From assembly GCA_025350465.1 (NCBI GenBank), contig JANXXU010000048.1:124001-188000 (forward strand): 64,000 nt of DNA, read 5' to 3'. The stretch is from Alphaproteobacteria bacterium. GTDB lineage: Bacteria; Pseudomonadota; Alphaproteobacteria; Micropepsales; Micropepsaceae. How positions within the stretch are numbered: position 1 is the first letter of the stretch; every line of letters starts with the position of its first letter. Shown here in pieces: positions 1 through 64,000 of this stretch. Position numbers and translations under genes: made by a program. Below the pieces are notes generated by a model. The model made no database searches. It saw only the letters and a program-made list of their open reading frames with translations, and had not been told where the DNA came from.

Positions 1-166
1 GCAATTCCAGAAAGATTGCACGCCCGGCTATTACAACGGCGAAGGCCGGGCCGGCGAGGGCAACGGCCTGCTCGACGGCATCTATGGCCCCGGCTCCGTC
101 GCCTTTTTCGAGCTGGCCCGCGCCTGGCGTAACGAAGGCAATATGGCGGGGCTGGAGTTCGGTTAG
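1..166 (+). CDS. C-terminal fragment of a flavin-dependent (Baeyer-Villiger type) monooxygenase
   Basis: The window opens inside a gene; the readable frame starts at base 2 and ends at a TAG at 164-166, giving 54 residues. The fragment contains QKDCTPGYYNGEG and GPGSVAFFELARAW. This tail is typical of cyclohexanone-monooxygenase-like NADPH/FAD enzymes that insert oxygen next to a ketone. The FAD and NADPH Rossmann motifs lie outside the window, so substrate class cannot be judged. It converges on the gamma-glutamyltransferase gene, with only three bases between the two stops and no obvious terminator hairpin. Family call is fairly sure; exact function is not. Confidence 0.7.
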   Translation, partial: QFQKDCTPGYYNGEGRAGEGNGLLDGIYGPGSVAFFELARAWRNEGNMAGLEFG

Positions 167-169
167 GTC

Positions 170-1933
170 CTAGTACCCCATCGCCGCGCCGTCTTTGCGC
201 ATTTCGGAGGCGCCCCAATAGGCGCCGGTTTGCGGGTCGCGCATGATCGCTTGATAGCCGCCGAAGCTGCCGTCGCCGGGCTCGAGCTTATGGCCGCGGC
301 GCGCGAGTTCGGCACGCACTTGCGGTGAGATGCCGCTTTCCAGCTGCAGCGTACCGACGCCTTCACCTTTTTCGCCGGTCGGCTCAGGGCCGTTGTAGTG
401 GCGGAAGCGCGCGGCGTCGCCCGCTTCCTGAATGTTGAGGCCGAAATCGATCATGTTGACGAGCACCTGCACGTGGCCTTGCGGCTGCATGTCGCCGCCC
501 ATGACGCCGTAGCTCATGAACGGTTTGCCGTCCTTCATGACGAACGCCGGAATGATCGTGTGGAACGGGCGCTTGCCCGGCGCATAGACGTTGGGATGCG
601 CCGGATCGAGATTGTAGAGCTCACCGCGATCCTGGAACATGAAGCCGAGCCCGTCCGGCACGAGCCCCGATCCCATGCCGCGATAGTTCGACTGGATCAG
701 CGAGATCATCATCCCGTCTTTATCGGCGGCGGTGAGATAGGTCGTGTCGCCCTGCACGAGCTTCACTTCGCCGGGGCCTATGTTGTCGTTGGCGCGATCC
801 ATGTGGATGAGCGCGCGCCGCTGCGCCGCGTAAGAATCGGAGATCAGCGTCTTGACGGGCGCGTTGTAGAAGGCTGGATCGGCGTAGTACTTCGCCAAAT
901 CCTCGAACGCCAAACGCTTGGCTTCGACCATCACGTGCAACGCGTCGGCCGAGCCGCGGCCCATCGTCTTCAGGTCGAAGCCTTCCAATATTTTCAACAT
1001 CTCAAGCGCCGCGACGCCTTGCGTGTTCGGCGGCAGCTCGAACAAATCATAGCCGCGGTAACTGACGCCGACCGGATCGACCCAGGTGCTCGTGTGCTTG
1101 GCGAAATCTTCGTAACGCAGATCGCCGCCGATGCGCCGGAAGTAGGTGTCGATCGTTTTGGCGATCGGTCCTTTGTAAAAGGCGTCGCGTCCGCCGCGTG
1201 CGATCGTCTCGTAGGTGTGCGCCAAATCCGGGTTGCGGAAGATCGCGCCTTCTTTCGGCGTACGCCCGTCGATCAAATAGGTGTGCCGCGCGTTCTCAAG
1301 CTCTTCGATTTGATCCTTGTTCTTGGCGAAGGCTTTGAAGTTGAGCTCCAAATAATTCGCCACGAGCTGGGAGACCGGAAAGCCTTCGCGCGCATATTGG
1401 ATCGCGGGTGCCAGCACTTGATCCATAGGCAACTTGCCGAAGCGGTTGTGCAACTCGAACCAGCCGTCGACGGCCCCGGGCACGGTGACCGGGAGCGAGC
1501 CGAGGCTCGGGATCGTGGTCTTGTCGCCGAGCTTCGCCTTGAGTTGCGCGAGCGTACGGCCCATCGGCGAACGGCCAGAGCCGTTCAGGCCGTAGAGCTT
1601 GTGCGTCTTGGGGTCCCAAACAATCGCGAAGAGATCGCCACCGACACCACAACTCACCGGCTCCATCAAGCCCAGCGCGGCGTTCGCTGCGATCGCCGCA
1701 TCGACGGCGCTGCCGCCCTTTTTCAAGATATCGATGGCTATCATCGTGGCGAGCGGTTGTGCAGTCGCCGCCATGCCGTGCATCGCCACCACCGGCGCCC
1801 GCGTAGCGAACGGTTCACCGGTGTAGCGGTCGCCGCCGCCCGGCGCCGCGGTCGCATGAAATTCCTTGTCCGCCGCCATCGCAGGTTTTGCCATCAAAAG
1901 AAGTCCTATTGCTGCCGCCGCAATGCCGCGCAT
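170..1933 (-). CDS. ggt: Gamma-glutamyltransferase (gamma-glutamyl transpeptidase)
   Basis: This 587-residue precursor has a signal peptide (residues 1-20, ending AMA-A), so the enzyme should be periplasmic. The family cleaves itself before a threonine, which becomes the N-terminal nucleophile of the small subunit and attacks gamma-glutamyl bonds of glutathione and related peptides. The conserved GDTTYLTAADKDG block is present and places the nucleophile at about Thr397. Early family blocks KKGGSAVDAAIA (71-82) and CGVGGD (95-100) are intact. Length is normal. It sits 24 bases downstream of the Rap1a-like gene on the same strand, so the two may be co-transcribed. A role in glutathione or gamma-glutamyl peptide turnover is inferred from the family. 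Confidence 0.95.
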   Translation of the reverse strand: MRGIAAAAIGLLLMAKPAMAADKEFHATAAPGGGDRYTGEPFATRAPVVAMHGMAATAQPLATMIAIDILKKGGSAVDAAIAANAALGLMEPVSCGVGGDLFAIVWDPKTHKLYGLNGSGRSPMGRTLAQLKAKLGDKTTIPSLGSLPVTVPGAVDGWFELHNRFGKLPMDQVLAPAIQYAREGFPVSQLVANYLELNFKAFAKNKDQIEELENARHTYLIDGRTPKEGAIFRNPDLAHTYETIARGGRDAFYKGPIAKTIDTYFRRIGGDLRYEDFAKHTSTWVDPVGVSYRGYDLFELPPNTQGVAALEMLKILEGFDLKTMGRGSADALHVMVEAKRLAFEDLAKYYADPAFYNAPVKTLISDSYAAQRRALIHMDRANDNIGPGEVKLVQGDTTYLTAADKDGMMISLIQSNYRGMGSGLVPDGLGFMFQDRGELYNLDPAHPNVYAPGKRPFHTIIPAFVMKDGKPFMSYGVMGGDMQPQGHVQVLVNMIDFGLNIQEAGDAARFRHYNGPEPTGEKGEGVGTLQLESGISPQVRAELARRGHKLEPGDGSFGGYQAIMRDPQTGAYWGASEMRKDGAAMGY

Positions 1934-1957
1934 CTCATGTCACCAAATTATTCGACG

Positions 1958-2365
1958 TCAATGTTGCCGCGGTGGGCAGGGAAAATCGGTCTCGAGCGTG
2001 TGCTGCGCGAGATCGCGCGGCGGCCCGGCGAGTTCGGCGCTGTGGGCGTTTCCGTATTTGACGATGCGCTGTGCCATCTCGCGATAGGAGAGAAAATCGG
2101 GCAGGCGTACGCACGATGACGTGGCGGCTGCCGGCAAACCTTTGACCATCGCATCGCGGTGCGCGTCTTCGCTCGTCTTAAAGGCGGTGAAAAATCCGAC
2201 CAGGAACCGGCGGCAGGGATCGGGTTCGCGCAGGGCATTTTCGTCCTTCGCGGCGTAGGCGCCGCAGGCGGCAACGAGCTCTTTGCCCGTGTTGATTTCA
2301 GCCGCCACGGCTGGGGCTGCCAGCGCCAGAATGGCCAGGACCAGAACGGTCGATCCGATGCGCAT
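1958..2365 (-). CDS. Small secreted Rap1a/Tai-family-like protein
   Basis: The 135-residue protein starts at the ATG at 2365; an upstream extension of the frame has no signal-like features. Residues 1-21 form a signal peptide (MRIGSTVLVLAILALAAPAVAA). The mature part has four or five cysteines, the motif CRRFLVGFFTAF and a later CVRLPDFLSYREMAQRIVKYG. This pattern matches small alphaproteobacterial proteins of the Rap1a/Tai family, named after an immunity protein of a type VI effector. No effector or type VI gene is nearby, so an immunity role is not supported here. It precedes ggt by 24 bases and is divergent from the CDP-alcohol transferase. Confidence 0.6.
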   Translation of the reverse strand: MRIGSTVLVLAILALAAPAVAAEINTGKELVAACGAYAAKDENALREPDPCRRFLVGFFTAFKTSEDAHRDAMVKGLPAAATSSCVRLPDFLSYREMAQRIVKYGNAHSAELAGPPRDLAQHTLETDFPCPPRQH

Positions 2366-2450
2366 TGATTGTCCTTTCGGCGTTGAACTGGAGCGTCGTC
2401 CGAACCGGCGCAGGCATGCTATGCGTGTCGGGCGACCAGGGAAGCCTGTC

Positions 2451-3092
2451 ATGCTTGACGCCATTATACGTAAGCGGATCGATCCGCCTCTAGCCGTGAT
2501 CGCACGGCGTGCAGTGGAATGGCAGATTTCTGCCCAAACTGCCACAGTGATCGGGTTCCTGCTTGGCCTCGGTTCGGCTGCGCTCGTTGCCTCGCAACTC
2601 TACATCCCGGCGGTCGTCGTCTTTGTCGTCAGCCGATTTTTCGACGGCCTCGACGGCGCAATCGCCCGCCAGACCCGGCTGACCGACCTCGGCGGCTTTC
2701 TCGACATCACGCTCGATTTTATTATTTACGCGGTGATGGTTTTCGCCTTCGCACTCGCCGATCCAGCGGCGAACGCGCTTGCAGCCGCGTTCTTGACGAC
2801 GAGCTTCATGGGTCCGGCGGCAACGTTCCTCGCTTACGCGATTATCGCCGCCAAGCACGGCATCACCACCGACATTCGCGGGTCGAAGTCGCTCTATTAT
2901 TTGGGAGGACTGACAGAAGGCACCGAGACGATCGTCTGCATAGTGCTGATGTGCCTTTTTCCGGCGTGGTTCTCGCTCATCGCGGTCGTCTACGGCGTCA
3001 TGTGCTGGATCACGGCCGGCACGCGTATCGCCGCCGCGGTCTCGACGCTCAGTGAGATCGATCGCGCGCCTGCAGGGAAGGTCGCACAATGA
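2451..3092 (+). CDS. CDP-alcohol phosphatidyltransferase family membrane protein
   Basis: The 213-residue integral membrane enzyme carries the family signature as DGAIAR followed by GGFLDITLD (DG-xx-AR-x7-GxxxDxxxD). These aspartates bind metal and CDP in enzymes that move a phosphatidyl group onto an alcohol such as glycerol phosphate, serine or inositol. Several hydrophobic segments surround the motif. The ATG at 2451 is preferred because a purine-rich AGGGAA lies about eight bases upstream; an in-frame ATG at 2421 is less well placed. The stop overlaps the acyl-CoA dehydrogenase start by four bases (ATGA). The accepted alcohol cannot be predicted. This is one of two such enzymes in the window. 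Confidence 0.8.
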   Translation: MLDAIIRKRIDPPLAVIARRAVEWQISAQTATVIGFLLGLGSAALVASQLYIPAVVVFVVSRFFDGLDGAIARQTRLTDLGGFLDITLDFIIYAVMVFAFALADPAANALAAAFLTTSFMGPAATFLAYAIIAAKHGITTDIRGSKSLYYLGGLTEGTETIVCIVLMCLFPAWFSLIAVVYGVMCWITAGTRIAAAVSTLSEIDRAPAGKVAQ

Positions 3093-4237
3093 CCTCGACC
3101 CAATCACCGGTCATCGCAGCCATCGCCAAGATCTGCGCCAAGTACGACGACGCCTATTGGTACGCGCGCGACAACGATCACCGCTTCCCCGAAGAGTTCG
3201 TGCGCGATATCGCGGCCGGCGGATTTTTGGGTGTTGCGATGCCGGAAAGCGTCGGCGGAGCGGGGCTCGGCGTTTGCGACGCGGCGTTGATGATGCACGA
3301 GATCGCGCACTCGGGCGCCGGCATGACCGGCGTTTCGGCCATTCATATCAATATCTTCGGCCCGCACCCGATCGCCGTCTTCGGTAGCGAAGAGCAGAAG
3401 GCGCGCATGTTGCGCCCGCTGATCGCCGGCGAAACGCGGTGCTGCTTTGCCGTGACTGAACCAGACGCCGGGCTTGACACCTCGAGCATCAAGACGCGCG
3501 CCGAGCGTGACGGCGACCACTGGATTGTTAGCGGGCGCAAGATCTGGACCTCAACGGCGCAGACCGCGACGCACATGCTTCTGCTCGCGCGCACCGCACC
3601 GAAGGGTCCAAAGCCGACCGACGGCTTGAGCCTGTTCTACACAAAGCTCGATCGCGACCGGGTCGAAGTGCGCGAGATTCCGAAGATGGGCCGCCACGCC
3701 GTCGACTCCAACATGCTCTTCATCGACGCGCTGCGCGTGCCGGGCGACGATCTGATCGGCGAGGCGGGGAAGGGGTTCGATTACCTGCTTCACGCTTTCA
3801 ACCCCGAGCGCATCTTGGTTGCGGCCGAAGCGGTCGGCATCGGCCGCAACGCGTTGAAGCGCGCCGCGACCTACGCGCGCGAGCGGGTCGTGTTCGGCCG
3901 GCCGATCGGTCAAAACCAAGCGATCCAGCATCCGCTGGCGCGCTCATGGGCGGAGCTTGAAGCGGCCTGGCTCATGGTGATGCACGCGGCGGCGCTCTAC
4001 GACGCCGGCAAGTCCTGCGGCATAGAGGCGAACGCGGCGAAGTACCTGGCCGCCGAAGCCGCGTTCAAAGCCTGCGAGACGGCTGTCATGACGCACGGCG
4101 GCATGGGCTACGCGCGCGAATTTCACGTCGAGCGCCTATTCCGCGAGGTCTTGATCGCGCGCATCGCGCCCGTCAGCCGCGAGATGATCTTGAATTTCAT
4201 CGCCGAGAAGGCGTTGGGTATGCCGAAATCGTATTGA
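3089..4237 (+). CDS. Acyl-CoA dehydrogenase family protein
   Basis: The 382-residue protein has the standard order of an acyl-CoA dehydrogenase: N-terminal helices, a beta domain with CCFAVTEPDAGLDTS (flavin-contacting T/S block) and RKIWTSTAQTATH, then a C-terminal helical domain with RVVFGRPIGQNQAIQHPLA and THGGMGYAREFHVERLFRE. Such enzymes oxidise an acyl-CoA at alpha-beta carbons with FAD and pass electrons to ETF. Substrate chain cannot be read from sequence. Its start overlaps the upstream CDP-alcohol transferase, and the GFA gene follows after 11 bases, so it sits in a compact operon. The family is certain; the pathway is unknown. Confidence 0.88.
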   Translation: MTSTQSPVIAAIAKICAKYDDAYWYARDNDHRFPEEFVRDIAAGGFLGVAMPESVGGAGLGVCDAALMMHEIAHSGAGMTGVSAIHINIFGPHPIAVFGSEEQKARMLRPLIAGETRCCFAVTEPDAGLDTSSIKTRAERDGDHWIVSGRKIWTSTAQTATHMLLLARTAPKGPKPTDGLSLFYTKLDRDRVEVREIPKMGRHAVDSNMLFIDALRVPGDDLIGEAGKGFDYLLHAFNPERILVAAEAVGIGRNALKRAATYARERVVFGRPIGQNQAIQHPLARSWAELEAAWLMVMHAAALYDAGKSCGIEANAAKYLAAEAAFKACETAVMTHGGMGYAREFHVERLFREVLIARIAPVSREMILNFIAEKALGMPKSY

Positions 4238-4248
4238 GGGAGGGTTTG

Positions 4249-4707
4249 ATGGAAGGTGGTTGCGATTGTCGCGAGATTCGCTATCGCATGACGAGCAAGC
4301 CGATGTTCGTTCATTGCTGTCATTGCCGCTGGTGCCAGCGCGAGACCGGCGCATCGTTCGCGCTCAACGCGATGATCGAATCCGATCGCGTCGAGCTGCT
4401 GCACGGCAAGTGTGAGATCGTCAACACGCCGTCGAACAGCGGCAAGGGTCAACTGATCGCACGCTGCCCGACGTGCCGCATCGCGGTGTGGAGCAATTAC
4501 GGCGGCGCGGGCGAGAAGGTGCGGTTCGTTCGCGTCGGTACGCTCGACAACCCCGATCAATGTCCACCCGACATCCACATCTTCACGTCGTCGAAGCAGC
4601 CTTGGGTCGTCCTGCCTCCGGGAATGCCGGCGGTCGCCGAATATTATAAGACTGCGGATTATTGGCCGGCCGATAGCCTCGCCCGCCGCAAGGCGATCTT
4701 CGGCTGA
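4249..4707 (+). CDS. GFA (glutathione-dependent formaldehyde-activating)/CENP-V domain protein
   Basis: This 152-residue protein has the zinc-binding cysteine pattern of the GFA family: GGCDCREIRY near the N-terminus, HCCHCRWCQRETGASF at about 26-41 and ARCPTCRIAVWS in the second half. The founding member was thought to help glutathione react with formaldehyde, but most relatives have no proven reaction. The ATG at 4249 is chosen because a strong GAGGGAGGG lies just upstream at 4236-4244; a TTG at 4234 would overlap it. The stop overlaps the HIT-domain start by one base (TGATG), indicating translational coupling. Specific function is not assigned. Confidence 0.82.
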   Translation: MEGGCDCREIRYRMTSKPMFVHCCHCRWCQRETGASFALNAMIESDRVELLHGKCEIVNTPSNSGKGQLIARCPTCRIAVWSNYGGAGEKVRFVRVGTLDNPDQCPPDIHIFTSSKQPWVVLPPGMPAVAEYYKTADYWPADSLARRKAIFG

Positions 4708-5132
4708 TGACCGACCCGAACTTCGATCTTCATGCGCAGCTTGAGGCCGATACCGTGCCGCTTGTCGATTGGCCGCTCGCGCGACTCTTGTTGATGAACG
4801 ATCGCCGCTTTCCGTGGATCATTCTCGTTCCGCGCGTGAGCGGCGCGAGCGAAATTTTCGATTTGCCGGCGTCCGCCCGAACGGTGCTTTGGCGCGAGGT
4901 CGATGCAGCGGCGTCAAAACTCAAGGCTGAAACGCGCGCGTTGAAGATCAATATCGGCGCGCTCGGCAACATCGTTCGCCAGCTGCACATTCACGTCGTC
5001 GCGCGCAACGAAGGCGACGGCGCGTGGCCGGGTCCGGTTTGGGGCTCCGGGACCCGCATTCCCTACGAAGCGGGTCGATTGAAAGCGCTCACGACGCAGT
5101 TCGCTGCGATGCTCGGATCGGCCCCCTCTTAA
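4707..5132 (+). CDS. HIT (histidine triad) domain protein
   Basis: The 141-residue protein contains the nucleotide-binding block GALGNIVRQLHIHVVARNEGD. The HIT motif normally reads HxHxH; here the first histidine is a glutamine (QLHIHVV), a variant seen in some bacterial HIT proteins. The catalytic middle histidine is kept. Family members hydrolyse or transfer nucleotidyl groups from dinucleoside polyphosphates, AMP-lysine or similar substrates. A second conserved element is RRFPWIILVPRV near the N-terminus. It overlaps the GFA gene by one base and ends four bases before the SLT-domain gene, so it belongs to the same run. Confidence 0.85.
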   Translation: MTDPNFDLHAQLEADTVPLVDWPLARLLLMNDRRFPWIILVPRVSGASEIFDLPASARTVLWREVDAAASKLKAETRALKINIGALGNIVRQLHIHVVARNEGDGAWPGPVWGSGTRIPYEAGRLKALTTQFAAMLGSAPS

Positions 5133-5136
5133 TCTC

Positions 5137-6111
5137 TTGTCAAGATTCGCGAGCCTTGGCATGGGCCTTGCGATCTGTGCTGCCACCATGCAGGTGACAA
5201 CCGTTGCACCCGAGGGCCAGACGCGCCCGGACAAGACCACAGCCGACCGCTCGGTGATCGGTGCGCTGTCGCGTGCGGCCGCACGCACGGGTGCCGATTT
5301 CGGCTATTTGCTGCAGACGGCAATGCGGGAATCCAGCCTTAATCCCAACGCTCAGGCGTCCACATCGAGCGCCAGCGGTCTCTTCCAGTTCGTCGACCAG
5401 ACATGGCTCGGCACCGTCAAGCAACATGGCACTGAGCATGGTTTGGCGAACTATGCCGATGCCATCACCATGGGCAGCGACGGCCGGTTCCAAGTTGCCG
5501 ACCCAGGCCTTCGCCAGGAAATTCTTGCCCTGCGCAACGATCCCGAAGTGTCGGCCACGATGGCCGGCGAAATGACCCGGGACGTGCGTCAGACCATGGA
5601 ATCCGCCCTTGGCCGCCCCGTCACCAGCGGCGAGCTTTATGCCGCGCATTTCATGGGGCCAAAGGGCGCGATCAAGCTCATAAAGGCGGCGGCAGCGACT
5701 CCCCACGCCTCGGCGTCCGTCCTGTTTCCGGAGGCAGCCCAGGCGAATAAGCGCATTTTCTATACCAAGAACGGCGACGAACGCTCGGTCGCGTCGGTTG
5801 TGACCGCGCTGACGTGCAAGCCCGATTGCGATGCCGCGTCCATGCTGGCTGACGCTCAAACGGCGGCGATGCCGGCACGTTTGGCGATGGCGGACGCAAA
5901 CCCCCACGAAGCGCTGCGTGGTGCGATTGCCGACATCGCCACGCCGACCGCAAAGACCGGCGGAATTTCGACGGTCCTCGCCAACGCGGCGTTCGTCTTG
6001 GCGCCCGTCATGGTGCAATTATTGTCCTCTCTCGACCCGATGCCGTCGCTGGCGAAAGATCCCTTGGATCCGACAACCAATACGTTGCGCCGAAAGTCAG
6101 TGGACATCTAA
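5137..6111 (+). CDS. SLT-domain protein, probable periplasmic lytic transglycosylase
   Basis: The 324-residue protein has a weak N-terminal hydrophobic stretch compatible with export and then the soluble lytic transglycosylase core. The likely catalytic glutamate is in AMRESSLNP (about 64-72), followed by SSASGLFQFVDQTWL and, further on, GELYAAHFMGPKGA. Such enzymes cut peptidoglycan between MurNAc and GlcNAc with formation of a 1,6-anhydro end. The C-terminal 100 residues are low in recognisable features. The start is uncertain: the frame opens at a TTG (5137), and the first ATG is at 5161, which shortens the export signal. Neither has a strong ribosome binding site. Confidence 0.75.
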   Translation: MSRFASLGMGLAICAATMQVTTVAPEGQTRPDKTTADRSVIGALSRAAARTGADFGYLLQTAMRESSLNPNAQASTSSASGLFQFVDQTWLGTVKQHGTEHGLANYADAITMGSDGRFQVADPGLRQEILALRNDPEVSATMAGEMTRDVRQTMESALGRPVTSGELYAAHFMGPKGAIKLIKAAAATPHASASVLFPEAAQANKRIFYTKNGDERSVASVVTALTCKPDCDAASMLADAQTAAMPARLAMADANPHEALRGAIADIATPTAKTGGISTVLANAAFVLAPVMVQLLSSLDPMPSLAKDPLDPTTNTLRRKSVDI

Positions 6112-6200
6112 CGGCGTAGCGTGCGGCGCCCAGGCACTGGCGGCTTGCAGGCGCAAAGGCGATAAGACGGCCCCTTCCGCCGAGTGTATTGCGCCGTCTC

Positions 6201-7349
6201 ATGCTTCAGGTCGTTCGTCAGTGGTGGCCGATCCTCATCGCGGTCATGTTCTTCCAAATCGGCAACGGCCTCTCGGGCACGCTCTTCAGTCTGGGTGTGG
6301 ACGCTCGCGGCCTGGCCGGTTGGGAGACGGGCCTCATCCTCTCAGCCTTCTATGCAGGCAACATTGCGGGTCCATTTCTTGCGCCCCCGGTCATCAAGCG
6401 CATGGCCCACATCGCCACGATTATGATTTTCGCGGTGCTCGCCGCGCTGAGTGTCGCTGGTTTGGGACTGACGGCCGACGGGCTCGCGCTCGCCATTTTG
6501 CGCACGGCGCAGGGTGTCGGCTATTCGGGCTTATATGCGGCGATCGAGAGCTGGTTGAATCTGGGTACAGACGATCGTTGGCGTGCGCGAGTTTTTGCGG
6601 TCTACATTCTCGTTCAGCTCGTGGGTCTCGCCGGCGGCCAGTTTTTGATCAACGGACGCGCGTTCGGCGAGATGGTTCTCTATTTCCTCGCAGCGGTGAT
6701 GATCGCGTTGCCGGCGGTAATCTTGCCGGTCGCGCCGATGCAGAACCCGTCCTTCGAAACACCGGAATCCGTCGGCGTGCTTGCTCTGGCGCGCCGCTCG
6801 CCTCTGGGCGTCCTCGCCGTGGCCTTAGCGGGTTTCACTTGGGCGTCGGTGATGGCGACGGGGCCTGTTTTTGCTCAACGCGTCGGTCTCGACGATCTGA
6901 GCAAGTCGATCTTCATGGCGCTGCCGATCATCGGTGGACTCATCGCCCAGTTTCCGTTGGGCTGGCTTGCCGATCACAGCGAGCGCCGTCTGGTGCTAGC
7001 TGGGATGGGACTTGCCGCGATGCTGTTTGCAACGGCCGGCATGCTCGCCTCTCCCGGAGCGGAGTTGCTGATCGCCGTCGCGGGCTTCGGCGCGATGACC
7101 TTCCCCCTCTACGCCGTGGCCGTCGCGCTGACCAATGAGGTGCTGAGCCAAGACCATCGCATTGCAGCCAGCGCGTCGGTCGTCGTGTATTTCGGCATCG
7201 GCGCCATAGCCGGACCGGCCGTCACGACGATGACGATGGATTCATGGGGGCCGAGCGGTTTCTTTTTGGCGCAGGACACGGTGGAGGCGATTTTCACGGC
7301 CGCCGTCCTCTTATCGCTTATCCACCTTCGCCGTCGTCCGGCATCATAG
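6201..7349 (+). CDS. Major facilitator superfamily transporter (YcaD-like)
   Basis: The 382-residue protein has about twelve hydrophobic segments and the layout of a small MFS permease. An MFS-type loop RTAQGVGYSGLYAAIESWLN lies near residue 100, and a second-half loop GWLADHSERR lies between later helices. This arrangement resembles the YcaD group of unknown substrate. I place the start at the ATG at 6201; a TTG four codons upstream (6189) is possible. The 3' end overlaps the converging Rsm22-like gene by 32 bases. Transport direction and substrate cannot be inferred from neighbours. Confidence 0.8.
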   Translation: MLQVVRQWWPILIAVMFFQIGNGLSGTLFSLGVDARGLAGWETGLILSAFYAGNIAGPFLAPPVIKRMAHIATIMIFAVLAALSVAGLGLTADGLALAILRTAQGVGYSGLYAAIESWLNLGTDDRWRARVFAVYILVQLVGLAGGQFLINGRAFGEMVLYFLAAVMIALPAVILPVAPMQNPSFETPESVGVLALARRSPLGVLAVALAGFTWASVMATGPVFAQRVGLDDLSKSIFMALPIIGGLIAQFPLGWLADHSERRLVLAGMGLAAMLFATAGMLASPGAELLIAVAGFGAMTFPLYAVAVALTNEVLSQDHRIAASASVVVYFGIGAIAGPAVTTMTMDSWGPSGFFLAQDTVEAIFTAAVLLSLIHLRRRPAS

Positions 7350-8310
7350 GCGGCCAAGTCTCGCCCCAGTCCGCGTCGCGCGCCGCGCGGTAGGCGGGCC
7401 GGTCCGCGCGCGTAACCGTTGTTCGCGCAAGGCCAGTCTGCGAACAAAGATCGAGGTGAACGTGGCCGCCGGCGCGGATTGGCCGCCGGACGATGCGCGA
7501 TGCCGCAATACGCATGGGTTCCGGCCGCGTCATGACGACATAGCAAAACTTCTCGTCCTCAAAGCCGAGCTGCGCGGCCTTGAGCTTACGATGCAAGGCG
7601 CCGCGTTCGACGCGCACGGCGCGATGGCACCAATCGCTGGACGTCATTGGGCACGATGCGTCGTGCGTACACGGTGCCGCCGCGTGACCGTCCAGCTGGA
7701 GGCAGAGTTCGCGCACGCGGTGGACGACAGCAAAACCTTGCGGCGTCCCGGGCTCGACGACGACCAGCGCTATCGACGCAGCCGACCAGAGCATTCGGAC
7801 CGTAGCGTCCAGGCTCGATTGAGGCACTTCGTTCAAAACATAGGCCGCGACGACCAAATCATGCGGCCGGGTGGAGAGCGTCGCGATATCGCCGATGACA
7901 CGAGACGCCACCAGCCCCATTGCCGCCGACAAACGCGTGGCGCTGTCCGACCAACCTGCGTCACGCTCAATTTGCGAGAAGACCGACAGATGAGGCAAGC
8001 ACGCTCGGGCAGCGAGCGATGCCGTGCCTGGACCGGCGCCGGCATCCAAACATCGCTCGATACATGCGACGTCGATGGTGCGAGACATCTCATCGAGGGC
8101 TAATCGCACGGCGGCATAGGTTGCGGGCAACCGCATTGCCGTATAGGCGGCCCGTTCCGCTTCGCCCAGGCGCATGGGAACGCCGCCGGCTTCGCGCCGG
8201 TAAGCCAATGATAATCTTTGTGCCGCGTGAATCAGCTCGTCAGCCGGTAAACGATTGCCTTCCGCGGCGACGGCGCGGGACAGAGAATCTGGCAGAGCGA
8301 CGACCGGCAT
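7318..8310 (-). CDS. Rsm22-like small ribosomal subunit methyltransferase/assembly factor
   Basis: The 330-residue protein begins with helical segments and then a SAM-fold: CLDAGAGPGTASLA (about 87-100) is the glycine-rich loop, and VVAAYVLNEVP (153-163) resembles the family LNEL block. After residue 200 it has cysteines 214, 220 and 228 in the order C-x5-C-x7-C plus Cys256 (and Cys203). This matches the cysteine pattern reported for the iron-sulphur cluster of mitochondrial METTL17/Rsm22. Family members bind the small ribosomal subunit and help its maturation. The gene converges on the MFS gene and diverges from DUF2336 with only 36 bases between starts. Whether it methylates is unknown. Confidence 0.78.
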   Translation of the reverse strand: MPVVALPDSLSRAVAAEGNRLPADELIHAAQRLSLAYRREAGGVPMRLGEAERAAYTAMRLPATYAAVRLALDEMSRTIDVACIERCLDAGAGPGTASLAARACLPHLSVFSQIERDAGWSDSATRLSAAMGLVASRVIGDIATLSTRPHDLVVAAYVLNEVPQSSLDATVRMLWSAASIALVVVEPGTPQGFAVVHRVRELCLQLDGHAAAPCTHDASCPMTSSDWCHRAVRVERGALHRKLKAAQLGFEDEKFCYVVMTRPEPMRIAASRIVRRPIRAGGHVHLDLCSQTGLARTTVTRADRPAYRAARDADWGETWPPMMPDDGEGG

Positions 8311-8346
8311 AACGACACCTTAACCGGCCGCTGCCTACGATCCAGC

Positions 8347-9489
8347 ATGGCTAATGAAACTCACGTGGCGCAGCCGGCACTATTGGCTCTGATCGGGCTG
8401 AAGCCGTCGGATGTCGAGGCGCTGCTTAGGGACCCAGCGCCAGAGCGTCGCTCGGATGTCGCAACCAAGGTTGCCGCTGAAATCGATACGGGGCGTCTGA
8501 GCGAGGCCGAGCGTCAGCTCGCCATCGACATCTTACGCGCTATGGCGTCCGACGCCGAACTCGTCGTACGTCAAGCTGTGGCGCTGTCTCTTCGCCGGTC
8601 GGCCCGATTGCCCCACGACGTCGCCGTCAAACTCGCGCGCGACGATTTCAGAGTTGCGCAACCGGTTCTCGAGTGTTCGCCGGTCTTGACCGATCAGGAC
8701 TTGATTGCGGTCTTGGCCGACGGCGGTCCGCAGAAACAGGTTTCGATCGCGCGCCGTCCCGACGTCAGCGAACAAGTGGCGTCCGCCGTCATTGATACCG
8801 GAAACGCGGCGGCCGTCGTGACGCTTGTCGAAAACGAGGGCGCCGAACTCACCGAGGATCTCTATGATCGCACTTTGCGACGTTATTCGCGGTTCGAAAC
8901 AATCAAATCGGCGATGGTGCACCGGGCGATATTACCGGTGACGATCGCCGAGCGCCTTGTGGCGCTCGTCTCGGACAAGCTTAAGATCGAATTGGTGATG
9001 CGCCACTCTCTTCCGGCGGATGCCGCCAGCGACGTCATCGCAGGCGCTCGCGAGCGTGTGACCCTCGATCTGCTCGACGAGGGGCAGGGCGTTGGCGACA
9101 CAAGGGCGCTGATACACCAACTGCACGAGCGTGGCCGCCTGACGCCCACGTTAATGCTCAGGGTCCTTTGCACGGGCGATATCGTTTTCGTCGAGGAGGC
9201 CTTCGCCGAGATTGCGTGCATTTCGTCGGAAAAGGCGGCTCAGCTCGTCCACGATGGCGGACCGCTGGGCCTCAAAGCGATCTACAAGAAGTGCGCCTTT
9301 CCGGAAGTCTTGTTTCCGGCCTTCCGCGTGGCGGTGGATGTCTTTCACGAGGCAGGCCCGAACGCGCCCAAGGACCGTGATAGTTTCACCCGTCGTATCG
9401 TCGAGCGCATCCTATCTCAGTATCAGCAAATGGAAGTTGGCGACCTCGACTTCCTGCTGTCGAAACTCGCCAAGCTCCAAGCGGCCTAA
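8347..9489 (+). CDS. DUF2336 domain-containing protein
   Basis: This 380-residue soluble protein is built from helical, HEAT-like repeats: recurring blocks such as RQAVALSLRRSARLPHDVA, KQVSIARRPDVSEQVA and VHRAILPVTIAERLV (residues 70-210). These are characteristic of the DUF2336 family, found mainly in alphaproteobacteria and of unproven function. There is no catalytic motif, signal peptide or membrane segment. The gene stands alone, divergent from the Rsm22-like gene and followed by a clear terminator. I can assign the family but not a role. Confidence 0.8.
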   Translation: MANETHVAQPALLALIGLKPSDVEALLRDPAPERRSDVATKVAAEIDTGRLSEAERQLAIDILRAMASDAELVVRQAVALSLRRSARLPHDVAVKLARDDFRVAQPVLECSPVLTDQDLIAVLADGGPQKQVSIARRPDVSEQVASAVIDTGNAAAVVTLVENEGAELTEDLYDRTLRRYSRFETIKSAMVHRAILPVTIAERLVALVSDKLKIELVMRHSLPADAASDVIAGARERVTLDLLDEGQGVGDTRALIHQLHERGRLTPTLMLRVLCTGDIVFVEEAFAEIACISSEKAAQLVHDGGPLGLKAIYKKCAFPEVLFPAFRVAVDVFHEAGPNAPKDRDSFTRRIVERILSQYQQMEVGDLDFLLSKLAKLQAA

Positions 9490-9507
9490 CGAGCGCCCAC
9501 AAAGCAA

Positions 9508-9532
9508 AAGCCCCGCCATTCGCGCGGGGCTT
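9508..9532. terminator. Bidirectional rho-independent-like terminator
   Basis: A nine-base-pair GC-rich stem (AAGCCCCGC at 9508-9516, GCGGGGCTT at 9524-9532) closes a seven-base loop between the converging DUF2336 gene and the outer membrane protein gene. An A-rich run precedes it and a T-containing run follows, so it can serve both strands. Confidence 0.85.
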
Positions 9533-9555
9533 CGCGTTTCATTCTAGAGCATCGA

Positions 9556-10098
9556 TCAGAGATCGAAGCGAAGACCTATGTCGAGGTTGTGGCTGCTGTA
9601 ACCCCACGTGGTACCCAAGTCGCTGGCGTCGCTGGACCCCTGGTATTTGTACTCGGCAAAGAAATCGAGGGTCGGGTTGATCGGAATGGCAAAGCCGGCA
9701 AAGCCTTGGTAGCCAAAGACCCACGCGTTCAAGACGCCGTTGTAATTCGACTGGATCGTTCCGATTCCGACGCCGATGTAAGGCTTCCACGCGCTTCCAA
9801 CGTCGAAATGATAAACGCCGTTCGCCATGACGCTGAACGTCTCAAGCGACGTGGAGCAGCAATCATACTGGGTGCTGGTGTACATTCCTTCGGCTTCGAT
9901 TGAGATGTCCGACGAGACCCACCAACCGAGCGAGGCCCCGACATTGTAGCCCGGGGTCATTTTGTAACTGAACCCTCCAAAATCGAGATTGGGCTCGATC
10001 GTCGCGCCGCCGAACACTTGCGCATAGTCGACAAGCTTGGCCTGCGCCGTTCCCCCAAGCGCCAACGCCATGGCCGCAGCCAACATGATTTTCTTCAT
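9556..10098 (-). CDS. Outer membrane beta-barrel protein (OmpA/OmpW-like porin fold)
   Basis: The 180-residue protein starts at the ATG at 10098 with a clean signal peptide (MKKIMLAAAMALALGGTAQA). The rest alternates short hydrophobic strands with Gly/Asn turns, for example PGYNVGASLGWWV, KPYIGVGIGTIQ and FGYQGFAGFAIP, and ends in NLDIGLRFDL with a terminal hydrophobic residue. This is the pattern of an eight-stranded barrel inserted in the outer membrane. A Cys-Cys pair (YDCCST) lies in an outward loop. Upstream in-frame codons to 10356 lack signal features and are ignored. Ligand or pore properties are not predictable. Confidence 0.8.
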   Translation of the reverse strand: MKKIMLAAAMALALGGTAQAKLVDYAQVFGGATIEPNLDFGGFSYKMTPGYNVGASLGWWVSSDISIEAEGMYTSTQYDCCSTSLETFSVMANGVYHFDVGSAWKPYIGVGIGTIQSNYNGVLNAWVFGYQGFAGFAIPINPTLDFFAEYKYQGSSDASDLGTTWGYSSHNLDIGLRFDL

Positions 10099-10274
10099 AA
10101 CGCGATTCCCTCCGCCCCTACTTTGTGCAATTTGACCGACGATAGCATCGCTTTTGGTCACACACGACAGAAAGGCCGCGCTGATTCGTTCGGAGCGGCC
10201 AACTGTGACATAGATGAGACAGAGCGAATGCTTGGAATTGGGCGAAAAGCCTTCGTTCGCCCCGAGACGCTTAG

Positions 10275-10799
10275 CTAACTGGAGCCGGGGTGGGCGGCTT
10301 TGTAGTCGGCTAACGCCTGCTGGAGATCCTCGACCTCCTCGCAACCGCCAGGACATAAGCCCTGCAAAATGACGAGCTGTTCCTGAGCCTTAGCCGGCTC
10401 TTTGGTTTGCAAATATAGCTCGCCTAAATACTCGTGCGCGCCCTTGTGCTTCGGATCGATCGCGAGCGCCTTGTTGTAATAGTCGAGTGCCTCGGCGTTC
10501 CTGCCAAGCTTGCGATTGGTGAAGCCAAGATAATTCCAGGCGTCGGCATCGCGGCCGTTCTTGGCGACGACATTCTTGAGCAGCGGGATTGCTTCTTCGT
10601 AGCGCTCCGCCTTGATCAGGTATTCCGCCTTTGAATAATCGTCTTCGGTTGCGGTTTGCGCCGGTGATGTCGGCGCCGGTCGCGGCATGCTCGGTCTCGG
10701 CATGCTGCCGCCAGACGCAGCGGCTAGTCCGTCAGAGACCGCCAGGCCGGCGATTGCGACTGCGGCGATCGCCACGGCGGTTGATGCAAAGGTCTTCAT
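10275..10799 (-). CDS. Secreted tetratricopeptide repeat protein
   Basis: The 174-residue protein has an N-terminal signal peptide (about 1-27), a proline-rich linker (SMPRPSMPRPAP) and then TPR units: YLIKAERYEEAIPLLKNVV, AWNYLGFTNRKLGRNAEALDYYNKAL and AHEYLGELYLQTKEPAKAQEQL. TPRs mediate protein-protein contact. A cysteine pair (CPGGCEEVEDL) after the repeats may form a disulphide in the periplasm. The gene lies behind the TetR gene on the opposite strand, with 125 bases between starts. No partner is identified. Confidence 0.8.
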   Translation of the reverse strand: MKTFASTAVAIAAVAIAGLAVSDGLAAASGGSMPRPSMPRPAPTSPAQTATEDDYSKAEYLIKAERYEEAIPLLKNVVAKNGRDADAWNYLGFTNRKLGRNAEALDYYNKALAIDPKHKGAHEYLGELYLQTKEPAKAQEQLVILQGLCPGGCEEVEDLQQALADYKAAHPGSS

Positions 10800-10924
10800 G
10801 AGCTACCTCGGATTGAGCGCAACAAGAGTGCGCGACGTTAACATTGGTCGCGTGGGCGGCCCTTATCACGACCGCGCGAGGGCGCTCCGTTGACTTGGAC
10901 GCACGCCTGTCACAACCATGGGTT

Positions 10925-11551
10925 ATGGCCGCGCCGAGTGTGAACGTCCAAGAAACGAGCCCGCGTGGCGCCAAACGGCGCCTGGAAAGCCGCAAAAGAT
11001 TGCTGGCCGCGGCGCGGAACCTATTCGTCGAGCGAGGCTATCACGCGACGCGGCCTCAGGACATCGCCAAGGCGGCGGGTCTGGGACACGGCACCTTCTA
11101 TTTGCACTTTGCCGACAAGCGCGAGTGCTTCCTGGCGTTCGTCGATGAAGCGCGAGAGGAAGTCGACGCCGCGATCATGCGCCGTGCCAGCGCGGCCAAG
11201 GATCTGGCAGGGCTGATCGAGGCGGCGCTGACCGCGATCTACGACTATGCCGAAGAACACCCGGGCCTGTTGGCCACCGCGATGTCGGACGAGGCGGTGA
11301 TTGCCTCAGGCGGTGGTAAGGCCGACAAGACCCTCCTGCACAGGTGGGGCGAAGAATGGGCGGAATTGCTGAAGTCGCACGGCAAAACCGCGCCGATCGC
11401 GCGCGACTATGACCTGCCGATTCTGGGCCAAGCGATTGTGGGCGCCATCAACCAGGCGAGCGGCTTTGCCTATCGCAGCGGCCGCAGCCGGGCGCTGCTC
11501 GTCAAGACATTGACGCAATTGATCGTTCGGGCGCTGACGCCGCGCGGTTGA
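10925..11551 (+). CDS. TetR/AcrR family transcriptional regulator
   Basis: The 208-residue protein has the TetR N-terminal helix-turn-helix: RLLAAARNLFVERGYHATR then PQDIAKAAGLGHGTFYLHF and ADKRECFLAFV (about 20-72). The C-terminal helical half is the ligand-binding and dimer domain, unlike better-known members in sequence. I chose the ATG at 10925; 27 extra codons reach a GTG-like start with no homology signal. It lies directly upstream of the ferritin-like/SDR/SDR/LLM run on the same strand, with an inverted repeat in the 108-base gap, so local repression of that run is likely. Confidence 0.88.
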   Translation: MAAPSVNVQETSPRGAKRRLESRKRLLAAARNLFVERGYHATRPQDIAKAAGLGHGTFYLHFADKRECFLAFVDEAREEVDAAIMRRASAAKDLAGLIEAALTAIYDYAEEHPGLLATAMSDEAVIASGGGKADKTLLHRWGEEWAELLKSHGKTAPIARDYDLPILGQAIVGAINQASGFAYRSGRSRALLVKTLTQLIVRALTPRG

Positions 11552-11605
11552 TATTATTCCGTACACGGACGAAACGATCGGTTCCGCACCCGATGACGCC
11601 CGCCA

Positions 11606-11639
11606 TTGACTCAGGCGCAGAACTGACAAAAAATCAGTT
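11606..11639 (+). promoter_or_regulatory. Candidate promoter with overlapping inverted-repeat operator
   Basis: A TTGACT box (11606-11611) is followed 17 bases later by an AT-rich hexamer (11629-11634). Across the -10 side lies an inverted repeat, AACTGA at 11621-11626 and TCAGTT at 11634-11639, with a seven-base A-rich centre. The position, between tetR and the next gene, fits a TetR operator. Promoter and operator are inferred from pattern only. Confidence 0.5.
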
Positions 11640-11659
11640 TACCTTTTAGGGAGATGCTC

Positions 11660-12688
11660 ATGACCCAAGTCATTTTCAGCCGCGAAGAGCTGATGGCGGA
11701 TCATCCGTACGCCCAACGCCAAGTCGAGGCCGGTCACCGCCTGCACGGCGGGTTCGACGACAAGGGCGGGTATATTTCGCCACGGACGCTGAAGCGCTGG
11801 CCGGCCGTTCGCGCGTGGCAGCAGCAGCTCAAGGGGCGTAACTTCCCGTTGATCGACGCGACCGTTCAACTCCTTAAGCGCGGCGCCTATCCTGGCATCG
11901 ACCAACAGAAGCTGCTGCTGTCGAACGATCTTGGCGAAACCCTTTGGAATGCGCTCACGATCACCGGGGTGATCGAAGCGCGCGGGCGCGCTTTGTGCGA
12001 CGTCGAGGCGCCGGATTTTCAATCGATCATCGTCGAAGACATTTCCGGCACCGCCACAGGCCATTTGAACAAGGGTCTGCTCTACGCCCATGGGCTCGAC
12101 GAAGGCGGCAATCCGGCAGCCGGCGAAGGCGGTCACGATGCGATGTGGTTTGCGGTCCGCGACGCCCTATTCGGAAAGGACGCCTATGGCTGGCCGGAGA
12201 TTCCGGAAAACCTGTCGCGCCCCGAGAGCGTTCGCCGCATGCCGCAGATCGATCCCGTTTATGAGCAGTGGATCCTTTTGCTTATGAATGTCTTGATGAT
12301 CGAAGTGCGCGCGGAGTCCTTCTTCGCCTTCTGCACCAATTTGATGCGCGCGCCCGACACCTTCCGCGACCGCCGGCCGGCGGCGATGCATGCCGCCGAA
12401 CTCGTCGAGCGTATCCGCATCGACGAAGCGATCCACGTGGCCTATTTGCAAACGTTCGTTTCGGAGATGCGCTCGTTCACGATCAAGGGCGCGAACGGCG
12501 AGCGCAACTCGGGCGCCAGCCTGATCGATCCGATCTGGAACGGGATGATCGAATGGCACGCGGTGACGCAAGCCGACTTAGCCCGCAATCAATCACGTGA
12601 GAACATCGAGAAGCGGTTGGCCAAATTGACCAACGGGCGCTCGTTGCTCGCCTCGTTCGACGCGCTCGAGCGCAAACAGGCCGCCTGA
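11660..12688 (+). CDS. Candidate di-iron ferritin-like oxidase/oxygenase
   Basis: I do not recognise a named family for this 342-residue protein. It has a four-helix carboxylate pattern: Glu127 (IIVEDISGTATGH), an ExxH at 157-160 (GEGGHDAMW), Glu215/Glu219 in a hydrophobic helix (LMNVLMIEVRAESFF), and a second ExxH at 256-259 (IRIDEAIHVAY). E...ExxH...E...ExxH is the ligand set of ferritin-like di-iron enzymes, including hydroxylases and N-oxygenases. The second ATG (11660) is used because AGGGAG (11648-11653) sits six bases before it. The stop overlaps the first SDR by one base, so the genes are coupled. Iron binding and oxygenase activity are inference. Confidence 0.6.
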   Translation: MTQVIFSREELMADHPYAQRQVEAGHRLHGGFDDKGGYISPRTLKRWPAVRAWQQQLKGRNFPLIDATVQLLKRGAYPGIDQQKLLLSNDLGETLWNALTITGVIEARGRALCDVEAPDFQSIIVEDISGTATGHLNKGLLYAHGLDEGGNPAAGEGGHDAMWFAVRDALFGKDAYGWPEIPENLSRPESVRRMPQIDPVYEQWILLLMNVLMIEVRAESFFAFCTNLMRAPDTFRDRRPAAMHAAELVERIRIDEAIHVAYLQTFVSEMRSFTIKGANGERNSGASLIDPIWNGMIEWHAVTQADLARNQSRENIEKRLAKLTNGRSLLASFDALERKQAA

Positions 12689-13659
12689 TGAAGAACCTCG
12701 ACGACAAGGTCGCCTTTGTTACCGGCGGCGCCAGCGGAATCGGCTTGGGCCTTGCCAAGAGCTTCGCTCGCACCGGAATGCGCCTCATGCTCGCCGACAT
12801 CGAAGAGAAGCCTCTCAATGCCGCCGTCGCGGAATTGCGCAAGACCAATGCAGACGTCGACGGTGTTCTGCTCGACGTGGGCGATCGCGATGCCGTCTTC
12901 GCGGCGGCGGAGAAAACGATCAAGCGCTTCGGCAAGATCCACGTCGTGTGCAACAATGCCGGTGTCGGCGCCGGCGGCCCGGTGGAATCCTGGACGTCGA
13001 ACAGCTGGGCGTGGACGGTGTCGGTCAACTTGATGGGCGTGGTTCACGGCATTGAAGCGTTCGTGCCGCATTTGAAGCGCCAAGGTGAAGGGCACATCGT
13101 GAACACCGCCTCGCTCGCCGGCGTCATCGGCTTTCCCGGCATGGGTGCCTACACGGCGACCAAGTTCGCCGTCGTCGGCTTGTCCGAAACGCTGCGCCGC
13201 GACCTTGAGCCGTTCGGCATCGGCGTCTCGGTGTTGTGCCCGGGTCTCGTCAGCACGCGCATTTATGAAACCGGCCGCACACGTCCGCAAAAGTTCGGCG
13301 GCGCCTTCACGCGCGACGACGCGGTGAAGGAGGCCGTGCGGGTGGCGAAGACGCAGGGCAGCGATCCGGAGGCCGCAGCCGAAACGGCGCGCCTGCGATC
13401 CGATATGATGAAGGAAGCCCTGGAGGCGGGACTTGATCCTGTGATCGTGGGCGATCGCGTGCGCGAAGCTATTCTGGCGAACGAGCCCTACATCTTCACC
13501 CATCCCGAATATCTGGCCCAGGTCGAAGAGCGCATCGCCGCGATCCGCCAGGGCTTCAAGAGCGCCAGCGAAAGCCCGGCGCTCAAGGCCGCGAACAAAT
13601 TGCCCGATCAGGACATCGTGCGCGTCATGACCCAAACCGCCGGAGCGAAGAAGCAATGA
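12688..13659 (+). CDS. Short-chain dehydrogenase/reductase (SDR), first of a pair
   Basis: The 323-residue protein has the classical SDR motifs: cofactor loop TGGASGIGLGLAK (about 10-22), an acidic residue after the second strand (LADIEEK, favouring NAD), NNAGVG, and the catalytic Tyr-Lys in YTATKFAV with an upstream serine in NTASLAG. It oxidises or reduces an alcohol/ketone; the substrate is unknown. The C-terminus is longer than the usual 250 residues and includes PYIFTHPEYLAQVEERI, shared in part with the next SDR. It overlaps the ferritin-like gene by one base and the next SDR by four bases. Confidence 0.9.
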   Translation: MKNLDDKVAFVTGGASGIGLGLAKSFARTGMRLMLADIEEKPLNAAVAELRKTNADVDGVLLDVGDRDAVFAAAEKTIKRFGKIHVVCNNAGVGAGGPVESWTSNSWAWTVSVNLMGVVHGIEAFVPHLKRQGEGHIVNTASLAGVIGFPGMGAYTATKFAVVGLSETLRRDLEPFGIGVSVLCPGLVSTRIYETGRTRPQKFGGAFTRDDAVKEAVRVAKTQGSDPEAAAETARLRSDMMKEALEAGLDPVIVGDRVREAILANEPYIFTHPEYLAQVEERIAAIRQGFKSASESPALKAANKLPDQDIVRVMTQTAGAKKQ

Positions 13660-14570
13660 AGGATCTGCGCGACAAGGTCGCTTTCATCACCGGCGGAGCG
13701 TCGGGTCTTGGCCTTGCGATGGCCAAGGCCTTCGGCCGCGAAGGCATGAAGGTGATGATCGCCGACATAGAAGAACAGGCGCTCGGCCGCGCGGTGAAGG
13801 AACTGAACGCCAGCCAAGTGCGCGCCGAGGGCGTGCTCTGCGATGTCGGCGATCGCAATGCCGTGCGAAACGCGGCGCTGAAAACCGTCTCGACGTTCGG
13901 CAAGGTTCATGTCGTCTGCAACAACGCCGGTGTCGCCGTCGGCGGCCCTATCGGCGAGGTCCATGAGCGCGACTGGCAGTGGATCGTCGACGTCAATTTG
14001 CTGGGCGTCGTCTACGGTGTGGAAACATTCGTGCCGTTGATCGAAAGCCATGGCGAAGGCGGACACTTCGTCAACACGGCGTCGATGGCGGGCATGATTT
14101 CGCCGCCGAACCTGGAGCCCTATTGCGCCACGAAATTCGCAGTGGTCGCAATGTCGGAAGGCTGGAACGCGCAACTGGCGCCCAAGAACATCGGCGTATC
14201 CGTGTTGTGTCCGGGCTTTGTGCAAACGCGCATTCACGAGAGTGAACGCAACAAGCCGACACGCTATGGCAGCCCGGCGACCGTTCATTCCGCGCTTGGC
14301 ACCGGGCGCGAGCAGGCGGCGCAAATGGTCGAATCCGGCATCCCCGTCGAACCCGTCGGCAATCGCGTCGTCGAGGCGATCAAGGACAACGACCTCTACA
14401 TCTTCACGCACGTCGAACTGAAGCCGTTCGTCGAGATGCGCTTCAACAATATCCTCGCCGCTTTCGACAAGTCGGAAAAGAGCAAAGCGCTCAGCGCGCT
14501 GCCCAAGCGCGACGCGACGATGATGCTGCAGCAGATGCAAGAACAAGCGGCCGCGGCGCAAAAGAAGTGA
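13656..14570 (+). CDS. Short-chain dehydrogenase/reductase (SDR), second of a pair
   Basis: This 304-residue SDR is a paralogue of its upstream neighbour. It has TGGASGLGLAMAK, the acidic residue in IADIEEQ, NNAGVAVGG, NTASMAG and a Tyr-xxx-Lys in YCATKFAV. Both share the segment (D/N)xxYIFTH near the C-terminus, which suggests a local duplication followed by divergence. ATGA overlap with the first SDR implies translational coupling and equal production, so the two could act on successive or related hydroxyl groups, or form a heteromer. The substrate is not known. Confidence 0.9.
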   Translation: MKDLRDKVAFITGGASGLGLAMAKAFGREGMKVMIADIEEQALGRAVKELNASQVRAEGVLCDVGDRNAVRNAALKTVSTFGKVHVVCNNAGVAVGGPIGEVHERDWQWIVDVNLLGVVYGVETFVPLIESHGEGGHFVNTASMAGMISPPNLEPYCATKFAVVAMSEGWNAQLAPKNIGVSVLCPGFVQTRIHESERNKPTRYGSPATVHSALGTGREQAAQMVESGIPVEPVGNRVVEAIKDNDLYIFTHVELKPFVEMRFNNILAAFDKSEKSKALSALPKRDATMMLQQMQEQAAAAQKK

Positions 14571-14605
14571 TTGCACGCCGCGCTTGAGATTTCGCAACGG
14601 AGCCT

Positions 14606-15916
14606 ATGCCCATGAAATTCGGCATCTTCTACGAGCATCAATTGCCGCGGCCTTGGTCTGAAGGCCAAGAGCTCAAGCTATTCCAGGATGCTCTCGATCA
14701 GGTCGAGTTGGCCGACAAGATCGGCATCGATCATGCTTGGGAGGTCGAGCACCACTTCCTCGAAGAGTATTCGCACTCCTCGGCGCCGGAAGTTTTTCTC
14801 GCCGCATGCTCGCAACGCACCAAGCGCATCCGCCTCGGGCACGGCATCGTGCTGATGCCGCCGGGCTACAACCATCCGGCGCGAGTGGCCGAGCGCATCG
14901 CGACGCTCGACCTCGTTTCGAACGGGCGCGTCGAGTTCGGCACGGGCGAGTCCTCCGCCTTGCTCGAGCTTGGCGGCTATCGCGTGCCGCTCGAGAAGAA
15001 GCGCGACATGTGGCGCGAGACGCTTGAGCAGTGCCTCAACATGATGGTGATGAACCCTTATCCCGGGTTCAAAGGCCAATATTTTGAAATGCCCTGCCGC
15101 AACATCGTGCCCAAGCCGGTGCAAAAGCCGCATCCACCGGTGTGGGTCGCCTGCTCGAACCGCGAGACGATCAAGCTCGCGGCACGCCTCGGTATCGGCG
15201 CACTGACATTCGCCTTCGTCGATCCCAAAGAGGCCAAGCAATGGGTCGACGATTACTATCGCATCCTCAAAGAGGAGTGCGTGCCGATCGGCCACGCGGT
15301 CAATGCGAACATCTGCATGGTCACCGGCTTTTCCGTCCATCAAAACGCCGAGGAGGCGCGCAAGCGCGGACTCGACGGCTTCAAGTTCTTCGGCTACGCG
15401 CTCGGACACCATTACATCTTCGGCGAGCACAAGCCCGGCCGCACCGACATCTGGAAGGCGTTCGAGGCGGTCAAGGATGCAATGCCCGAGAACGCGGGCG
15501 CGGGCGGCATCGGCACGCCCGACACGATGCGCAAACATATGCGGGGCTTCGCCGAAGCCGGCGTCGACCAGGTTGCCTTCATCCAACAGGGCGGGCGTAA
15601 CAAGCACGAACACATTTGCGAAGCGCTCGAATTGTTCGCGCGCGACGTGATGCCTGAGTTCAAAGAACACGCCGACGCGCGCCAGAAGCGCAAGGCGGAA
15701 GAACTCGCGCCCTTCATCGAAAAGGCCTTCGCGCGAAAGCAGAAGATGCGCGAGTTGACTGACGACGAAATCCCTAACGTCGTGGCGCTGGGCCGCCAGA
15801 TCTCGCAGCAAACCCTGACACCGGCGGAACAAGAAGCCCGCAAGTCCTGGTCCGAACGCAGCCACGTGCCGCTCGAAGACCCCGCGAAGAAGCTCAAGAA
15901 GGGCGCTGCGGAATAA
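14606..15916 (+). CDS. Luciferase-like (LLM class) flavin-dependent oxidoreductase
   Basis: The 436-residue protein has an (alpha/beta)8 luciferase-like core: MKFGIFYEHQLPRPW at the start, DHAWEVEHHFLEEYSHSSAP (about 41-60), and TKRIRLGHGIVLMPPGYNHPARVAERIATLDLVSNGR (about 72-109), the typical flavin-binding part. Members use reduced FMN or F420 and usually oxygen to oxidise organic substrates. A charged C-terminal extension (ARQKRKAEELAPFIEKAFARKQKM) adds about 80 residues beyond the fold. It is the last gene of the TetR-linked run, 35 bases after the second SDR. A monooxygenase step is likely; the substrate is open. Confidence 0.88.
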   Translation: MPMKFGIFYEHQLPRPWSEGQELKLFQDALDQVELADKIGIDHAWEVEHHFLEEYSHSSAPEVFLAACSQRTKRIRLGHGIVLMPPGYNHPARVAERIATLDLVSNGRVEFGTGESSALLELGGYRVPLEKKRDMWRETLEQCLNMMVMNPYPGFKGQYFEMPCRNIVPKPVQKPHPPVWVACSNRETIKLAARLGIGALTFAFVDPKEAKQWVDDYYRILKEECVPIGHAVNANICMVTGFSVHQNAEEARKRGLDGFKFFGYALGHHYIFGEHKPGRTDIWKAFEAVKDAMPENAGAGGIGTPDTMRKHMRGFAEAGVDQVAFIQQGGRNKHEHICEALELFARDVMPEFKEHADARQKRKAEELAPFIEKAFARKQKMRELTDDEIPNVVALGRQISQQTLTPAEQEARKSWSERSHVPLEDPAKKLKKGAAE

Positions 15917-16011
15917 GCTCGCCAGCTCGCGGTTCCGGCCTCGCTCATTGCGCACAAGGCGGGCCAGAGGCTGACATCTGCGCACGGGTTCGGCGATTCG
16001 TGCTTGCGCGC

Positions 16012-16027
16012 GGTGGTTAGCACCACC
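16012..16027 (+). terminator. Small stem-loop in the gap after the LLM gene
   Basis: GGTGGT (16012-16017) and ACCACC (16022-16027) can pair around a four-base loop in the 192-base gap before lemA. No T-run follows, so termination is only a possibility. The rest of the gap shows nothing clear apart from a GGAG ribosome site just before lemA. Confidence 0.3.
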
Positions 16028-16108
16028 ATCTGCCAGGCACGCAATTTCCTTTCGTGGTGGTGTTGCTGGTAATCTTGGCGCCAAGAGAGTCGCTAGCGGA
16101 GAAAAAGC

Positions 16109-16672
16109 ATGAGCTTCGGCTGGATTCTATTGATCATCATTCTCGTGGTCGCGGGTGCGGCGATCATGATCTACAACAGTCTCGTCGCCCTGCGGCAGCG
16201 GACCAATCAGGCGTTTGCCGACATCGACGTCCAGCTGAAACAGCGCCATGACCTAATCCCGAATCTATTGGAAACGGTCAAAGGTTATGCGGCCCATGAA
16301 AAGGGCACATTTGAAGCGGTGGTCGCTGCACGAAATACAGCGATGTCGGCTCAGGGTGCCGCGCAGCAAGCGGCCGCGGAGAACGCCCTCTCCGGTACGC
16401 TGCGTCAGTTGTTTGCTCTGTCGGAATCCTATCCGGACCTGAAAGCGAGCGCGAATTTCCAGCAGCTGCAAGCCGCCCTTTCGGACATCGAGAACAAGCT
16501 CGCCGCCTCGCGCCGCTTCTTCAACAACGCGGTGTCGGAATACAACGCCTCGATCCAGGCTTTCCCGGCGGTGTTGTTCGCGACCATGTTCGGCTTTGCC
16601 TCGCGCGAGTTCTTCGACGTCGGGACAGAGGGCCGCGCGGCACTCGATCAGGCGCCGCAGGTCAAGTTCTAG
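16109..16672 (+). CDS. lemA: LemA family protein
   Basis: The 187-residue protein has one N-terminal transmembrane segment (about 4-24) and the LemA signature: QRTNQAFADIDVQLKQRHDLIPNLLETVKGYA followed by HEKGTFEAVVAARN. LemA proteins form an anchored helical bundle facing the periplasm; their role is still unclear, though they often sit next to membrane proteases. The M48 peptidase gene begins 15 bases after the stop. A GGAG lies before the ATG. Confidence 0.9.
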   Translation: MSFGWILLIIILVVAGAAIMIYNSLVALRQRTNQAFADIDVQLKQRHDLIPNLLETVKGYAAHEKGTFEAVVAARNTAMSAQGAAQQAAAENALSGTLRQLFALSESYPDLKASANFQQLQAALSDIENKLAASRRFFNNAVSEYNASIQAFPAVLFATMFGFASREFFDVGTEGRAALDQAPQVKF

Positions 16673-16687
16673 CGGTCGACCGGCAGA

Positions 16688-17794
16688 ATGGGCGCCGCGT
16701 TCGGCCTCTACACCCACATTCAGCACAACCGCATTCGATCGGTTGTGCTGATCGGCGGTTTGTTTTTCCTCGTTTACCTCCTGGTCTTCGCTTTCACGCT
16801 GGGCATTCTGGGATTTATCGCCGGCGACGCCTCACTTGGTGAAATCCTCGGTCAGGCGTGGGGGGATTTTTGGCGTCTGTTTCCGTGGGCGACGCTGGCG
16901 ACCGGGTTGTGGGTCGTTCTCGGATATCGGCTGCATCAGCGGTTGATCGACGCGGCGACCGGCGCGCAGGCCGTGACGCGCGTCGAGGAGCCGCGGCTTT
17001 ACAACATTCTGGAGAACCTTTGCATCTCGCGCGGCATTCCGACGCCGAAACTGCAGATCATCGAAACCGACGTGATGAATGCCTATGCGTCCGGCATGCA
17101 TGACGGCCAGTATCAAATCGCGGTGACGCGCGGTTTGATGAATGCGCTCAACGATCAAGAGTTGGAGTCGGTGCTCGGTCACGAGCTCACGCATATCCGA
17201 AATGGCGATGTCCGCCTGATGGTCGTCGCGGTCGTCATCGCCGGCGTCATCACGCTCGTCGGTGAGTTCGTCTTTCGCATTCTGTTGCAGGGGCCGCATA
17301 TCCGCTCGTCGGGCTCGAGCAGTTCCGGCGGCGGGAAGAAGGGCGGCGGGGCAGGCGCGATCATTATCGCCATCGTTCTCATCGCGGTCGCGTGGTTTCT
17401 CTCCCTCGTCATTCGCTTCGCGCTGTCGCGAACGCGCGAGTATTTGGCCGACGCGGGTTCGGTCGAACTCACCAAGAACCCGGACGCGATGATCAGCGCG
17501 CTGCGCAAGATCCAAGGCCACGCCGAGATGCCGGCCGTGCCGTCTGGCATCATGGAAATGTGCATCGAGAACCAAAAGAACGGCGTTGCCGACCTTTTCT
17601 CGACCCATCCTTCCGTCGAGGCGCGCGTCGACAAGCTGGTGAAACTTGCCGGTGGCCACGACACGGGGCCGATCGACGTGACGGCACAGGTGCCGCCGCC
17701 GGCGACAACTGCCGACGCCGGCGGTATCCAAGCTGAGGGCGACGGGAAACCGGCACGCGCCGCCGGTCCTTGGGACAGCGCGCAGCGCAGCTAA
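16688..17794 (+). CDS. M48 family membrane metallopeptidase (HtpX-like)
   Basis: The 368-residue protein has N-terminal transmembrane segments (about 17-41 and 60-80), the zinc motif in LGHELTHIRNGD (HExxH, about 165-176), a further membrane hairpin around 180-250 interrupted by a Ser/Gly-rich loop (SSGSSSSGGGKKGGG), and the third-ligand glutamate in SRTREYLADAGSVELT. HtpX-type enzymes degrade damaged membrane proteins. The C-terminal DLFSTHPSVEARVDKL is typical. A roughly 40-residue disordered tail follows. It pairs with lemA in an operon. Confidence 0.9.
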   Translation: MGAAFGLYTHIQHNRIRSVVLIGGLFFLVYLLVFAFTLGILGFIAGDASLGEILGQAWGDFWRLFPWATLATGLWVVLGYRLHQRLIDAATGAQAVTRVEEPRLYNILENLCISRGIPTPKLQIIETDVMNAYASGMHDGQYQIAVTRGLMNALNDQELESVLGHELTHIRNGDVRLMVVAVVIAGVITLVGEFVFRILLQGPHIRSSGSSSSGGGKKGGGAGAIIIAIVLIAVAWFLSLVIRFALSRTREYLADAGSVELTKNPDAMISALRKIQGHAEMPAVPSGIMEMCIENQKNGVADLFSTHPSVEARVDKLVKLAGGHDTGPIDVTAQVPPPATTADAGGIQAEGDGKPARAAGPWDSAQRS

Positions 17795-17800
17795 GTTAGG

Positions 17801-17968
17801 TCACTGCTCGCGTTGAACGATCACATATTTGATGAAGAGACCGAGCGCATAACCAGCGGCGACCATGCCGAACGCCGCCGTGGCGCTTTGCCCCCACGGC
17901 AGATTGGTTCCGTCGAACAAGGCTTCCCATAAACGCCACAACGTACCGATTGTTTCGAAAACCGACAT
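17801..17968 (-). CDS. 55-residue single-pass membrane protein
   Basis: A short frame from ATG (17968) to TGA (17801) encodes 55 residues. A near-perfect Shine-Dalgarno, AAGGAGGTG (complement of 17973-17981), lies five bases before the start, stronger than at most genes here. The protein has an amphipathic N-terminus (SVFETIGTLWRLWEALF), a short polar loop and a hydrophobic segment (AAFGMVAAGYALGLFIKYVIV, about 31-51) ending in charged QREQ. It converges on the M48 gene with six bases between stops. No family is recognised. The overlapping 97-residue frame in another phase lacks such signals. Confidence 0.7.
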   Translation of the reverse strand: MSVFETIGTLWRLWEALFDGTNLPWGQSATAAFGMVAAGYALGLFIKYVIVQREQ

Positions 17969-18168
17969 GGCGCACCTCCTTACTTACGCGAAACGTGTCA
18001 ACAGTCACGGTCGCGAGTGTGACGCCCTCACATAAACGCTTGCTGAAATGGTTCATGCGATTTGCGCGCATCGCGGAATTCCGCCCCAAGAAAATGCACT
18101 GCGCGCTTGGGCCGCGCTTCAGGAAAATTGTCTGCGATGTTTGAGAAAATTTGCGGGAAATATTGCGG

Positions 18169-18732
18169 CTAATTCAGTTTGAATTCGACGTCGACTTCGG
18201 TGGTAACCGCGCGCCCGGGCGGCGCGTAACGCCAGCGCCTGGCGCCGCTTTCGGCGGCACGCTCGAACCAGCCCGGCGGTTCGCCGTGGATGGCGACGGC
18301 ATCGCTGACCTGGCCGTCGGGCGCGATCGTCAGACGCAAGCGAACGGAGCCTTCCTTTTCCGCATCCAACGCGCGCGGCGGGTAGGGCGGGCTAGGCTGT
18401 GAGATCGGACGGACGGCGATGCTGATGCCTGCGGGTCTCGCCGGTTGCGTAAGCGTCGGCGCGCTCGGCACGAGCGGTGCGCCTGTCGTTGGAAGGGGCG
18501 CTGCCGGCTGTGCCGGTAACGGCGGCAGCGTGAACTGGTCCGGCATCGCGCCGCGATCCGTGACAACGACATAGGGCCGTTCGTCATATGTGCGTTGGAT
18601 GAAATAGACTGCGCCCATCAACACCAGCGGGATGCCGACCCAGCGCACGAGCGTCCACGCATGCTCGACGTTCGCGGCGCGGCGCGCGTCCCTTTCGATA
18701 TTCGGTTGTTCTTCGATTTTCGACATCGCCAT
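18169..18732 (-). CDS. TonB C-terminal domain protein (energy transducer-like)
   Basis: The 187-residue protein has one transmembrane helix (about 30-46), a proline-rich periplasmic linker (PAQPAAPLPTTGAPLVPSAP) and a C-terminal TonB-like domain with PPYPPRALDAEKEGSVRLRLTIAPDGQV and RRWRYAPPG. TonB proteins pass proton-motive energy from ExbBD to outer membrane receptors. No exbB, exbD or receptor is in the window, so it may act with distant partners or in another envelope task. It lies 79 bases downstream of gcdH on the same strand. The 200 bases between it and the 55-residue gene hold nothing clear. Confidence 0.8.
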   Translation of the reverse strand: MAMSKIEEQPNIERDARRAANVEHAWTLVRWVGIPLVLMGAVYFIQRTYDERPYVVVTDRGAMPDQFTLPPLPAQPAAPLPTTGAPLVPSAPTLTQPARPAGISIAVRPISQPSPPYPPRALDAEKEGSVRLRLTIAPDGQVSDAVAIHGEPPGWFERAAESGARRWRYAPPGRAVTTEVDVEFKLN

Positions 18733-18811
18733 ATCCGCCTGCAGCCAATCCTATCATCCAGCTCAGGGTCGAATAATGGCAACCAACGTTAACCGCTCGG
18801 TTGGGGTGGGT

Positions 18812-20029
18812 TCAGAAAAATGCCTGAATCCCAGTCTGCGCCCGGCCGAGGATGAGGGCGTGGACGTCGTGCGTGCCTTCGTAGGTGTTCACAGTCTCCA
18901 GGTTCATCACGTGGCGGATGACGTGGTATTCGTCCGAGATGCCGTTGCCGCCGTGGATGTCGCGAGCCTGGCGGGCGATGTCGAGGGCTTTGCCGCAATT
19001 GTTGCGTTTTAGAAGCGAGATCGCGGGCGGCGCGGCCTTTCCAGATTCCATCAAGCGGCCGAGTTGAAGGACCGCGTGCAGGCCCAGCGTAATCTCCGTC
19101 TGCATGTCGGCCAGCTTCTTCTGCACCAACTGTGTGGCGGCGAGCGGCCGGCCGAATTGTTTGCGCTCGAGCGCGTAAGAACGCGCGGCGTGCCAGCAGA
19201 ATTCGGCGGCCCCCATGGCACCCCAGGCAATGCCGTAGCGCGCGCGATTCAAACAGCTGAAAGGCCCGCGCAAGCCGCTGACATTCGGCAATTGATTGGC
19301 GGCAGGCACGAAGACATCGTCGAGCGCGATCTGGCCCGTGATCGACGCGCGCAGCGAAAACTTGCCTTCGATTTTGGGCGTGGTGAAGCCCTTGAAGGCG
19401 CGCTCAACGATGAAGCCGCGGATGACGTCGTCCTCGGTTTTGGCCCAGACGACCGCGATGTCGGCGATCGGCGCGTTGGTGATCCAGGTTTTGGCGCCAC
19501 TCAATCTAAAGCCGCCGGGTGCCGCCTTCGCGCGCGTCACCATCGATCCCGGATCCGATCCGTGATCGGGCTCGGTCAAGCCGAAGCAGCCGACCATCTC
19601 GCCCGTCGCGAGCTTCGGCAAAAAGCGGCGCCGCTGCTCCTCGGAGCCGAAGGCATGAATCGGATGCATGACGAGGCTCGACTGCACGCTCATCGCCGAG
19701 CGATAACCGCTATCGACACGCTCGACTTCACGTGCCGCGAGGCCATAGGCGACATAACCCAGGCCGGCGCCGCCGTAGGTCTCAGGGATCGTGATGCCGA
19801 GAAATCCCATCTCGCCGAATTCGCGCATGATCTCGGGGTGAAAGATCTCCTTGCGGTTGGCCTCAAGCACGCGCGGCATCAGCTTCGATTGCGCGAAGCC
19901 GTGCGCGCTGTCGCGGATCAAGCGCTCTTCTTCCGTCAGCTGATCGTTGAGGTAGAGAGGGTCTTCCCAATTGAAATGCTGGGTATCGATATCAGCTTTT
20001 TTGGAACCAGCGGCGGCAGGCTCAGCCAT
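18812..20029 (-). CDS. gcdH: Glutaryl-CoA dehydrogenase
   Basis: The 405-residue protein has the acyl-CoA dehydrogenase fold with family-specific blocks: [18 protein letters not shown] at 19-36, [29 protein letters not shown] and, near the end, [24 protein letters not shown] with the catalytic glutamate in YEGT. GcdH oxidises and decarboxylates glutaryl-CoA to crotonyl-CoA in lysine, tryptophan and benzoate degradation, passing electrons to ETF. The start at 20029 lies only 20 bases beyond a tRNA-Thr gene on the same strand, so transcripts may run through both. Usual CoA-transferase partners are not present. Confidence 0.93.
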
Positions 20030-20049
20030 GATTCTCGCTCAATGAAGGA

Positions 20050-20124
20050 TGGTGCCGGATGTCAGAATTGAACTGACGACCTACCGCTTACAAGGCGGTT
20101 GCTCTACCCCTGAGCTAATCCGGC
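20050..20124 (-). tRNA. tRNA-Thr (anticodon UGU)
   Basis: On the minus strand the sequence folds as a 75-base tRNA including an encoded CCA. The acceptor pairs GCCGGAT with ATCCGGC, the D-arm reads GCTCAGGGGTAGAGC, the anticodon stem CCGC/GCGG encloses CTTGTAA, and the T-arm contains GTTCAAT. Anticodon TGT (UGU) reads ACA and other ACN threonine codons. Confidence 0.95.
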
Positions 20125-20230
20125 GTGTACTTGGGCGTTGACCTATCGCATTGCCGCCGGGTGGCGCAATCCTAGGGGCAGTCGGGGGCCGGTTCGCGCC
20201 AAAGGACGGCGGCCTCTGCGAATGCTCGAC

Positions 20231-20914
20231 CTAGCGCGCCGCCGCGGGGCTCGGCTCGCCAATAGCGGGCGGCACGCCGTCGCGATGGACATATGTCAGT
20301 TTTTCGGGCCCGATCGCGCCGCCCGAAATCACCATCGCCATGGCCTGGTCGAATGTCATGTCGATGAGGATCGCCTTCTCGGCCGGCAAGATTTCCAGAT
20401 AGCCCGACGTCGGGTTCGGCGTCGTCGGCACGAAGACGGCGACGAGATCGCGCCCCGTGCTTTCTTCCTTGAAGGTATTCATCACGAAGCCGATGGCACG
20501 CATCTCGGAGTTTGGAAAATCGATGAGGACGACGCGCTGCACGCGTTCCGCTTGTGGCTTAAACGCGGAGACGACTTTTTTCGTCGAGTTGTAAATCATG
20601 TGCACGAACGGCACGCGCTGAATGAGCGCTTCGAAGCCGTCGAGCAAACGCTGCCCGACGACACGCGTCGCGATCATTCCCACCGCATAAAGCAGGACCA
20701 GCGTGAGAAGCGCCGCGACCACATAAAGCGTCGTCTCGTTGAAGAGGTCCTGGATCGGGATCGGCAGCATCGGCTTCACCGTTCCGGCAAGCCAGTCGGC
20801 TACGGGTCGACCTATGTCGGCGAGAACATCGACGACAATTTTCAGCACGAACCACACTGCGGCCAGCGGCAATATGGTAAGGAGCCCGGCTAGAAGATTT
20901 TGCTGCACATGCAA
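20231..20914 (-). CDS. DUF502 family membrane protein
   Basis: The 227-residue protein has two N-terminal hydrophobic segments (about 8-32 and 62-85) with a short loop and then a soluble beta-rich domain. Family blocks include VGQRLLDGFEALIQRVPFVHMIYNSTKK, VVLIDFPNSEMRAIGFVMNT and VFVPTTPNPTSGYLEILP. DUF502 proteins are widespread in bacteria and lack a settled function. There are no catalytic motifs. It diverges from the DUF2066 gene, with 157 bases between starts. Confidence 0.85.
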   Translation of the reverse strand: MHVQQNLLAGLLTILPLAAVWFVLKIVVDVLADIGRPVADWLAGTVKPMLPIPIQDLFNETTLYVVAALLTLVLLYAVGMIATRVVGQRLLDGFEALIQRVPFVHMIYNSTKKVVSAFKPQAERVQRVVLIDFPNSEMRAIGFVMNTFKEESTGRDLVAVFVPTTPNPTSGYLEILPAEKAILIDMTFDQAMAMVISGGAIGPEKLTYVHRDGVPPAIGEPSPAAAR

Positions 20915-21071
20915 GGCGGCGACTCCCCGCCGTTAACTACAGCGGACACTGTATCTTGAAGGCGATTCACTTGGAAAGACAATCGCTTGCGCACAACGGG
21001 CAGGGGACCCCTTCCGGTCAACGCAAGCCCCGTGTAGACATTTACCTTATCCTGCGTCGCAAGGCCCATCT

Positions 21072-22169
21072 ATGAAAATGCTGAAGTCTTTCGGGCAGTT
21101 GGCTGCCGCTCTTGGCATTCTCCTCGTGTTCGCAATGCCGAGCGCGCGCGCCGACGATTTGTGGACTGTTTCCAATATCGCGGTCGATGCCACGGGCACA
21201 TCGCCGTCGACGGCGAAGGATGCGGCACTTGCCCAGGGGCGGGTGTCGGCCTGGGCGCAATTGTATCGGCGGCTGACTCCGGCGACCGAATGGGCGCGCC
21301 AGCCCCAGCTGACGCCGGACGAACTCGAGCAAATGGTGAAGAGCTTCGACATTGCGAATGAGCGTCATTCGTCGACGCGCTATCTGGCGACCGTGACCTA
21401 TCTTTTCAACCCGGTTTCCGTCCGCACGGCGTTGCGCAAATACGGCTTGCAGTACAGCGAATCCACCGCCAAGCCGGTACTCGTCGTGCCGCTGACAGCC
21501 AACGTCTGGACGCCGGACTCGCCCTGGTCGCAGGCTTGGACCGCGACCGCGCACGCCGGCCATTTGGTCCCCATCGTCGTGCCGGTCGGGGATGTCGCCG
21601 AGATGTCTCTGCTTTCGACGATTTCGACCGCCGCCGACTGGAGCGCGATCAAGCCGCTCGCCGATCGCTACAATGCGGGCATGGTGCTCATCGCCAACGC
21701 GGCGCGCAGCGGTGGCGCTCTCCAAGTCACGCTCACGCAAATTAGGCCGGACGGACACGCGCAGCGCGGCGCTTCCTATGTGCCGCAAAACCGTGAGGAC
21801 GAGCTGGCGCTGTCGACCCGAGCGGCGACAACGATCGCCGACACTGTTCAGGAAGAGTGGAAACGCTCGACCTCCGTCGACTATGGTGCTCAAACGTCAC
21901 TATCGGCGACCGTTAGGTTTGCGACTCTGGCCGAGTGGATTGGCGTGCGCCGGGACCTTGATAGCGTGCGATTAATCCAGAATATCTTGGTCGACGAACT
22001 CAACCTTCAGGGCGCGCGACTGCGTTTCGACTATAATGGCAAGGTCGATCAACTTCAGACCGCCCTTGCCCAAGCCAATCTCTATTTGATACCCGATGCG
22101 AACGGAACCTGGATCCTCAGCCGCAACGCAGCCCCAGCCCCAAGTCCCGCTCCAGCCGCGGTTCCTTGA
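21072..22169 (+). CDS. DUF2066 domain-containing secreted protein
   Basis: The 365-residue protein has a signal peptide (about 1-27, ending SARA-DD) and the DUF2066 region: VDATGTSPSTAKDAALAQGRVSAWAQLYRRLTP at about 37-69, then SFDIANERHSSTRYLATVTYLF. The family is periplasmic and uncharacterised. The C-terminal tail is an Ala-Pro run (APAPSPAPAAVP). Its last 74 bases overlap the start of the CDP-alcohol transferase in a different frame, so the two are probably translated from one message. Some relatives lie upstream of hda, as here. Confidence 0.82.
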   Translation: MKMLKSFGQLAAALGILLVFAMPSARADDLWTVSNIAVDATGTSPSTAKDAALAQGRVSAWAQLYRRLTPATEWARQPQLTPDELEQMVKSFDIANERHSSTRYLATVTYLFNPVSVRTALRKYGLQYSESTAKPVLVVPLTANVWTPDSPWSQAWTATAHAGHLVPIVVPVGDVAEMSLLSTISTAADWSAIKPLADRYNAGMVLIANAARSGGALQVTLTQIRPDGHAQRGASYVPQNREDELALSTRAATTIADTVQEEWKRSTSVDYGAQTSLSATVRFATLAEWIGVRRDLDSVRLIQNILVDELNLQGARLRFDYNGKVDQLQTALAQANLYLIPDANGTWILSRNAAPAPSPAPAAVP

Positions 22170-22731
22170 GCGCTACGGGTTGACGCCTGCCAACGGCGTT
22201 ACCGCCGTGCGCGCCATATTGGTGCCGTTCATAATCATCGCTCTTATCCGCCACGACTATCGCGAGGCGTTCTGGCTTACCCTGATCGCCGGCGCCAGCG
22301 ATGCGATCGACGGCGTGATCGCGCGCTGGTTCGGCCACAAATCGTGGCTGGGCGCTTATCTCGATCCCCTTGCCGACAAAATCTTGATCACCGGCCTCTT
22401 TGTAACGTTTACCCTGCAAGGGCAATTGCCGGTCTGGCTCGTCGCCTTGGCCTTTGCGCGCGATGTCGCCATTGTCCTGACCGTTGCAGCGTTCAGGCGG
22501 GCGAAAGGGATTGCACTGCGAATGCGGCCGCTTTTCGTCAGTAAAGTGAATACATTCGTTCAAGTTTTACTAATCATTGTAACCTTGGCCGACCTCAGTG
22601 GTGTCGTTCGGCTTGCGGACGAGCGCCAATATTTCATCTGGCTCGCGGCGGCGACGACCGTCATTTCTTGGGCGGCTTATTTCTTCGAAGCCTTGCGCGC
22701 GCTTCGTGACCGCCAGCCGGCGGCCGCCTAA
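22096..22731 (+). CDS. CDP-alcohol phosphatidyltransferase (PgsA/cardiolipin-synthase-like)
   Basis: This 211-residue membrane enzyme has the complete signature DGVIARWFGHKSWLGAYLDPLADK (DG-xx-AR-x8-GxxxDxxxD). It resembles PgsA-type enzymes that make phosphatidylglycerol phosphate, or bacterial eukaryotic-type cardiolipin synthases. About five membrane helices flank the motif. The first 25 residues are proline- and glutamine-rich and unusual, so the true start may lie downstream. The gene overlaps DUF2066 by 74 bases and ends six bases before hda, so DUF2066, this gene and hda form a tight unit. Confidence 0.82.
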   Translation: MRTEPGSSAATQPQPQVPLQPRFLERYGLTPANGVTAVRAILVPFIIIALIRHDYREAFWLTLIAGASDAIDGVIARWFGHKSWLGAYLDPLADKILITGLFVTFTLQGQLPVWLVALAFARDVAIVLTVAAFRRAKGIALRMRPLFVSKVNTFVQVLLIIVTLADLSGVVRLADERQYFIWLAAATTVISWAAYFFEALRALRDRQPAAA

Positions 22732-22737
22732 ACGGCA

Positions 22738-23442
22738 ATGGTCAGCAATTCAAGGCATTCAACGCAATTGCCCTTGGCGTTCACTCACGCCACGAGCTAC
22801 GAGCGTCAAGACTTTATTAACGGTGGGACGAACAACGCGGCACTGGCGTTCGTTGAAGCTTGGCCCGGCTGGCCAAGCCGGGCAGGCGCGCTTTGGGGAC
22901 CCGAAGGCTCCGGCAAGACCCATCTGGCTCGAATTTGGGCGCGCGCCGCATCGGCTGAAATTCTCGATCCGGCAACGTTCTCACATGAAACGGTGGCGAA
23001 CCTCGCCCCCGGCGGCGCTTGGCTGATCGACGACGCCGATGGTTTGGAAGATACAGTTGGGCTGTTTCATTTGTTAAATTTCGTCAACCAATCCGGCGGC
23101 TCTTTGCTGCTTACAGGCCGCGCGGCCCCGCAGACTTGGGCCCGTGGTTTGCCGGATTTGCGGTCCCGGCTAGCCGGCCTTCCCGGTGCCGCTTTGGCCG
23201 CGCCCGATGAGGCTTTGCTTGCCCGCGTGATGTTGAAGCTGTTCGCCGACCGCCAACTTAAGGATCCTGAAGGCCTGATCCCCTATCTTGTCGTCCGGAT
23301 GGAGCGGTCGTTTGCCGTGGCCGAACGGCTCGTCGCTGCGATCGATAGCCTGGCGCTGCAGCAAAAGCGCAATATTTCGGTCGAAATTGGCGCTGAAGCG
23401 TTGGCGCGCATGGCCGCGGAATCCGAGGGCGACGTCGGCTGA
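22738..23442 (+). CDS. hda: DnaA-related regulatory inactivator Hda (HdaA)
   Basis: The 234-residue protein is like the AAA+ part of DnaA without the DNA-binding domain: Walker A in WGPEGSGKTHLARIWA (about 59-73), a Walker B-type WLIDDADGLED, and DLRSRLAGLPGAALAAPDEALLARVMLKLFADRQL. Hda acts with the sliding clamp to stimulate DnaA-ATP hydrolysis after replication starts. Clamp binding normally uses a short N-terminal motif; here QLPLAFTH fits QL-(S/P)LxF. It precedes ppk1, an arrangement seen in many alphaproteobacteria. Confidence 0.9.
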   Translation: MVSNSRHSTQLPLAFTHATSYERQDFINGGTNNAALAFVEAWPGWPSRAGALWGPEGSGKTHLARIWARAASAEILDPATFSHETVANLAPGGAWLIDDADGLEDTVGLFHLLNFVNQSGGSLLLTGRAAPQTWARGLPDLRSRLAGLPGAALAAPDEALLARVMLKLFADRQLKDPEGLIPYLVVRMERSFAVAERLVAAIDSLALQQKRNISVEIGAEALARMAAESEGDVG

Positions 23443-23516
23443 CAATGGGGGAGGGTTTCGTTTAGGGTGCGGCCGCCGCGGCAGCGCGGCCATTGCTCTC
23501 AAGCGTCCGGAAGCCG

Positions 23517-25733
23517 ATGGAAAACACGCCCGCCAAGCGCGAGTCTGCCCCGGCGCCTGCCCGCCGTGAGGTCCGCACGGCGCCAAAGGCGACCGATGCC
23601 GCGTCCACCGACCGTTTCGTCAATCGCGAACTCTCGTGGCTCGCTTTCAATACGCGCGTGCTGGATGAGTCCAAGAACGAGCGTCATCCGTTGCTCGAGC
23701 GGTTGCGCTTTCTATCCATCTCCGCGGCAAACCTCGACGAATTCTACACGGTCCGGGTCGCCGGCCTGAAGGGCATGGTCAACGCGGGCGTGGCTACGCT
23801 CAGCGACGACGGCCGCCGTCCGCAACAACAGCTCGACGAGCTTGACGCGATGGCGAGCGACCTCATGCGCGAACAGCAGCGCGTCTGGCTCGAACTCAAA
23901 AACCTGCTGCGCAAGTCAGGCATCGCGGTCGTCGAGCCGGTCGAACTCAGCGAGGCCGATCGCGACTGGCTGCGCGAGCGCTTCTTTGCAGATATCTATC
24001 CCGTGCTGACGCCGCTTGCCATCGATCCGGCGCACCCGTTTCCGTTCATTCCCAATTTCGGTTTTGCGCTGGGCTTGCAGCTCAAGCACAAGGCCGAGGG
24101 CCGCGCGATGAACGCGCTCATTCCAATTCCGCAGCAAGTCGCGCGGTTCTTCCGCTTACCTGCGGCAACCGGCGGCAACGGCGCGTCGCTCGTGCGCTTC
24201 ATAACGCTCGAGAATATCGTCGGCGAGTTTTTGGACCAGCTGTTTCACGGCTATGAAGTGCTCGGCCGCGGCGGCTTCCGGATTCTTCGCGACAGTGACG
24301 TTGAAATCGAAGAAGAAGCCGAAGATCTCGTGCGGGTGTTCGAGAGCGCGTTGAAGCGGCGGCGGCGCGGCAGCGTGATCAGGCTCAAGTGCGAAGCCTC
24401 GATGCCGGAGAGCCTGCGCCATTTTATTGCCGATCAACTCGGCCTCAAGCGCTCGGATCCCGTCAATGTCGAAGGCATTCTGGGTCTGGCCGACACCAAC
24501 AAACTGATCCTCGACGAGCGCCCCGATCTTACGTTCACGCCCTATAACGCGCGCTTCCCGGAGCGCATCCGCGATCACGGCGGCGATTGCTTTGCCGCGA
24601 TTCGCGCCAAGGACTTGATCGTCCATCATCCGTTTGAATCATTCGACGTCGTCGTCCAGTTCTTGCATCAGGCGGCGATGGACCCCGATGTCGTAGCGAT
24701 CAAGCAGACGCTCTATCGCACCGGCAACGACTCGCCGGTCGTCAAGGCGCTGATCGAGGCAGCCGAGGCGGGTAAATCCGTGACCGCGCTGGTCGAGCTC
24801 AAAGCCCGCTTCGACGAGGCCGCGAACATCCGCTGGGCGCGAGACCTCGAGCGCGCCGGCGTTCAAGTCGTCTTCGGTTTTATAGAGCTGAAGACTCACG
24901 CAAAGTTGTCGCTCGTGGTCCGCCGCGAGTCCGGCGTCTTGCGCACCTATACGCATTTCGGCACCGGCAATTATCACGCCGCGACCGCCAAGATTTACAC
25001 CGACCTCTCGTTGTTCACGGCCGATCCGGCGCTCGCCAAGGACGCGGCTCAGGTCTTCAACTTCGTCACCGGCTACGCCGAGCCCCAGCGCCTGGAGAAG
25101 CTTGCGGTCTCGCCGATCAACCTGCGCAGGCGCTTGCTCGATCATATCGATGCCGAAATTGCACACGCGAAGGCCGGCCGCCCGGGCCACATTTGGGCGA
25201 AGCTCAATGCGCTCGTCGATGCGGCAGTCATCGATGCGCTCTACCGCGCGAGCCAGGCCGGCGTGAAGATAGAACTCGTCGTGCGCGGGATTTGCTGCTT
25301 GCGTCCCGGGCTCCCGGGCTTGTCTGAAAACATCCGCGTGAAGAGCATCGTCGGCCGCTTCCTCGAGCATGCGCGCATCGTTTGCTTCGGCGACGGTCAC
25401 GGACTGCCGAGCCCCGACGCCAAGGTCTACATATCCTCGGCCGATTGGATGCCGCGCAATCTCGACCGCCGCGTCGAAGTCTTGGTGCCGATCGAAAACC
25501 CGACGGTCCACGAGCAGGTCATGGGCCAGATCATGAGCGCAAATTTGCGCGATGTTGCGCAAAGCTGGTATTTGCAATCGGACGGAACCTATCAGCGCGC
25601 TGTGGGTTTTGATGCCAAGGATGCGTTCAGCGCGCACGAGTATTTCATGACCAATCCCAGTCTATCCGGCCGCGGCCAAGGCGTGCCGCGCGACGCGCGC
25701 AAGGGCGGGCGCGGCCGCCTGAAGGGACAATAG
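23517..25733 (+). CDS. ppk: Polyphosphate kinase 1
   Basis: The 738-residue enzyme begins after a short disordered tail with [21 protein letters not shown] and [15 protein letters not shown], the PPK1 N-terminal domain. Catalytic segments are present: [31 protein letters not shown] with the autophosphorylated histidine, [20 protein letters not shown], and [22 protein letters not shown]1 reversibly polymerises ATP gamma-phosphate into polyphosphate. The ATG at 23517 is chosen over a TTG at 23493. It is followed by ppx after five bases, giving a synthesis/degradation pair. Confidence 0.95.
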
Positions 25734-25738
25734 TCGCG

Positions 25739-27268
25739 ATGCCCGCGGCAAGCCTCGAAACCGCGCGCCGATCCAGCGCGCCGCAAAGCGCGGCGGGGGC
25801 GGCGCCCGTCGGCGTCGTCGACATCGGATCGAACTCGGTTCGCCTCGTCATCTTCGATCGTTTGGCGCGCAGTCCCGTTGCTCTCTTCAACGAGAAGGCG
25901 CTGTGCGGCATCGGCCGCAATATGGTCTCGACCGGCCGCCTGGACGACAGCGGCGTCGCAGCCGCCTTGACCGCACTTGCGCGCTTTCGCGAAATCGCCG
26001 GGGCGCTCGGCGTCACGCGGATCGAAGCGGTCGCAACCGCCGCGGTGCGCGATGCGCGTAACGGTAACGAATTTGTCGCGCGCGCCCGCGACGCGCTGGG
26101 CAGCCAGGTGAGAGTCTTGTCCGGCGAGGACGAGGCCCGATTGTCGGCCGAGGGCGTGCTCGCCGCCATTCCCGATGCCGATGGCGTCGTCGGCGATCTC
26201 GGCGGCGGCAGTCTCGAGCTTTCGCCTGTTTCCAACGGCAAAGTCTCGTCCGGCCTCACGTTGCCCTTCGGTCCGTTGCGCCTGATGGATTTGTCGGACG
26301 GCAAGATCGAGCGCGCCCGCACCCTCGTCGATGCCGCCTTGGACGAAATGCAGGGGCGCGACAAATTCAAGGGCAAAACGCTTTACGCCGTCGGAGGCGT
26401 CTGGCGCAACATCGCGCGTATCCAAATGGAAGACGCAGAGCACCCGATCCGCATTCTCCATCACTACGAAATCTCGCGCGAAGAAGCGGCGGGCTTTGCC
26501 TCGTTCCTGGCCGGCCAATCACGTAAATCATTGGAGTCGATCACCTCCGTCACGCGCCGTCGCGCGGAGTCCATTCCATACGGCGCTTTGGTGATGGAGC
26601 GTCTCTTGAAGGCGCTGAAGCTCGATCGGGTCGTCATCTCAGCCTTCGGTGTGCGCGAGGGCGTGCTGTTCTCGAAACTCCCGGCTGAGGAGCGTGCGGA
26701 GGATCCGTTGCTTGCCGCCTGTCGCGATCTCGCGGTCAGGCTCGGCCGGGACGCGGACTTGGGCCCCGCCTTGGATCGCTGGATCGCGCCGATCTTCGCC
26801 GACGACGAGCCGCGCTTTAAACGGTTGCGCCGCGCCGCGAGCTGGTTGTCCGACGTCGGTTGGCGCGGCCACCCCGATCATCGCGCGGAGCAGGCGTTTC
26901 TCGACGCGCTGAATGCGCCGTTTATCGGCATCGACCACCCTGGCCGGGCGCAGCTCGCGCTTGCGCTCTACCACCGTTACGGCGGTGAGGCTGTCGATCA
27001 AATCAAGCGCGTCGAGCGGATCGAACGTTTCCTGAGCGGCGAGGCGCGCGAACAATCCGAGTTGCTTGGTGCCGCGTTGCGAGCCGGCCTCTCGATCGCC
27101 GGGCCGTCGGCGAGCTTGCTGAGCGAGACCTCGCTTCGCCTGACGAGCGCCAGCGTGATCCTGACCCTGCCGCGCAGCCGCCAGGCGCTGATCGCCGAAC
27201 CGGTGACGAAGCGCCTCGACGAGCTGGCGAAAATCCTCGACCGTCAATCACGCATCGAAACGCGCTGA
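25739..27268 (+). CDS. ppx: Exopolyphosphatase (Ppx/GppA family)
   Basis: The 509-residue protein has the actin-like ATPase motifs VVDIGSNSVRLVIFD (about 23-37) and VVGDLGGGSLELSPV (about 150-164), with AVATAAVRDARNG between them. These define the Ppx/GppA family, which removes terminal phosphates from polyphosphate or pppGpp. Later blocks RRRAESIPYGALVMERLL and SAFGVREGVLFSKL follow the family pattern. The C-terminal 200 residues are helical. Its position five bases behind ppk1 supports exopolyphosphatase over pppGpp phosphatase, though both activities can coexist. Confidence 0.92.
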   Translation: MPAASLETARRSSAPQSAAGAAPVGVVDIGSNSVRLVIFDRLARSPVALFNEKALCGIGRNMVSTGRLDDSGVAAALTALARFREIAGALGVTRIEAVATAAVRDARNGNEFVARARDALGSQVRVLSGEDEARLSAEGVLAAIPDADGVVGDLGGGSLELSPVSNGKVSSGLTLPFGPLRLMDLSDGKIERARTLVDAALDEMQGRDKFKGKTLYAVGGVWRNIARIQMEDAEHPIRILHHYEISREEAAGFASFLAGQSRKSLESITSVTRRRAESIPYGALVMERLLKALKLDRVVISAFGVREGVLFSKLPAEERAEDPLLAACRDLAVRLGRDADLGPALDRWIAPIFADDEPRFKRLRRAASWLSDVGWRGHPDHRAEQAFLDALNAPFIGIDHPGRAQLALALYHRYGGEAVDQIKRVERIERFLSGEAREQSELLGAALRAGLSIAGPSASLLSETSLRLTSASVILTLPRSRQALIAEPVTKRLDELAKILDRQSRIETR

Positions 27269-27296
27269 CCTTCAAGAGCGTTCGGCCAAAGCTATT

Positions 27297-28361
27297 TCAC
27301 AGAGCGAAGCGCGCCTTGAAATCGGCGAGCAATAGTTTCCACAGGCGCAGATAGGACTCGATCTGGGTGGTCGAATCTTCATGTTCGAGATCGAGATCCA
27401 TCTCGGCAAAGAGCCCGGCTCGGTCTTCGCTGGTGTAGGCGCGCACCAGGCGTTTGTCGCGATTCCACGCATTCAACGTATCGTCGGAAGGCGGATTGGT
27501 GACTTTCCAGCCGGCGGCGAACTGAATTGACGGGCAACGCTCACCGCTGCAGTCGAAGAAATAGACGTCGATACTCACGCCGTCGATCGCGGTCTTGATG
27601 ATCGAATTGCCAAGGCTGTCATTTGCAAACGCGGCGCTGTAGCCGCGAGAGGTCAGGAAATCGCTCATCTCCTTGCGCGTAATTCCACCAGCGACGGCGC
27701 TACTGCTCTCGGGCGTCGATGGTGGTGCGTGAGGTGTCACCTCGGGCGTTGCATCGACCTTTCCCACTGGCGCCGCCGGCGTTTCCGCGGTTACCACCGG
27801 CGCGGGGGCAGGCCTTGATTGCGCGAAATAGAGCGCGAGCGCCCCGACCAGCGCGAGGACGCCGATCGCCGCCAACACGAAACCGGCAGCATTCGACGAG
27901 AACGGCAGCTTCAGTGGTAGACGAGGGAGTGTCGGCAGCGGATGGGTCTTGAACGATTGTTCGGTGGGCGGTCTTTCGACCGCTGCCGCGACCGCCATCA
28001 GCAGGGATCGCCAATGCGGGTCGCCGACGTCGCCGTGCCAACGCTTCAGGTCTGCCGCTTGTATTTCACCAAAGCCAAATGGCGGCGCGGAATCGTCGAT
28101 CAAGACGGGGATGAGCTTGCCGCGATCATGCGCCAATCGCGCTTCTTCTCTGACCCATTTCGACGCTGTCGAGATTTGACTCCAGATCACGATCGCCGCT
28201 TTGCAGGCCGCCAACTTCTCCTCAAGGATATCGGCCCAGCTTTTTCCCGGCGGGATCTCAACGTCCCAAAATACCTCGTAGCCGGCGGCGGTGAGCGCGG
28301 CTGCGATCTCCGAGGCGCGCGCGTGGTCTTCGCGCGAATAGGAAAGGAAGATATCGGCCAC
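27297..28361 (-). CDS. TIR domain - transmembrane - YbjN-like fusion protein
   Basis: The 354-residue protein has three parts. Residues 1-125 are a TIR domain (FLSYSREDHARASEIA, EVFWDVEIPPGKSW, CKAAIVIWSQISTASKWVREEARLA), with Glu72/Glu73 in the place of the NADase glutamate. Residues 158-180 form one membrane helix, followed by a Pro/Ala/Thr-rich linker to about 225. Residues 228-350 resemble the YbjN sensory-regulator fold (RKEMSDFLTSRGYSAA, GVSIDVYFFDC, LRLWKLLLADF). The TIR part would face the cytoplasm and the YbjN part the periplasm. It lies 90 bases downstream of rnd and converges on ppx. Function is not known; see findings. Confidence 0.8.
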   Translation of the reverse strand: MADIFLSYSREDHARASEIAAALTAAGYEVFWDVEIPPGKSWADILEEKLAACKAAIVIWSQISTASKWVREEARLAHDRGKLIPVLIDDSAPPFGFGEIQAADLKRWHGDVGDPHWRSLLMAVAAAVERPPTEQSFKTHPLPTLPRLPLKLPFSSNAAGFVLAAIGVLALVGALALYFAQSRPAPAPVVTAETPAAPVGKVDATPEVTPHAPPSTPESSSAVAGGITRKEMSDFLTSRGYSAAFANDSLGNSIIKTAIDGVSIDVYFFDCSGERCPSIQFAAGWKVTNPPSDDTLNAWNRDKRLVRAYTSEDRAGLFAEMDLDLEHEDSTTQIESYLRLWKLLLADFKARFAL

Positions 28362-28451
28362 TCGCCGTCCTCAAATTGCTATGGCAGTATCTATCAATGA
28401 TTTTCGAGCGGCGCGAGAGGGGCTTGCGCCGCCGAGGATCTGGCCGCGCCG

Positions 28452-29624
28452 CTAGCCCTTGCCGCCGCTCAAGCTTTCCACCGCCACCACGACGGCGCGA
28501 CGGCCGCGCATGCCGAGCGCGATGCGGCCGCGCTTCAACTCCAGCGCGGCTTCGCCGAATATCTCGCGACGCCAGCCCGCCAACGCCGGCACGTCGGCGT
28601 TGTCATCAGCGGCGATTTGATCGAGATCGGCGGAGGAGGCGATCAGCTTTTGCGCGACACCATGCTCCTCACAGCGGATCTTGAGGAGCACGCGCAACAT
28701 GTCGGCGATGGCGCCCGAAACTTGCGGCGGCGGTCCGCGTTCGATGTCGGGGACGGCGGAGGCGGGCAAGCTCAGGCCGCCGCGCACCGCATCGACCAGC
28801 CCCTGCGCCGAGCGCGATCCGGCAAAGCCCTTCGGCACGCCGCGCAGCGCTTCCAGATCTTCCAACGATTGCGGCGCCTGGGCGGCGATCTCGAACAGCG
28901 CCTCGTCCTTCAGAACGCGCGAGCGCGGCACGTTGCGATCCTGTGCCACGCGCTCGCGCCAGGCGGCGACCTCCATCAACACAGCGGTGAAGCGCCGATT
29001 GCCGCCGCGCATCTTGAGCCGGCGCCAGGCATCCTCGGGCTTCAACTCATAGGTCTCCGGCGCTCGCAGGATGTCCATTTCCTCTTCAAGCCAATGCGAA
29101 CGCCCGCTCTTGGCCAATTGGCGCAGCAACGATTCGTAGACGCGACAGAGATGCGTCACGTCGGAAAGCGCGTAGGCGAGTTGCTTGTCGCTGAGCGGCC
29201 GGCGGCCCCAATCGGTGAAGCGCGAAGACTTGTCGATCTGGGCGTGCGCCAATTCACGCACCAATGTCTCGTAAGCCGCCGCATCGCCGAAGCCGCACAC
29301 CATCGCCGCCACTTGGGTGTCGAACAGCGGCGCTGGAATCGTGCTCGACTGATGAAAGAAGATCTCGATGTCTTGGCGCGACGCGTGAAATACCTTCATC
29401 ACGGCCGGGTTGCGCAAGAGCTCAATCAAGGGTGCGAGGTCGATGCCTTCGGCAAGCGGATCGATAACGACCGCAAAGCTCGGCATGGCCGCTTGGATCA
29501 GGCACAATTTCGGCCAATAGGTCGTGTCGCGCATGAACTCGGTGTCGAGCGCCACATAAGGACCCTCGGCCAGCCGTGTACATGCCGCGGCCAGTCCATC
29601 CGTCGTCGTTACCGGTTCGATCAT
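28452..29624 (-). CDS. rnd: Ribonuclease D
   Basis: The 390-residue enzyme starts at the ATG at 29624; codons further upstream show no conservation. It has the DEDD 3'-exonuclease domain: [20 protein letters not shown] (DE), [14 protein letters not shown] (D) and a later [18 protein letters not shown] with the final Asp and Tyr-like element. An HRDC domain follows (about 210-290; [21 protein letters not shown]). RNase D trims the 3' ends of tRNA precursors. It is divergent from aspS, with 106 bases between starts. Confidence 0.93.
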
Positions 29625-29730
29625 CGGCCGGTCGTATAGCGGAAGATTCGCACTCTTGACAGGTGGCGTAGCGCAACCCCACAAGGGCGCCTTTCCGCGC
29701 ACGAACGACGCTCGCCAAGGTCAGACGCAC

Positions 29731-31560
29731 ATGCATCGCTATCGCACGCATACTTGTGGCGCCCTGCGCCCGGCACATGAAGGCGCGACCGTGCGCGTTT
29801 CCGGCTGGGTGCATCGGCGGCGCGATCACGGCGGGCTCGTCTTCATCGATTTGCGCGACCACTACGGCATCACGCAGTGCGTGATCGAGCCCTCGAGCCC
29901 GGCGTTCAAGACGGTCGACAGTTTGCGCTCGGAGTGGGTGGCGGCCATCACGGGCCGTGTGACCTCGCGGCCCGGCGACACGGTTAATCCCGATCTGCCG
30001 ACCGGCGAAGTCGAAATCCGGATCGACAGCGTCGAGGTGTTGTCCGAAGCGTCCGACCTGCCGGTCCCTGTCTTCGGCGATCAAGAATATCCGGAGGAGA
30101 CGCGGCTCAAATACCGCTTTCTCGACTTGCGCCGCGACCGGTTGCACAAGAACGTCGTATTGCGCTCGAACGTGATTTCGAGTTTGCGCCGCCGGATGAT
30201 CGCCGAGGGCTTCACCGAATTCCAAACGCCGATCCTGACGGCGTCGAGCCCCGAGGGCGCGCGAGACTTTTTGGTGCCGTCGCGCCTTCACCCCGGCAAG
30301 TTCTACGCCCTGCCGCAAGCACCGCAGCAGTTCAAGCAGCTGATCATGGTTGCGGGCTTCGACCGCTATTTCCAAATCGCGCCCTGCTTTCGCGACGAGG
30401 ACGCCCGCGCCGACCGCTCGCCCGGCGAGTTCTATCAGCTCGACATCGAGATGAGCTTCGTCACGCAGGAGGATGTGTTCGCAGCGGTCGAACCGGTGCT
30501 GCACGGCGTCTTCGAGGAATTCGCCAACGGCCGCAGCGTCAGCCCGATGCCTTTTGCGCGCATCCCGTACGCGGAGTCGATGCTGAAATATGGGTCCGAC
30601 AAGCCAGACCTGCGCAACCCGATCGTCATCGCCGACGTCAGCGCCGAATTCAACGACCCGAGCGTCGAGTTCAAGGCGTTCAAGTCAGTGATAGCGCAGG
30701 GCGGTGTCGTGCGTGCTATTCCGGCGCCGGGCGCCGCAACGCAGCCGCGTTCGTTCTTCGACAAGCTGAACGAATGGGCGCGCGCGGAAATGAAAGCGCC
30801 CGGCCTTGGCTACATCGTCTTTGAAAACGAAGGCGGTAAGGTCGTCGGCAAAGGACCGATCGCTAAGTTCATTCCCGAGCCTATCCAGCAGCGCCTGGCC
30901 AAGGCGGCGGGCGTCAAGGGTGGCGACGCCCTGTTTTTCTCGGCGGGCAAGCCGGATGCGGCGGCAAAGCTAGCAGGCGCCGCACGCATCCGGATCGGCA
31001 ATGAACTCGGACTGAAGGCATCGCCCTATTTCGATTTTCACTTCTGCTGGGTCGTCGACTTCCCGATGTACGAAATGAACGAGGAGGAGAAGCGGATCGA
31101 CTTTTCGCACAACCCGTTCTCTATGCCGAATTTCGCGCATGACGCATTCTTGAAGCTCGAGGGCAAGGATGAAAAGACGGCCCTCGGCATCACGGCTTTC
31201 CAATACGACATCGTCTGCAACGGCATCGAGCTGTCGTCGGGCGCGATCCGCAATCATCGCCCGGACATCATGCTCAAGGCATTCGAGATCGCCGGCTATC
31301 CGGCCGATACGGTCGAGCAAAAATTCGGCGGCATGTTGAATGCGTTGCGCTACGGCGCGCCGCCGCATGGCGGCACTGCACCGGGCGTCGACCGCATCGT
31401 CATGCTGATCGCGGGCGAAGAGAATCTGCGCGAGGTCACCATGTTCCCGATGAATCAGAAGGCCGAGGACCTGATGATGGGCGCGCCATCGGAAGTGACG
31501 CCGAAGCAATTGCGGGAACTGCACATTCGCGTCGTGCTGCCTGAGGTTGGGAAGCCCTAG
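29731..31560 (+). CDS. aspS: Aspartyl-tRNA synthetase, non-discriminating type
   Basis: The 609-residue enzyme starts at ATG 29731 ([13 protein letters not shown]). It has the OB-fold anticodon domain ([21 protein letters not shown]), class II motifs including [24 protein letters not shown], a bacterial GAD insertion, and motif 3 in [13 protein letters not shown]. The histidine in RRRDHGG is the residue linked in Pseudomonas enzymes to non-discriminating charging of both tRNA-Asp and tRNA-Asn; discriminating enzymes have Leu there. Asp-tRNA-Asn would then be corrected by GatCAB. A TTGACA at 29656-29661 may belong to its promoter, with a poor -10. Confidence 0.94.
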
Positions 31561-31589
31561 CTCAGCCGAACAAGCGCTGGAATTCCGCG

Positions 31590-32963
31590 TTACTCCGCTG
31601 TCGCGCGCGTGCCGCCGAGCCATATGTCGAGATCGGCCAACGCGCGGCGGGCCATCACTTGCTTCTTGGCGCGGCCGCGATCCTTGCCCTTGACGTTTGC
31701 AGGCGGCGGCATCTCAGGCAGCAACCCGAAATTGATATTCATCGGCTGAAAGGTCTTGGCATCGGCGCCGCCGGTGATGTGGGCGAGCAGAGCGCCGAGG
31801 GCGGTGGTGCGCGGCGGGGACTCAATTGAAACGCCCAACCGTTCGGCCGCGGCGAAGCGACCGGCGAGCAAGCCGATCGCCGCGCTTTCAACATAGCCTT
31901 CCACGCCCGTGATCTGCCCGGCGAAGCGCAAGCGCGGTTGCGTCTTCAACCGCAATGCACCGTCGAGCAGCTTGGGCGAGTTGATAAACGTATTGCGGTG
32001 GAGACCGCCAAGCCGCGCGAATTGCGCGTCGGCGAGGCCCGGGATCGTTCGGAAGATGCGTGTCTGCTCGCCGTGCTTCAGCTTCGTCTGGAAGCCGACC
32101 ATGTTGTAGAGCGTGCCGAGCGCATTATCCTGGCGCAGCTGGACGACAGCAAACGGGCGCCGGCCCGTGTGCGGATCGGTCAATCCCACCGGCTTCATCG
32201 GCCCGAAGCGCAACGTCTCTGCTCCGCGTTCCGCCATCACTTCGATCGGCAAGCAGCCCTCGAAATAGGGCGTGTTCGTTTCCCAATCCTTGAACGAGGT
32301 CTTTTCGCCTGCAATCAACGCGTCGATGAAAGCGCGATATTGCGGCTCGTCCATTGGGCAGTTGATGTAGTCGGCGCCGTCTCCCGCCGGACCTGCCTTG
32401 TCGTAGCGCGACTGAAACCAAGCGCGGGAGAAATCGATCGACTCCTTATGCACGATCGGCGCGATGGCATCGAAGAAGGCAAGCGAATCCTCGCCCGTCA
32501 GTTGCTGGATCGCCGACGCCAACCCGGGCGAGGTGAGGGGGCCGGTCGCGATGATCACGCTGTCCCAATCGCCGGGTGACAAGCCTTCGATTTCGCCGCG
32601 TGCGATGGTGATGAGCGGCTCGCGTTCGAGCGCCGCTTCAACCTCGCCTGAGAATGCCACGCGATCGACGGCCAGTGCGCCGCCCGCCGGCACTTTGTGG
32701 GTGTCGCCGGACCGCAGGATCAGCGAGCCGCAGCGGCGCATCTCTTCGTGCAATAAGCCGACGGCGTTGTTCTCCCAATCGTCGGAGCGAAACGAATTGG
32801 AGCACACGAGTTCGGCTAACCCTGAGCCTTGGTGCGCCGCGGTCATCCGCACCGGGCGCATTTCGTGCAGCACGACCGGCACGCCGGCGCGCGCGATCTG
32901 CCAAGCGGCTTCCGATCCGGCAAGCCCACCGCCGATGACGTGGATGGGTTTTGTCGAACTCAT
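31590..32963 (-). CDS. trmFO: Methylenetetrahydrofolate-tRNA (uracil-54) methyltransferase TrmFO
   Basis: The 457-residue flavoprotein opens with the FAD loop [18 protein letters not shown] and continues with [42 protein letters not shown]. TrmFO uses methylenetetrahydrofolate and FADH2 to make ribothymidine at position 54 of tRNA. Other typical blocks are [36 protein letters not shown] and [12 protein letters not shown]. The start overlaps the upstream SnoaL-like gene by four bases. It converges on aspS with 29 bases between stops. Confidence 0.95.
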
Positions 32964-33421
32964 GCGAGAGCTTTCGGTTGTGGCGCGACGCTGGTGTTGT
33001 GGAAGACGACGACGTGCCAGCGGCCGTCGTCTTTCGTCAGCACCATGGTCGGACGTGCCTGGCTTTCGTGCATTTCGTCGGCGATTTTGGTTTGCCGCAT
33101 CGCTGAGGCAATCGCGTTCGGCGGCAATCGGCTGATCAAAGTGGCATGGATAAAGGCGAGCGCCATGTCCGGGCGTATGAAGCGCAGGGCGTCGACCGTG
33201 TAACGGACGCGGCTGTCCTTGTAGATCGTATCGAAGATGTGGCGATGCCCGCGCTCGACCGTGGTGCGGCCCTGATAACGCTCGCCGAGCACGTTGATGA
33301 AATCGACGTCATCCGCCATGGCTGCGGTAAAGCCGGCGCTGTCGCTGGCATTCCAGGCGCCCTCGGCCCGGGCGACGATGTCGCGAATGGCGCGCTCGTC
33401 GGCGGAATGGTCGTGCGTCAC
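32960..33421 (-). CDS. SnoaL-like/DUF4440 (SgcJ/EcaC family) protein
   Basis: The 153-residue protein has the NTF2-like cone fold typical of SgcJ/EcaC proteins: [44 protein letters not shown] (about 8-51) and later [17 protein letters not shown]. Such folds bind small hydrophobic ligands and some are enzymes, but no catalytic role can be assigned. It lacks a signal peptide. It is upstream of trmFO with a four-base overlap, so it is co-transcribed with a tRNA-modifying enzyme without obvious functional link. Confidence 0.75.
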
Positions 33422-33492
33422 GGGATGGCTGCTCCAAAACCGGTGGCATTGGTATACGCTCAGGCGCGGGCGAGCAAAGCGGGAGGAAATCC

Positions 33493-33819
33493 ATGCGTTT
33501 GACGACGGCTCTGGGCGCGGCGGCGTTGGCTATTGCGCTTGTCACGACGCCGGCTGCGGCGGACGGCAAGGTTTCAAGCTGTTTGCTCAACGGCAAGGCG
33601 CTCATGGGCAAAGTCCAGATCGTCAACAGCTTCGCCGACTTCAAGGTGCAGGTGGTGTCGAGCTTTCCGGACCTGAAGGTGCAGAAGGTAAAGAGCTTTC
33701 CCGACGCCTGCGGCAAATGGGAATTCGTGAAGAGCTTTCCCGATTTCACCATTCAGATCGTGACGAGCTTCCCCGACTTCACGATCGAATATGTCGACAG
33801 CTTTCCCGGGCAGCCCTAG
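33493..33819 (+). CDS. Secreted SFPD-repeat protein (septoil-knot-like)
   Basis: The 108-residue protein has a signal peptide (about 1-23) and six short repeats with the core (V/K)xSF(P/A)D(F/L)(K/T)(V/I)Q. The SF pairs fall at residues 46, 57, 68, 81, 92 and 103, a period of 11 with one two-residue insertion. Two cysteines (30 and 73) may form a disulphide. Each repeat would give one strand, consistent with a small closed coil; a database family of similar sequences is called '7(1) septoil knot' as I recall. AGGAGG-like bases lie just before the ATG. Function is unknown. Confidence 0.75.
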   Translation: MRLTTALGAAALAIALVTTPAAADGKVSSCLLNGKALMGKVQIVNSFADFKVQVVSSFPDLKVQKVKSFPDACGKWEFVKSFPDFTIQIVTSFPDFTIEYVDSFPGQP

Positions 33820-33852
33820 ATGGGCTTTCGTGATTGCGATTGAAAGCTAGTT

Positions 33853-33918
33853 GCCTGGGAGCGCGGGCATCTTGCCCGCTTGGAAAAAAGAGCGAGCGGG
33901 ACGCCCGCGCTCCCAGGC
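33853..33918. repeat. Intergenic palindrome with 16-bp perfect arms
   Basis: GCCTGGGAGCGCGGGC (33853-33868) is repeated inverted at 33903-33918, enclosing a partly self-complementary spacer (TTGCCCGCT and AGCGGGA). The element fills the gap between the converging SFPD-repeat gene and the amidase stop. It looks like a dispersed intergenic palindrome and could also terminate both transcripts. Confidence 0.75.
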
Positions 33919-33919
33919 G

Positions 33920-35353
33920 TTAATTCCACACCGTCGGTTTGCGCTTGATCCAGGGCTTTGCCTGTTCGAGTTGCCCGGCGAGGCGGTAGAGCGTCGCTTC
34001 GTCGGCCCAGCGGCTCGTGAACATCATGCCGATCGGCAGGCCGTCCGACGACTGCGCCAGCGGCAGCGACAGCGACGGTTGTTGCGTCATGTTGAAGGGC
34101 GGCGTGAACGGGAAGGTTTGCGATTGGCGGTCGTCGACCTCGCGTGGGTCGAGGTGCACCGGATCGATGAACCCGACCTTCGGCACCGGCGTGCCGAGCA
34201 CCGGCGTCAGATAGACGTCGCAGGTCGTGAAGAAGCGGTAGATCTCGCGCGTCATTACCTTCAGCGTCTGCCAGCCGCGCATCGTTTCGTGTCCTGGAAT
34301 GTGCTCGCCACCCTTCCAGTTGCGCCAGGTCAGCGGCTCGAGTTCGTGCTGCTCGGGTTCGCGTCCCATGTGCTTCACGCGCTCGCGCATCGAGGCCGAG
34401 AAATTCGCGGCCAAAACTGCGCGGCTCGCGGCATAGAGCTTGCGATAGTGGATGCCGAGCCCGCGCTCCTCGACGTGATGGCCGAGGCTCTCAAGCAAGT
34501 TCGCCGTCTCGCGCAAGGCCGCGCGAACTTCTGGATGGATCGGCTTGCCGTTCGGGGTCTCTTCGGAGAATGCGATGCGCAGTTTTCCGGGCGGCGAGGT
34601 GACTTCGAGAATATAGGGCCGCGCCTTGGGCGGCGAAGGGTAGGGCGAGTCGATCTCCGGCGGGTCGACCGCGTCGAGCATCGCCGCGGAATCGCGCACC
34701 GTGCGCGAGACGACATGGTTCACGCCGTAGCCGTGGCCCAGGCCACCGTCGTGCTCCGGCCCTTGCGGCACGCGATACTGCGTCACCTTCATGCCGACAA
34801 GCCCGCAGCAAGCGGCGGGAATGCGGATCGAGCCCAATCCGTCGGAGGCATTGGCCAGCGGCAGGATACCGGCGGCGACCGCGCTTGCCGATCCGCCGGA
34901 CGAACCGCCCGTGATGTGCTCCGTATTCCAGGGATTGCGGCAGGGCTTAAGCCGCGCGCTCTCCGTCGTTCCGGTAATGCCGAATTCCGGCGTGTTCGTC
35001 TTGCCGAAAATATTCACGCCCGCTGCTTTGTAGCGCTGTACCAAAAGGGAATCGAATGTGTCGGGTTCGTTCTTGTTGAAGAAGGTGCCGTCGCTGCGCG
35101 GCATGCCGGCGACTTCGGTTCCCAAATCCTTGATCAGGAACGGCACGCCCTTGAACGGTCCGTCGGGCAGTGTCCCCTTCGCAGCGGCGCGCGCCTGATC
35201 GTAAGCCTTGTAGACGATGGCGTTGAGCTTGCCGTTGTGGCGCTCGGCCCGTTCGATCGCCGCCTCGATCAGTTCGACCGGCGTGACGTCCTTGTCCTTG
35301 ACGAGTTGCGCGAGGCCCAAGCCGTCATAGTCCGCATACTGAGGAAAGCCCAT
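33920..35353 (-). CDS. Amidase signature family protein, downstream copy
   Basis: The 477-residue protein starts at ATG 35353 after a good ribosome site (AAGGAG, complement of 35361-35366). It has the amidase Ser-Ser-Lys triad: the lysine in GVPFLIKDLGTE and the serines in GGSSGGSASAVAAG. Members hydrolyse amides or esters of small carboxylic acids. It is paralogous to the next gene upstream, sharing the opening [16 protein letters not shown]. The two genes are 11 bases apart and surely co-transcribed. The substrate is unknown; GatA is unlikely because no gatB or gatC is near. Confidence 0.88.
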   Translation of the reverse strand: MGFPQYADYDGLGLAQLVKDKDVTPVELIEAAIERAERHNGKLNAIVYKAYDQARAAAKGTLPDGPFKGVPFLIKDLGTEVAGMPRSDGTFFNKNEPDTFDSLLVQRYKAAGVNIFGKTNTPEFGITGTTESARLKPCRNPWNTEHITGGSSGGSASAVAAGILPLANASDGLGSIRIPAACCGLVGMKVTQYRVPQGPEHDGGLGHGYGVNHVVSRTVRDSAAMLDAVDPPEIDSPYPSPPKARPYILEVTSPPGKLRIAFSEETPNGKPIHPEVRAALRETANLLESLGHHVEERGLGIHYRKLYAASRAVLAANFSASMRERVKHMGREPEQHELEPLTWRNWKGGEHIPGHETMRGWQTLKVMTREIYRFFTTCDVYLTPVLGTPVPKVGFIDPVHLDPREVDDRQSQTFPFTPPFNMTQQPSLSLPLAQSSDGLPIGMMFTSRWADEATLYRLAGQLEQAKPWIKRKPTVWN

Positions 35354-35364
35354 GTGATGTCTCC

Positions 35365-36795
35365 TTAGTTCCAATTGGGGGGATGCCGGCCGGCCCACGG
35401 TCGCGCTTTTTCGAGCTGCCCGGCAAGGCGCAACAACGTTGTCTCATCGCCGAAGCGCGCGACGAAGTGCACGCCGACCGGCAGACCCAGCGCGCTCCAA
35501 TGCAGCGGCAGCGTGATGGCGGGCTGGCCCGTTGCGTTTTGCACCGCGGTGAACGGCAGATATTCGATGATCGGCGCGAAGCCCTTCTCAGGGTCTTTCT
35601 CGTTGAAGTCGAAGGTGCCGTTGCGCACCGGCGGCGAGGCGAAGGTCGTGTTGAGCCACAGATCGTAGGTCTCGTGCCACGCCGCGACTTGGCGCGCGGC
35701 GCTCTGCAGTTGAAACCAGCACATCTGATATTGCGCGGCGGTGACCTGTTTGCCGACTTGATAGAGACCCCAGGTCAAACCCTGGAAGTCGGCTTCGTGC
35801 GGCGTGCGCCCGGTCAGGAATCCGATACCGTCGATCAGCATGGCAAGGCCCGACGCCCACACCGGCATGAAAGCGCCGGCGAGCGTTTCGATCGGCAAAG
35901 GCGGGCTCGCCTCCTCGACGTTGTGGCCGAGCGACTGGCAAAGCTTCGCGCTCCCTTCGATCGCCGCGATACATTCGGCGTGCAGTTTGCGGCCGTAGAG
36001 ATCCTTGGTCGCGAAGCCGATGCGCAATTTACCGGGCGGCGTCATCGCCTCGTCGAGGTAGCTCTTGGCCTTCGGCGGCGCCCAATATGGGTCTCCTGGC
36101 TCGTTGCCGGCGATGACATCGAGAATGGCCGCCGTGTCGCGCACGCTGCGCGAGACGACGCCTTCGACCACGATCCCACCCATAATGTCGCCGAGGTCGG
36201 GGCCGAGCGAGGAACGTCCGCGCGTCGGCTTCAAACCAACCAGGCCGTTCGCGGAAGCCGGCGCGCGGATCGAACCGCCACCGTCGTTTGCGTGCGCCAA
36301 CGGCACGATGCCGGCGCCGACCGCCGCACCCGAGCCGCCCGACGATCCGCCGGAGGAGTGCTCCAAATTCCATGGATTGCGGCAGGGGCCGTAGAGCGCC
36401 GACTCCGTTGTCGGCACCAAGCCGAACTCGGGCACGTTGGTCTTGCCGAGTGAGATCAAACCCGCGCTCGTTAACCGCTTGGTGATCGTGGCATCATGGG
36501 GCGACGGCGATGGCGGGACGAAGCTCGAGCCTTGGCGCGTCGGCACGCCCTTTTGGACACCCAAAATATCTTTGAGCAGAAACGGAACGCCGGCGAATTG
36601 ACCGTTGCCGGGCGCGGCGCGCGCCGCTGCACGCGCGCGATCGTAGGTCTTGAAGATTACGGCGTTGAGCTTGGGATTGTGTTTTTCGATGCGGCCGATC
36701 GCTTCTTCGACCAGCTCCGCCGCGCTCACTTGCTTTTTCGCGACAAGCTCGGCGAGCCCCAGGCCGTCATAGTCCGCGTATTCGCTAAAGGCCAT
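35365..36795 (-). CDS. Amidase signature family protein, upstream copy
   Basis: The 476-residue protein has the triad lysine in [12 protein letters not shown] and the Ser-rich block in [16 protein letters not shown]. It shares the N-terminal signature [16 protein letters not shown] and the C-terminal [12 protein letters not shown] with its downstream paralogue, but the middle thirds differ, so the pair may act on related but different amides. A GAGGAAG ribosome site precedes the ATG. It is the first gene of a two-gene operon and is separated from the PhoD gene by 102 bases with nothing evident. Confidence 0.88.
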
Positions 36796-36897
36796 CGCGC
36801 TTCCTCGCCGGGGTTTGGAGGAAGACCTTAGCCTTCGCTTGACCGGCTGTCATCCGGCCCGCCCAAGCGAACGATTTCAACTTAGGGGCGGCGATCG

Positions 36898-38988
36898 TCA
36901 CTCAAATGGAAATGCCGGCCTACCTGAAAACACGGGGCCGTGGACCTGTGGCGTTTCACCTGGTTTCCATGCGCGAACCGTGAACGATGCGGTGCGCAAT
37001 ATTGGTGCACCCTTGGGCCCGTAGTCGGTCGCCGGATTGACGATCGTCACCAGGCTTGCCTGCACTCGACCGGCATCGGCGCGCAAAAGGCCGTAGCCAT
37101 TGGAATTTGAATCGACATATTTCAATCCGGGATTGATCGACGCGTTCCAAAATGCCTCGGCGATGAAGCCCCAGGTCCACGAGCGCACCAATGCCGTCAA
37201 GGACCCGCCGAGCATCGCCAAGTTCCAATTCTCGACCGGTCCGTCGCCGGCGTCGAAAGTGCAAATGCTGTGGAACACGGAGTTCGATCGCGAAGCGCGC
37301 TCGACGCCGGGAAACAACGGTTCGGACGATATGCCTGCACCCAGGAACTCGACGGCGACCGGTTGCGGTTTCTCGGCGTCGGGGTCGACAACGAGCGTGC
37401 CGGCCGCGTGAAAATGATGATCGCCGGTGCACGACACGACATTGGTGATGCCGTTGTCGTGAATGAAGCGCATCAGTTCTTCGCGCTCGGAGGGATAGCC
37501 ATTCCAACCGTCGATGCCGAGGTAACAGTCCTTGATGCTCGCGAACGGCAGGCTCGACAGGTCGAGCCGGAACGGCAGCAGGGGCAAACTGTTTGCCCAA
37601 ATCTTCCAACGCGCGTCCGACGCCACCAGCGCGCGCTTGAACCATTCCTTTTGCTTCGGACCCAGCATCGAGCCGCGCGGCGCCGTTTGGCGAGGGTTGG
37701 ATAAAGTGGTCCCCGGGATCGTCGCCGGCGGTTTTCCACCATTTGCTTCACGCCCAAGGTCGAGCAGCTTGACGTGCTCGATTGCAGGCAACGCTTGACC
37801 CTCGATCTTCGGCGGCTTCGGCGAGGGCGATTTGTATGAACGGTTATCCGTCAGAATGATCTCGACCGTGCGCCCCCAGCGCAGCGTCCGGTAGATCGTT
37901 ATGGTGTCGAGCGCCGTGCGATTGTCCGGGTCCGGATCGATCCAATCTTGCGCGGGACCCGAATAAGGCGCGTCTTTGGCGGCGGCGAATTTGAAGTCGT
38001 GCGCTTGATTGTCGACGTTGCGGGGGCTCTGCGCGCCGGTCAGCAGCGCCGGCACATATTCGAACCATGCTTGATTGGCGGCAACCTTGCGCGATTGGGC
38101 GGGCCGGCCGGCGGGATCGAAATACGTGTCGTGCGACTGCCAGCAATCGTTCGAAAACTCGTGGTCGTCCCACGTGCTGATGAACGGCCAGCGCGCCCGC
38201 GCCGCCTGAAGACTGGGATCGCTCAAATAAAGCTTATAGAGAAAACGATAGTCGGCGAGCGTTACCGCATTCGTGGCGCCCGGATTTTTGTTCCAATCGG
38301 TCGACGGCCAGGGCGGCGAGCCGTTCGGGAACGGCGGAATCTCGCGCAAGGCTCCGTTGGCGCCCTTCAGCCAGGTCGGATTTTGCATATTGGCGTTCCA
38401 GCGGTCGCCACGGACTTCGTAGATGAAATCGCCTAGGAAGAGGACGAAGTCGATCTGTTCTTCTTGCGGGGCGCCCAGATCGTCGGCGAGCATACGCGCC
38501 CACGCACCATAGAACGCCTGCTCGTAGCTCTGGCACGAGACGAAGGCAAAGCGCGCCGGACCTTCGGCGTCGTGCGTCGGCGCGGTGCGCGTGCGGCCCA
38601 TGCGCGAGAGATCGCCGCCGGCCGCGAAGCGATAGAAGTAGAGCGTGTCCGGATCGAGCCCGTCGACGATCAGGCGAAGCGTATGGTCGCTGTCCTCGCC
38701 GACGGTCAGAACCTGATCGACGACGACTGAGTTGAAATCGGGCGTCTTGGAGATTTGCGCGCGCATCGCGATCGGCGTCGGCGAGCCGTCGGTCGCCTCG
38801 ACCCTCGTCCAAACGACGACGCCGTGCGGGGTTGGATCAGCGGACGCGACACCTTGCGGAAAGCGGAAATTGCCTCCGGTGATCGCGCGCGACGCCGCAA
38901 CCGCGGGCGCCTGCGCCGTGACGGCAAACGTGCCCGCGAGGCCGGCGAAAGCCTTGAGCAAAGAGCGGCGGTCGATGTCGAGCATCAA
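36898..38988 (-). CDS. phoD: PhoD-like alkaline phosphatase, Tat-exported
   Basis: The 696-residue protein has a twin-arginine signal (DRRSLLKAFAG, about 6-16, then a hydrophobic stretch to residue 32). The PhoD core follows: FRFPQGVASADPTPHGVVVWTR, FAFVSCQSYEQAF, IDFVLFLGDFIYEV with metal-binding Asp, STWDDHEFSNDCW and VVSCTGDHHFHAAG. PhoD enzymes use calcium/iron and release phosphate from mono- and diesters in the periplasm. The protein is longer than the typical 550-600 residues, with extra C-terminal beta-rich sequence. No Pho box was recognised upstream. Confidence 0.88.
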   Translation of the reverse strand: MMLDIDRRSLLKAFAGLAGTFAVTAQAPAVAASRAITGGNFRFPQGVASADPTPHGVVVWTRVEATDGSPTPIAMRAQISKTPDFNSVVVDQVLTVGEDSDHTLRLIVDGLDPDTLYFYRFAAGGDLSRMGRTRTAPTHDAEGPARFAFVSCQSYEQAFYGAWARMLADDLGAPQEEQIDFVLFLGDFIYEVRGDRWNANMQNPTWLKGANGALREIPPFPNGSPPWPSTDWNKNPGATNAVTLADYRFLYKLYLSDPSLQAARARWPFISTWDDHEFSNDCWQSHDTYFDPAGRPAQSRKVAANQAWFEYVPALLTGAQSPRNVDNQAHDFKFAAAKDAPYSGPAQDWIDPDPDNRTALDTITIYRTLRWGRTVEIILTDNRSYKSPSPKPPKIEGQALPAIEHVKLLDLGREANGGKPPATIPGTTLSNPRQTAPRGSMLGPKQKEWFKRALVASDARWKIWANSLPLLPFRLDLSSLPFASIKDCYLGIDGWNGYPSEREELMRFIHDNGITNVVSCTGDHHFHAAGTLVVDPDAEKPQPVAVEFLGAGISSEPLFPGVERASRSNSVFHSICTFDAGDGPVENWNLAMLGGSLTALVRSWTWGFIAEAFWNASINPGLKYVDSNSNGYGLLRADAGRVQASLVTIVNPATDYGPKGAPILRTASFTVRAWKPGETPQVHGPVFSGRPAFPFE

Positions 38989-39165
38989 GCGAATCTGTCG
39001 TGGAGCACCGGCAAGCTATAGCAAACGAAAACTGCGCTGAGTGTGGCGTTGGTGCCTCACCGCTGATCTTCGCGCTCGCGAGCCGCGACGCCGTCACAAT
39101 CGACTGTTAAATATGCGAACTTGAAGGCGATGACGGTCTTTGAACGCGCTCGGGAGGGAGCCAGT

Positions 39166-40086
39166 ATGAACAAGATTCCGGTTTTGGGCACGGTCAGCCG
39201 CGCCTACGGATTTTTGATCGGCGACTTCGCCACCATCATCCGCCTTGCCTGGGCACCGCTGCTGGGAGCGGCGGCGCTGCAGTATTACTACGGTGGCGAG
39301 GTCCTCGATGCCGCGATGCGAACGATGCAAAGCGACGATCCCACTCGCATGATGGAGCACATGCCGACGCAGTTTCTGTTGGGCGCGGTGGCATTCATCG
39401 CGGGCATCATCGCCCTCGTCGCCTTGCTGCACGTGGTGATTTCGGGCGACCGCAAACCCGGGTTGTTCGTCTATCTCTGGTTCGGTAGTGCCGAAATCCG
39501 GCTGATCATGGTCACGATCCTGCTGATCGTGGCGGTGTTCGCCGGCTTCATTGGCCTCGCCATCGTTTTCGCGTTGTTTGGCGCACTCGCCACTCAAGTG
39601 CCTGTGCTAGGCGTTGTCGTCGCGCTCGCCGGGATCGTGCTCTTCTTCGTCGCTCTTTGGGCCGTCCTCAGACTTTCGTTGATTGCGCCCGTCATCGTCG
39701 CGGAGAGCGGCCTCGGCGTCGAGCGCTCGTGGCAGCTGATGCGTGGCAACGCACTGCGCATGTTCTTCATCCTGCTCTTGACGTTCGTGCCGCTCACCAT
39801 CGTCAGCGGCATCGTCTTCTTCGCCGTGTTCGGCGGCGACCTGCCGGCGTTGCCGGACTTCGTCAGGTTGATGAAGCCGGCCGGCAGCGACGCGCAATCG
39901 GCTGCCGCGGTTCAGCAAGGCCTTCGAGAAGCAATGATGCACTGGCAAGCCGGCTTCATAGACGCGTATCGCAAGCACTGGTTCGCAGCGAACGCATTCG
40001 GCTTCGCCTATTCGATCGTCTCGACCGCTCTCAGCGCCGGCGTCATGGGCAGCTCCTATGTCAGTGCAACCGGCAAGGCGGGGTAG
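39166..40086 (+). CDS. Multi-pass membrane protein of unknown function
   Basis: The 306-residue protein starts at ATG 39166, eight bases after GGGAGGG; the frame also reaches a TTG at 39121. It begins KIPVLGTVSRAYGFLIGDFATIIRLAWAPLL and has about six hydrophobic segments (about 25-40, 75-100, 115-140, 150-175, 205-230, 275-295), with a soluble loop of about 40 residues around 230-270. The tract VERSWQLMRGN resembles glycerophosphodiesterase-type membrane domains, but no catalytic domain is present. It diverges from phoD and converges on uvrA. Confidence 0.7.
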   Translation: MNKIPVLGTVSRAYGFLIGDFATIIRLAWAPLLGAAALQYYYGGEVLDAAMRTMQSDDPTRMMEHMPTQFLLGAVAFIAGIIALVALLHVVISGDRKPGLFVYLWFGSAEIRLIMVTILLIVAVFAGFIGLAIVFALFGALATQVPVLGVVVALAGIVLFFVALWAVLRLSLIAPVIVAESGLGVERSWQLMRGNALRMFFILLLTFVPLTIVSGIVFFAVFGGDLPALPDFVRLMKPAGSDAQSAAAVQQGLREAMMHWQAGFIDAYRKHWFAANAFGFAYSIVSTALSAGVMGSSYVSATGKAG

Positions 40087-40126
40087 GTAAGGGACTGGCC
40101 AAATCGCGAACACTTGCGCCGCTCGC

Positions 40127-43030
<2,904 letters not shown>

Positions 43031-43107
43031 GAGCCCCTTATTAGTACCCGATCGCGCCACGACTCAGCCCCGCTCCACAGATTTCGAGGCTCATACCTTG
43101 ACTTTGA

Positions 43108-43122
43108 GAACAGAACAAGAAC
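43108..43122. promoter_or_regulatory. LexA (SOS) box of the alphaproteobacterial type
   Basis: The sequence reads GAAC-AGAACAA-GAAC, an exact GAAC-N7-GAAC direct repeat, the LexA target described in alphaproteobacteria such as Rhizobium and Rhodobacter. A TTGACT at 43098-43103 and CATGAT at 43122-43127 (18-base spacing) suggest that the box overlaps the ssb promoter. Its place between divergent uvrA and ssb fits joint damage control. Confidence 0.85.
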
Positions 43123-43205
43123 ATGATGATCTTATCGCCGTGGCGAGACCATCCATTCCGGTGGTTAATGTCCGCGGTCAAGCGCGAAACGGAAAGGTTT
43201 GAAAG

Positions 43206-43691
43206 ATGGCTGGCGTCAACAAAGTGATTTTGGTGGGAAATCTAGGAGCGGACCCGGAGGTTCGCCAGCTGCCCTCGGGAGAGCCGGTCGTCAATTTGCG
43301 CATCGCGACCTCGGAATCGTGGCGCGACAAGAACTCGGGCGAGCGTAAGGAAAAGACCGAATGGCACCGCGTCGTGATCTTCAACGAGAACATCGCCAAG
43401 GTCGCCGAGAAATACCTGAAAAAGGGCTCCAAGGTTTACATCGAGGGCCAGATTCAGACGCGGAAATGGACCAACAAAGACGGCCAGGAGCAGTACTCGA
43501 CCGAGGTCGTGCTGCAACGCTTCCGCGGTGAACTCCAAATGCTCGACGGACGCGGCGCTGAAGGCGGCGCAGCTATGGAAGGCGCGAGTGCGGGCGGTGG
43601 CGGTGGCGGTCGTAAAGCAGTGGCGGGCGGCGGACGCGGCGGTCCGGCGCAAGACTTCCCGGCCGATCCGGACGACGAGATTCCATTTTAG
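43206..43691 (+). CDS. ssb: Single-stranded DNA-binding protein
   Basis: The 161-residue protein has the SSB OB-fold: [48 protein letters not shown] and [15 protein letters not shown]. After residue 112 it becomes a Gly/Ala-rich disordered tail and ends in DDEIPF, the acidic tip that binds repair and replication partners. It protects single-stranded DNA as a tetramer. It is divergent from uvrA across a 175-base gap with an SOS box and converges on the ArsR gene. Confidence 0.97.
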
Positions 43692-43736
43692 ACGGGCAGC
43701 CGAACAAAGCCATTGCCGCCAAATAAGCGTTTCGGG

Positions 43737-44336
43737 CTATGGCGCCCAATCTGCTTCGGGCATGCGCCAATACACGCCGCTCTCTCGTGCGAGCATTCGA
43801 TAACCGACGAGTTCACGCCGGAATGTCTCGCGGTCGTGATGGCGGCGTTCGATGAGCGCGTTCACTTCGGCTTCGCTGTAGCGGCGGCCATCTTCGAATT
43901 GGCGGACAAGCCAGACGAGGATCGGGCGCCGCTTCTTCCGGGTCGCGGGGAAAGCCTTCAGCCGGCCCTCGGCTGTCAAATAATTTCGAACCGTGCGATC
44001 CAGGCCGGCGAGGTTGGCCTGCCCGCTCGCGAAGGTTTCGAGCTGCTCGCGCATTCCCAGCGTGCGACCGAGCCGCGATACCGTCCGGAGTTCAAGATTG
44101 TACCAATGCGTATTGCCGTCCTGGCGCATGCGCACGAGACCCGCTTCGCGCAGCAGCGATAGATGATGCGAGACGGTCGGCTCCTTTAGGGAAAGAAGTG
44201 CTGCGAGTTGTTGGACGCTGTGCTCGCGCGCTGCGAGAAGTCCCAATAGGCGAAGCCGGCTCTCGTGTGCCAGTGCCTTGACGAATTGCAGCACCAATGC
44301 GGGCTCTTCGACAACCATTTCCTGCTCGTTCGCCAT
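43737..44336 (-). CDS. ArsR family regulator with DUF2087 C-terminal domain
   Basis: The 199-residue protein has an ArsR winged helix (ESRLRLLGLLAAREHSVQQLAALLSLKEPTVSHHLSLLREAGLV, about 25-69) and a C-terminal DUF2087 region (FPATRKKRRPILVWLVRQFEDGRRYSEAEVNALIERRHHDRETFRRELVGYRMLARESGVYWR). There are no metal-binding cysteines of the classical ArsR type, so the signal is unknown. The gene diverges from gyrA across 254 bases. A candidate operator lies at 44347-44366. Confidence 0.88.
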   Translation of the reverse strand: MANEQEMVVEEPALVLQFVKALAHESRLRLLGLLAAREHSVQQLAALLSLKEPTVSHHLSLLREAGLVRMRQDGNTHWYNLELRTVSRLGRTLGMREQLETFASGQANLAGLDRTVRNYLTAEGRLKAFPATRKKRRPILVWLVRQFEDGRRYSEAEVNALIERRHHDRETFRRELVGYRMLARESGVYWRMPEADWAP

Positions 44337-44346
44337 TTGTCTAATT

Positions 44347-44366
44347 AGATAGATATCGAATTATCT
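44347..44366. promoter_or_regulatory. Candidate operator of the ArsR-DUF2087 regulator
   Basis: An AT-rich patch, unusual for this GC-rich DNA, holds AGATA (44347-44351) and its inverse TATCT (44362-44366), ten bases apart, just upstream of the regulator start at 44336. Autoregulation is inferred only from position and symmetry. Confidence 0.35.
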
Positions 44367-44590
44367 TCCTTCTGGCAAGCAACTCGCTTGCACGTTTCGT
44401 TGCCCCGGTTGTCGGATAAGCTTGGCGCCATTCTGCCGACGTCCCACAGGGATCTTCCTGCACGCGCGCCAGCCTCAAAAATTGGCGGATTTCTGCGCCG
44501 CAACAAAGCTAATTTTCGATGAAAATTCCTAGGCTTGGACCTTCCGAGGGGCTATTGTGACGGCCTCAATTTCCGAGCCAGAAAAACCCC

Positions 44591-47377
44591 TTGTCAGATA
44601 CCACCGACGATAAGCCTGGACCGGGCCCCTCCGGCCCGTCCGGCAGCTCCGTTACTCCCGTTGCGATCGAAGAGGAGATGGAACGCTCCTACCTCGATTA
44701 CGCGATGAGCGTGATCGTTTCGCGCGCATTGCCTGACGCGCGAGACGGCCTCAAACCCGTACACCGCCGCATCTTGTTCTCGATGCATGAGAACAACGCC
44801 GACTGGAACAAGCCGTACCGCAAATCGGCGCGCGTCGTCGGCGACGTGATCGGCAAATACCATCCCCCTGGCGACCAGTCGGTTTACGACGCGCTCGTGC
44901 GCATGGCGCAAGAGTTTTCCATGCGTCTGCCGTTGGTCGACGGGCAGGGAAATTTCGGATCGGTGGACGGCGATCAACCGGCCGCGATGCGATACACCGA
45001 AGTGCGGCGCGCCAAAGTCACGCACGCCCTGACTGAGGATCTGGAACAAGACACTGTCGATTTTCAGCAGAACTATTCGAATGAATTCAGCGAGCCTGTC
45101 GTTCTTCCCGCGCGCTTTCCTAACCTCTTGATCAACGGCGCGGCCGGTATCGCGGTCGGCATGGCAACGAACATTCCGCCGCACAATCCGGGCGAAGTGA
45201 TCGACGCGTGCCTCGCCTATGTCGCCGACCCGACGATCGGCATCGAGGCGCTGACGGAAATCGTACCGGGCCCGGATTTCCCGACCTCCGGCCTCATCAT
45301 GGGACGCAATCCGGCGCGCCTGGCGCTGGTGCGCGGCCGCGGCTCGGTCGTCGTGCGCGCACGCGTCAACATCGAGGAAATCCGCAAGGACCGCGAAGCG
45401 ATCGTCGTCACCGAAATTCCGTATCAGGTGAACAAATCGCGCATGGTCGAGCGCATGGCCGAGCTTGTGCGCGAGAAAAAGATCGAGGGCATCTCCGACA
45501 TTCGCGACGAGTCCGATCGCCACGGCATTCGGGTCGTCATCGAAATCAAGCGCGACGCGATGGCCGACATCGTGCTGAATCAACTTTATCGCTTCACCGA
45601 ACTGCAGACGAGTTTCGGCGTCAACATGCTGGCGCTGAACCACGGCAAGCCGGAAGTGATGAACCTGCGCGACATGATCGTCGCCTTCGTCAATTTCCGC
45701 GAAGAGGTGGTGACGCGGCGTACCAAGTTCGAACTGAACAAGGCGCGCGACAAGGCGCACATCTTGGTCGGCCTGGCGATTGCCGTCGCCAATATCGACG
45801 AATTCATTCGGATCATCCGATCGAGCCCCGATGCGCCAACCGCGCGGGCGCGGCTGATCGAGCGCAACTGGCCGGCGCGCGATGTCGGACCGCTCGTAGC
45901 GTTGGTCGCTGATCCACGTCATGCACTGCAGGCCGACGGCACGATGAAGCTGTCGGAAGAGCAAGCCAAGGCCATTCTCGAACTGCGCCTGCAGCGCTTG
46001 ACCGCGCTCGGCCGCGACGAAATCGGCGAAGAGCTGAAGGGCCTGGGCATCGCAATCGAGGATTATCTCGGCATTCTGCGCTCGCGCGAGCGCCTCATGG
46101 GCATCGTTCGCGACGAGCTCAAGGCGATACGCGATGAGTTCGCGACGCCGCGCAAGACCGAGATCGTCGACTCCGACGTCGACGTCGAAGACGAAGATCT
46201 GATCCAGCGCGAAGACATGGTCGTGACCGTCACGCACCAGGGCTACATCAAGCGGGTGCCGCTCAACGCCTATCGCGTTCAGGGCCGCGGCGGGCGCGGC
46301 CGCGCCGCCATGGCGACGAAGGACGAAGATTGGGTGACGAGTCTGTTCGTCGCCTCGACGCACGCGCCGCTCTTGTTCTTTTCGTCCGCCGGCATGGCTT
46401 ACGTGCTGAAAGCTTGGCGCTTGCCGCTGGCGACGCCGCAAGGCAAAGGCAAGGCGCTGGTCAATCTTCTGCCACTGAAGGACGGCGAGTCGATCACGAC
46501 GGTCATGCCTCTGCCGGAAGAAGAACTCGAATGGGACAAGTTCGAGGTCATGTTCGCGACCACCGGCGGCGATGTTCGGCGTAACTCGCTCTCGGATTTC
46601 ACCAACGTGAAGGCGAACGGCAAGATCGCGATGAAGGTCGAAGACGGCCATGCGATCGTCGGCGTCGCAATCTGCACCAAGGACGACGATGTCCTGCTGA
46701 CGACGGGCGGCGGCAAGTGTATCCGCTTCTCTACCGAAGAAGTGCGCATCTTCAAGGGACGAGAGTCGACCGGCGTGCGCGGCGCCAAGCTGGCCGAAGG
46801 CGACAAGGTCGTCTCGATGGCCATTCTGCGTCACGTCGATGTCACCGTCGAAGAGGCGCGCGGCTATTTGCGCCAGGCGGCCGCCATGCGCCGCGCCGCA
46901 GGCGAGGAGACCGACGTCGCCGAACCGCAGATCGAAGAGGCGGGCGAAGAGGGAACCGAAGAGGCGGCCTTGTCGCCCGAGCGCTACGCCCAACTCGGCG
47001 CGCACGAGCAGTTCGTGCTGACCGTCGCCGACCTTGGCATGGGCAAGCGCTCCAGCGCTTATGAGTATCGCGTCACCGGCCGCGGCGGCTCCGGCATTGT
47101 TGCGATGGGCCTAACCAAGAAGACCGGGCGCATTGCCGCCTCCTTCCCCGCCGAGGACACCGATCAGCTGATGTTGATCACCGACGGCGGCCAAACGATC
47201 CGCCTGCCGGTCGCCTCGATTCGCGTCGCCGGACGGGCGACCCAGGGCGTGATCCTCTTCCGGCTGGGCGAGGGCGAGCGCGTCGTTTCGGTCGAACGCA
47301 TCGGCGAAAACATCGAGACCGAAAACGGCAACGGTAACGGCAATGGCAATGGCCACGACGGCGTCGAGGGAGGCTGA
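44591..47377 (+). CDS. gyrA: DNA gyrase subunit A
   Basis: The 928-residue protein has the breakage-reunion domain ([32 protein letters not shown]) with catalytic Tyr in the AMRYTEVR block, and a six-bladed C-terminal domain including the GyrA box [10 protein letters not shown]. An acidic insert (about 770-800) interrupts the C-terminal domain. The frame opens at a TTG (44591); the first ATG is about 29 codons later and too close to the core, so TTG is likely used. The quinolone region reads [10 protein letters not shown] (from residue 91). The tail ends in a Gly-Asn repeat and EGG. Confidence 0.96.
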
Positions 47378-47463
47378 GGCTCGCACCTGCCCCTTGTTCC
47401 CGTTGGCGGCTGCGCTAAGACTAGTGCACCGTCAATTTGCGGGCGCCAAGGGGGCCTGACGAC

Positions 47464-48024
47464 ATGCCAAAGCGCGTTGGCCTCTACCCGGGCACGTTCG
47501 ATCCGATGACGAACGGGCATATGGACATCATCAAGCGCGCCGTGAAGCTCGTCGATCATCTCGTCATCGGGGTTGCCATCAACGAGGCCAAAAAACCGCT
47601 CTTCACGCTCGAAGAGCGCGTGGAGATGCTTCGGCACGAGGCGGGCCCGCTCACTAAGGCCGAGGGCGTCGATCTCTCGGTCGAGCCGTTCGACACTCTG
47701 TTGATGTACTTTGCCGAGAAGGTCGGCGCGACGACCATCATTCGCGGTCTGCGCGCGGTGAGCGACTTCGAGTACGAGTTTCAAATGGTCGGCATGAATA
47801 TGAAACTGGCTCCCGAGATCGAAAACGTCTTCCTGATGGCGGACGCGCAATACCAGGCGATCAACTCGCGTCTCGTCAAAGAGATTTGCGCGCTCGGCGG
47901 CGACATTTCGCATTTCACGACGCCATACATCGCCCAGCACCTCGCGGCCAAGTTTCCGCGCAAACCCACCGTGACAAAAACGCCCAAGGTCGTCGCGCTC
48001 GCACAGGAAAAGTCGAAACCTTAA
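47464..48024 (+). CDS. coaD: Phosphopantetheine adenylyltransferase
   Basis: The 186-residue enzyme starts at ATG 47464 (MPKRVGLYPGTFDPMTNGHMDII). It holds the nucleotidyltransferase TxGH motif as TNGH, and later GLRAVSDFEYEFQM and SSRLVKEI-type block (NSRLVKEICALGGDISHF). It makes dephospho-CoA from phosphopantetheine and ATP. It follows gyrA by 86 bases and abuts queA (no spacing; the GTG of queA starts right after the TAA). The last 25 residues are basic and extra to the usual 160. Confidence 0.95.
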   Translation: MPKRVGLYPGTFDPMTNGHMDIIKRAVKLVDHLVIGVAINEAKKPLFTLEERVEMLRHEAGPLTKAEGVDLSVEPFDTLLMYFAEKVGATTIIRGLRAVSDFEYEFQMVGMNMKLAPEIENVFLMADAQYQAINSRLVKEICALGGDISHFTTPYIAQHLAAKFPRKPTVTKTPKVVALAQEKSKP

Positions 48025-49086
48025 GTGCGCGTAGCCGATTTCGATTTCGAACTTCCCCAAGATCTGATCGCGCTGCGCCCCATCGCGCCGCGCGACAGCG
48101 CGCGCCTCTTGATCGTGCGCGAAGGGTCGATGGAATTCGAAGAGGCGCGCGTATGCGATCTACCGCGGCTCCTGTGGCAAAACGACTGCATGGTCTTCAA
48201 CGACACTCGCGTTATTCCGGCCCAGCTTTCGGGTGTCCGCGACGCGCGACGGCTAAGTCCCGAAGCGCATGTCGACGTGACGCTGCACAAGCGCATTGCC
48301 GACGACACCTGGGCCGCATTCGCCAAGCCCGGCCGCAAACTTGATCTCGGCGACACAATTCGGTTCGGCGGCAATCTTCACGTCGAGCTGATTGCGAAAC
48401 ATTCGGACGGCGAAATCGTGCTGCGCTTTTCGCTCGCGGGCGCGGCTCTGGACCGCGCCCTGGCCACCACCGGCGCGATGCCGCTCCCGCCTTATATCGC
48501 CGGCAAACGACCGGCCGACGATCGCGACGCGGGTGATTACCAAACCATATTCGCAAAACACACTGGAGCGGTGGCGGCACCGACGGCCGGCCTACACTTC
48601 ACGCCGGAGCTCGTGGCGAAACTCGACGGCGCCGGCCTGAAGCGGGCGATGGTGACGTTGCACGTGGGCGCCGGCACATTCCTGCCCGTCAAAGTCGACG
48701 ACACGAAAGACCATTTGATGCATGCCGAATGGGGCGAGGTAAGCGAGCGCGCCGCAAGCGAGATCAACGCGGCGCGCGACTCCGGCGGCCGCATCGTATG
48801 CGTCGGGACAACCAGCTTGCGCCTTGTCGAAGCTGCATCCGACGAAACCGGCCGCGTCCGCGCGTTCAAGGGCGACACGCGTATTTTCATCACACCCGGC
48901 TATCGGTTCCGCGCGGCGCAAATGCTGTTGACGAACTTCCACCTGCCGCGCTCGACCTTGTTCATGCTGGTGAGCGCGTTCTGCGGTCTCGAGACGATGC
49001 GCGCCGCCTACGCTCACGCAATCGCGCAGCGCTTTCGTTTTTACTCCTACGGTGACGCCTGTCTGCTCATACGGAGAACGGCGTGA
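48025..49086 (+). CDS. queA: S-adenosylmethionine:tRNA ribosyltransferase-isomerase QueA
   Basis: The 353-residue enzyme starts at a GTG directly after the coaD stop. Conserved blocks include [41 protein letters not shown] and [16 protein letters not shown]. QueA moves the ribosyl part of SAM onto preQ1-tRNA to form epoxyqueuosine. It works directly after Tgt in queuosine synthesis, and tgt follows it after a 205-base gap that holds a large inverted repeat. Confidence 0.95.
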
Positions 49087-49106
49087 GGACGCGGAGCACA
49101 TTTCTT

Positions 49107-49280
49107 TTCCCTCTCCCCTTGCGGGAGAGGACGCGAGACGAAGGCTGCAGCCGCAGTCAAGCGGGTGAGGGGACCTCCTCGGCGATTGGCGCTGAGATTT
49201 TTGCTGGGACGCGCGCTATGGCGCGCTCTCCCCTCACCGTCTCGCTGCGCTCGACTCCCCTCCCGCAAGGGGAGAGGGAA
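49107..49280. repeat. Inverted-repeat element between queA and tgt (20-bp perfect arms)
   Basis: TTCCCTCTCCCCTTGCGGGA (49107-49126) is repeated inverted at 49261-49280. The 134-base interior includes a second GTGAGGGGA / TCCCCTCAC pair, so the whole unit folds into a long hairpin. Similar CCCTCTCC-type intergenic repeats are common in alphaproteobacteria. It separates two genes that act in one pathway. Confidence 0.8.
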
Positions 49281-49291
49281 AGGGACTGGCA

Positions 49292-50413
49292 ATGAGCCAA
49301 TTTACCTTCGCGATTCACGCGACCGACGGCCTCGCGCGCACCGGCGCGATCACGACCGCCCGCGGCGAAATCCGTACGCCGGCCTTCATGCCGATAGGGA
49401 CGGCCGCAACCGTCAAGGCGATGCTGCCGGAGAGCGTGCACGAAACGGGCGCCGACATCGTTCTCGGCAACACCTATCATCTGATGCTGCGGCCCGGGCC
49501 CGAGCGCGTCGCGAAACTCGGCGGTCTCCACAAATTCATGAACTGGCCGCACCCGATCCTCACCGACTCCGGCGGTTTTCAGGTCATGTCGCTGGCGCAG
49601 CTGCGCAAGATCGACGAAGAGGGCGTCAGCTTCCAATCCCACCTCGACGGCGCCGAGTATCGTCTGACGCCCGAGCGCTCGATGGAAATCCAGGCGCTCC
49701 TCGGCTCCGACATCCACATGGTGCTCGACGAGTGCACGCCGTTCCCCTCTGGCGAGCGCGATACGGCAAGCTCGATGGAGCTGTCGATGCGTTGGGCCCA
49801 ACGGTCGAAAGCCGCGTTTCGCGAGGCGCCCGGGCGCGCGCTCTTCGGCATCGTTCAGGGGGGTATTTATCCCGAACTGCGCGCACGTTCGGCCGAGACC
49901 CTGAAAGCAATAGGTTTTCACGGTTATGCCGTTGGCGGTTTGGCGGTCGGCGAAGGCCAGGCACGCATGTTCGACGTGCTTGACGCAACGCTGCCGCATC
50001 TGCCGGCGGATCGCCCGCGTTATTTGATGGGCGTTGGCAAGCCCGACGATCTGATCGGCGCCGTCATGCGCGGCATCGATATGTTCGACTGCGTCTTGCC
50101 GACACGCTCCGGCCGCAACGGCCAAGCCTTCACGCGCCGCGGCCCGGTAAACCTGCGCAACGCCCGGCACGCCGAAGATCCGCGCCCGCTTGACGAGATC
50201 TGCCGCTGTCGTTGCTGTCGCGGTTATTCGCGCGCGTATTTGCATCATTTGGTGAAGGCCGAAGAAATATTGGCCTCGATGCTGCTCACCTGGCACAACC
50301 TGACTTACTACCAGGATCTGATGCAAGGGCTGCGCGACGCGATCGGTGAAGGGCGAACCAATGTGTTTGCGAAGGAAACACTCGTGAGATACGTCGCAGG
50401 CGACATCGCATAG
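49292..50413 (+). CDS. tgt: tRNA-guanine(34) transglycosylase
   Basis: The 373-residue enzyme has the TIM-barrel core with catalytic aspartates in [12 protein letters not shown] and [20 protein letters not shown]. The zinc site is [24 protein letters not shown] (CxCxxC...H). It exchanges guanine 34 for preQ1 in tRNAs with GUN anticodons, the step before QueA. Start at ATG 49292 lies close to the right arm of the upstream repeat, so expression depends on the queA-side transcript or a promoter inside the repeat. No terminator is evident after it. Confidence 0.96.
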
Positions 50414-50543
50414 CGCACTGATTCGGACCCCCACTTCTTTCCGATTGAAAAGTTCAACCAAATAAATCGTGCCGCAAACGCAGTCCCGAGCATCATTTTT
50501 CAATGGGCCAAAGAGCGAAGCGGAACCAAAACCGGTCACTCGC

Positions 50544-50572
50544 TTGACAAGCGCAGACCCTCGCCTTGTATT
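50544..50572 (+). promoter_or_regulatory. Sigma70-type promoter upstream of the lipoprotein gene
   Basis: TTGACA (50544-50549) is followed 17 bases later by TGTATT (50567-50572), giving a perfect -35 and a fair -10. The predicted start near 50579 leaves a short leader before ATG 50595. The location supports a separate transcript for the lipoprotein pair. Confidence 0.65.
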
Positions 50573-50594
50573 CGTCGCAAGCGGGGCGATTTGC

Positions 50595-51614
50595 ATGAGC
50601 GACTATTTTCATCGGCGCATCGTCGGTCTGTTTTCCTGCGCCGTGCTCGCTGCGGGCCTGACGGCGTGCGAAGGCTCGACGACCGCTTACCGGCCGCAAA
50701 TCGATATCTTCGCCAAGGCAACGGCGGAGACATCTCAGTTTGCCAGAGAATTGCAAACCAGCACGGCAGCGTCGACGACGGCGCGACAGAAGGAAACGCT
50801 CGAAAGACGGCAACCGCATATTGCGCTCGACGACCTGGGCTGTGCCGACGCGATCATAGCGCGCACCTCCAGGCTGCCCGGACAGCCCGTCGAACCGCTC
50901 CATGTGGCGGTGAACGAGAAATGCGCTTGGATGGCGCCCAATGACGACGTCGAGCTCCGCGATGCCTTTGACGTAAATTCGCGGTTTCCCGAATCGGTGA
51001 CGTTCCTGAGGTCGGTCGAAAAATACGCCACCTCCCTTCAACTCATCGCCACGAGCTCTGACAAGGCGGGGTTGATCGAGGCGACGAGGGGTACGGTTGC
51101 CGCCGTCGCGTCTCTCGCGGCGACAGCGTCGTCGCTTGCGCAAGGCAAACCGGAAACTGCACCGGATCTCGGAGCGGTCTCGGCGTTAGCCGGAACGATT
51201 GCGTTCGATGTCTTGGAGGACATGCGCAGCGAAGCGCTCAAGCGATCCGCCCGTGAGGCCGATCGATGGATTTCTGAGGGATCGGCGGCGGTCGCGCGGG
51301 TTCTGGAGGAAGCCAACAACGAACTGATCAGGACCGCCAACGGAAAGAAGAACAGGCTGATCGATGCCGCAAATGGCGCGAAGGGCTCGCCGGATTATGT
51401 GGCGAGAGTTCAAGCGGCGCAGGCGGCCCAGCTCGAGTTGGAGCAGCTGGTTGCTCGAGATCCAACCTCGCCGCTCCTCAAGCTCGCCGGGGCGCATCAC
51501 GCCTTGGTCGCGTCGTTTGACGATCCGGATATTCAACTGGGCTCCGCCGTAATGGCATCGTTGGATTTGCTCGAAGCAGCGCAGAGCGCGCGCAACGCGC
51601 TGGAAACCAAGTGA
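50595..51614 (+). CDS. Predicted lipoprotein of unknown function
   Basis: The 339-residue protein starts at ATG 50595 with a type II signal: hydrophobic LFSCAVLAAGLTAC and a lipobox LTAC, cleaved before the cysteine (about residue 25). The mature part is rich in Ala/Thr/Ser and mostly helical (KATAETSQFARELQTSTAAST, AREADRWISEGSAAVARVLEEANNELI). No known domain is recognised. Two inner cysteines (CADAI, EKCAW) may pair. The downstream coiled-coil gene starts 15 bases after its stop. A promoter lies just upstream. It is probably anchored to the envelope. Confidence 0.75.
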   Translation: MSDYFHRRIVGLFSCAVLAAGLTACEGSTTAYRPQIDIFAKATAETSQFARELQTSTAASTTARQKETLERRQPHIALDDLGCADAIIARTSRLPGQPVEPLHVAVNEKCAWMAPNDDVELRDAFDVNSRFPESVTFLRSVEKYATSLQLIATSSDKAGLIEATRGTVAAVASLAATASSLAQGKPETAPDLGAVSALAGTIAFDVLEDMRSEALKRSAREADRWISEGSAAVARVLEEANNELIRTANGKKNRLIDAANGAKGSPDYVARVQAAQAAQLELEQLVARDPTSPLLKLAGAHHALVASFDDPDIQLGSAVMASLDLLEAAQSARNALETK

Positions 51615-51628
51615 CGGGAAGGCACCAA

Positions 51629-52039
51629 ATGAGCAACGTCGATGAAGTGCGGTCCCCTGCAGGTCTTGCCGCGGACGCCGAACAGAGGGCGAAAGATATT
51701 CTGGACAAAATGGGCGCACTGCAGCGCAAGCAAGCCGAGTTGCACGCTCTATACTCCACCATCCAGGAACTGGATCCGAAGTCCGCGCAGCTCGATGCGT
51801 TGTCGCGCATGATCGACGAGACCGGTCGCGTCGTCGGTTCGCTTGCCCGTCAGCGGACCGAGCTTCTCGACGGCATGCCGATCATCACCGACGCGCAAGG
51901 ACGTGTTTGCATCGCCGCCGCGGAGCTGGCGAAGGACGCGAACCTCGTTGAGCGCGTCAAAGGCCGGCTGCAAAACGCCACCAAGGCGATCGCGACGGCC
52001 GAAAAGCTTCTTGTGACGGTGACGGCTCTTCTGGCCTAG
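51629..52039 (+). CDS. Small helical/coiled-coil protein paired with the lipoprotein
   Basis: The 136-residue protein starts at ATG 51629 behind a GGGAAGG; the frame also opens at a GTG at 51611. It has heptad-rich tracts (AEQRAKDILDKMGALQRKQAELHALYSTIQEL and AQLDALSRMIDETGRVVGSLARQRTELL) and ends in ATKAIATAEKLLVTVTALLA. No signal peptide or domain is seen. It is coupled to the lipoprotein gene and may be its soluble partner. It converges on speE with only six bases between. Confidence 0.65.
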   Translation: MSNVDEVRSPAGLAADAEQRAKDILDKMGALQRKQAELHALYSTIQELDPKSAQLDALSRMIDETGRVVGSLARQRTELLDGMPIITDAQGRVCIAAAELAKDANLVERVKGRLQNATKAIATAEKLLVTVTALLA

Positions 52040-52045
52040 GTCCGT

Positions 52046-52909
52046 TCAACCGTTCGCCAACCGCTCGATCCACTTCGGTAGCGCGAATGCCGCGCGATGG
52101 ACTGCGGGCGTGTAGTAGTCTGTGCGCAGTCGCGCCGCGGCAAATGCCGATTCCAATCCGCCCCACCGCTTCGGATCACCGAGCACGGCGTCGTTCGAGG
52201 CCCAGGTCAGTGCCATATAGCCGCCGATGTACGTTGTGACGACCGAGAGATAGACGCCGCAATAGCGGAACGTGCGCTGCATCTGTTTCAGCGTGTCGGT
52301 CAGTTCCTCCGGCTGAAAGAAAGGCACGCCATTTTGGAACACGGCGAAGGCGCCAGGTGCCATTGCTTCCGAGACGCGCTCGTAGAATGTGTCGCCGAAC
52401 AGAACTTCCGCCGGCCCGACCGGATCAGGACGGTCGGCGATGATGAGATCGAAGCGCCTCTTGTTGGCCTTGTCGGCGAGGAACACGAAGGCGTCCTGGA
52501 TTTGGACTTTGAGGCGCGGATCGGCGAAGGCGGCGGCATTAACCTCGCTCAGGTGGCGCCGCGACAATTCGACCACCATCGGGTCGATCTCGACGTTGAA
52601 GCACTCTTGGACGCCGCGGTGTTTGAGCGCTTCTTCGGCGATCGCCATGTCGCCGCCGCCGGCGATCATGATCTGCTTGACGTCGCCGTGCTCCAGCATC
52701 GGCAAATGGGTCAGCATCTCGGAATAGGCGCACTCGTCTTTGGTCGTCAGTTGGACGATGTCGTCGAGAACCAAAACGCGCCCATTGCGTTGTGAATCAA
52801 AGATTTTTATGTCCTGAAACTGACTCTTCTCATGCACGATCGGTTTGCCGTCGAGCGTGATCGCCTGGGCGAATCCGGGATGGAGTTTTTCGAGAAAAAC
52901 GTCCGCCAT
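52046..52909 (-). CDS. speE: Spermidine synthase
   Basis: The 287-residue aminopropyltransferase has TKDECAYSEMLTHLPML (active-site Asp/Glu block), the SAM-fold strand IMIAGGGDMAIAEEALKH and DRPDPVGPAEVLF with the catalytic aspartate. In most relatives the glycine loop reads GGGDGG; here Met-Ala replaces Gly-Gly. It transfers aminopropyl from decarboxylated SAM to putrescine, releasing methylthioadenosine. It is divergent from speD, which supplies that donor, across 301 bases. It converges on the coiled-coil gene. Confidence 0.9.
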   Translation of the reverse strand: MADVFLEKLHPGFAQAITLDGKPIVHEKSQFQDIKIFDSQRNGRVLVLDDIVQLTTKDECAYSEMLTHLPMLEHGDVKQIMIAGGGDMAIAEEALKHRGVQECFNVEIDPMVVELSRRHLSEVNAAAFADPRLKVQIQDAFVFLADKANKRRFDLIIADRPDPVGPAEVLFGDTFYERVSEAMAPGAFAVFQNGVPFFQPEELTDTLKQMQRTFRYCGVYLSVVTTYIGGYMALTWASNDAVLGDPKRWGGLESAFAAARLRTDYYTPAVHRAAFALPKWIERLANG

Positions 52910-53210
52910 CTGCTTGAGTCCTTTGCGCGAGGAAGAGAGAGAAAAAGTCGGCGCGAAGGGCGCGACGTATAGGGCGCGAGTCGCCTTGCCGCAACGTCAT
53001 AATTCTCCGCTGACTCGTCTCGGTTGCCGCACTGCAAGAAAAAATTACAGCTTGGGGACACAAAATACTTGCATGGGGGGGGCACGTACTTATATTTCGC
53101 CCTCCCGCGAATTTCCCGATGACTCGGCGGATGAGCGGCTGAGCGGTGCTAGATCAGCACCACAAGGTCAATAGGGTGCAACGCTCTTCTTGAGATAAGG
53201 CGACCCCGTA
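52910..53210. promoter_or_regulatory. 301-base divergent region between speE and speD
   Basis: On the + strand TTGCAT (53069-53074) and TATATT (53091-53096), 16 bases apart, form a candidate speD promoter; the spacer includes a run of eight G. The predicted leader of about 108 bases contains a six-pair hairpin (GGTGCT 53145-53150 with AGCACC 53156-53161). No known riboswitch class was recognised. The speE side has no clear promoter hexamers. Confidence 0.5.
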
Positions 53211-53696
53211 ATGGCTCTCGCACAACGCAAGAGAACGGCATTCGAAGCAACGCAGTTTCCAGTAAACCGCGCCAGGCCGAAGACCGTTACGGTTGTTCCT
53301 AATCCCCTTGGGGAAGCGGAAGAAAACAAAGACTACTTCATCACCCGCAACGGGCTGACGTTCGCGGGCAGTCACTTGATCCTCGACCTGTGGGAGGCTT
53401 CAGATCTGGACGACGAATCCAAGATCGAAAAGGCTCTCAAAGACGCGGTGACGGCTGCCGGAGCTACGCTCTTGCATATTCACCTCCATAAGTTCTCGCC
53501 GAACGGCGGGGTATCGGGAGTGGCAGTCCTCGCGGAAAGCCACATTTCGGTTCACACCTGGCCGGAGAAAGGGTTTGCCGCATTCGACGTATTTATGTGC
53601 GGCGCAGCCCAACCTTTGAAGACGATCGCCGTGCTTGAGGCCGCGTTCCGGCCTAAGCGGGTCGTCGTCGGCGAGCACAAGCGCGGCATCGTATAA
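53211..53696 (+). CDS. speD: S-adenosylmethionine decarboxylase proenzyme
   Basis: The 161-residue proenzyme has the pyruvoyl cleavage site in VLAESHISVHTWPEKG; the serine after Glu becomes the pyruvoyl group. LLHIHLHKFSPNGGVSGVAV and FAAFDVFMCG are also typical. It makes decarboxylated SAM for SpeE. An N-terminal 45-residue basic extension precedes the usual core. A clear terminator follows at 53731-53762. Confidence 0.95.
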   Translation: MALAQRKRTAFEATQFPVNRARPKTVTVVPNPLGEAEENKDYFITRNGLTFAGSHLILDLWEASDLDDESKIEKALKDAVTAAGATLLHIHLHKFSPNGGVSGVAVLAESHISVHTWPEKGFAAFDVFMCGAAQPLKTIAVLEAAFRPKRVVVGEHKRGIV

Positions 53697-53730
53697 GACG
53701 CCGCGCGCTCAGCTGTTTAAGTTGCTCATC

Positions 53731-53762
53731 CGCCGCCTGGCTTAACCGCCAGGCGGCGTTTT
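53731..53762 (+). terminator. Rho-independent terminator after speD
   Basis: A ten-base-pair stem (CGCCGCCTGG 53731-53740, CCAGGCGGCG 53749-53758) with an eight-base loop is followed by TTTT. It closes the speD transcript; the following 126 bases up to the FAD gene contain no other clear signal. Confidence 0.9.
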
Positions 53763-53888
53763 CGTTTGGATTAATCCTTCTTTGGCTCTCGCGAGCGCCG
53801 CCCGGTTAGGCTTTACTGAACGTCCGCAGACGTAACATGGGCGTCTGCGGGCCCTCGTTTCTTTAAGTCTCTGGCGTAGAGGATTGGC

Positions 53889-55376
53889 ATGGCCGTGGAT
53901 CGGCTTGACGCCATCGTCATCGGTGCGGGCGTGGAAGGTTTGACGGCGGCCATCGCGCTCGCGCGCGCCGGCCTTGGCGTCATCGTCGTGGAAAAAAAAT
54001 TGTCGCCGGGCCTCCTCGGCCTCGGCCGAGGGGCGGTCGTATCGGCCGAGACGGCACGCGCCCTCGATCTAACCGCGCATGGTGTTCGCTTCGCGCCACC
54101 ACCTCCGATCGTGGGGATCGCCGCCGACGCGAGCGTTGTCCTCTGGCCGGAAGAACACGCCGCGCGCGCAGGCATCGCCGGCCTCTCTAAGCGCGATGCC
54201 GAAGCCTATGGCGAGTTTCGCAACCGGATCGCGCGCGCCGCTCGATCACCCGACCGCATGAGTTCTCCGGTGGCTTGGCTGACCAGCACAGCGCCAGCCG
54301 ACGAGAACGAGGCGTCGCCGTTCTGGCTCTCCTCGATCGCACACGTGTTGGACGAAGCCTTTGACACCGATCTCCTGAAGGGTATCTGGGCGCAAGGCGC
54401 GGTAATCGGCGCCGGTGTCTCGCCGGCCGCTCCCATGTCTGCCTCGCTCTTCACGCGCGCTTCGTTGCTCAGTGACATCGCACCGGAGCTATCGGGGCGG
54501 GCAGTGACTGGCGGGCGTTCACGGCTGATTGCCGCGCTGATCAGCCAGTTTCTGGCGCTCGGAGGCGAACTGCGTGTCGGCGCGGAGGCCCAAGAAGTCA
54601 TCGTCGATCGAGACGCCGCCCAAGGCGTCCAGCTTGTCGGCGGCGTCATGTTGCGGGCGCCTCTCGTGATCTCGTCCCTCGATCCGCGTCGCAGCTATTT
54701 GATGCTCGTCGGCCTGCGTCGGTTGCCTCAGGCCGTTGTCCGCCAAATGACGGGGGCGCGGTCCGAGGCAAAGCCAGGCTTGGTGCGTCTAACCCTTGGC
54801 GCCGCGCCGCCCTTCACCCGGTTGGCGCCGGATGTGCTGGCCGCCAGCCCGCTCATACGAATTAATCCAAGGCTCGACCGGTTGGCGCACGCTCATGGCG
54901 CGTTCCGCCGCCGCCTGCTGAGCGACGAGATATCGCTGGACGTCACCCCGCGCCCGCTTGCGGCCCCGTCGTCGGCCGGCGGCGTCCGTTGGGAGTTGGC
55001 GGCCAGCGCGCCTTATCTTCCCGCCGAGACGACGGAAGGCCCATGGTCGGCCGGCAGGCGCGACCGACTGCGCGAACTGACGCTGGCGGCTCTGGAGGCC
55101 GTAGCGCCGGGCCTGACCGCGATGGTGGAGAAAATCGACGTTCTCAACCCGCCCGAGCCACAGACGAATATGGGGCCGAACGGAGCCGCGTTCCTCCAGG
55201 CAAACGCCTCAAGCGATCCAACGGTGTTGCCGCGACCGCCGGGTGCTCTCGTGCCGCAGGTATTGAAGAATCTAATTGTCCTGGAGCGCAACGTCTTTGC
55301 GACCGACGGTGCCGTCGGGCTGACGGCGGCGCGGGCCGTGACGGGCGCCAGGTCGAAGGGACGTTTGCGTGCGTAG
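53889..55376 (+). CDS. Phytoene-dehydrogenase/PYROXD2-like FAD oxidoreductase, degenerate member of a pair
   Basis: The 495-residue protein keeps the N-terminal dinucleotide loop IVIGAGVEGLTAAIALARAG but lacks the RxGG block that normally follows the second strand (here EKKLSPGLLGLGRGA). Its C-terminus lacks the GxxxxPGGG(V)xGxxG FAD-closing motif and reads FATDGAVGLTAARAV. The next gene keeps both. The fold and size match, so this is a paralogue that may have lost tight FAD binding or catalysis and could serve as a partner subunit. It overlaps the next gene by eight bases. Confidence 0.75.
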   Translation: MAVDRLDAIVIGAGVEGLTAAIALARAGLGVIVVEKKLSPGLLGLGRGAVVSAETARALDLTAHGVRFAPPPPIVGIAADASVVLWPEEHAARAGIAGLSKRDAEAYGEFRNRIARAARSPDRMSSPVAWLTSTAPADENEASPFWLSSIAHVLDEAFDTDLLKGIWAQGAVIGAGVSPAAPMSASLFTRASLLSDIAPELSGRAVTGGRSRLIAALISQFLALGGELRVGAEAQEVIVDRDAAQGVQLVGGVMLRAPLVISSLDPRRSYLMLVGLRRLPQAVVRQMTGARSEAKPGLVRLTLGAAPPFTRLAPDVLAASPLIRINPRLDRLAHAHGAFRRRLLSDEISLDVTPRPLAAPSSAGGVRWELAASAPYLPAETTEGPWSAGRRDRLRELTLAALEAVAPGLTAMVEKIDVLNPPEPQTNMGPNGAAFLQANASSDPTVLPRPPGALVPQVLKNLIVLERNVFATDGAVGLTAARAVTGARSKGRLRA

Positions 55377-56973
55377 TGTCGCCAATGCAGGTCCGGCCGA
55401 CTTCGACGCCATCGTGATCGGCGCGGGCATCAATGGCTTGGTTTGCGCGACCTTGCTCGCGCAGGCAAAACGCCGTGTCGTGATCATCGAAGCGCGCGAC
55501 CGGCCCGGCGGCGTGTGTATGACAGCTGAAGTGATCGACGGCTTTCGCGCCTCGAGCTTCGCCCATTTGACAGGCCCGTTCGACGCGGGCATCGCCAAGG
55601 CGCTGAAGTTGCAAAAATTTGGCCTGACTTGGAGCGAGACGGCGATGCCGACGATCGCCCTATCGCCGGATGCGCGCCACCTGATGCTTGGGCGCGATGT
55701 GCGCACGACGTCGCAGACGATCGGCTTGCATTCGCCGGCGGATGCGCAAGCCTGGTCGAATTTTGACCAGCGCATGGCGAAAACCACGAAGGTGCTGGCG
55801 CGTTGGATGCGCATGCCGCCGGGCGCCGCCCGTCCGCAAGCCAAGGGGCGTCGCGGGTTTTTTGCCGGTGCGCCGAGCGCGAACGGCGAGGGGCTCGACC
55901 GCGCGACCGCAATGCTGCTCGATCTCTCGATCGCTGATTTCCTCGATCAATATTTCGAATCGCCTGCGCTCAAAGGTGCACTGGCCTTGGATGCCGTTCT
56001 CGGCAGCGGTTTGGGACCGCGCTCGCCGGGAACAGCGTTCACATACGCAATGCGCCGTGCGTTGGACGACGGCACCGGCGACGGCTTTGCGCATCCGCAA
56101 GGTGGTTTGGGCGCATTCGCGGTCGCGTTGATGAAAGGGGCTGAGGCCGCCGGCGTGCGCACGCGTATGAAGGCGCGCGTCAAGCGCATTCTCTTCGAGA
56201 ACAGCCGCGCGATCGGGGTCGAGCTCGAAGGCGGCGAGATCGTTTACGCGCCGGCCGTTGTGTCGAGCCTCGATCCAAAGATGACGCTGTTGTCGCTCGG
56301 CGGGCCTCGCCATTTGCCGTTCGGGCTCAAACGGCGGCTGAAAGGCCTGCATGTCGAAGGCGTCACAGCGAAGGTCAATCTGGCGCTGAAGGGGCTGCCG
56401 GCGTTCAAGGGTCTTCAGCGCGAGGACCTGCGGGGACGGATCATCGTCTGCCCGTCTGTCGACTATCTCGATCGCGCCTTCGCGGCGGCGGGGCAGGGGA
56501 CGTTCTCGCCCGAGCCGGCGATGGAAATCACCATTCCGACGCTCCACGACTCGCTGCTCGCGCCGATCAACGAGCACGTCCTTTCGGCACACGTGCTTTA
56601 TGCACCTTACAAGCTCGCGGCGGCGTCGTGGGATCAGGCCAAGAACGATCTCGTGCAGCGCGTGATCGCCGTTCTGCAAAATTACGCGCCCGATCTCTCG
56701 AGCCGAATCTTGGCTGGCGATGTCTTCTCGCCGCCGGACATCGAGAAGATTTCCGGCGCGACTGGCGGCCATTGGCACGGCGGCGATTTGACGCTCGACC
56801 GCTTGGGGCCGCTGCGCCCCGCTGCCGGCGTCGCACGCTACGAGACGCCTGTGCCTGGCCTTTATCTTTGCGGCTCGGGAACGCATCCGTGCGGCGGCGT
56901 GACGGGGATCAATGGGCGCAACGCGGCCGAAGCGGTACTTGCCAATATATCTTCCACGGTCCACGCGCCATGA
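55369..56973 (+). CDS. Phytoene-dehydrogenase/PYROXD2-like FAD oxidoreductase
   Basis: The 534-residue protein starts at a GTG (55369). It has the intact FAD motifs IVIGAGINGLVCATLLAQ and EARDRPGGVCMTAE near the N-terminus, and LYLCGSGTHPCGGVTGINGRNAAEAVL near the C-terminus. Relatives oxidise or isomerise hydrophobic or unknown substrates. It lies between its degenerate paralogue (eight-base overlap) and the GcvT-like gene (ATGA overlap), so the three products are probably made together. No carotenoid genes are near. Confidence 0.85.
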   Translation: MRSVANAGPADFDAIVIGAGINGLVCATLLAQAKRRVVIIEARDRPGGVCMTAEVIDGFRASSFAHLTGPFDAGIAKALKLQKFGLTWSETAMPTIALSPDARHLMLGRDVRTTSQTIGLHSPADAQAWSNFDQRMAKTTKVLARWMRMPPGAARPQAKGRRGFFAGAPSANGEGLDRATAMLLDLSIADFLDQYFESPALKGALALDAVLGSGLGPRSPGTAFTYAMRRALDDGTGDGFAHPQGGLGAFAVALMKGAEAAGVRTRMKARVKRILFENSRAIGVELEGGEIVYAPAVVSSLDPKMTLLSLGGPRHLPFGLKRRLKGLHVEGVTAKVNLALKGLPAFKGLQREDLRGRIIVCPSVDYLDRAFAAAGQGTFSPEPAMEITIPTLHDSLLAPINEHVLSAHVLYAPYKLAAASWDQAKNDLVQRVIAVLQNYAPDLSSRILAGDVFSPPDIEKISGATGGHWHGGDLTLDRLGPLRPAAGVARYETPVPGLYLCGSGTHPCGGVTGINGRNAAEAVLANISSTVHAP

Positions 56974-58061
56974 GCATCGTACGCGCGCTCAACGCAACCG
57001 CTCTGCACGCCCGTACCGCGGATCTGTGCGCGACGAACGTTTGGCTCGAAGAGAACGGCTTTACGGTGCCGGCCGCCTACAGTTCGCAGCGCGAAGAGCA
57101 ATGGGCGCTGAGCGAACGCGCCGCTCTCTCCGATCTGTCCGCGCGGCAGGTTTGGTTGTTTCGTGGCGCCGACGCCGCTTCGTTCCTGAGCTTTGCAACT
57201 CTTCACGACGCGACCGCGCTTGCACCGTCGCGAGCGCAAGAGACTTATTGGTGCGATGACGCGGGTTTCGTGCGGGGCAAGGGAACACTCGTCCGCCGCG
57301 GTGCGAACGAATTTGAATTGATGACGCCCGTTCGCGATCTTGCGTGGATGCTCGACGGCGCGGAGGGATTCGATGTCGAGCTTCGCGACGTGACGAGCGA
57401 ACGCGCCGCCTTGGGCGTCGCCGGTCCGCTAGCCGCAACGCTGCTTTTGGAAACAGCGCTCGTCACTCAGGAATTGCATCCGGGCGATGTCGCCGAAGTA
57501 GCATGGCGTTCGAGCCGCGTTACGGTTCTAAAGCTTGCCGGCACCGGCTTTGAACTTCTGACAGCGGCCGAGGATGCAATCGTCGTTTGGGACAGATTGT
57601 GGCGCTCAGGACGCTCGCTCGGCCTGGGTGTCGCCGGCGCTCATGCGCTCGATCTCGCACGCATTGAAGCCGGCCGACTAAAGCCTGGTGTCGACTGGCT
57701 TCCCGCGCAATCCGCCTCGAGCGATGATGAGTTGCGCCTGCCGCAAGACTTCGGCGTGAGCGCGGATCTCACGCGCCGCTTCAACGGTGTTGATGCATTG
57801 CGCCGCGGCACGTCCGGCAAGCGCCGCGTGCCCGTTCAACTGGTTGCGAACGAAGCTGTTGCGCCGGGCGTCGTATCGGCAAAGGAATCCGAAGTCGGCC
57901 GCATTACATCTGCTGCATGGTCGCAGGCACGCGATGAAGCTGTCGCGCTTGCTTGGGTCGATCCGGCAGTTGCAAAACCTGGCACCGCCCTTCTGGCGTC
58001 CGGGCCGTCCGGGCCGATTGCCGTTCGGGTGTCGATCGCCGTTCATGGCCTCGGCGCCTAA
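56970..58061 (+). CDS. GcvT/YgfZ-like folate-binding protein
   Basis: The 363-residue protein resembles the aminomethyltransferase (GcvT) fold: SDLSARQVWLFRGADAASFLS (about 52-72), YWCDDAGFVRGKGTLVRRGANEFEL, LGVAGPLAATLL, GTGFELLTAAEDAIVVWDRL, and LDLARIEAGRLKPGVDW with a C-terminal beta-barrel (GVVSAKESEVGRITSAAWS). Such proteins bind tetrahydrofolate to move one-carbon units. The usual glycine-system partners are absent. Coupling to the FAD oxidoreductases hints at a demethylation-type reaction in which folate takes formaldehyde, but this is speculation. Confidence 0.78.
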   Translation: MSIVRALNATALHARTADLCATNVWLEENGFTVPAAYSSQREEQWALSERAALSDLSARQVWLFRGADAASFLSFATLHDATALAPSRAQETYWCDDAGFVRGKGTLVRRGANEFELMTPVRDLAWMLDGAEGFDVELRDVTSERAALGVAGPLAATLLLETALVTQELHPGDVAEVAWRSSRVTVLKLAGTGFELLTAAEDAIVVWDRLWRSGRSLGLGVAGAHALDLARIEAGRLKPGVDWLPAQSASSDDELRLPQDFGVSADLTRRFNGVDALRRGTSGKRRVPVQLVANEAVAPGVVSAKESEVGRITSAAWSQARDEAVALAWVDPAVAKPGTALLASGPSGPIAVRVSIAVHGLGA

Positions 58062-58753
58062 CCAAGCGCCTGAATAAGGCCTGCGAATGAGCCAAGCACG
58101 GTTGTGTCGCCACCCTCGCCGACAAAAGCTGTCGCCTGCGTGCGGTCGATGCGTCGCACCTGCAGGCCAGCCTTTGTTGCCGCCGTCACCTCGCCTGGAG
58201 CGTCGGTCAGAAACAGGATGGATGCGGGCGGCGTCTCGATTGCGGCAGAAATCTTGGCGTAGGACTCTGGGTCTGTCTTCGGCCCAGTCGTCGTGTCGAA
58301 ATATCCGCTGATCGCGCTCGTCAGGTCTCCGGCAACGCTGTGCGCGAAATAAAGCTTCTGCGCCTCGATCGACCCCGATGAATAGATGAATAAGCTTAGG
58401 CCATTCTTGCGCCACGCACCGAATGCCTCGATTGCATCGGGATAAAGATGCGCTTTGAGTTCGCCGCTTGCATAACCCTCGCGCCAAATCATGCCCTGCA
58501 GAGTCTTGAGCGGCGTGACCTTCTGATCCTGATCCATCCACGCAAGGAACTGCGCCGCAGCCGCCTGCGGCGACGGCAACGTATTGCTACCGGCGCGCGC
58601 CGCGTCCGCTACGATCGCGATGATCTCTGGATCGCGCCATCGCTGGTGCAGCGTTTCGCTAAGATGCTTGCGCGCATAGGGAAATAGGACCTCGCGCACG
58701 AACGCGATGTCGCCGACAGTGCCTTCGATGTCGATCAAAATCGCTTTGATCAC
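58058..58753 (-). CDS. mtnC: Enolase-phosphatase (acireductone synthase) MtnC
   Basis: The 231-residue HAD phosphatase starts at a GTG overlapping the mtnD stop (GTGA). It has IKAILIDIEGTVGDIAFV (nucleophile Asp), SLFIYSSGSIEAQKLYFAHS and PKTDPESYAKI, LFLTDAPGEV. It converts diketo-MTP-1-phosphate into acireductone in methionine salvage. It is the last gene of the minus-strand mtnB-mtnD-mtnC run and converges on the GcvT-like gene with a four-base overlap of stops. Confidence 0.93.
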   Translation of the reverse strand: MIKAILIDIEGTVGDIAFVREVLFPYARKHLSETLHQRWRDPEIIAIVADAARAGSNTLPSPQAAAAQFLAWMDQDQKVTPLKTLQGMIWREGYASGELKAHLYPDAIEAFGAWRKNGLSLFIYSSGSIEAQKLYFAHSVAGDLTSAISGYFDTTTGPKTDPESYAKISAAIETPPASILFLTDAPGEVTAATKAGLQVRRIDRTQATAFVGEGGDTTVLGSFAGLIQALG

Positions 58754-59295
58754 GATTCGTATTTCGGTACCGTGTCCGCGATTTTGTCGCCCGTGAATGT
58801 CGCGACCCAGCCATCCGGCGTCGTGAAGAGGCGGATGGCGGCAAAAAGCGGCCTTGGTCCCATGTCGAACCAATGGCGCGTGTGCTTGGGCACCGACAGC
58901 AAGTCGCCTTGTTCACACACTAATTTCAAAACCGTGTCGTCGTTGCGAAGATAGAAGGCGCCGGCGCCTTCGACGAAAAAACGCACCTCGTCGTCGTCAT
59001 GCGTGTGCTCGGACAGAAATTTCCGACGCATCGCCTCGCGATCGGGATGCTCGGGATGAATGCGCACGACATCGACGGACTGATAGCCGCCGAGCTTCAT
59101 CATGCGATCGACATCACGACGATAGGCCGCGAGAACGGCGTCTTGTCCGGCGCCGGGCGGCAGTTGCGCTGTCGCCTCCCAGCGCTCGAAGCGAACGTCG
59201 AACGGCAGCAGCGCGCGGCGAATCTCGCGTTCATCGCGTGTGGCCGATGTCGGCGTTTTGTCTTTCTTTAGATCGAAGGCGGTAAGTTGGGTCAT
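58750..59295 (-). CDS. mtnD: Acireductone dioxygenase MtnD
   Basis: The 181-residue cupin has the metal ligands in SEHTHDDDEVRFFVEGAG (HxH and Glu) and the third His in SVPKHTRHWFDMG. With iron it splits acireductone into formate and the ketoacid of methionine; with nickel it runs an off-path reaction. It overlaps mtnB and mtnC by four bases at each side. Confidence 0.95.
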   Translation of the reverse strand: MTQLTAFDLKKDKTPTSATRDEREIRRALLPFDVRFERWEATAQLPPGAGQDAVLAAYRRDVDRMMKLGGYQSVDVVRIHPEHPDREAMRRKFLSEHTHDDDEVRFFVEGAGAFYLRNDDTVLKLVCEQGDLLSVPKHTRHWFDMGPRPLFAAIRLFTTPDGWVATFTGDKIADTVPKYES

Positions 59296-59942
59296 ACCGG
59301 AATTCCCTTCAGCTTCAGCACGAGAGTGAAAAGATAATCGAACGCGTCAAGATGTCGAAGCGTGTCCGCCGCGTCGCGCCCCCAAGCATAAAGTCCGTGC
59401 CCGGCAAGGAGAAACCCAAAGCCTAACGGACCCTTCTTCAGCCGTTTTTCGACAACGACGGCGAGGCTATCCATGTCCTGCGTGTTGTCGAAGATCGGAA
59501 CGTCGAGCGCGGTTTCGTACGTCGTCGTACCGCGAAAGGCCTTGAGCAACTCGAGCCCCGCCAAGCGCACATGACCGGCGTTCTGAAACTGGAGCGAGGC
59601 CAGAGTCGCCGCCATGCTGTGCACGTGCGCCACGGCGCCGATCTCCGGCGACAAACGATAGAGCGCGAGGTGAAGTGGTGCTTCCGCCGATGCGCGGGCG
59701 TGAGCCGGCCCGTCGATGTCGGCTATGATAATGCCGTCCGCGGCGAGCTTCGCTTTGTCGCCGCCTGACGCGGTTATCGCCGCACGCCGTGAATCGATCC
59801 GGACCGAAAAATTGCCGCTTGTCGCCGGAATCCAATCCTTCGCGCCACAATGATGGGCGAGGGCCAAAACATCGCGCGCGGAGGCATCATTGACGATTTC
59901 GCGGATGTTGGAGGATGTGCCCGTCAATTCGTCGACCTTCAT
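59292..59942 (-). CDS. mtnB: Methylthioribulose-1-phosphate dehydratase MtnB
   Basis: The 216-residue aldolase-II-type protein has the zinc ligands in IGAVAHVHSMAAT (HxH) and LLAGHGLYAWGRD, and an N-terminal WIPATSGNFSVRID substrate block. It dehydrates MTRu-1-P in methionine salvage. It is the first gene of the run. mtnA, mtnK or MTA nucleosidase genes are not in the window, so upstream steps are encoded elsewhere. Confidence 0.93.
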   Translation of the reverse strand: MKVDELTGTSSNIREIVNDASARDVLALAHHCGAKDWIPATSGNFSVRIDSRRAAITASGGDKAKLAADGIIIADIDGPAHARASAEAPLHLALYRLSPEIGAVAHVHSMAATLASLQFQNAGHVRLAGLELLKAFRGTTTYETALDVPIFDNTQDMDSLAVVVEKRLKKGPLGFGFLLAGHGLYAWGRDAADTLRHLDAFDYLFTLVLKLKGIPV

Positions 59943-59958
59943 TGGTAAATTGCCGCCG

Positions 59959-59972
59959 GCCGCCCGGGCGGC
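59959..59972. repeat. 14-bp perfect GC palindrome between mtnB and the sigma factor gene
   Basis: GCCGCCCGGGCGGC is a perfect palindrome within a longer GC-rich tract in the 160-base divergent region. It may be a protein site or a transcript hairpin. Otherwise no clear promoter hexamers were seen. Confidence 0.4.
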
Positions 59973-60102
59973 GGCCGCATATATATGGTAGTTGGCGCGG
60001 CCGTGTCACGGTACCCGTTCACGTTGCGACGGACTGGTGTTCATCGGACGTTCAAATTCCACGTCGAACACGGGAGCGGGACGACATAACCGGTTTTGAA
60101 CA

Positions 60103-60741
60103 ATGGAGTTGGCGAAGACCCTGCGCTCCCAGCACTATGGCCTGAACCTCATAGTTGGCGGACAGGCAGGCGTGGTGGTGGACCCCGATGGCGACCTTGT
60201 GGCGCGGATCGCGACCGGCGATCACGCGGCCGCTCGCGCATTGTTGGGCCGCCACCTGCCGCGAATCTTGAATCTGAGCCGACGCATGCTGGGCAGCCAG
60301 ACCGAGGCCGAGGATGTAGCGCAGGAGGTCTTCTTGCGCGTCTGGACCCACGCCGCGCGGTGGAAGCCGGGCGCGGCGAAATTCGAGACGTGGCTACATC
60401 GCGTCGCGATCAATCTCTGCTACGACCAGCTGCGCAAGAAACGTCCAGCGCATCTCGATGCGGTGCCGGAGCCGGCCGATCCAGCGCCGGGCCCGGCGGC
60501 GGTGCTCTTCCAATTTCAGCTCGGTGCGGCGGTCGATGCGGCATTGAATGGACTGCCGGAACGTCAAAAGGAAGCGATCGTGCTCTGCCATCATCAAGGG
60601 CTGACCAACATCGATGCTGCCGAGGTCATGGGCGTGAGTGTCGAAGCATTGGAGAGCTTGCTGGCGCGGGGACGGAGATCGTTGAGGGAGCAGTTGAAAG
60701 AGTTCAGAGACGACGTTCTGGACGCCAAAGGTGGCGCTTAA
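60103..60741 (+). CDS. ECF-type RNA polymerase sigma factor
   Basis: The 212-residue protein has sigma region 2 (ARALLGRHLPRILNLSRRMLGSQTEAEDVAQEVFLRVW, about 45-82) and region 4 (ALNGLPERQKEAIVLCHHQGLTNIDAAEVMGVSVEALESLLARGRRSLREQL, about 148-199). A roughly 30-residue N-terminal extension precedes region 2. It directs polymerase to stress or envelope promoters. The two next genes encode an anchored protein and a metal-sensor-like protein, a layout typical of sigma/anti-sigma groups. Confidence 0.92.
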   Translation: MELAKTLRSQHYGLNLIVGGQAGVVVDPDGDLVARIATGDHAAARALLGRHLPRILNLSRRMLGSQTEAEDVAQEVFLRVWTHAARWKPGAAKFETWLHRVAINLCYDQLRKKRPAHLDAVPEPADPAPGPAAVLFQFQLGAAVDAALNGLPERQKEAIVLCHHQGLTNIDAAEVMGVSVEALESLLARGRRSLREQLKEFRDDVLDAKGGA

Positions 60742-60773
60742 GGCAACGGGGCGAACGAGCAGGGAATGACGAA

Positions 60774-61220
60774 ATGATGAGTTTGGATCGCTTCGCGGAA
60801 TTGGTTGGCGCTTATGGTGCGTCGCCCGCGCGTTGGCCTGCAGCCGAGCGTGCCGCCGCCGTGGCGCTGATGAAGGCGTCGGCCGCCGCGCGGCGCCTTG
60901 CCGAAGATGCCGACAGACTTGATCGCCTGCTGGACTCGCCAGAGACGGCCCCCGCCACACGCGTGCTGCAGGAGCGCTTATTGGCGACCTTCGCCGGTCG
61001 CGGCCGGGTACGGGCCACCATATCTTTTGCCGGCTATGCGCCTGCTCGGTGGCTGCCTGCGGGTGCGCTGGCCTGTTCTCTTCTGCTTGGCATTGCAATG
61101 GGAACGCAAGTGCCGCGGCTTGCAGAACTCGACGACGACGCGCTGGCGCAGAACGCCGCGTCGAATGTCATCACCGCGAGCGCCGGTGACGGCGATATAT
61201 GGCTCGGAGGAGTCGAATGA
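60774..61220 (+). CDS. Single-pass membrane protein, candidate anti-sigma factor
   Basis: The 148-residue protein starts at ATG 60774, eight bases after AGGGA. It has an N-terminal helical region (DRFAELVGAYGASPARWPAAERAAAVALMKAS) and one transmembrane helix (about 98-115, LPAGALACSLLLGIAMG). It lies between the sigma gene (32-base gap) and the sensor-like gene (four-base overlap). It lacks a recognisable zinc anti-sigma HxxxCxxC motif, so the anti-sigma role is contextual. Confidence 0.6.
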   Translation: MMSLDRFAELVGAYGASPARWPAAERAAAVALMKASAAARRLAEDADRLDRLLDSPETAPATRVLQERLLATFAGRGRVRATISFAGYAPARWLPAGALACSLLLGIAMGTQVPRLAELDDDALAQNAASNVITASAGDGDIWLGGVE

Positions 61221-61771
61221 CGGACGTGCCGCAGCCCGCACGGCGATCGAGCGTTTGGCTCATCGTTTCGTTGTGCGTCAACTTCTTTTTGATCGGCTTG
61301 ATCGTTGCGGGTTTGCTGGTGGCGCGGGGCCGCATGATCGCAAACGCCATCCGCGGCGGGGAAGGAGCTTTAGCGCCGGAAGAAGTCTTGCAGCTGTTGC
61401 CCCCATCGGGCGCAACGAAAATGTGCGATGTGGTCGCCGCCAACACGGAGGCATTTCGCAAACTCGGCCGCGAACTGGTCGACGCGCGCCGCGATCTCTT
61501 TCGCGCTTTCCGCGCCGAGCCATTCGATGCGGCGGCTTTCAAGTCCGCACTCGACCGCGCCACGGCCGCTCAGGTTGCGTTGATTCAATTGCGCCAAGGT
61601 ATCGCGCTGCAGGTGACCGAAAAACTCGACGCGACGGAACGCCGAGAATTGTCGCTAAAACTCGTTCAACGGTTCTTTTCGGGCGCGCGGCGCAACGGCG
61701 GCGGTCTTCCGGCGCTGCGTGCGCTTTGTGCGGCAGCCGGCGCTCACGGTACCGATCAGCTGCCGCACTAG
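61217..61771 (+). CDS. Periplasmic heavy-metal sensor-like (CnrX/ZraP family) protein
   Basis: The 184-residue protein starts at ATG 61217 behind GGAGGAG (61206-61212). It has an N-terminal membrane helix (about 14-36) and a periplasmic helical hairpin: RKLGRELVDARRDLFRAFRAEPFDAAAFKSALDRATAAQVALIQLRQGIALQVTEKLDATERRELSLKLVQRFF. This Metal_resist-type pattern is shared by CnrX, ZraP and Spy. It may bind metal or misfolded protein and signal to the sigma factor group. Confidence 0.78.
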   Translation: MTDVPQPARRSSVWLIVSLCVNFFLIGLIVAGLLVARGRMIANAIRGGEGALAPEEVLQLLPPSGATKMCDVVAANTEAFRKLGRELVDARRDLFRAFRAEPFDAAAFKSALDRATAAQVALIQLRQGIALQVTEKLDATERRELSLKLVQRFFSGARRNGGGLPALRALCAAAGAHGTDQLPH

Positions 61772-61796
61772 AAGCGTCTAACTCGCCACGGTAGAA

Positions 61797-62141
61797 TTAG
61801 TCTTCGGTGAAGCGGAAGCTCGCGATTTCGCACACGTTAATGCGGTATTTCTCGACCTTGTCCCCGTCATCGAAGATGCCCAGGAAATCATAGAGACAAA
61901 AGTCGTTGGTACCGAAATTCACGGTAACGGACGCGCCGACGGCGAGCGTGTCTTGGCCGAGAATGTCTTCTTCCCAATCCTTCGTACCGACGCGCGACGC
62001 ATGGAACTGAACCATGGCGTGACGGGTCTCGTTGATGATTTTGACCTTCTTGTTTGCGTCGGCACCTGCCGTTGTTGCAAACGAAACCAAAAGTGCGCCG
62101 GCTGCTAATGCTGCAAACGCTGGTCGGATTACTGAGCGCAT
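61797..62141 (-). CDS. Small secreted beta-rich protein of unknown function
   Basis: The 114-residue protein starts at ATG 62141 with a signal peptide (about 1-25). The mature part reads KKVKIINETRHAMVQFHASRVGTKDWEEDILGQDTLAVGASVTVNF, then a cysteine pair (NDFCLYDFLG ... INVCEIASFRF). Similar small proteins are common in alphaproteobacteria without known role. It converges on the metal-sensor-like gene with 25 bases between. Confidence 0.7.
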   Translation of the reverse strand: MRSVIRPAFAALAAGALLVSFATTAGADANKKVKIINETRHAMVQFHASRVGTKDWEEDILGQDTLAVGASVTVNFGTNDFCLYDFLGIFDDGDKVEKYRINVCEIASFRFTED

Positions 62142-62477
62142 AGCTTTCCCCTTGAGTAAGAGCCGCCCGGACCATAGGAGATTCGCGGCCCCAGGAAAAG
62201 TTGACCGGCGCCACACCCCCAGCTGATTTCGGCGCCCGACGACGCTATCGCGTTGCGCTATGGCTGAAATGCGTTGAAAGCCGTCTGGCATGGGTCCGGG
62301 TTTGGCAGTCTTTTTCGATTGCGCGATCACGATCCCTTTCTAACCCTTTCTAATCGCCCAGGTTCAGCTTATCGACCTGTGCACGCATGGGTCGATAAGC
62401 GACGACCTAGGTACAAAAAAACATGCGGCCCGCCGAAGCGGACCGCATGCCCAATCCAAACTAGAACTAGGATTGTT
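62142..62477. other. 336-base gene-free stretch with a strong inverted repeat
   Basis: No convincing gene is present. Besides the terminator at 62415-62449, the main feature is an 11-bp perfect inverted repeat, GCTTATCGACC (62367-62377) and GGTCGATAAGC (62390-62400), around a 12-base loop. The remainder is ordinary mixed sequence that must hold the promoter of the small secreted protein gene. Confidence 0.6.
62415..62449 (-). terminator. Terminator of the Pro/Thr repeat gene
   Basis: On the minus strand, a 12-base-pair stem with one mismatch (62422-62433 with 62438-62449) is followed by a run of seven T (complement of A 62415-62421). It lies just downstream of the 62478-62756 gene. Confidence 0.8.
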
Positions 62478-62756
62478 TTAGTGCGCCGGTGGCGTCGCCG
62501 GCGGCGTCGTCGTGTCGGCCGGAGGCGCAGGCGGCGTCGTCGTGTCGGCCGGAGCCGCTGGCGGCGTCGTCGTGTCAGCCGGAGCTGCTGGCGGCGTCGT
62601 GCTGTCGCCCGGAGCCGGTGGCGTCGTCGTGTCAGTGGCCGGAGCCATTGTATCTGTCCCGGCCTCAGGCGCCTTCATCTTCGTGGTGTAGTACCAGTAG
62701 GCAGCGCCCGCCAGAATGACGACCGCGATAAAGAGAAACAAACCAGTTCTATTCAT
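62478..62756 (-). CDS. Membrane-anchored Pro/Thr-repeat protein
   Basis: The 92-residue protein starts at ATG 62756. It has one membrane helix (about 6-23) followed by an extended low-complexity tail with the repeat ADTTTPPAxP (10 residues), encoded by about four copies of a 30-base DNA repeat. Such tails sit in the periplasm as spacers or interact with other polymers. No catalytic part exists. Confidence 0.75.
   Translation of the reverse strand: MNRTGLFLFIAVVILAGAAYWYYTTKMKAPEAGTDTMAPATDTTTPPAPGDSTTPPAAPADTTTPPAAPADTTTPPAPPADTTTPPATPPAH
62500..62619. repeat. Tandem array of four 30-base units within the Pro/Thr gene
   Basis: Four units start at 62500, 62530, 62560 and 62590 with core GGCGGCGTCGTCGTGTCGGC; the last is most diverged and a partial unit follows. 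Each unit encodes ten residues, so unit number can change without breaking the frame. Confidence 0.85.
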
Positions 62757-63107
62757 TCTTCTCTCCATTACATGGCCGTCTTGGTGGCCATCGATCCCCT
62801 CGCCGCACGCATTTTCTCAACATGGGGGGCCCCTTTACTCGACAAACGGCCGCCGAGGCAGCCGTCCAAGCAAGAGTCGCCCGCCGCACGTCCTAGCGCG
62901 ACTTGCCTTGGACATTAAAGAATTCCTTACCATCCAACAAGGCGCGGCCCCCCCTAATACGAGGAGGCGTTCTGCCGCAGGACGAGGCTATTGCCTTGCT
63001 CTGAATCGCGCGGAAAACGGGCATTCCGCAGTTGCTCAGCGGGAACTCGCGAGGCTATGCTGGGGATGAACTTGACGGGTGCGAGCTACCGTCGTTCAGA
63101 GGCTTCC
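62757..63107. other. 351-base gap before the glutamine synthetase-like gene
   Basis: No gene longer than about 25 codons with a ribosome site is seen on either strand. G- and C-rich runs occur (for example around 62824 and 62947), and the last 50 bases must hold control signals of the next gene, but no clear promoter hexamers were found. Confidence 0.5.
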
Positions 63108-64000
63108 ATGAGCATATTGCGGCCGGCGAAAGCCGATGAGGCGTTGGGATTCGCCTCGGCGCAAGCCGAGCTCGAAGCGTTTCTCGCCAAGCATCCGCAA
63201 GTCCAATTCATTGATTGCGTGTTTATCGACCTCTGCGGCCGGGTTCGCGGCAAGCGCTATCCGCGCAGCGAAATCGACAAGGTCTTCAAGAGCGGATTGC
63301 AGATCCCTTATTCACTTTATTTGCTCGACGCGCGCGGCGAAATGGCAAATCCGCTTGGTCGCGGCTTTGGCGACGGCGATCCGGACGGCACGGCTTGGCC
63401 AGTACCGGGCACGCTTACCCCGGTCGGCTGGGCGCAGCGGCCGCATGCCCAAGTCTTGATGACGCTGGGCGACGAGAAGGGGCAGCCGTATCTGGGCGAG
63501 CCGCGTCACCTGCTCAAGCGGATCGCGGATCGATTCCGTGATTTGGATTTGACGCCTGTCGTTGCCGGCGAACTCGAGTTCTTCTTGGTCGACCGCGAGC
63601 GCACCACGGCCGGCGCCCCACAACCACCGTTGCTTGGCGATGCCGGTGTTCGCGACGATGCCGCTTCGACCTATGGCATCGAGGACTTGGAGAATTATCG
63701 CGAGTTTCTTACGGCGGTGGCCGAAGCAACAACGACCCAGCGCATCCCCGCCACCGTCGCCAGTGCCGAATGTGCCGTCGGTCAATTCGAAATCAATTTG
63801 CGCCACGAGGCCGATGCGGTGCGCGCCGCCGATCACACGGTGTTCTTGCGCCAGGTAGTCAAGAACGTGGCTCGTGCTCAGGACATGGATGCGACATTCA
63901 TGGCTAAGCCCTACCTCAATTCTCCCGGCAGCGGCCTGCATGTGCATGTGAGTTTGGCGCACAAATCCGGCCGCAACGTCTTCGACGATGCGAGCGTCAA
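63108..64000 (+). CDS. Glutamine synthetase family protein (PuuA-like), 5' part
   Basis: The frame from ATG 63108 runs off the right end (297 complete codons). Blocks VFIDLCGRVRGKRYP, VVAGELEFFLVD, SAECAVGQFEINLRHEADAV and SPGSGLHVHVSL are those of the glutamine synthetase fold in the GlnA3/PuuA branch, which joins glutamate to putrescine or other amines. The N-terminal (SILRPAKADEALGFASAQAEL) extension is usual in this branch. Substrate choice cannot be fixed from this part; the window also has polyamine synthesis genes. Confidence 0.85.
   Translation, partial: MSILRPAKADEALGFASAQAELEAFLAKHPQVQFIDCVFIDLCGRVRGKRYPRSEIDKVFKSGLQIPYSLYLLDARGEMANPLGRGFGDGDPDGTAWPVPGTLTPVGWAQRPHAQVLMTLGDEKGQPYLGEPRHLLKRIADRFRDLDLTPVVAGELEFFLVDRERTTAGAPQPPLLGDAGVRDDAASTYGIEDLENYREFLTAVAEATTTQRIPATVASAECAVGQFEINLRHEADAVRAADHTVFLRQVVKNVARAQDMDATFMAKPYLNSPGSGLHVHVSLAHKSGRNVFDDASV

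Follow-up and report, generated by a model that had tools for sequence, protein, structure and literature searches.

A predicted membrane-anchored fusion of a TIR domain and a YbjN domain at the ppx-rnd junction of a Micropepsaceae bacterium

Introduction

Bacterial TIR proteins fall into groups with diverse architectures (PMC7075850). TIR enzymes that cleave NAD are known in anti-phage defence, and for several of them clustering through an additional domain is the trigger (PMC12847820), while the TIR proteins of Thoeris systems sense capsids (PMC11312562). The protein described here has the same TIR fold as AbTir, ThsB and the SPARTA TIR protein, and its catalytic-type glutamate aligns with that of AbTir. 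The AbTir, Thoeris ThsB and SPARTA proteins presumably rely on other sensor domains or partners and lack a YbjN domain. The same is described for SpbK (PMC12847820). In overall architecture the protein belongs with the modular TIR-TM-X proteins, with which it has in common an N-terminal TIR_2 domain, a hydrophobic helix and a variable C-terminal domain; this kind of protein is already known, and what is new is the YbjN partner. Animal Toll-like receptors also place a sensor outside, one helix in the membrane and a TIR domain inside, as is predicted here, but they are built in the reverse order, with an LRR ectodomain, TM helix and C-terminal TIR domain instead of an N-terminal TIR domain followed by YbjN, and the likeness would be convergent. 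As to the YbjN family, its member AmyR forms dimers with peptide-sized grooves, oriented like those with which type III secretion chaperones hold unfolded chains (PMC5398634), and a unification of the TY-chaperones covers YbjN (PMC9503650).

Here, we analyse a TIR-TM-YbjN protein encoded in a 64,000-nucleotide stretch of alphaproteobacterial DNA (the window). We propose that this modular TIR-TM-X protein crosses the inner membrane once and acts as a receptor, with a periplasmic YbjN sensor and an NAD-cleaving TIR domain, a reading to which we give just short of an even chance.

Results

The gene is located at 27297..28361 on the (-) strand and codes for a protein of 354 amino acids with a GTG start, which is well set because GAGGA precedes the GTG by 6 nt and an in-frame TGA lies four codons upstream. 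The GAGGA is part of the 90 bp gap (28362..28451, (-)) that separates the GTG from the stop codon of rnd, and no sigma-70-like site was found in 27200-28600. The gene is oriented head to tail behind rnd, coding for ribonuclease D (28452..29702, (-); TIGR01388, E 2.2e-125), and convergent with ppx, coding for an exopolyphosphatase (25739..27268, (+); Ppx-GppA, E 1e-50). A preliminary description, made from the sequence, had placed a protein with a TIR domain, a helix and a YbjN domain between ppx and rnd, and Pfam and hydropathy analyses agree with it. The adjacent genes give no hint of an effector, partner or ligand for the protein, and nothing points to a functional link with polyphosphate or RNase D.

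One full-length relative, with identities of 59%, 57% and, by tblastn, 53% in different comparisons, is present in another genome of the genus (G004). In this single comparison the synonymous distance is near saturation (dS 1.6-2.0, about 1.7), so that the following ratios are rough: the TIR domain is the most constrained part (80% identity, dN/dS about 0.07), followed by the YbjN domain (55%, 0.20), residues 131-185 (38%, 0.34) and the linker of residues 186-225 (15%, about 0.72), and it is the contrast between domains and linker that stands. Since a full-length relative exists, with strong constraint on TIR and moderate constraint on YbjN, the fusion is not a product of chance.

The TIR domain spans residues 4-108 (28038..28352, (-)) and matches Pfam TIR_2 (PF13676) at E 3.5e-25, with 89.3 bits against a curated cut-off of 28 bits. 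It contains both the SYSRED and the WVREEARLA blocks that had been pointed out beforehand, and WVREE corresponds to the WxxxE motif of NAD-cleaving TIR enzymes, with W69 and E73 as its outer residues; Glu73, the catalytic-type glutamate of helix C, is encoded at 28143-28145 (-). As a full-length model based on a two-sequence alignment gave a poor TIR domain, with nearly all of residues 1-154 at pLDDT <50, the TIR domain was modelled separately from an alignment of four sequences (pLDDT 89.1, pTM 0.83). This model falls among solved TIR structures, as had been anticipated, with matches to Hydra TRR-2 (Z 16.9, 2.2 A, 120 residues), a SPARTA TIR domain (Z 15.8), SARM1 (Z 14-15) and ThsB (Z 13.3). 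When solved chains were searched with a profile of 13 TIR homologues, the best were all bacterial, namely 7uxr (4.7e-12) and PdTIR (3h16, 3.1e-11), and AbTir, labelled as an NAD+ hydrolase, followed at 1.8e-10 (7uwg) and 4.1e-10. We take 7uxr and PdTIR to be NADases as well. For AbTir, mutation of S140, R151, D167, V193, W204, E208, R215 or Y238 inhibits the NADase, and the equivalent of W204 is dispensable in TcpC, another bacterial TIR protein (PMC11374754). Numbered by counting along the aligned chain, AbTir residues S140, D167, V193, W204 and E208 align with S7, D33, V58, W69 and E73 and are kept; the counterpart of R151 is S17, so that this residue is not conserved, and the printed alignment does not include R215 and Y238. 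NAD cleavage by this TIR domain is plausible.

Of 50 TIR homologues, 45 have Glu and five have Val in the glutamate column, and catalysis therefore seems dispensable in some relatives. The five Val-bearing homologues (L089-L093) come from genus g281 of the same family, and L089, the one among them checked for a kinase fusion, carries a protein kinase domain, which suggests that these TIR domains have turned into kinase scaffolds. The same receptor could thus be imagined with a TIR domain that serves as a scaffold for recruiting partners and does not cleave NAD in the cell. The loss of the R151 equivalent and the Val-bearing homologues, at least one of them kinase-fused, would fit such a scaffold, and TIR domains are often assembly platforms (PMC7075850); however, the conservation of E73 together with four more AbTir positions, the strong constraint on the TIR domain and the lack of an evident partner gene alongside speak against it, and we consider it unlikely.

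Among the same homologues, TIR_2 was matched by all 50 (both fusions included) and 25 have a hydrophobic peak that starts at residues 120-260. Their partner domains include FGE-sulfatase, protein kinase and TPR_2 (at least five each) and WD40 (at least two), counts that are lower bounds because 16 of the 50 are incomplete at the edge of the stretch. The YbjN profile, by contrast, matched only the two fusions, and the remaining 48 homologues gave no hit at E <0.5 (the same 16 of 50 being incomplete). The best TIR match within the own genome is a TIR-TM-FGE-sulfatase protein (L002:1498-2859, contig C43), and other helix-bearing fusions combine TIR with FGE-sulfatase (L123), TPR (L028, L107) or MORN (L030). 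In a genome from another class of the same phylum (G490), which also has a second TIR frame of 318 aa, we observed a TIR-TM-SPOR protein of 293 aa (L108:1501-2379), a possible peptidoglycan-reading counterpart. Since SPOR domains bind peptidoglycan, such an arrangement would suit an outward-facing sensor. A search of open-access PMC text gave no matches for a SPOR domain with a TIR domain or for PF10722.

Full-length relatives are rare. Counting the own genome, 2 of 11 genomes of the genus and 2 of 96 genomes of the family carry the fusion, both in one genus, and the order comprises the same set. Apart from the own genome, none was found among the 385 class genomes and 398 phylum genomes sampled, in which at most five first-look candidates were scored per genome. 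Six exact peptide patterns, which reach close relatives only, were run against 84,980 species genomes and returned one relative, in WGNJ01000001.1, an alphaproteobacterial MAG that we take to be the G004 record. Because of the exact patterns and the candidate limit, the rarity holds for the genomes searched and not for all bacteria. In 142 class genomes there were 124 YbjN matches (E up to 1e-8), three of them in open frames of >=300 aa, one of which is the window protein. Two candidates for further YbjN fusions were rejected, neither with a second Pfam domain at 0.001: the one in G149 reads as an exported YbjN protein in an overlong frame, and that in G147 has a Met start inside an overlong frame. 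No published account of a TIR-YbjN fusion was found in open-access PMC text, and the YbjN literature there does not name the fusion in titles or the starts of abstracts among the matches listed.

The site of the gene was compared within genus g1 (loci L073, L074 and L076-L079), where ppx and rnd are convergent and lie together on the stretch in seven genomes. In G007, G003 and G009 the junction is empty, the gap between the two genes being -4, 2 and 2 bp, respectively. A CBS-pair gene occupies the gap in G005 (449 bp) and in G006 (455 bp), a Crp-like gene plus a YgaP-like-TM gene occupy the 896 bp of G010, and in the window the fusion gene lies in a gap of 1183 bp. This spacing bears out the statement in the preliminary description that relatives have ppx and rnd without the fusion. 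As three genomes have an empty junction and three carry other genes there, it can be regarded as a variable junction or small insertion spot. In G004 the fusion gene again follows rnd on the same strand, and no ppx gene was detected in the 11.2 kb examined; by eye, G002 and G008 have other genes after rnd on the stretch examined, and the contig of G001 ends within rnd. The window genome and G004 are probably sisters, because their rnd genes are 90% identical as compared with 75-78% between the window and the other nine genomes of the genus. A single insertion next to rnd, at a junction open to added genes, probably explains the fusion gene in both.

The genes around the fusion were also inspected for defence functions. 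Eleven PADLOC families match the fusion protein, all in the TIR part, and 13 families match the 50 other window genes at 1e-5, with 30 of the 50 scanned singly for gene-by-gene tracing. Six of the 13 (mad3, mad8, NsnB, ATPase-Toprim, PDC-M01A and AriA) were dismissed, all falling on 40127-43060 (-), which is UvrA according to Pfam; its mad3 match (E 1.1e-102) is a false lead for MADS annotation. Of the others, C3a186 falls on 53889-55376 and 55369-56973, mad2 matches 52046-52909 in part (49 bits), and the oxidoreductase model C3a156 falls on 14606-15916; the matches to three Csa3 models (best 4.2e-15) and to CARF3 (2.3e-6) are not assigned to individual genes. A defence island around the fusion was therefore rejected, with no convincing defence system among the traced PADLOC matches and no Thoeris ThsA-type effector among the 13 families. 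A separate observation in the window is a 108-aa ORF at 33493-33819 (+) with a signal-like start and an 11-residue, SFPD-type repeat (33-bp unit, 2.4 copies by TRF and more by eye), without a Pfam match at 1e-5.

A mobile origin was likewise rejected: tblastn against 50,697 phage records returned no relatives, the matches in 13 plasmid records are limited to one half of the fusion, none covering 80%, and the DNA of 25700-29750 had a plasmid match of 1% only. One viral-contig scan returned two distant TIR domains, and three further ones returned no relatives. These results bear on the possibility that the protein is a dedicated anti-phage abortive infection system, in which the periplasmic domain would sense adsorption or DNA injection and the TIR domain would kill through NAD loss. 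TIR NADases do act in defence (PMC12847820), and the patchy presence of the gene (2/96 genomes) at a variable junction would suit such a system. Nevertheless, the traced PADLOC matches and the phage and plasmid searches, the housekeeping neighbours and the same rnd-linked place in both fusion genomes make this role rather improbable, and phage injection, named as a trigger in the preliminary description, receives no direct support.

Returning to the proposed envelope receptor, hydropathy shows a sole peak at residues 161-179 (27825..27881, (-)) and the full-length model has a helix at residues 159-179, as expected for the one membrane helix initially described. It is followed by the fast-evolving linker, which is rich in Pro, Ala and Thr (27687..27806, (-)), and by the YbjN domain at residues 229-352 (27306..27677, (-); PF10722, E 5.5e-14, 52.9 bits against a curated cut-off of 22 bits). 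In the model this part has the YbjN/TY-chaperone fold (pLDDT 68-92 in blocks of ten) and falls among solved YbjN structures, again as anticipated, with E. coli YbjN (6vu7; Z 13.6, 2.9 A, 124 residues), AmyR (Z 13.5, 4.9 A, 128 residues) and DR1245 (Z 13.0, 3.0 A, 125 residues) as matches. The fold is the same, but identity to these proteins, whose solved chains have no TIR domain, is 10-15%, and no sequence-level PDB relative was found at E <0.1. Several type III secretion chaperones also match the model (Z 8-12); no type III effector gene lies beside the fusion, which is flanked by ppx and rnd.

Stand-alone relatives of the YbjN half show signs of export. A crude test (a hydrophobic stretch followed by a small-x-small motif) gave a signal-peptide-like start in 20 of 21 such relatives, a set from which L036 was left out as a near copy of L035 and in which L010 has no usable N-terminal region. 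A cysteine pair with 4 to 9 residues in between is present in all 21 and in both fusions (23/23 aligned rows). In the window protein the pair is Cys271 and Cys276, and C53 in the TIR domain is a further cysteine; the G004 fusion has the pair only. We infer a disulphide between Cys271 and Cys276, which the pair need not form. The stand-alone proteins L015 (48% identical) and L003 thus have the same domain, cysteine pair and predicted export side, and differ in having a signal peptide where the window protein has its TIR domain and helix. Above cut-off, TIR_2 is matched three times and YbjN four times in the own genome. One of these matches is a canonical YbjN protein on contig C48 that, by eye and unaligned, has no signal-like start and no like-placed cysteine pair. 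A tree that used this protein as a cytosolic outgroup collapsed owing to its very long branch and was discarded; the final tree of 23 rows was built without it and without L036. In this tree both fusions and L015, which is encoded in G004, form a 99/95 clade, within which the window fusion pairs with L015 (92/88) in the best tree, and the alternative of uniting the two fusions in a clade of their own was not rejected (p-AU 0.44). One fusion event, two fusion events or the release of L015 from a fusion are all possible. We conclude that the fusion captured a secreted YbjN protein, with the TIR domain and helix taking the place of the signal peptide.

Because the YbjN half groups with exported relatives that carry the cysteine pair, a topology with TIR in the cytosol and YbjN in the periplasm is favoured. 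The periplasmic YbjN domain of the preliminary description gains from this kinship and stays a sequence-based prediction; the positive-inside charge is weak in the G004 fusion by eye. With an inverted or fully cytosolic topology, YbjN would sit inside the cell and either assist the TIR domain as a chaperone or restrain it, in the manner of cytosolic YbjN proteins and type III secretion chaperones. This view draws on E. coli YbjN, AmyR and DR1245, solved relatives that we take to be cytosolic, and on the fold in common with type III secretion chaperones; the clade with an exported protein and the retained cysteine pair of exported relatives speak against it, and we find this topology quite improbable. 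Least probable of all, and hardly to be expected, is a near-neutral fusion of little consequence that is being lost, for which its occurrence in two genomes only and the freely evolving linker could be cited, and against which stands the purifying selection on both domains over a nearly saturated synonymous distance.

Discussion

We propose the following mechanism for the TIR-TM-YbjN receptor. The N-terminal TIR domain would lie in the cytosol, and the helix and loose linker would hold the YbjN fold in the periplasm, where it may form dimers, bind peptides and be held by the cysteine pair. The most likely ligand would be an exposed stretch of a misfolded or mislocalised envelope protein, bound by YbjN. 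Binding would lead to pairing or clustering of the protein and bring the TIR domains together, and their assembly could create a composite active site around Glu73. The assembled TIR domains might then cleave NAD+ to signal, or deplete it. Topology in the cell, ligand, clustering, NAD cleavage and outcome are in this scheme what we infer from the domains and their relatives.

One might go further and see in this protein a Toll-like logic in which a chaperone does the sensing and a captured secreted YbjN domain reads unfolded periplasmic protein directly into NAD signalling or loss, a tentative and somewhat doubtful idea. If true, no two-component or protease relay would be needed to link the quality of envelope proteins to dormancy or death. 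To our knowledge, little work has addressed how bacterial cytosolic TIR enzymes could sense what happens beyond the inner membrane, and we know of no function for exported YbjN proteins. The TIR-TM-YbjN protein offers a compact test of ligand, topology and NAD fall in one protein, and exported YbjN proteins would gain a first testable role as peptide sensors.
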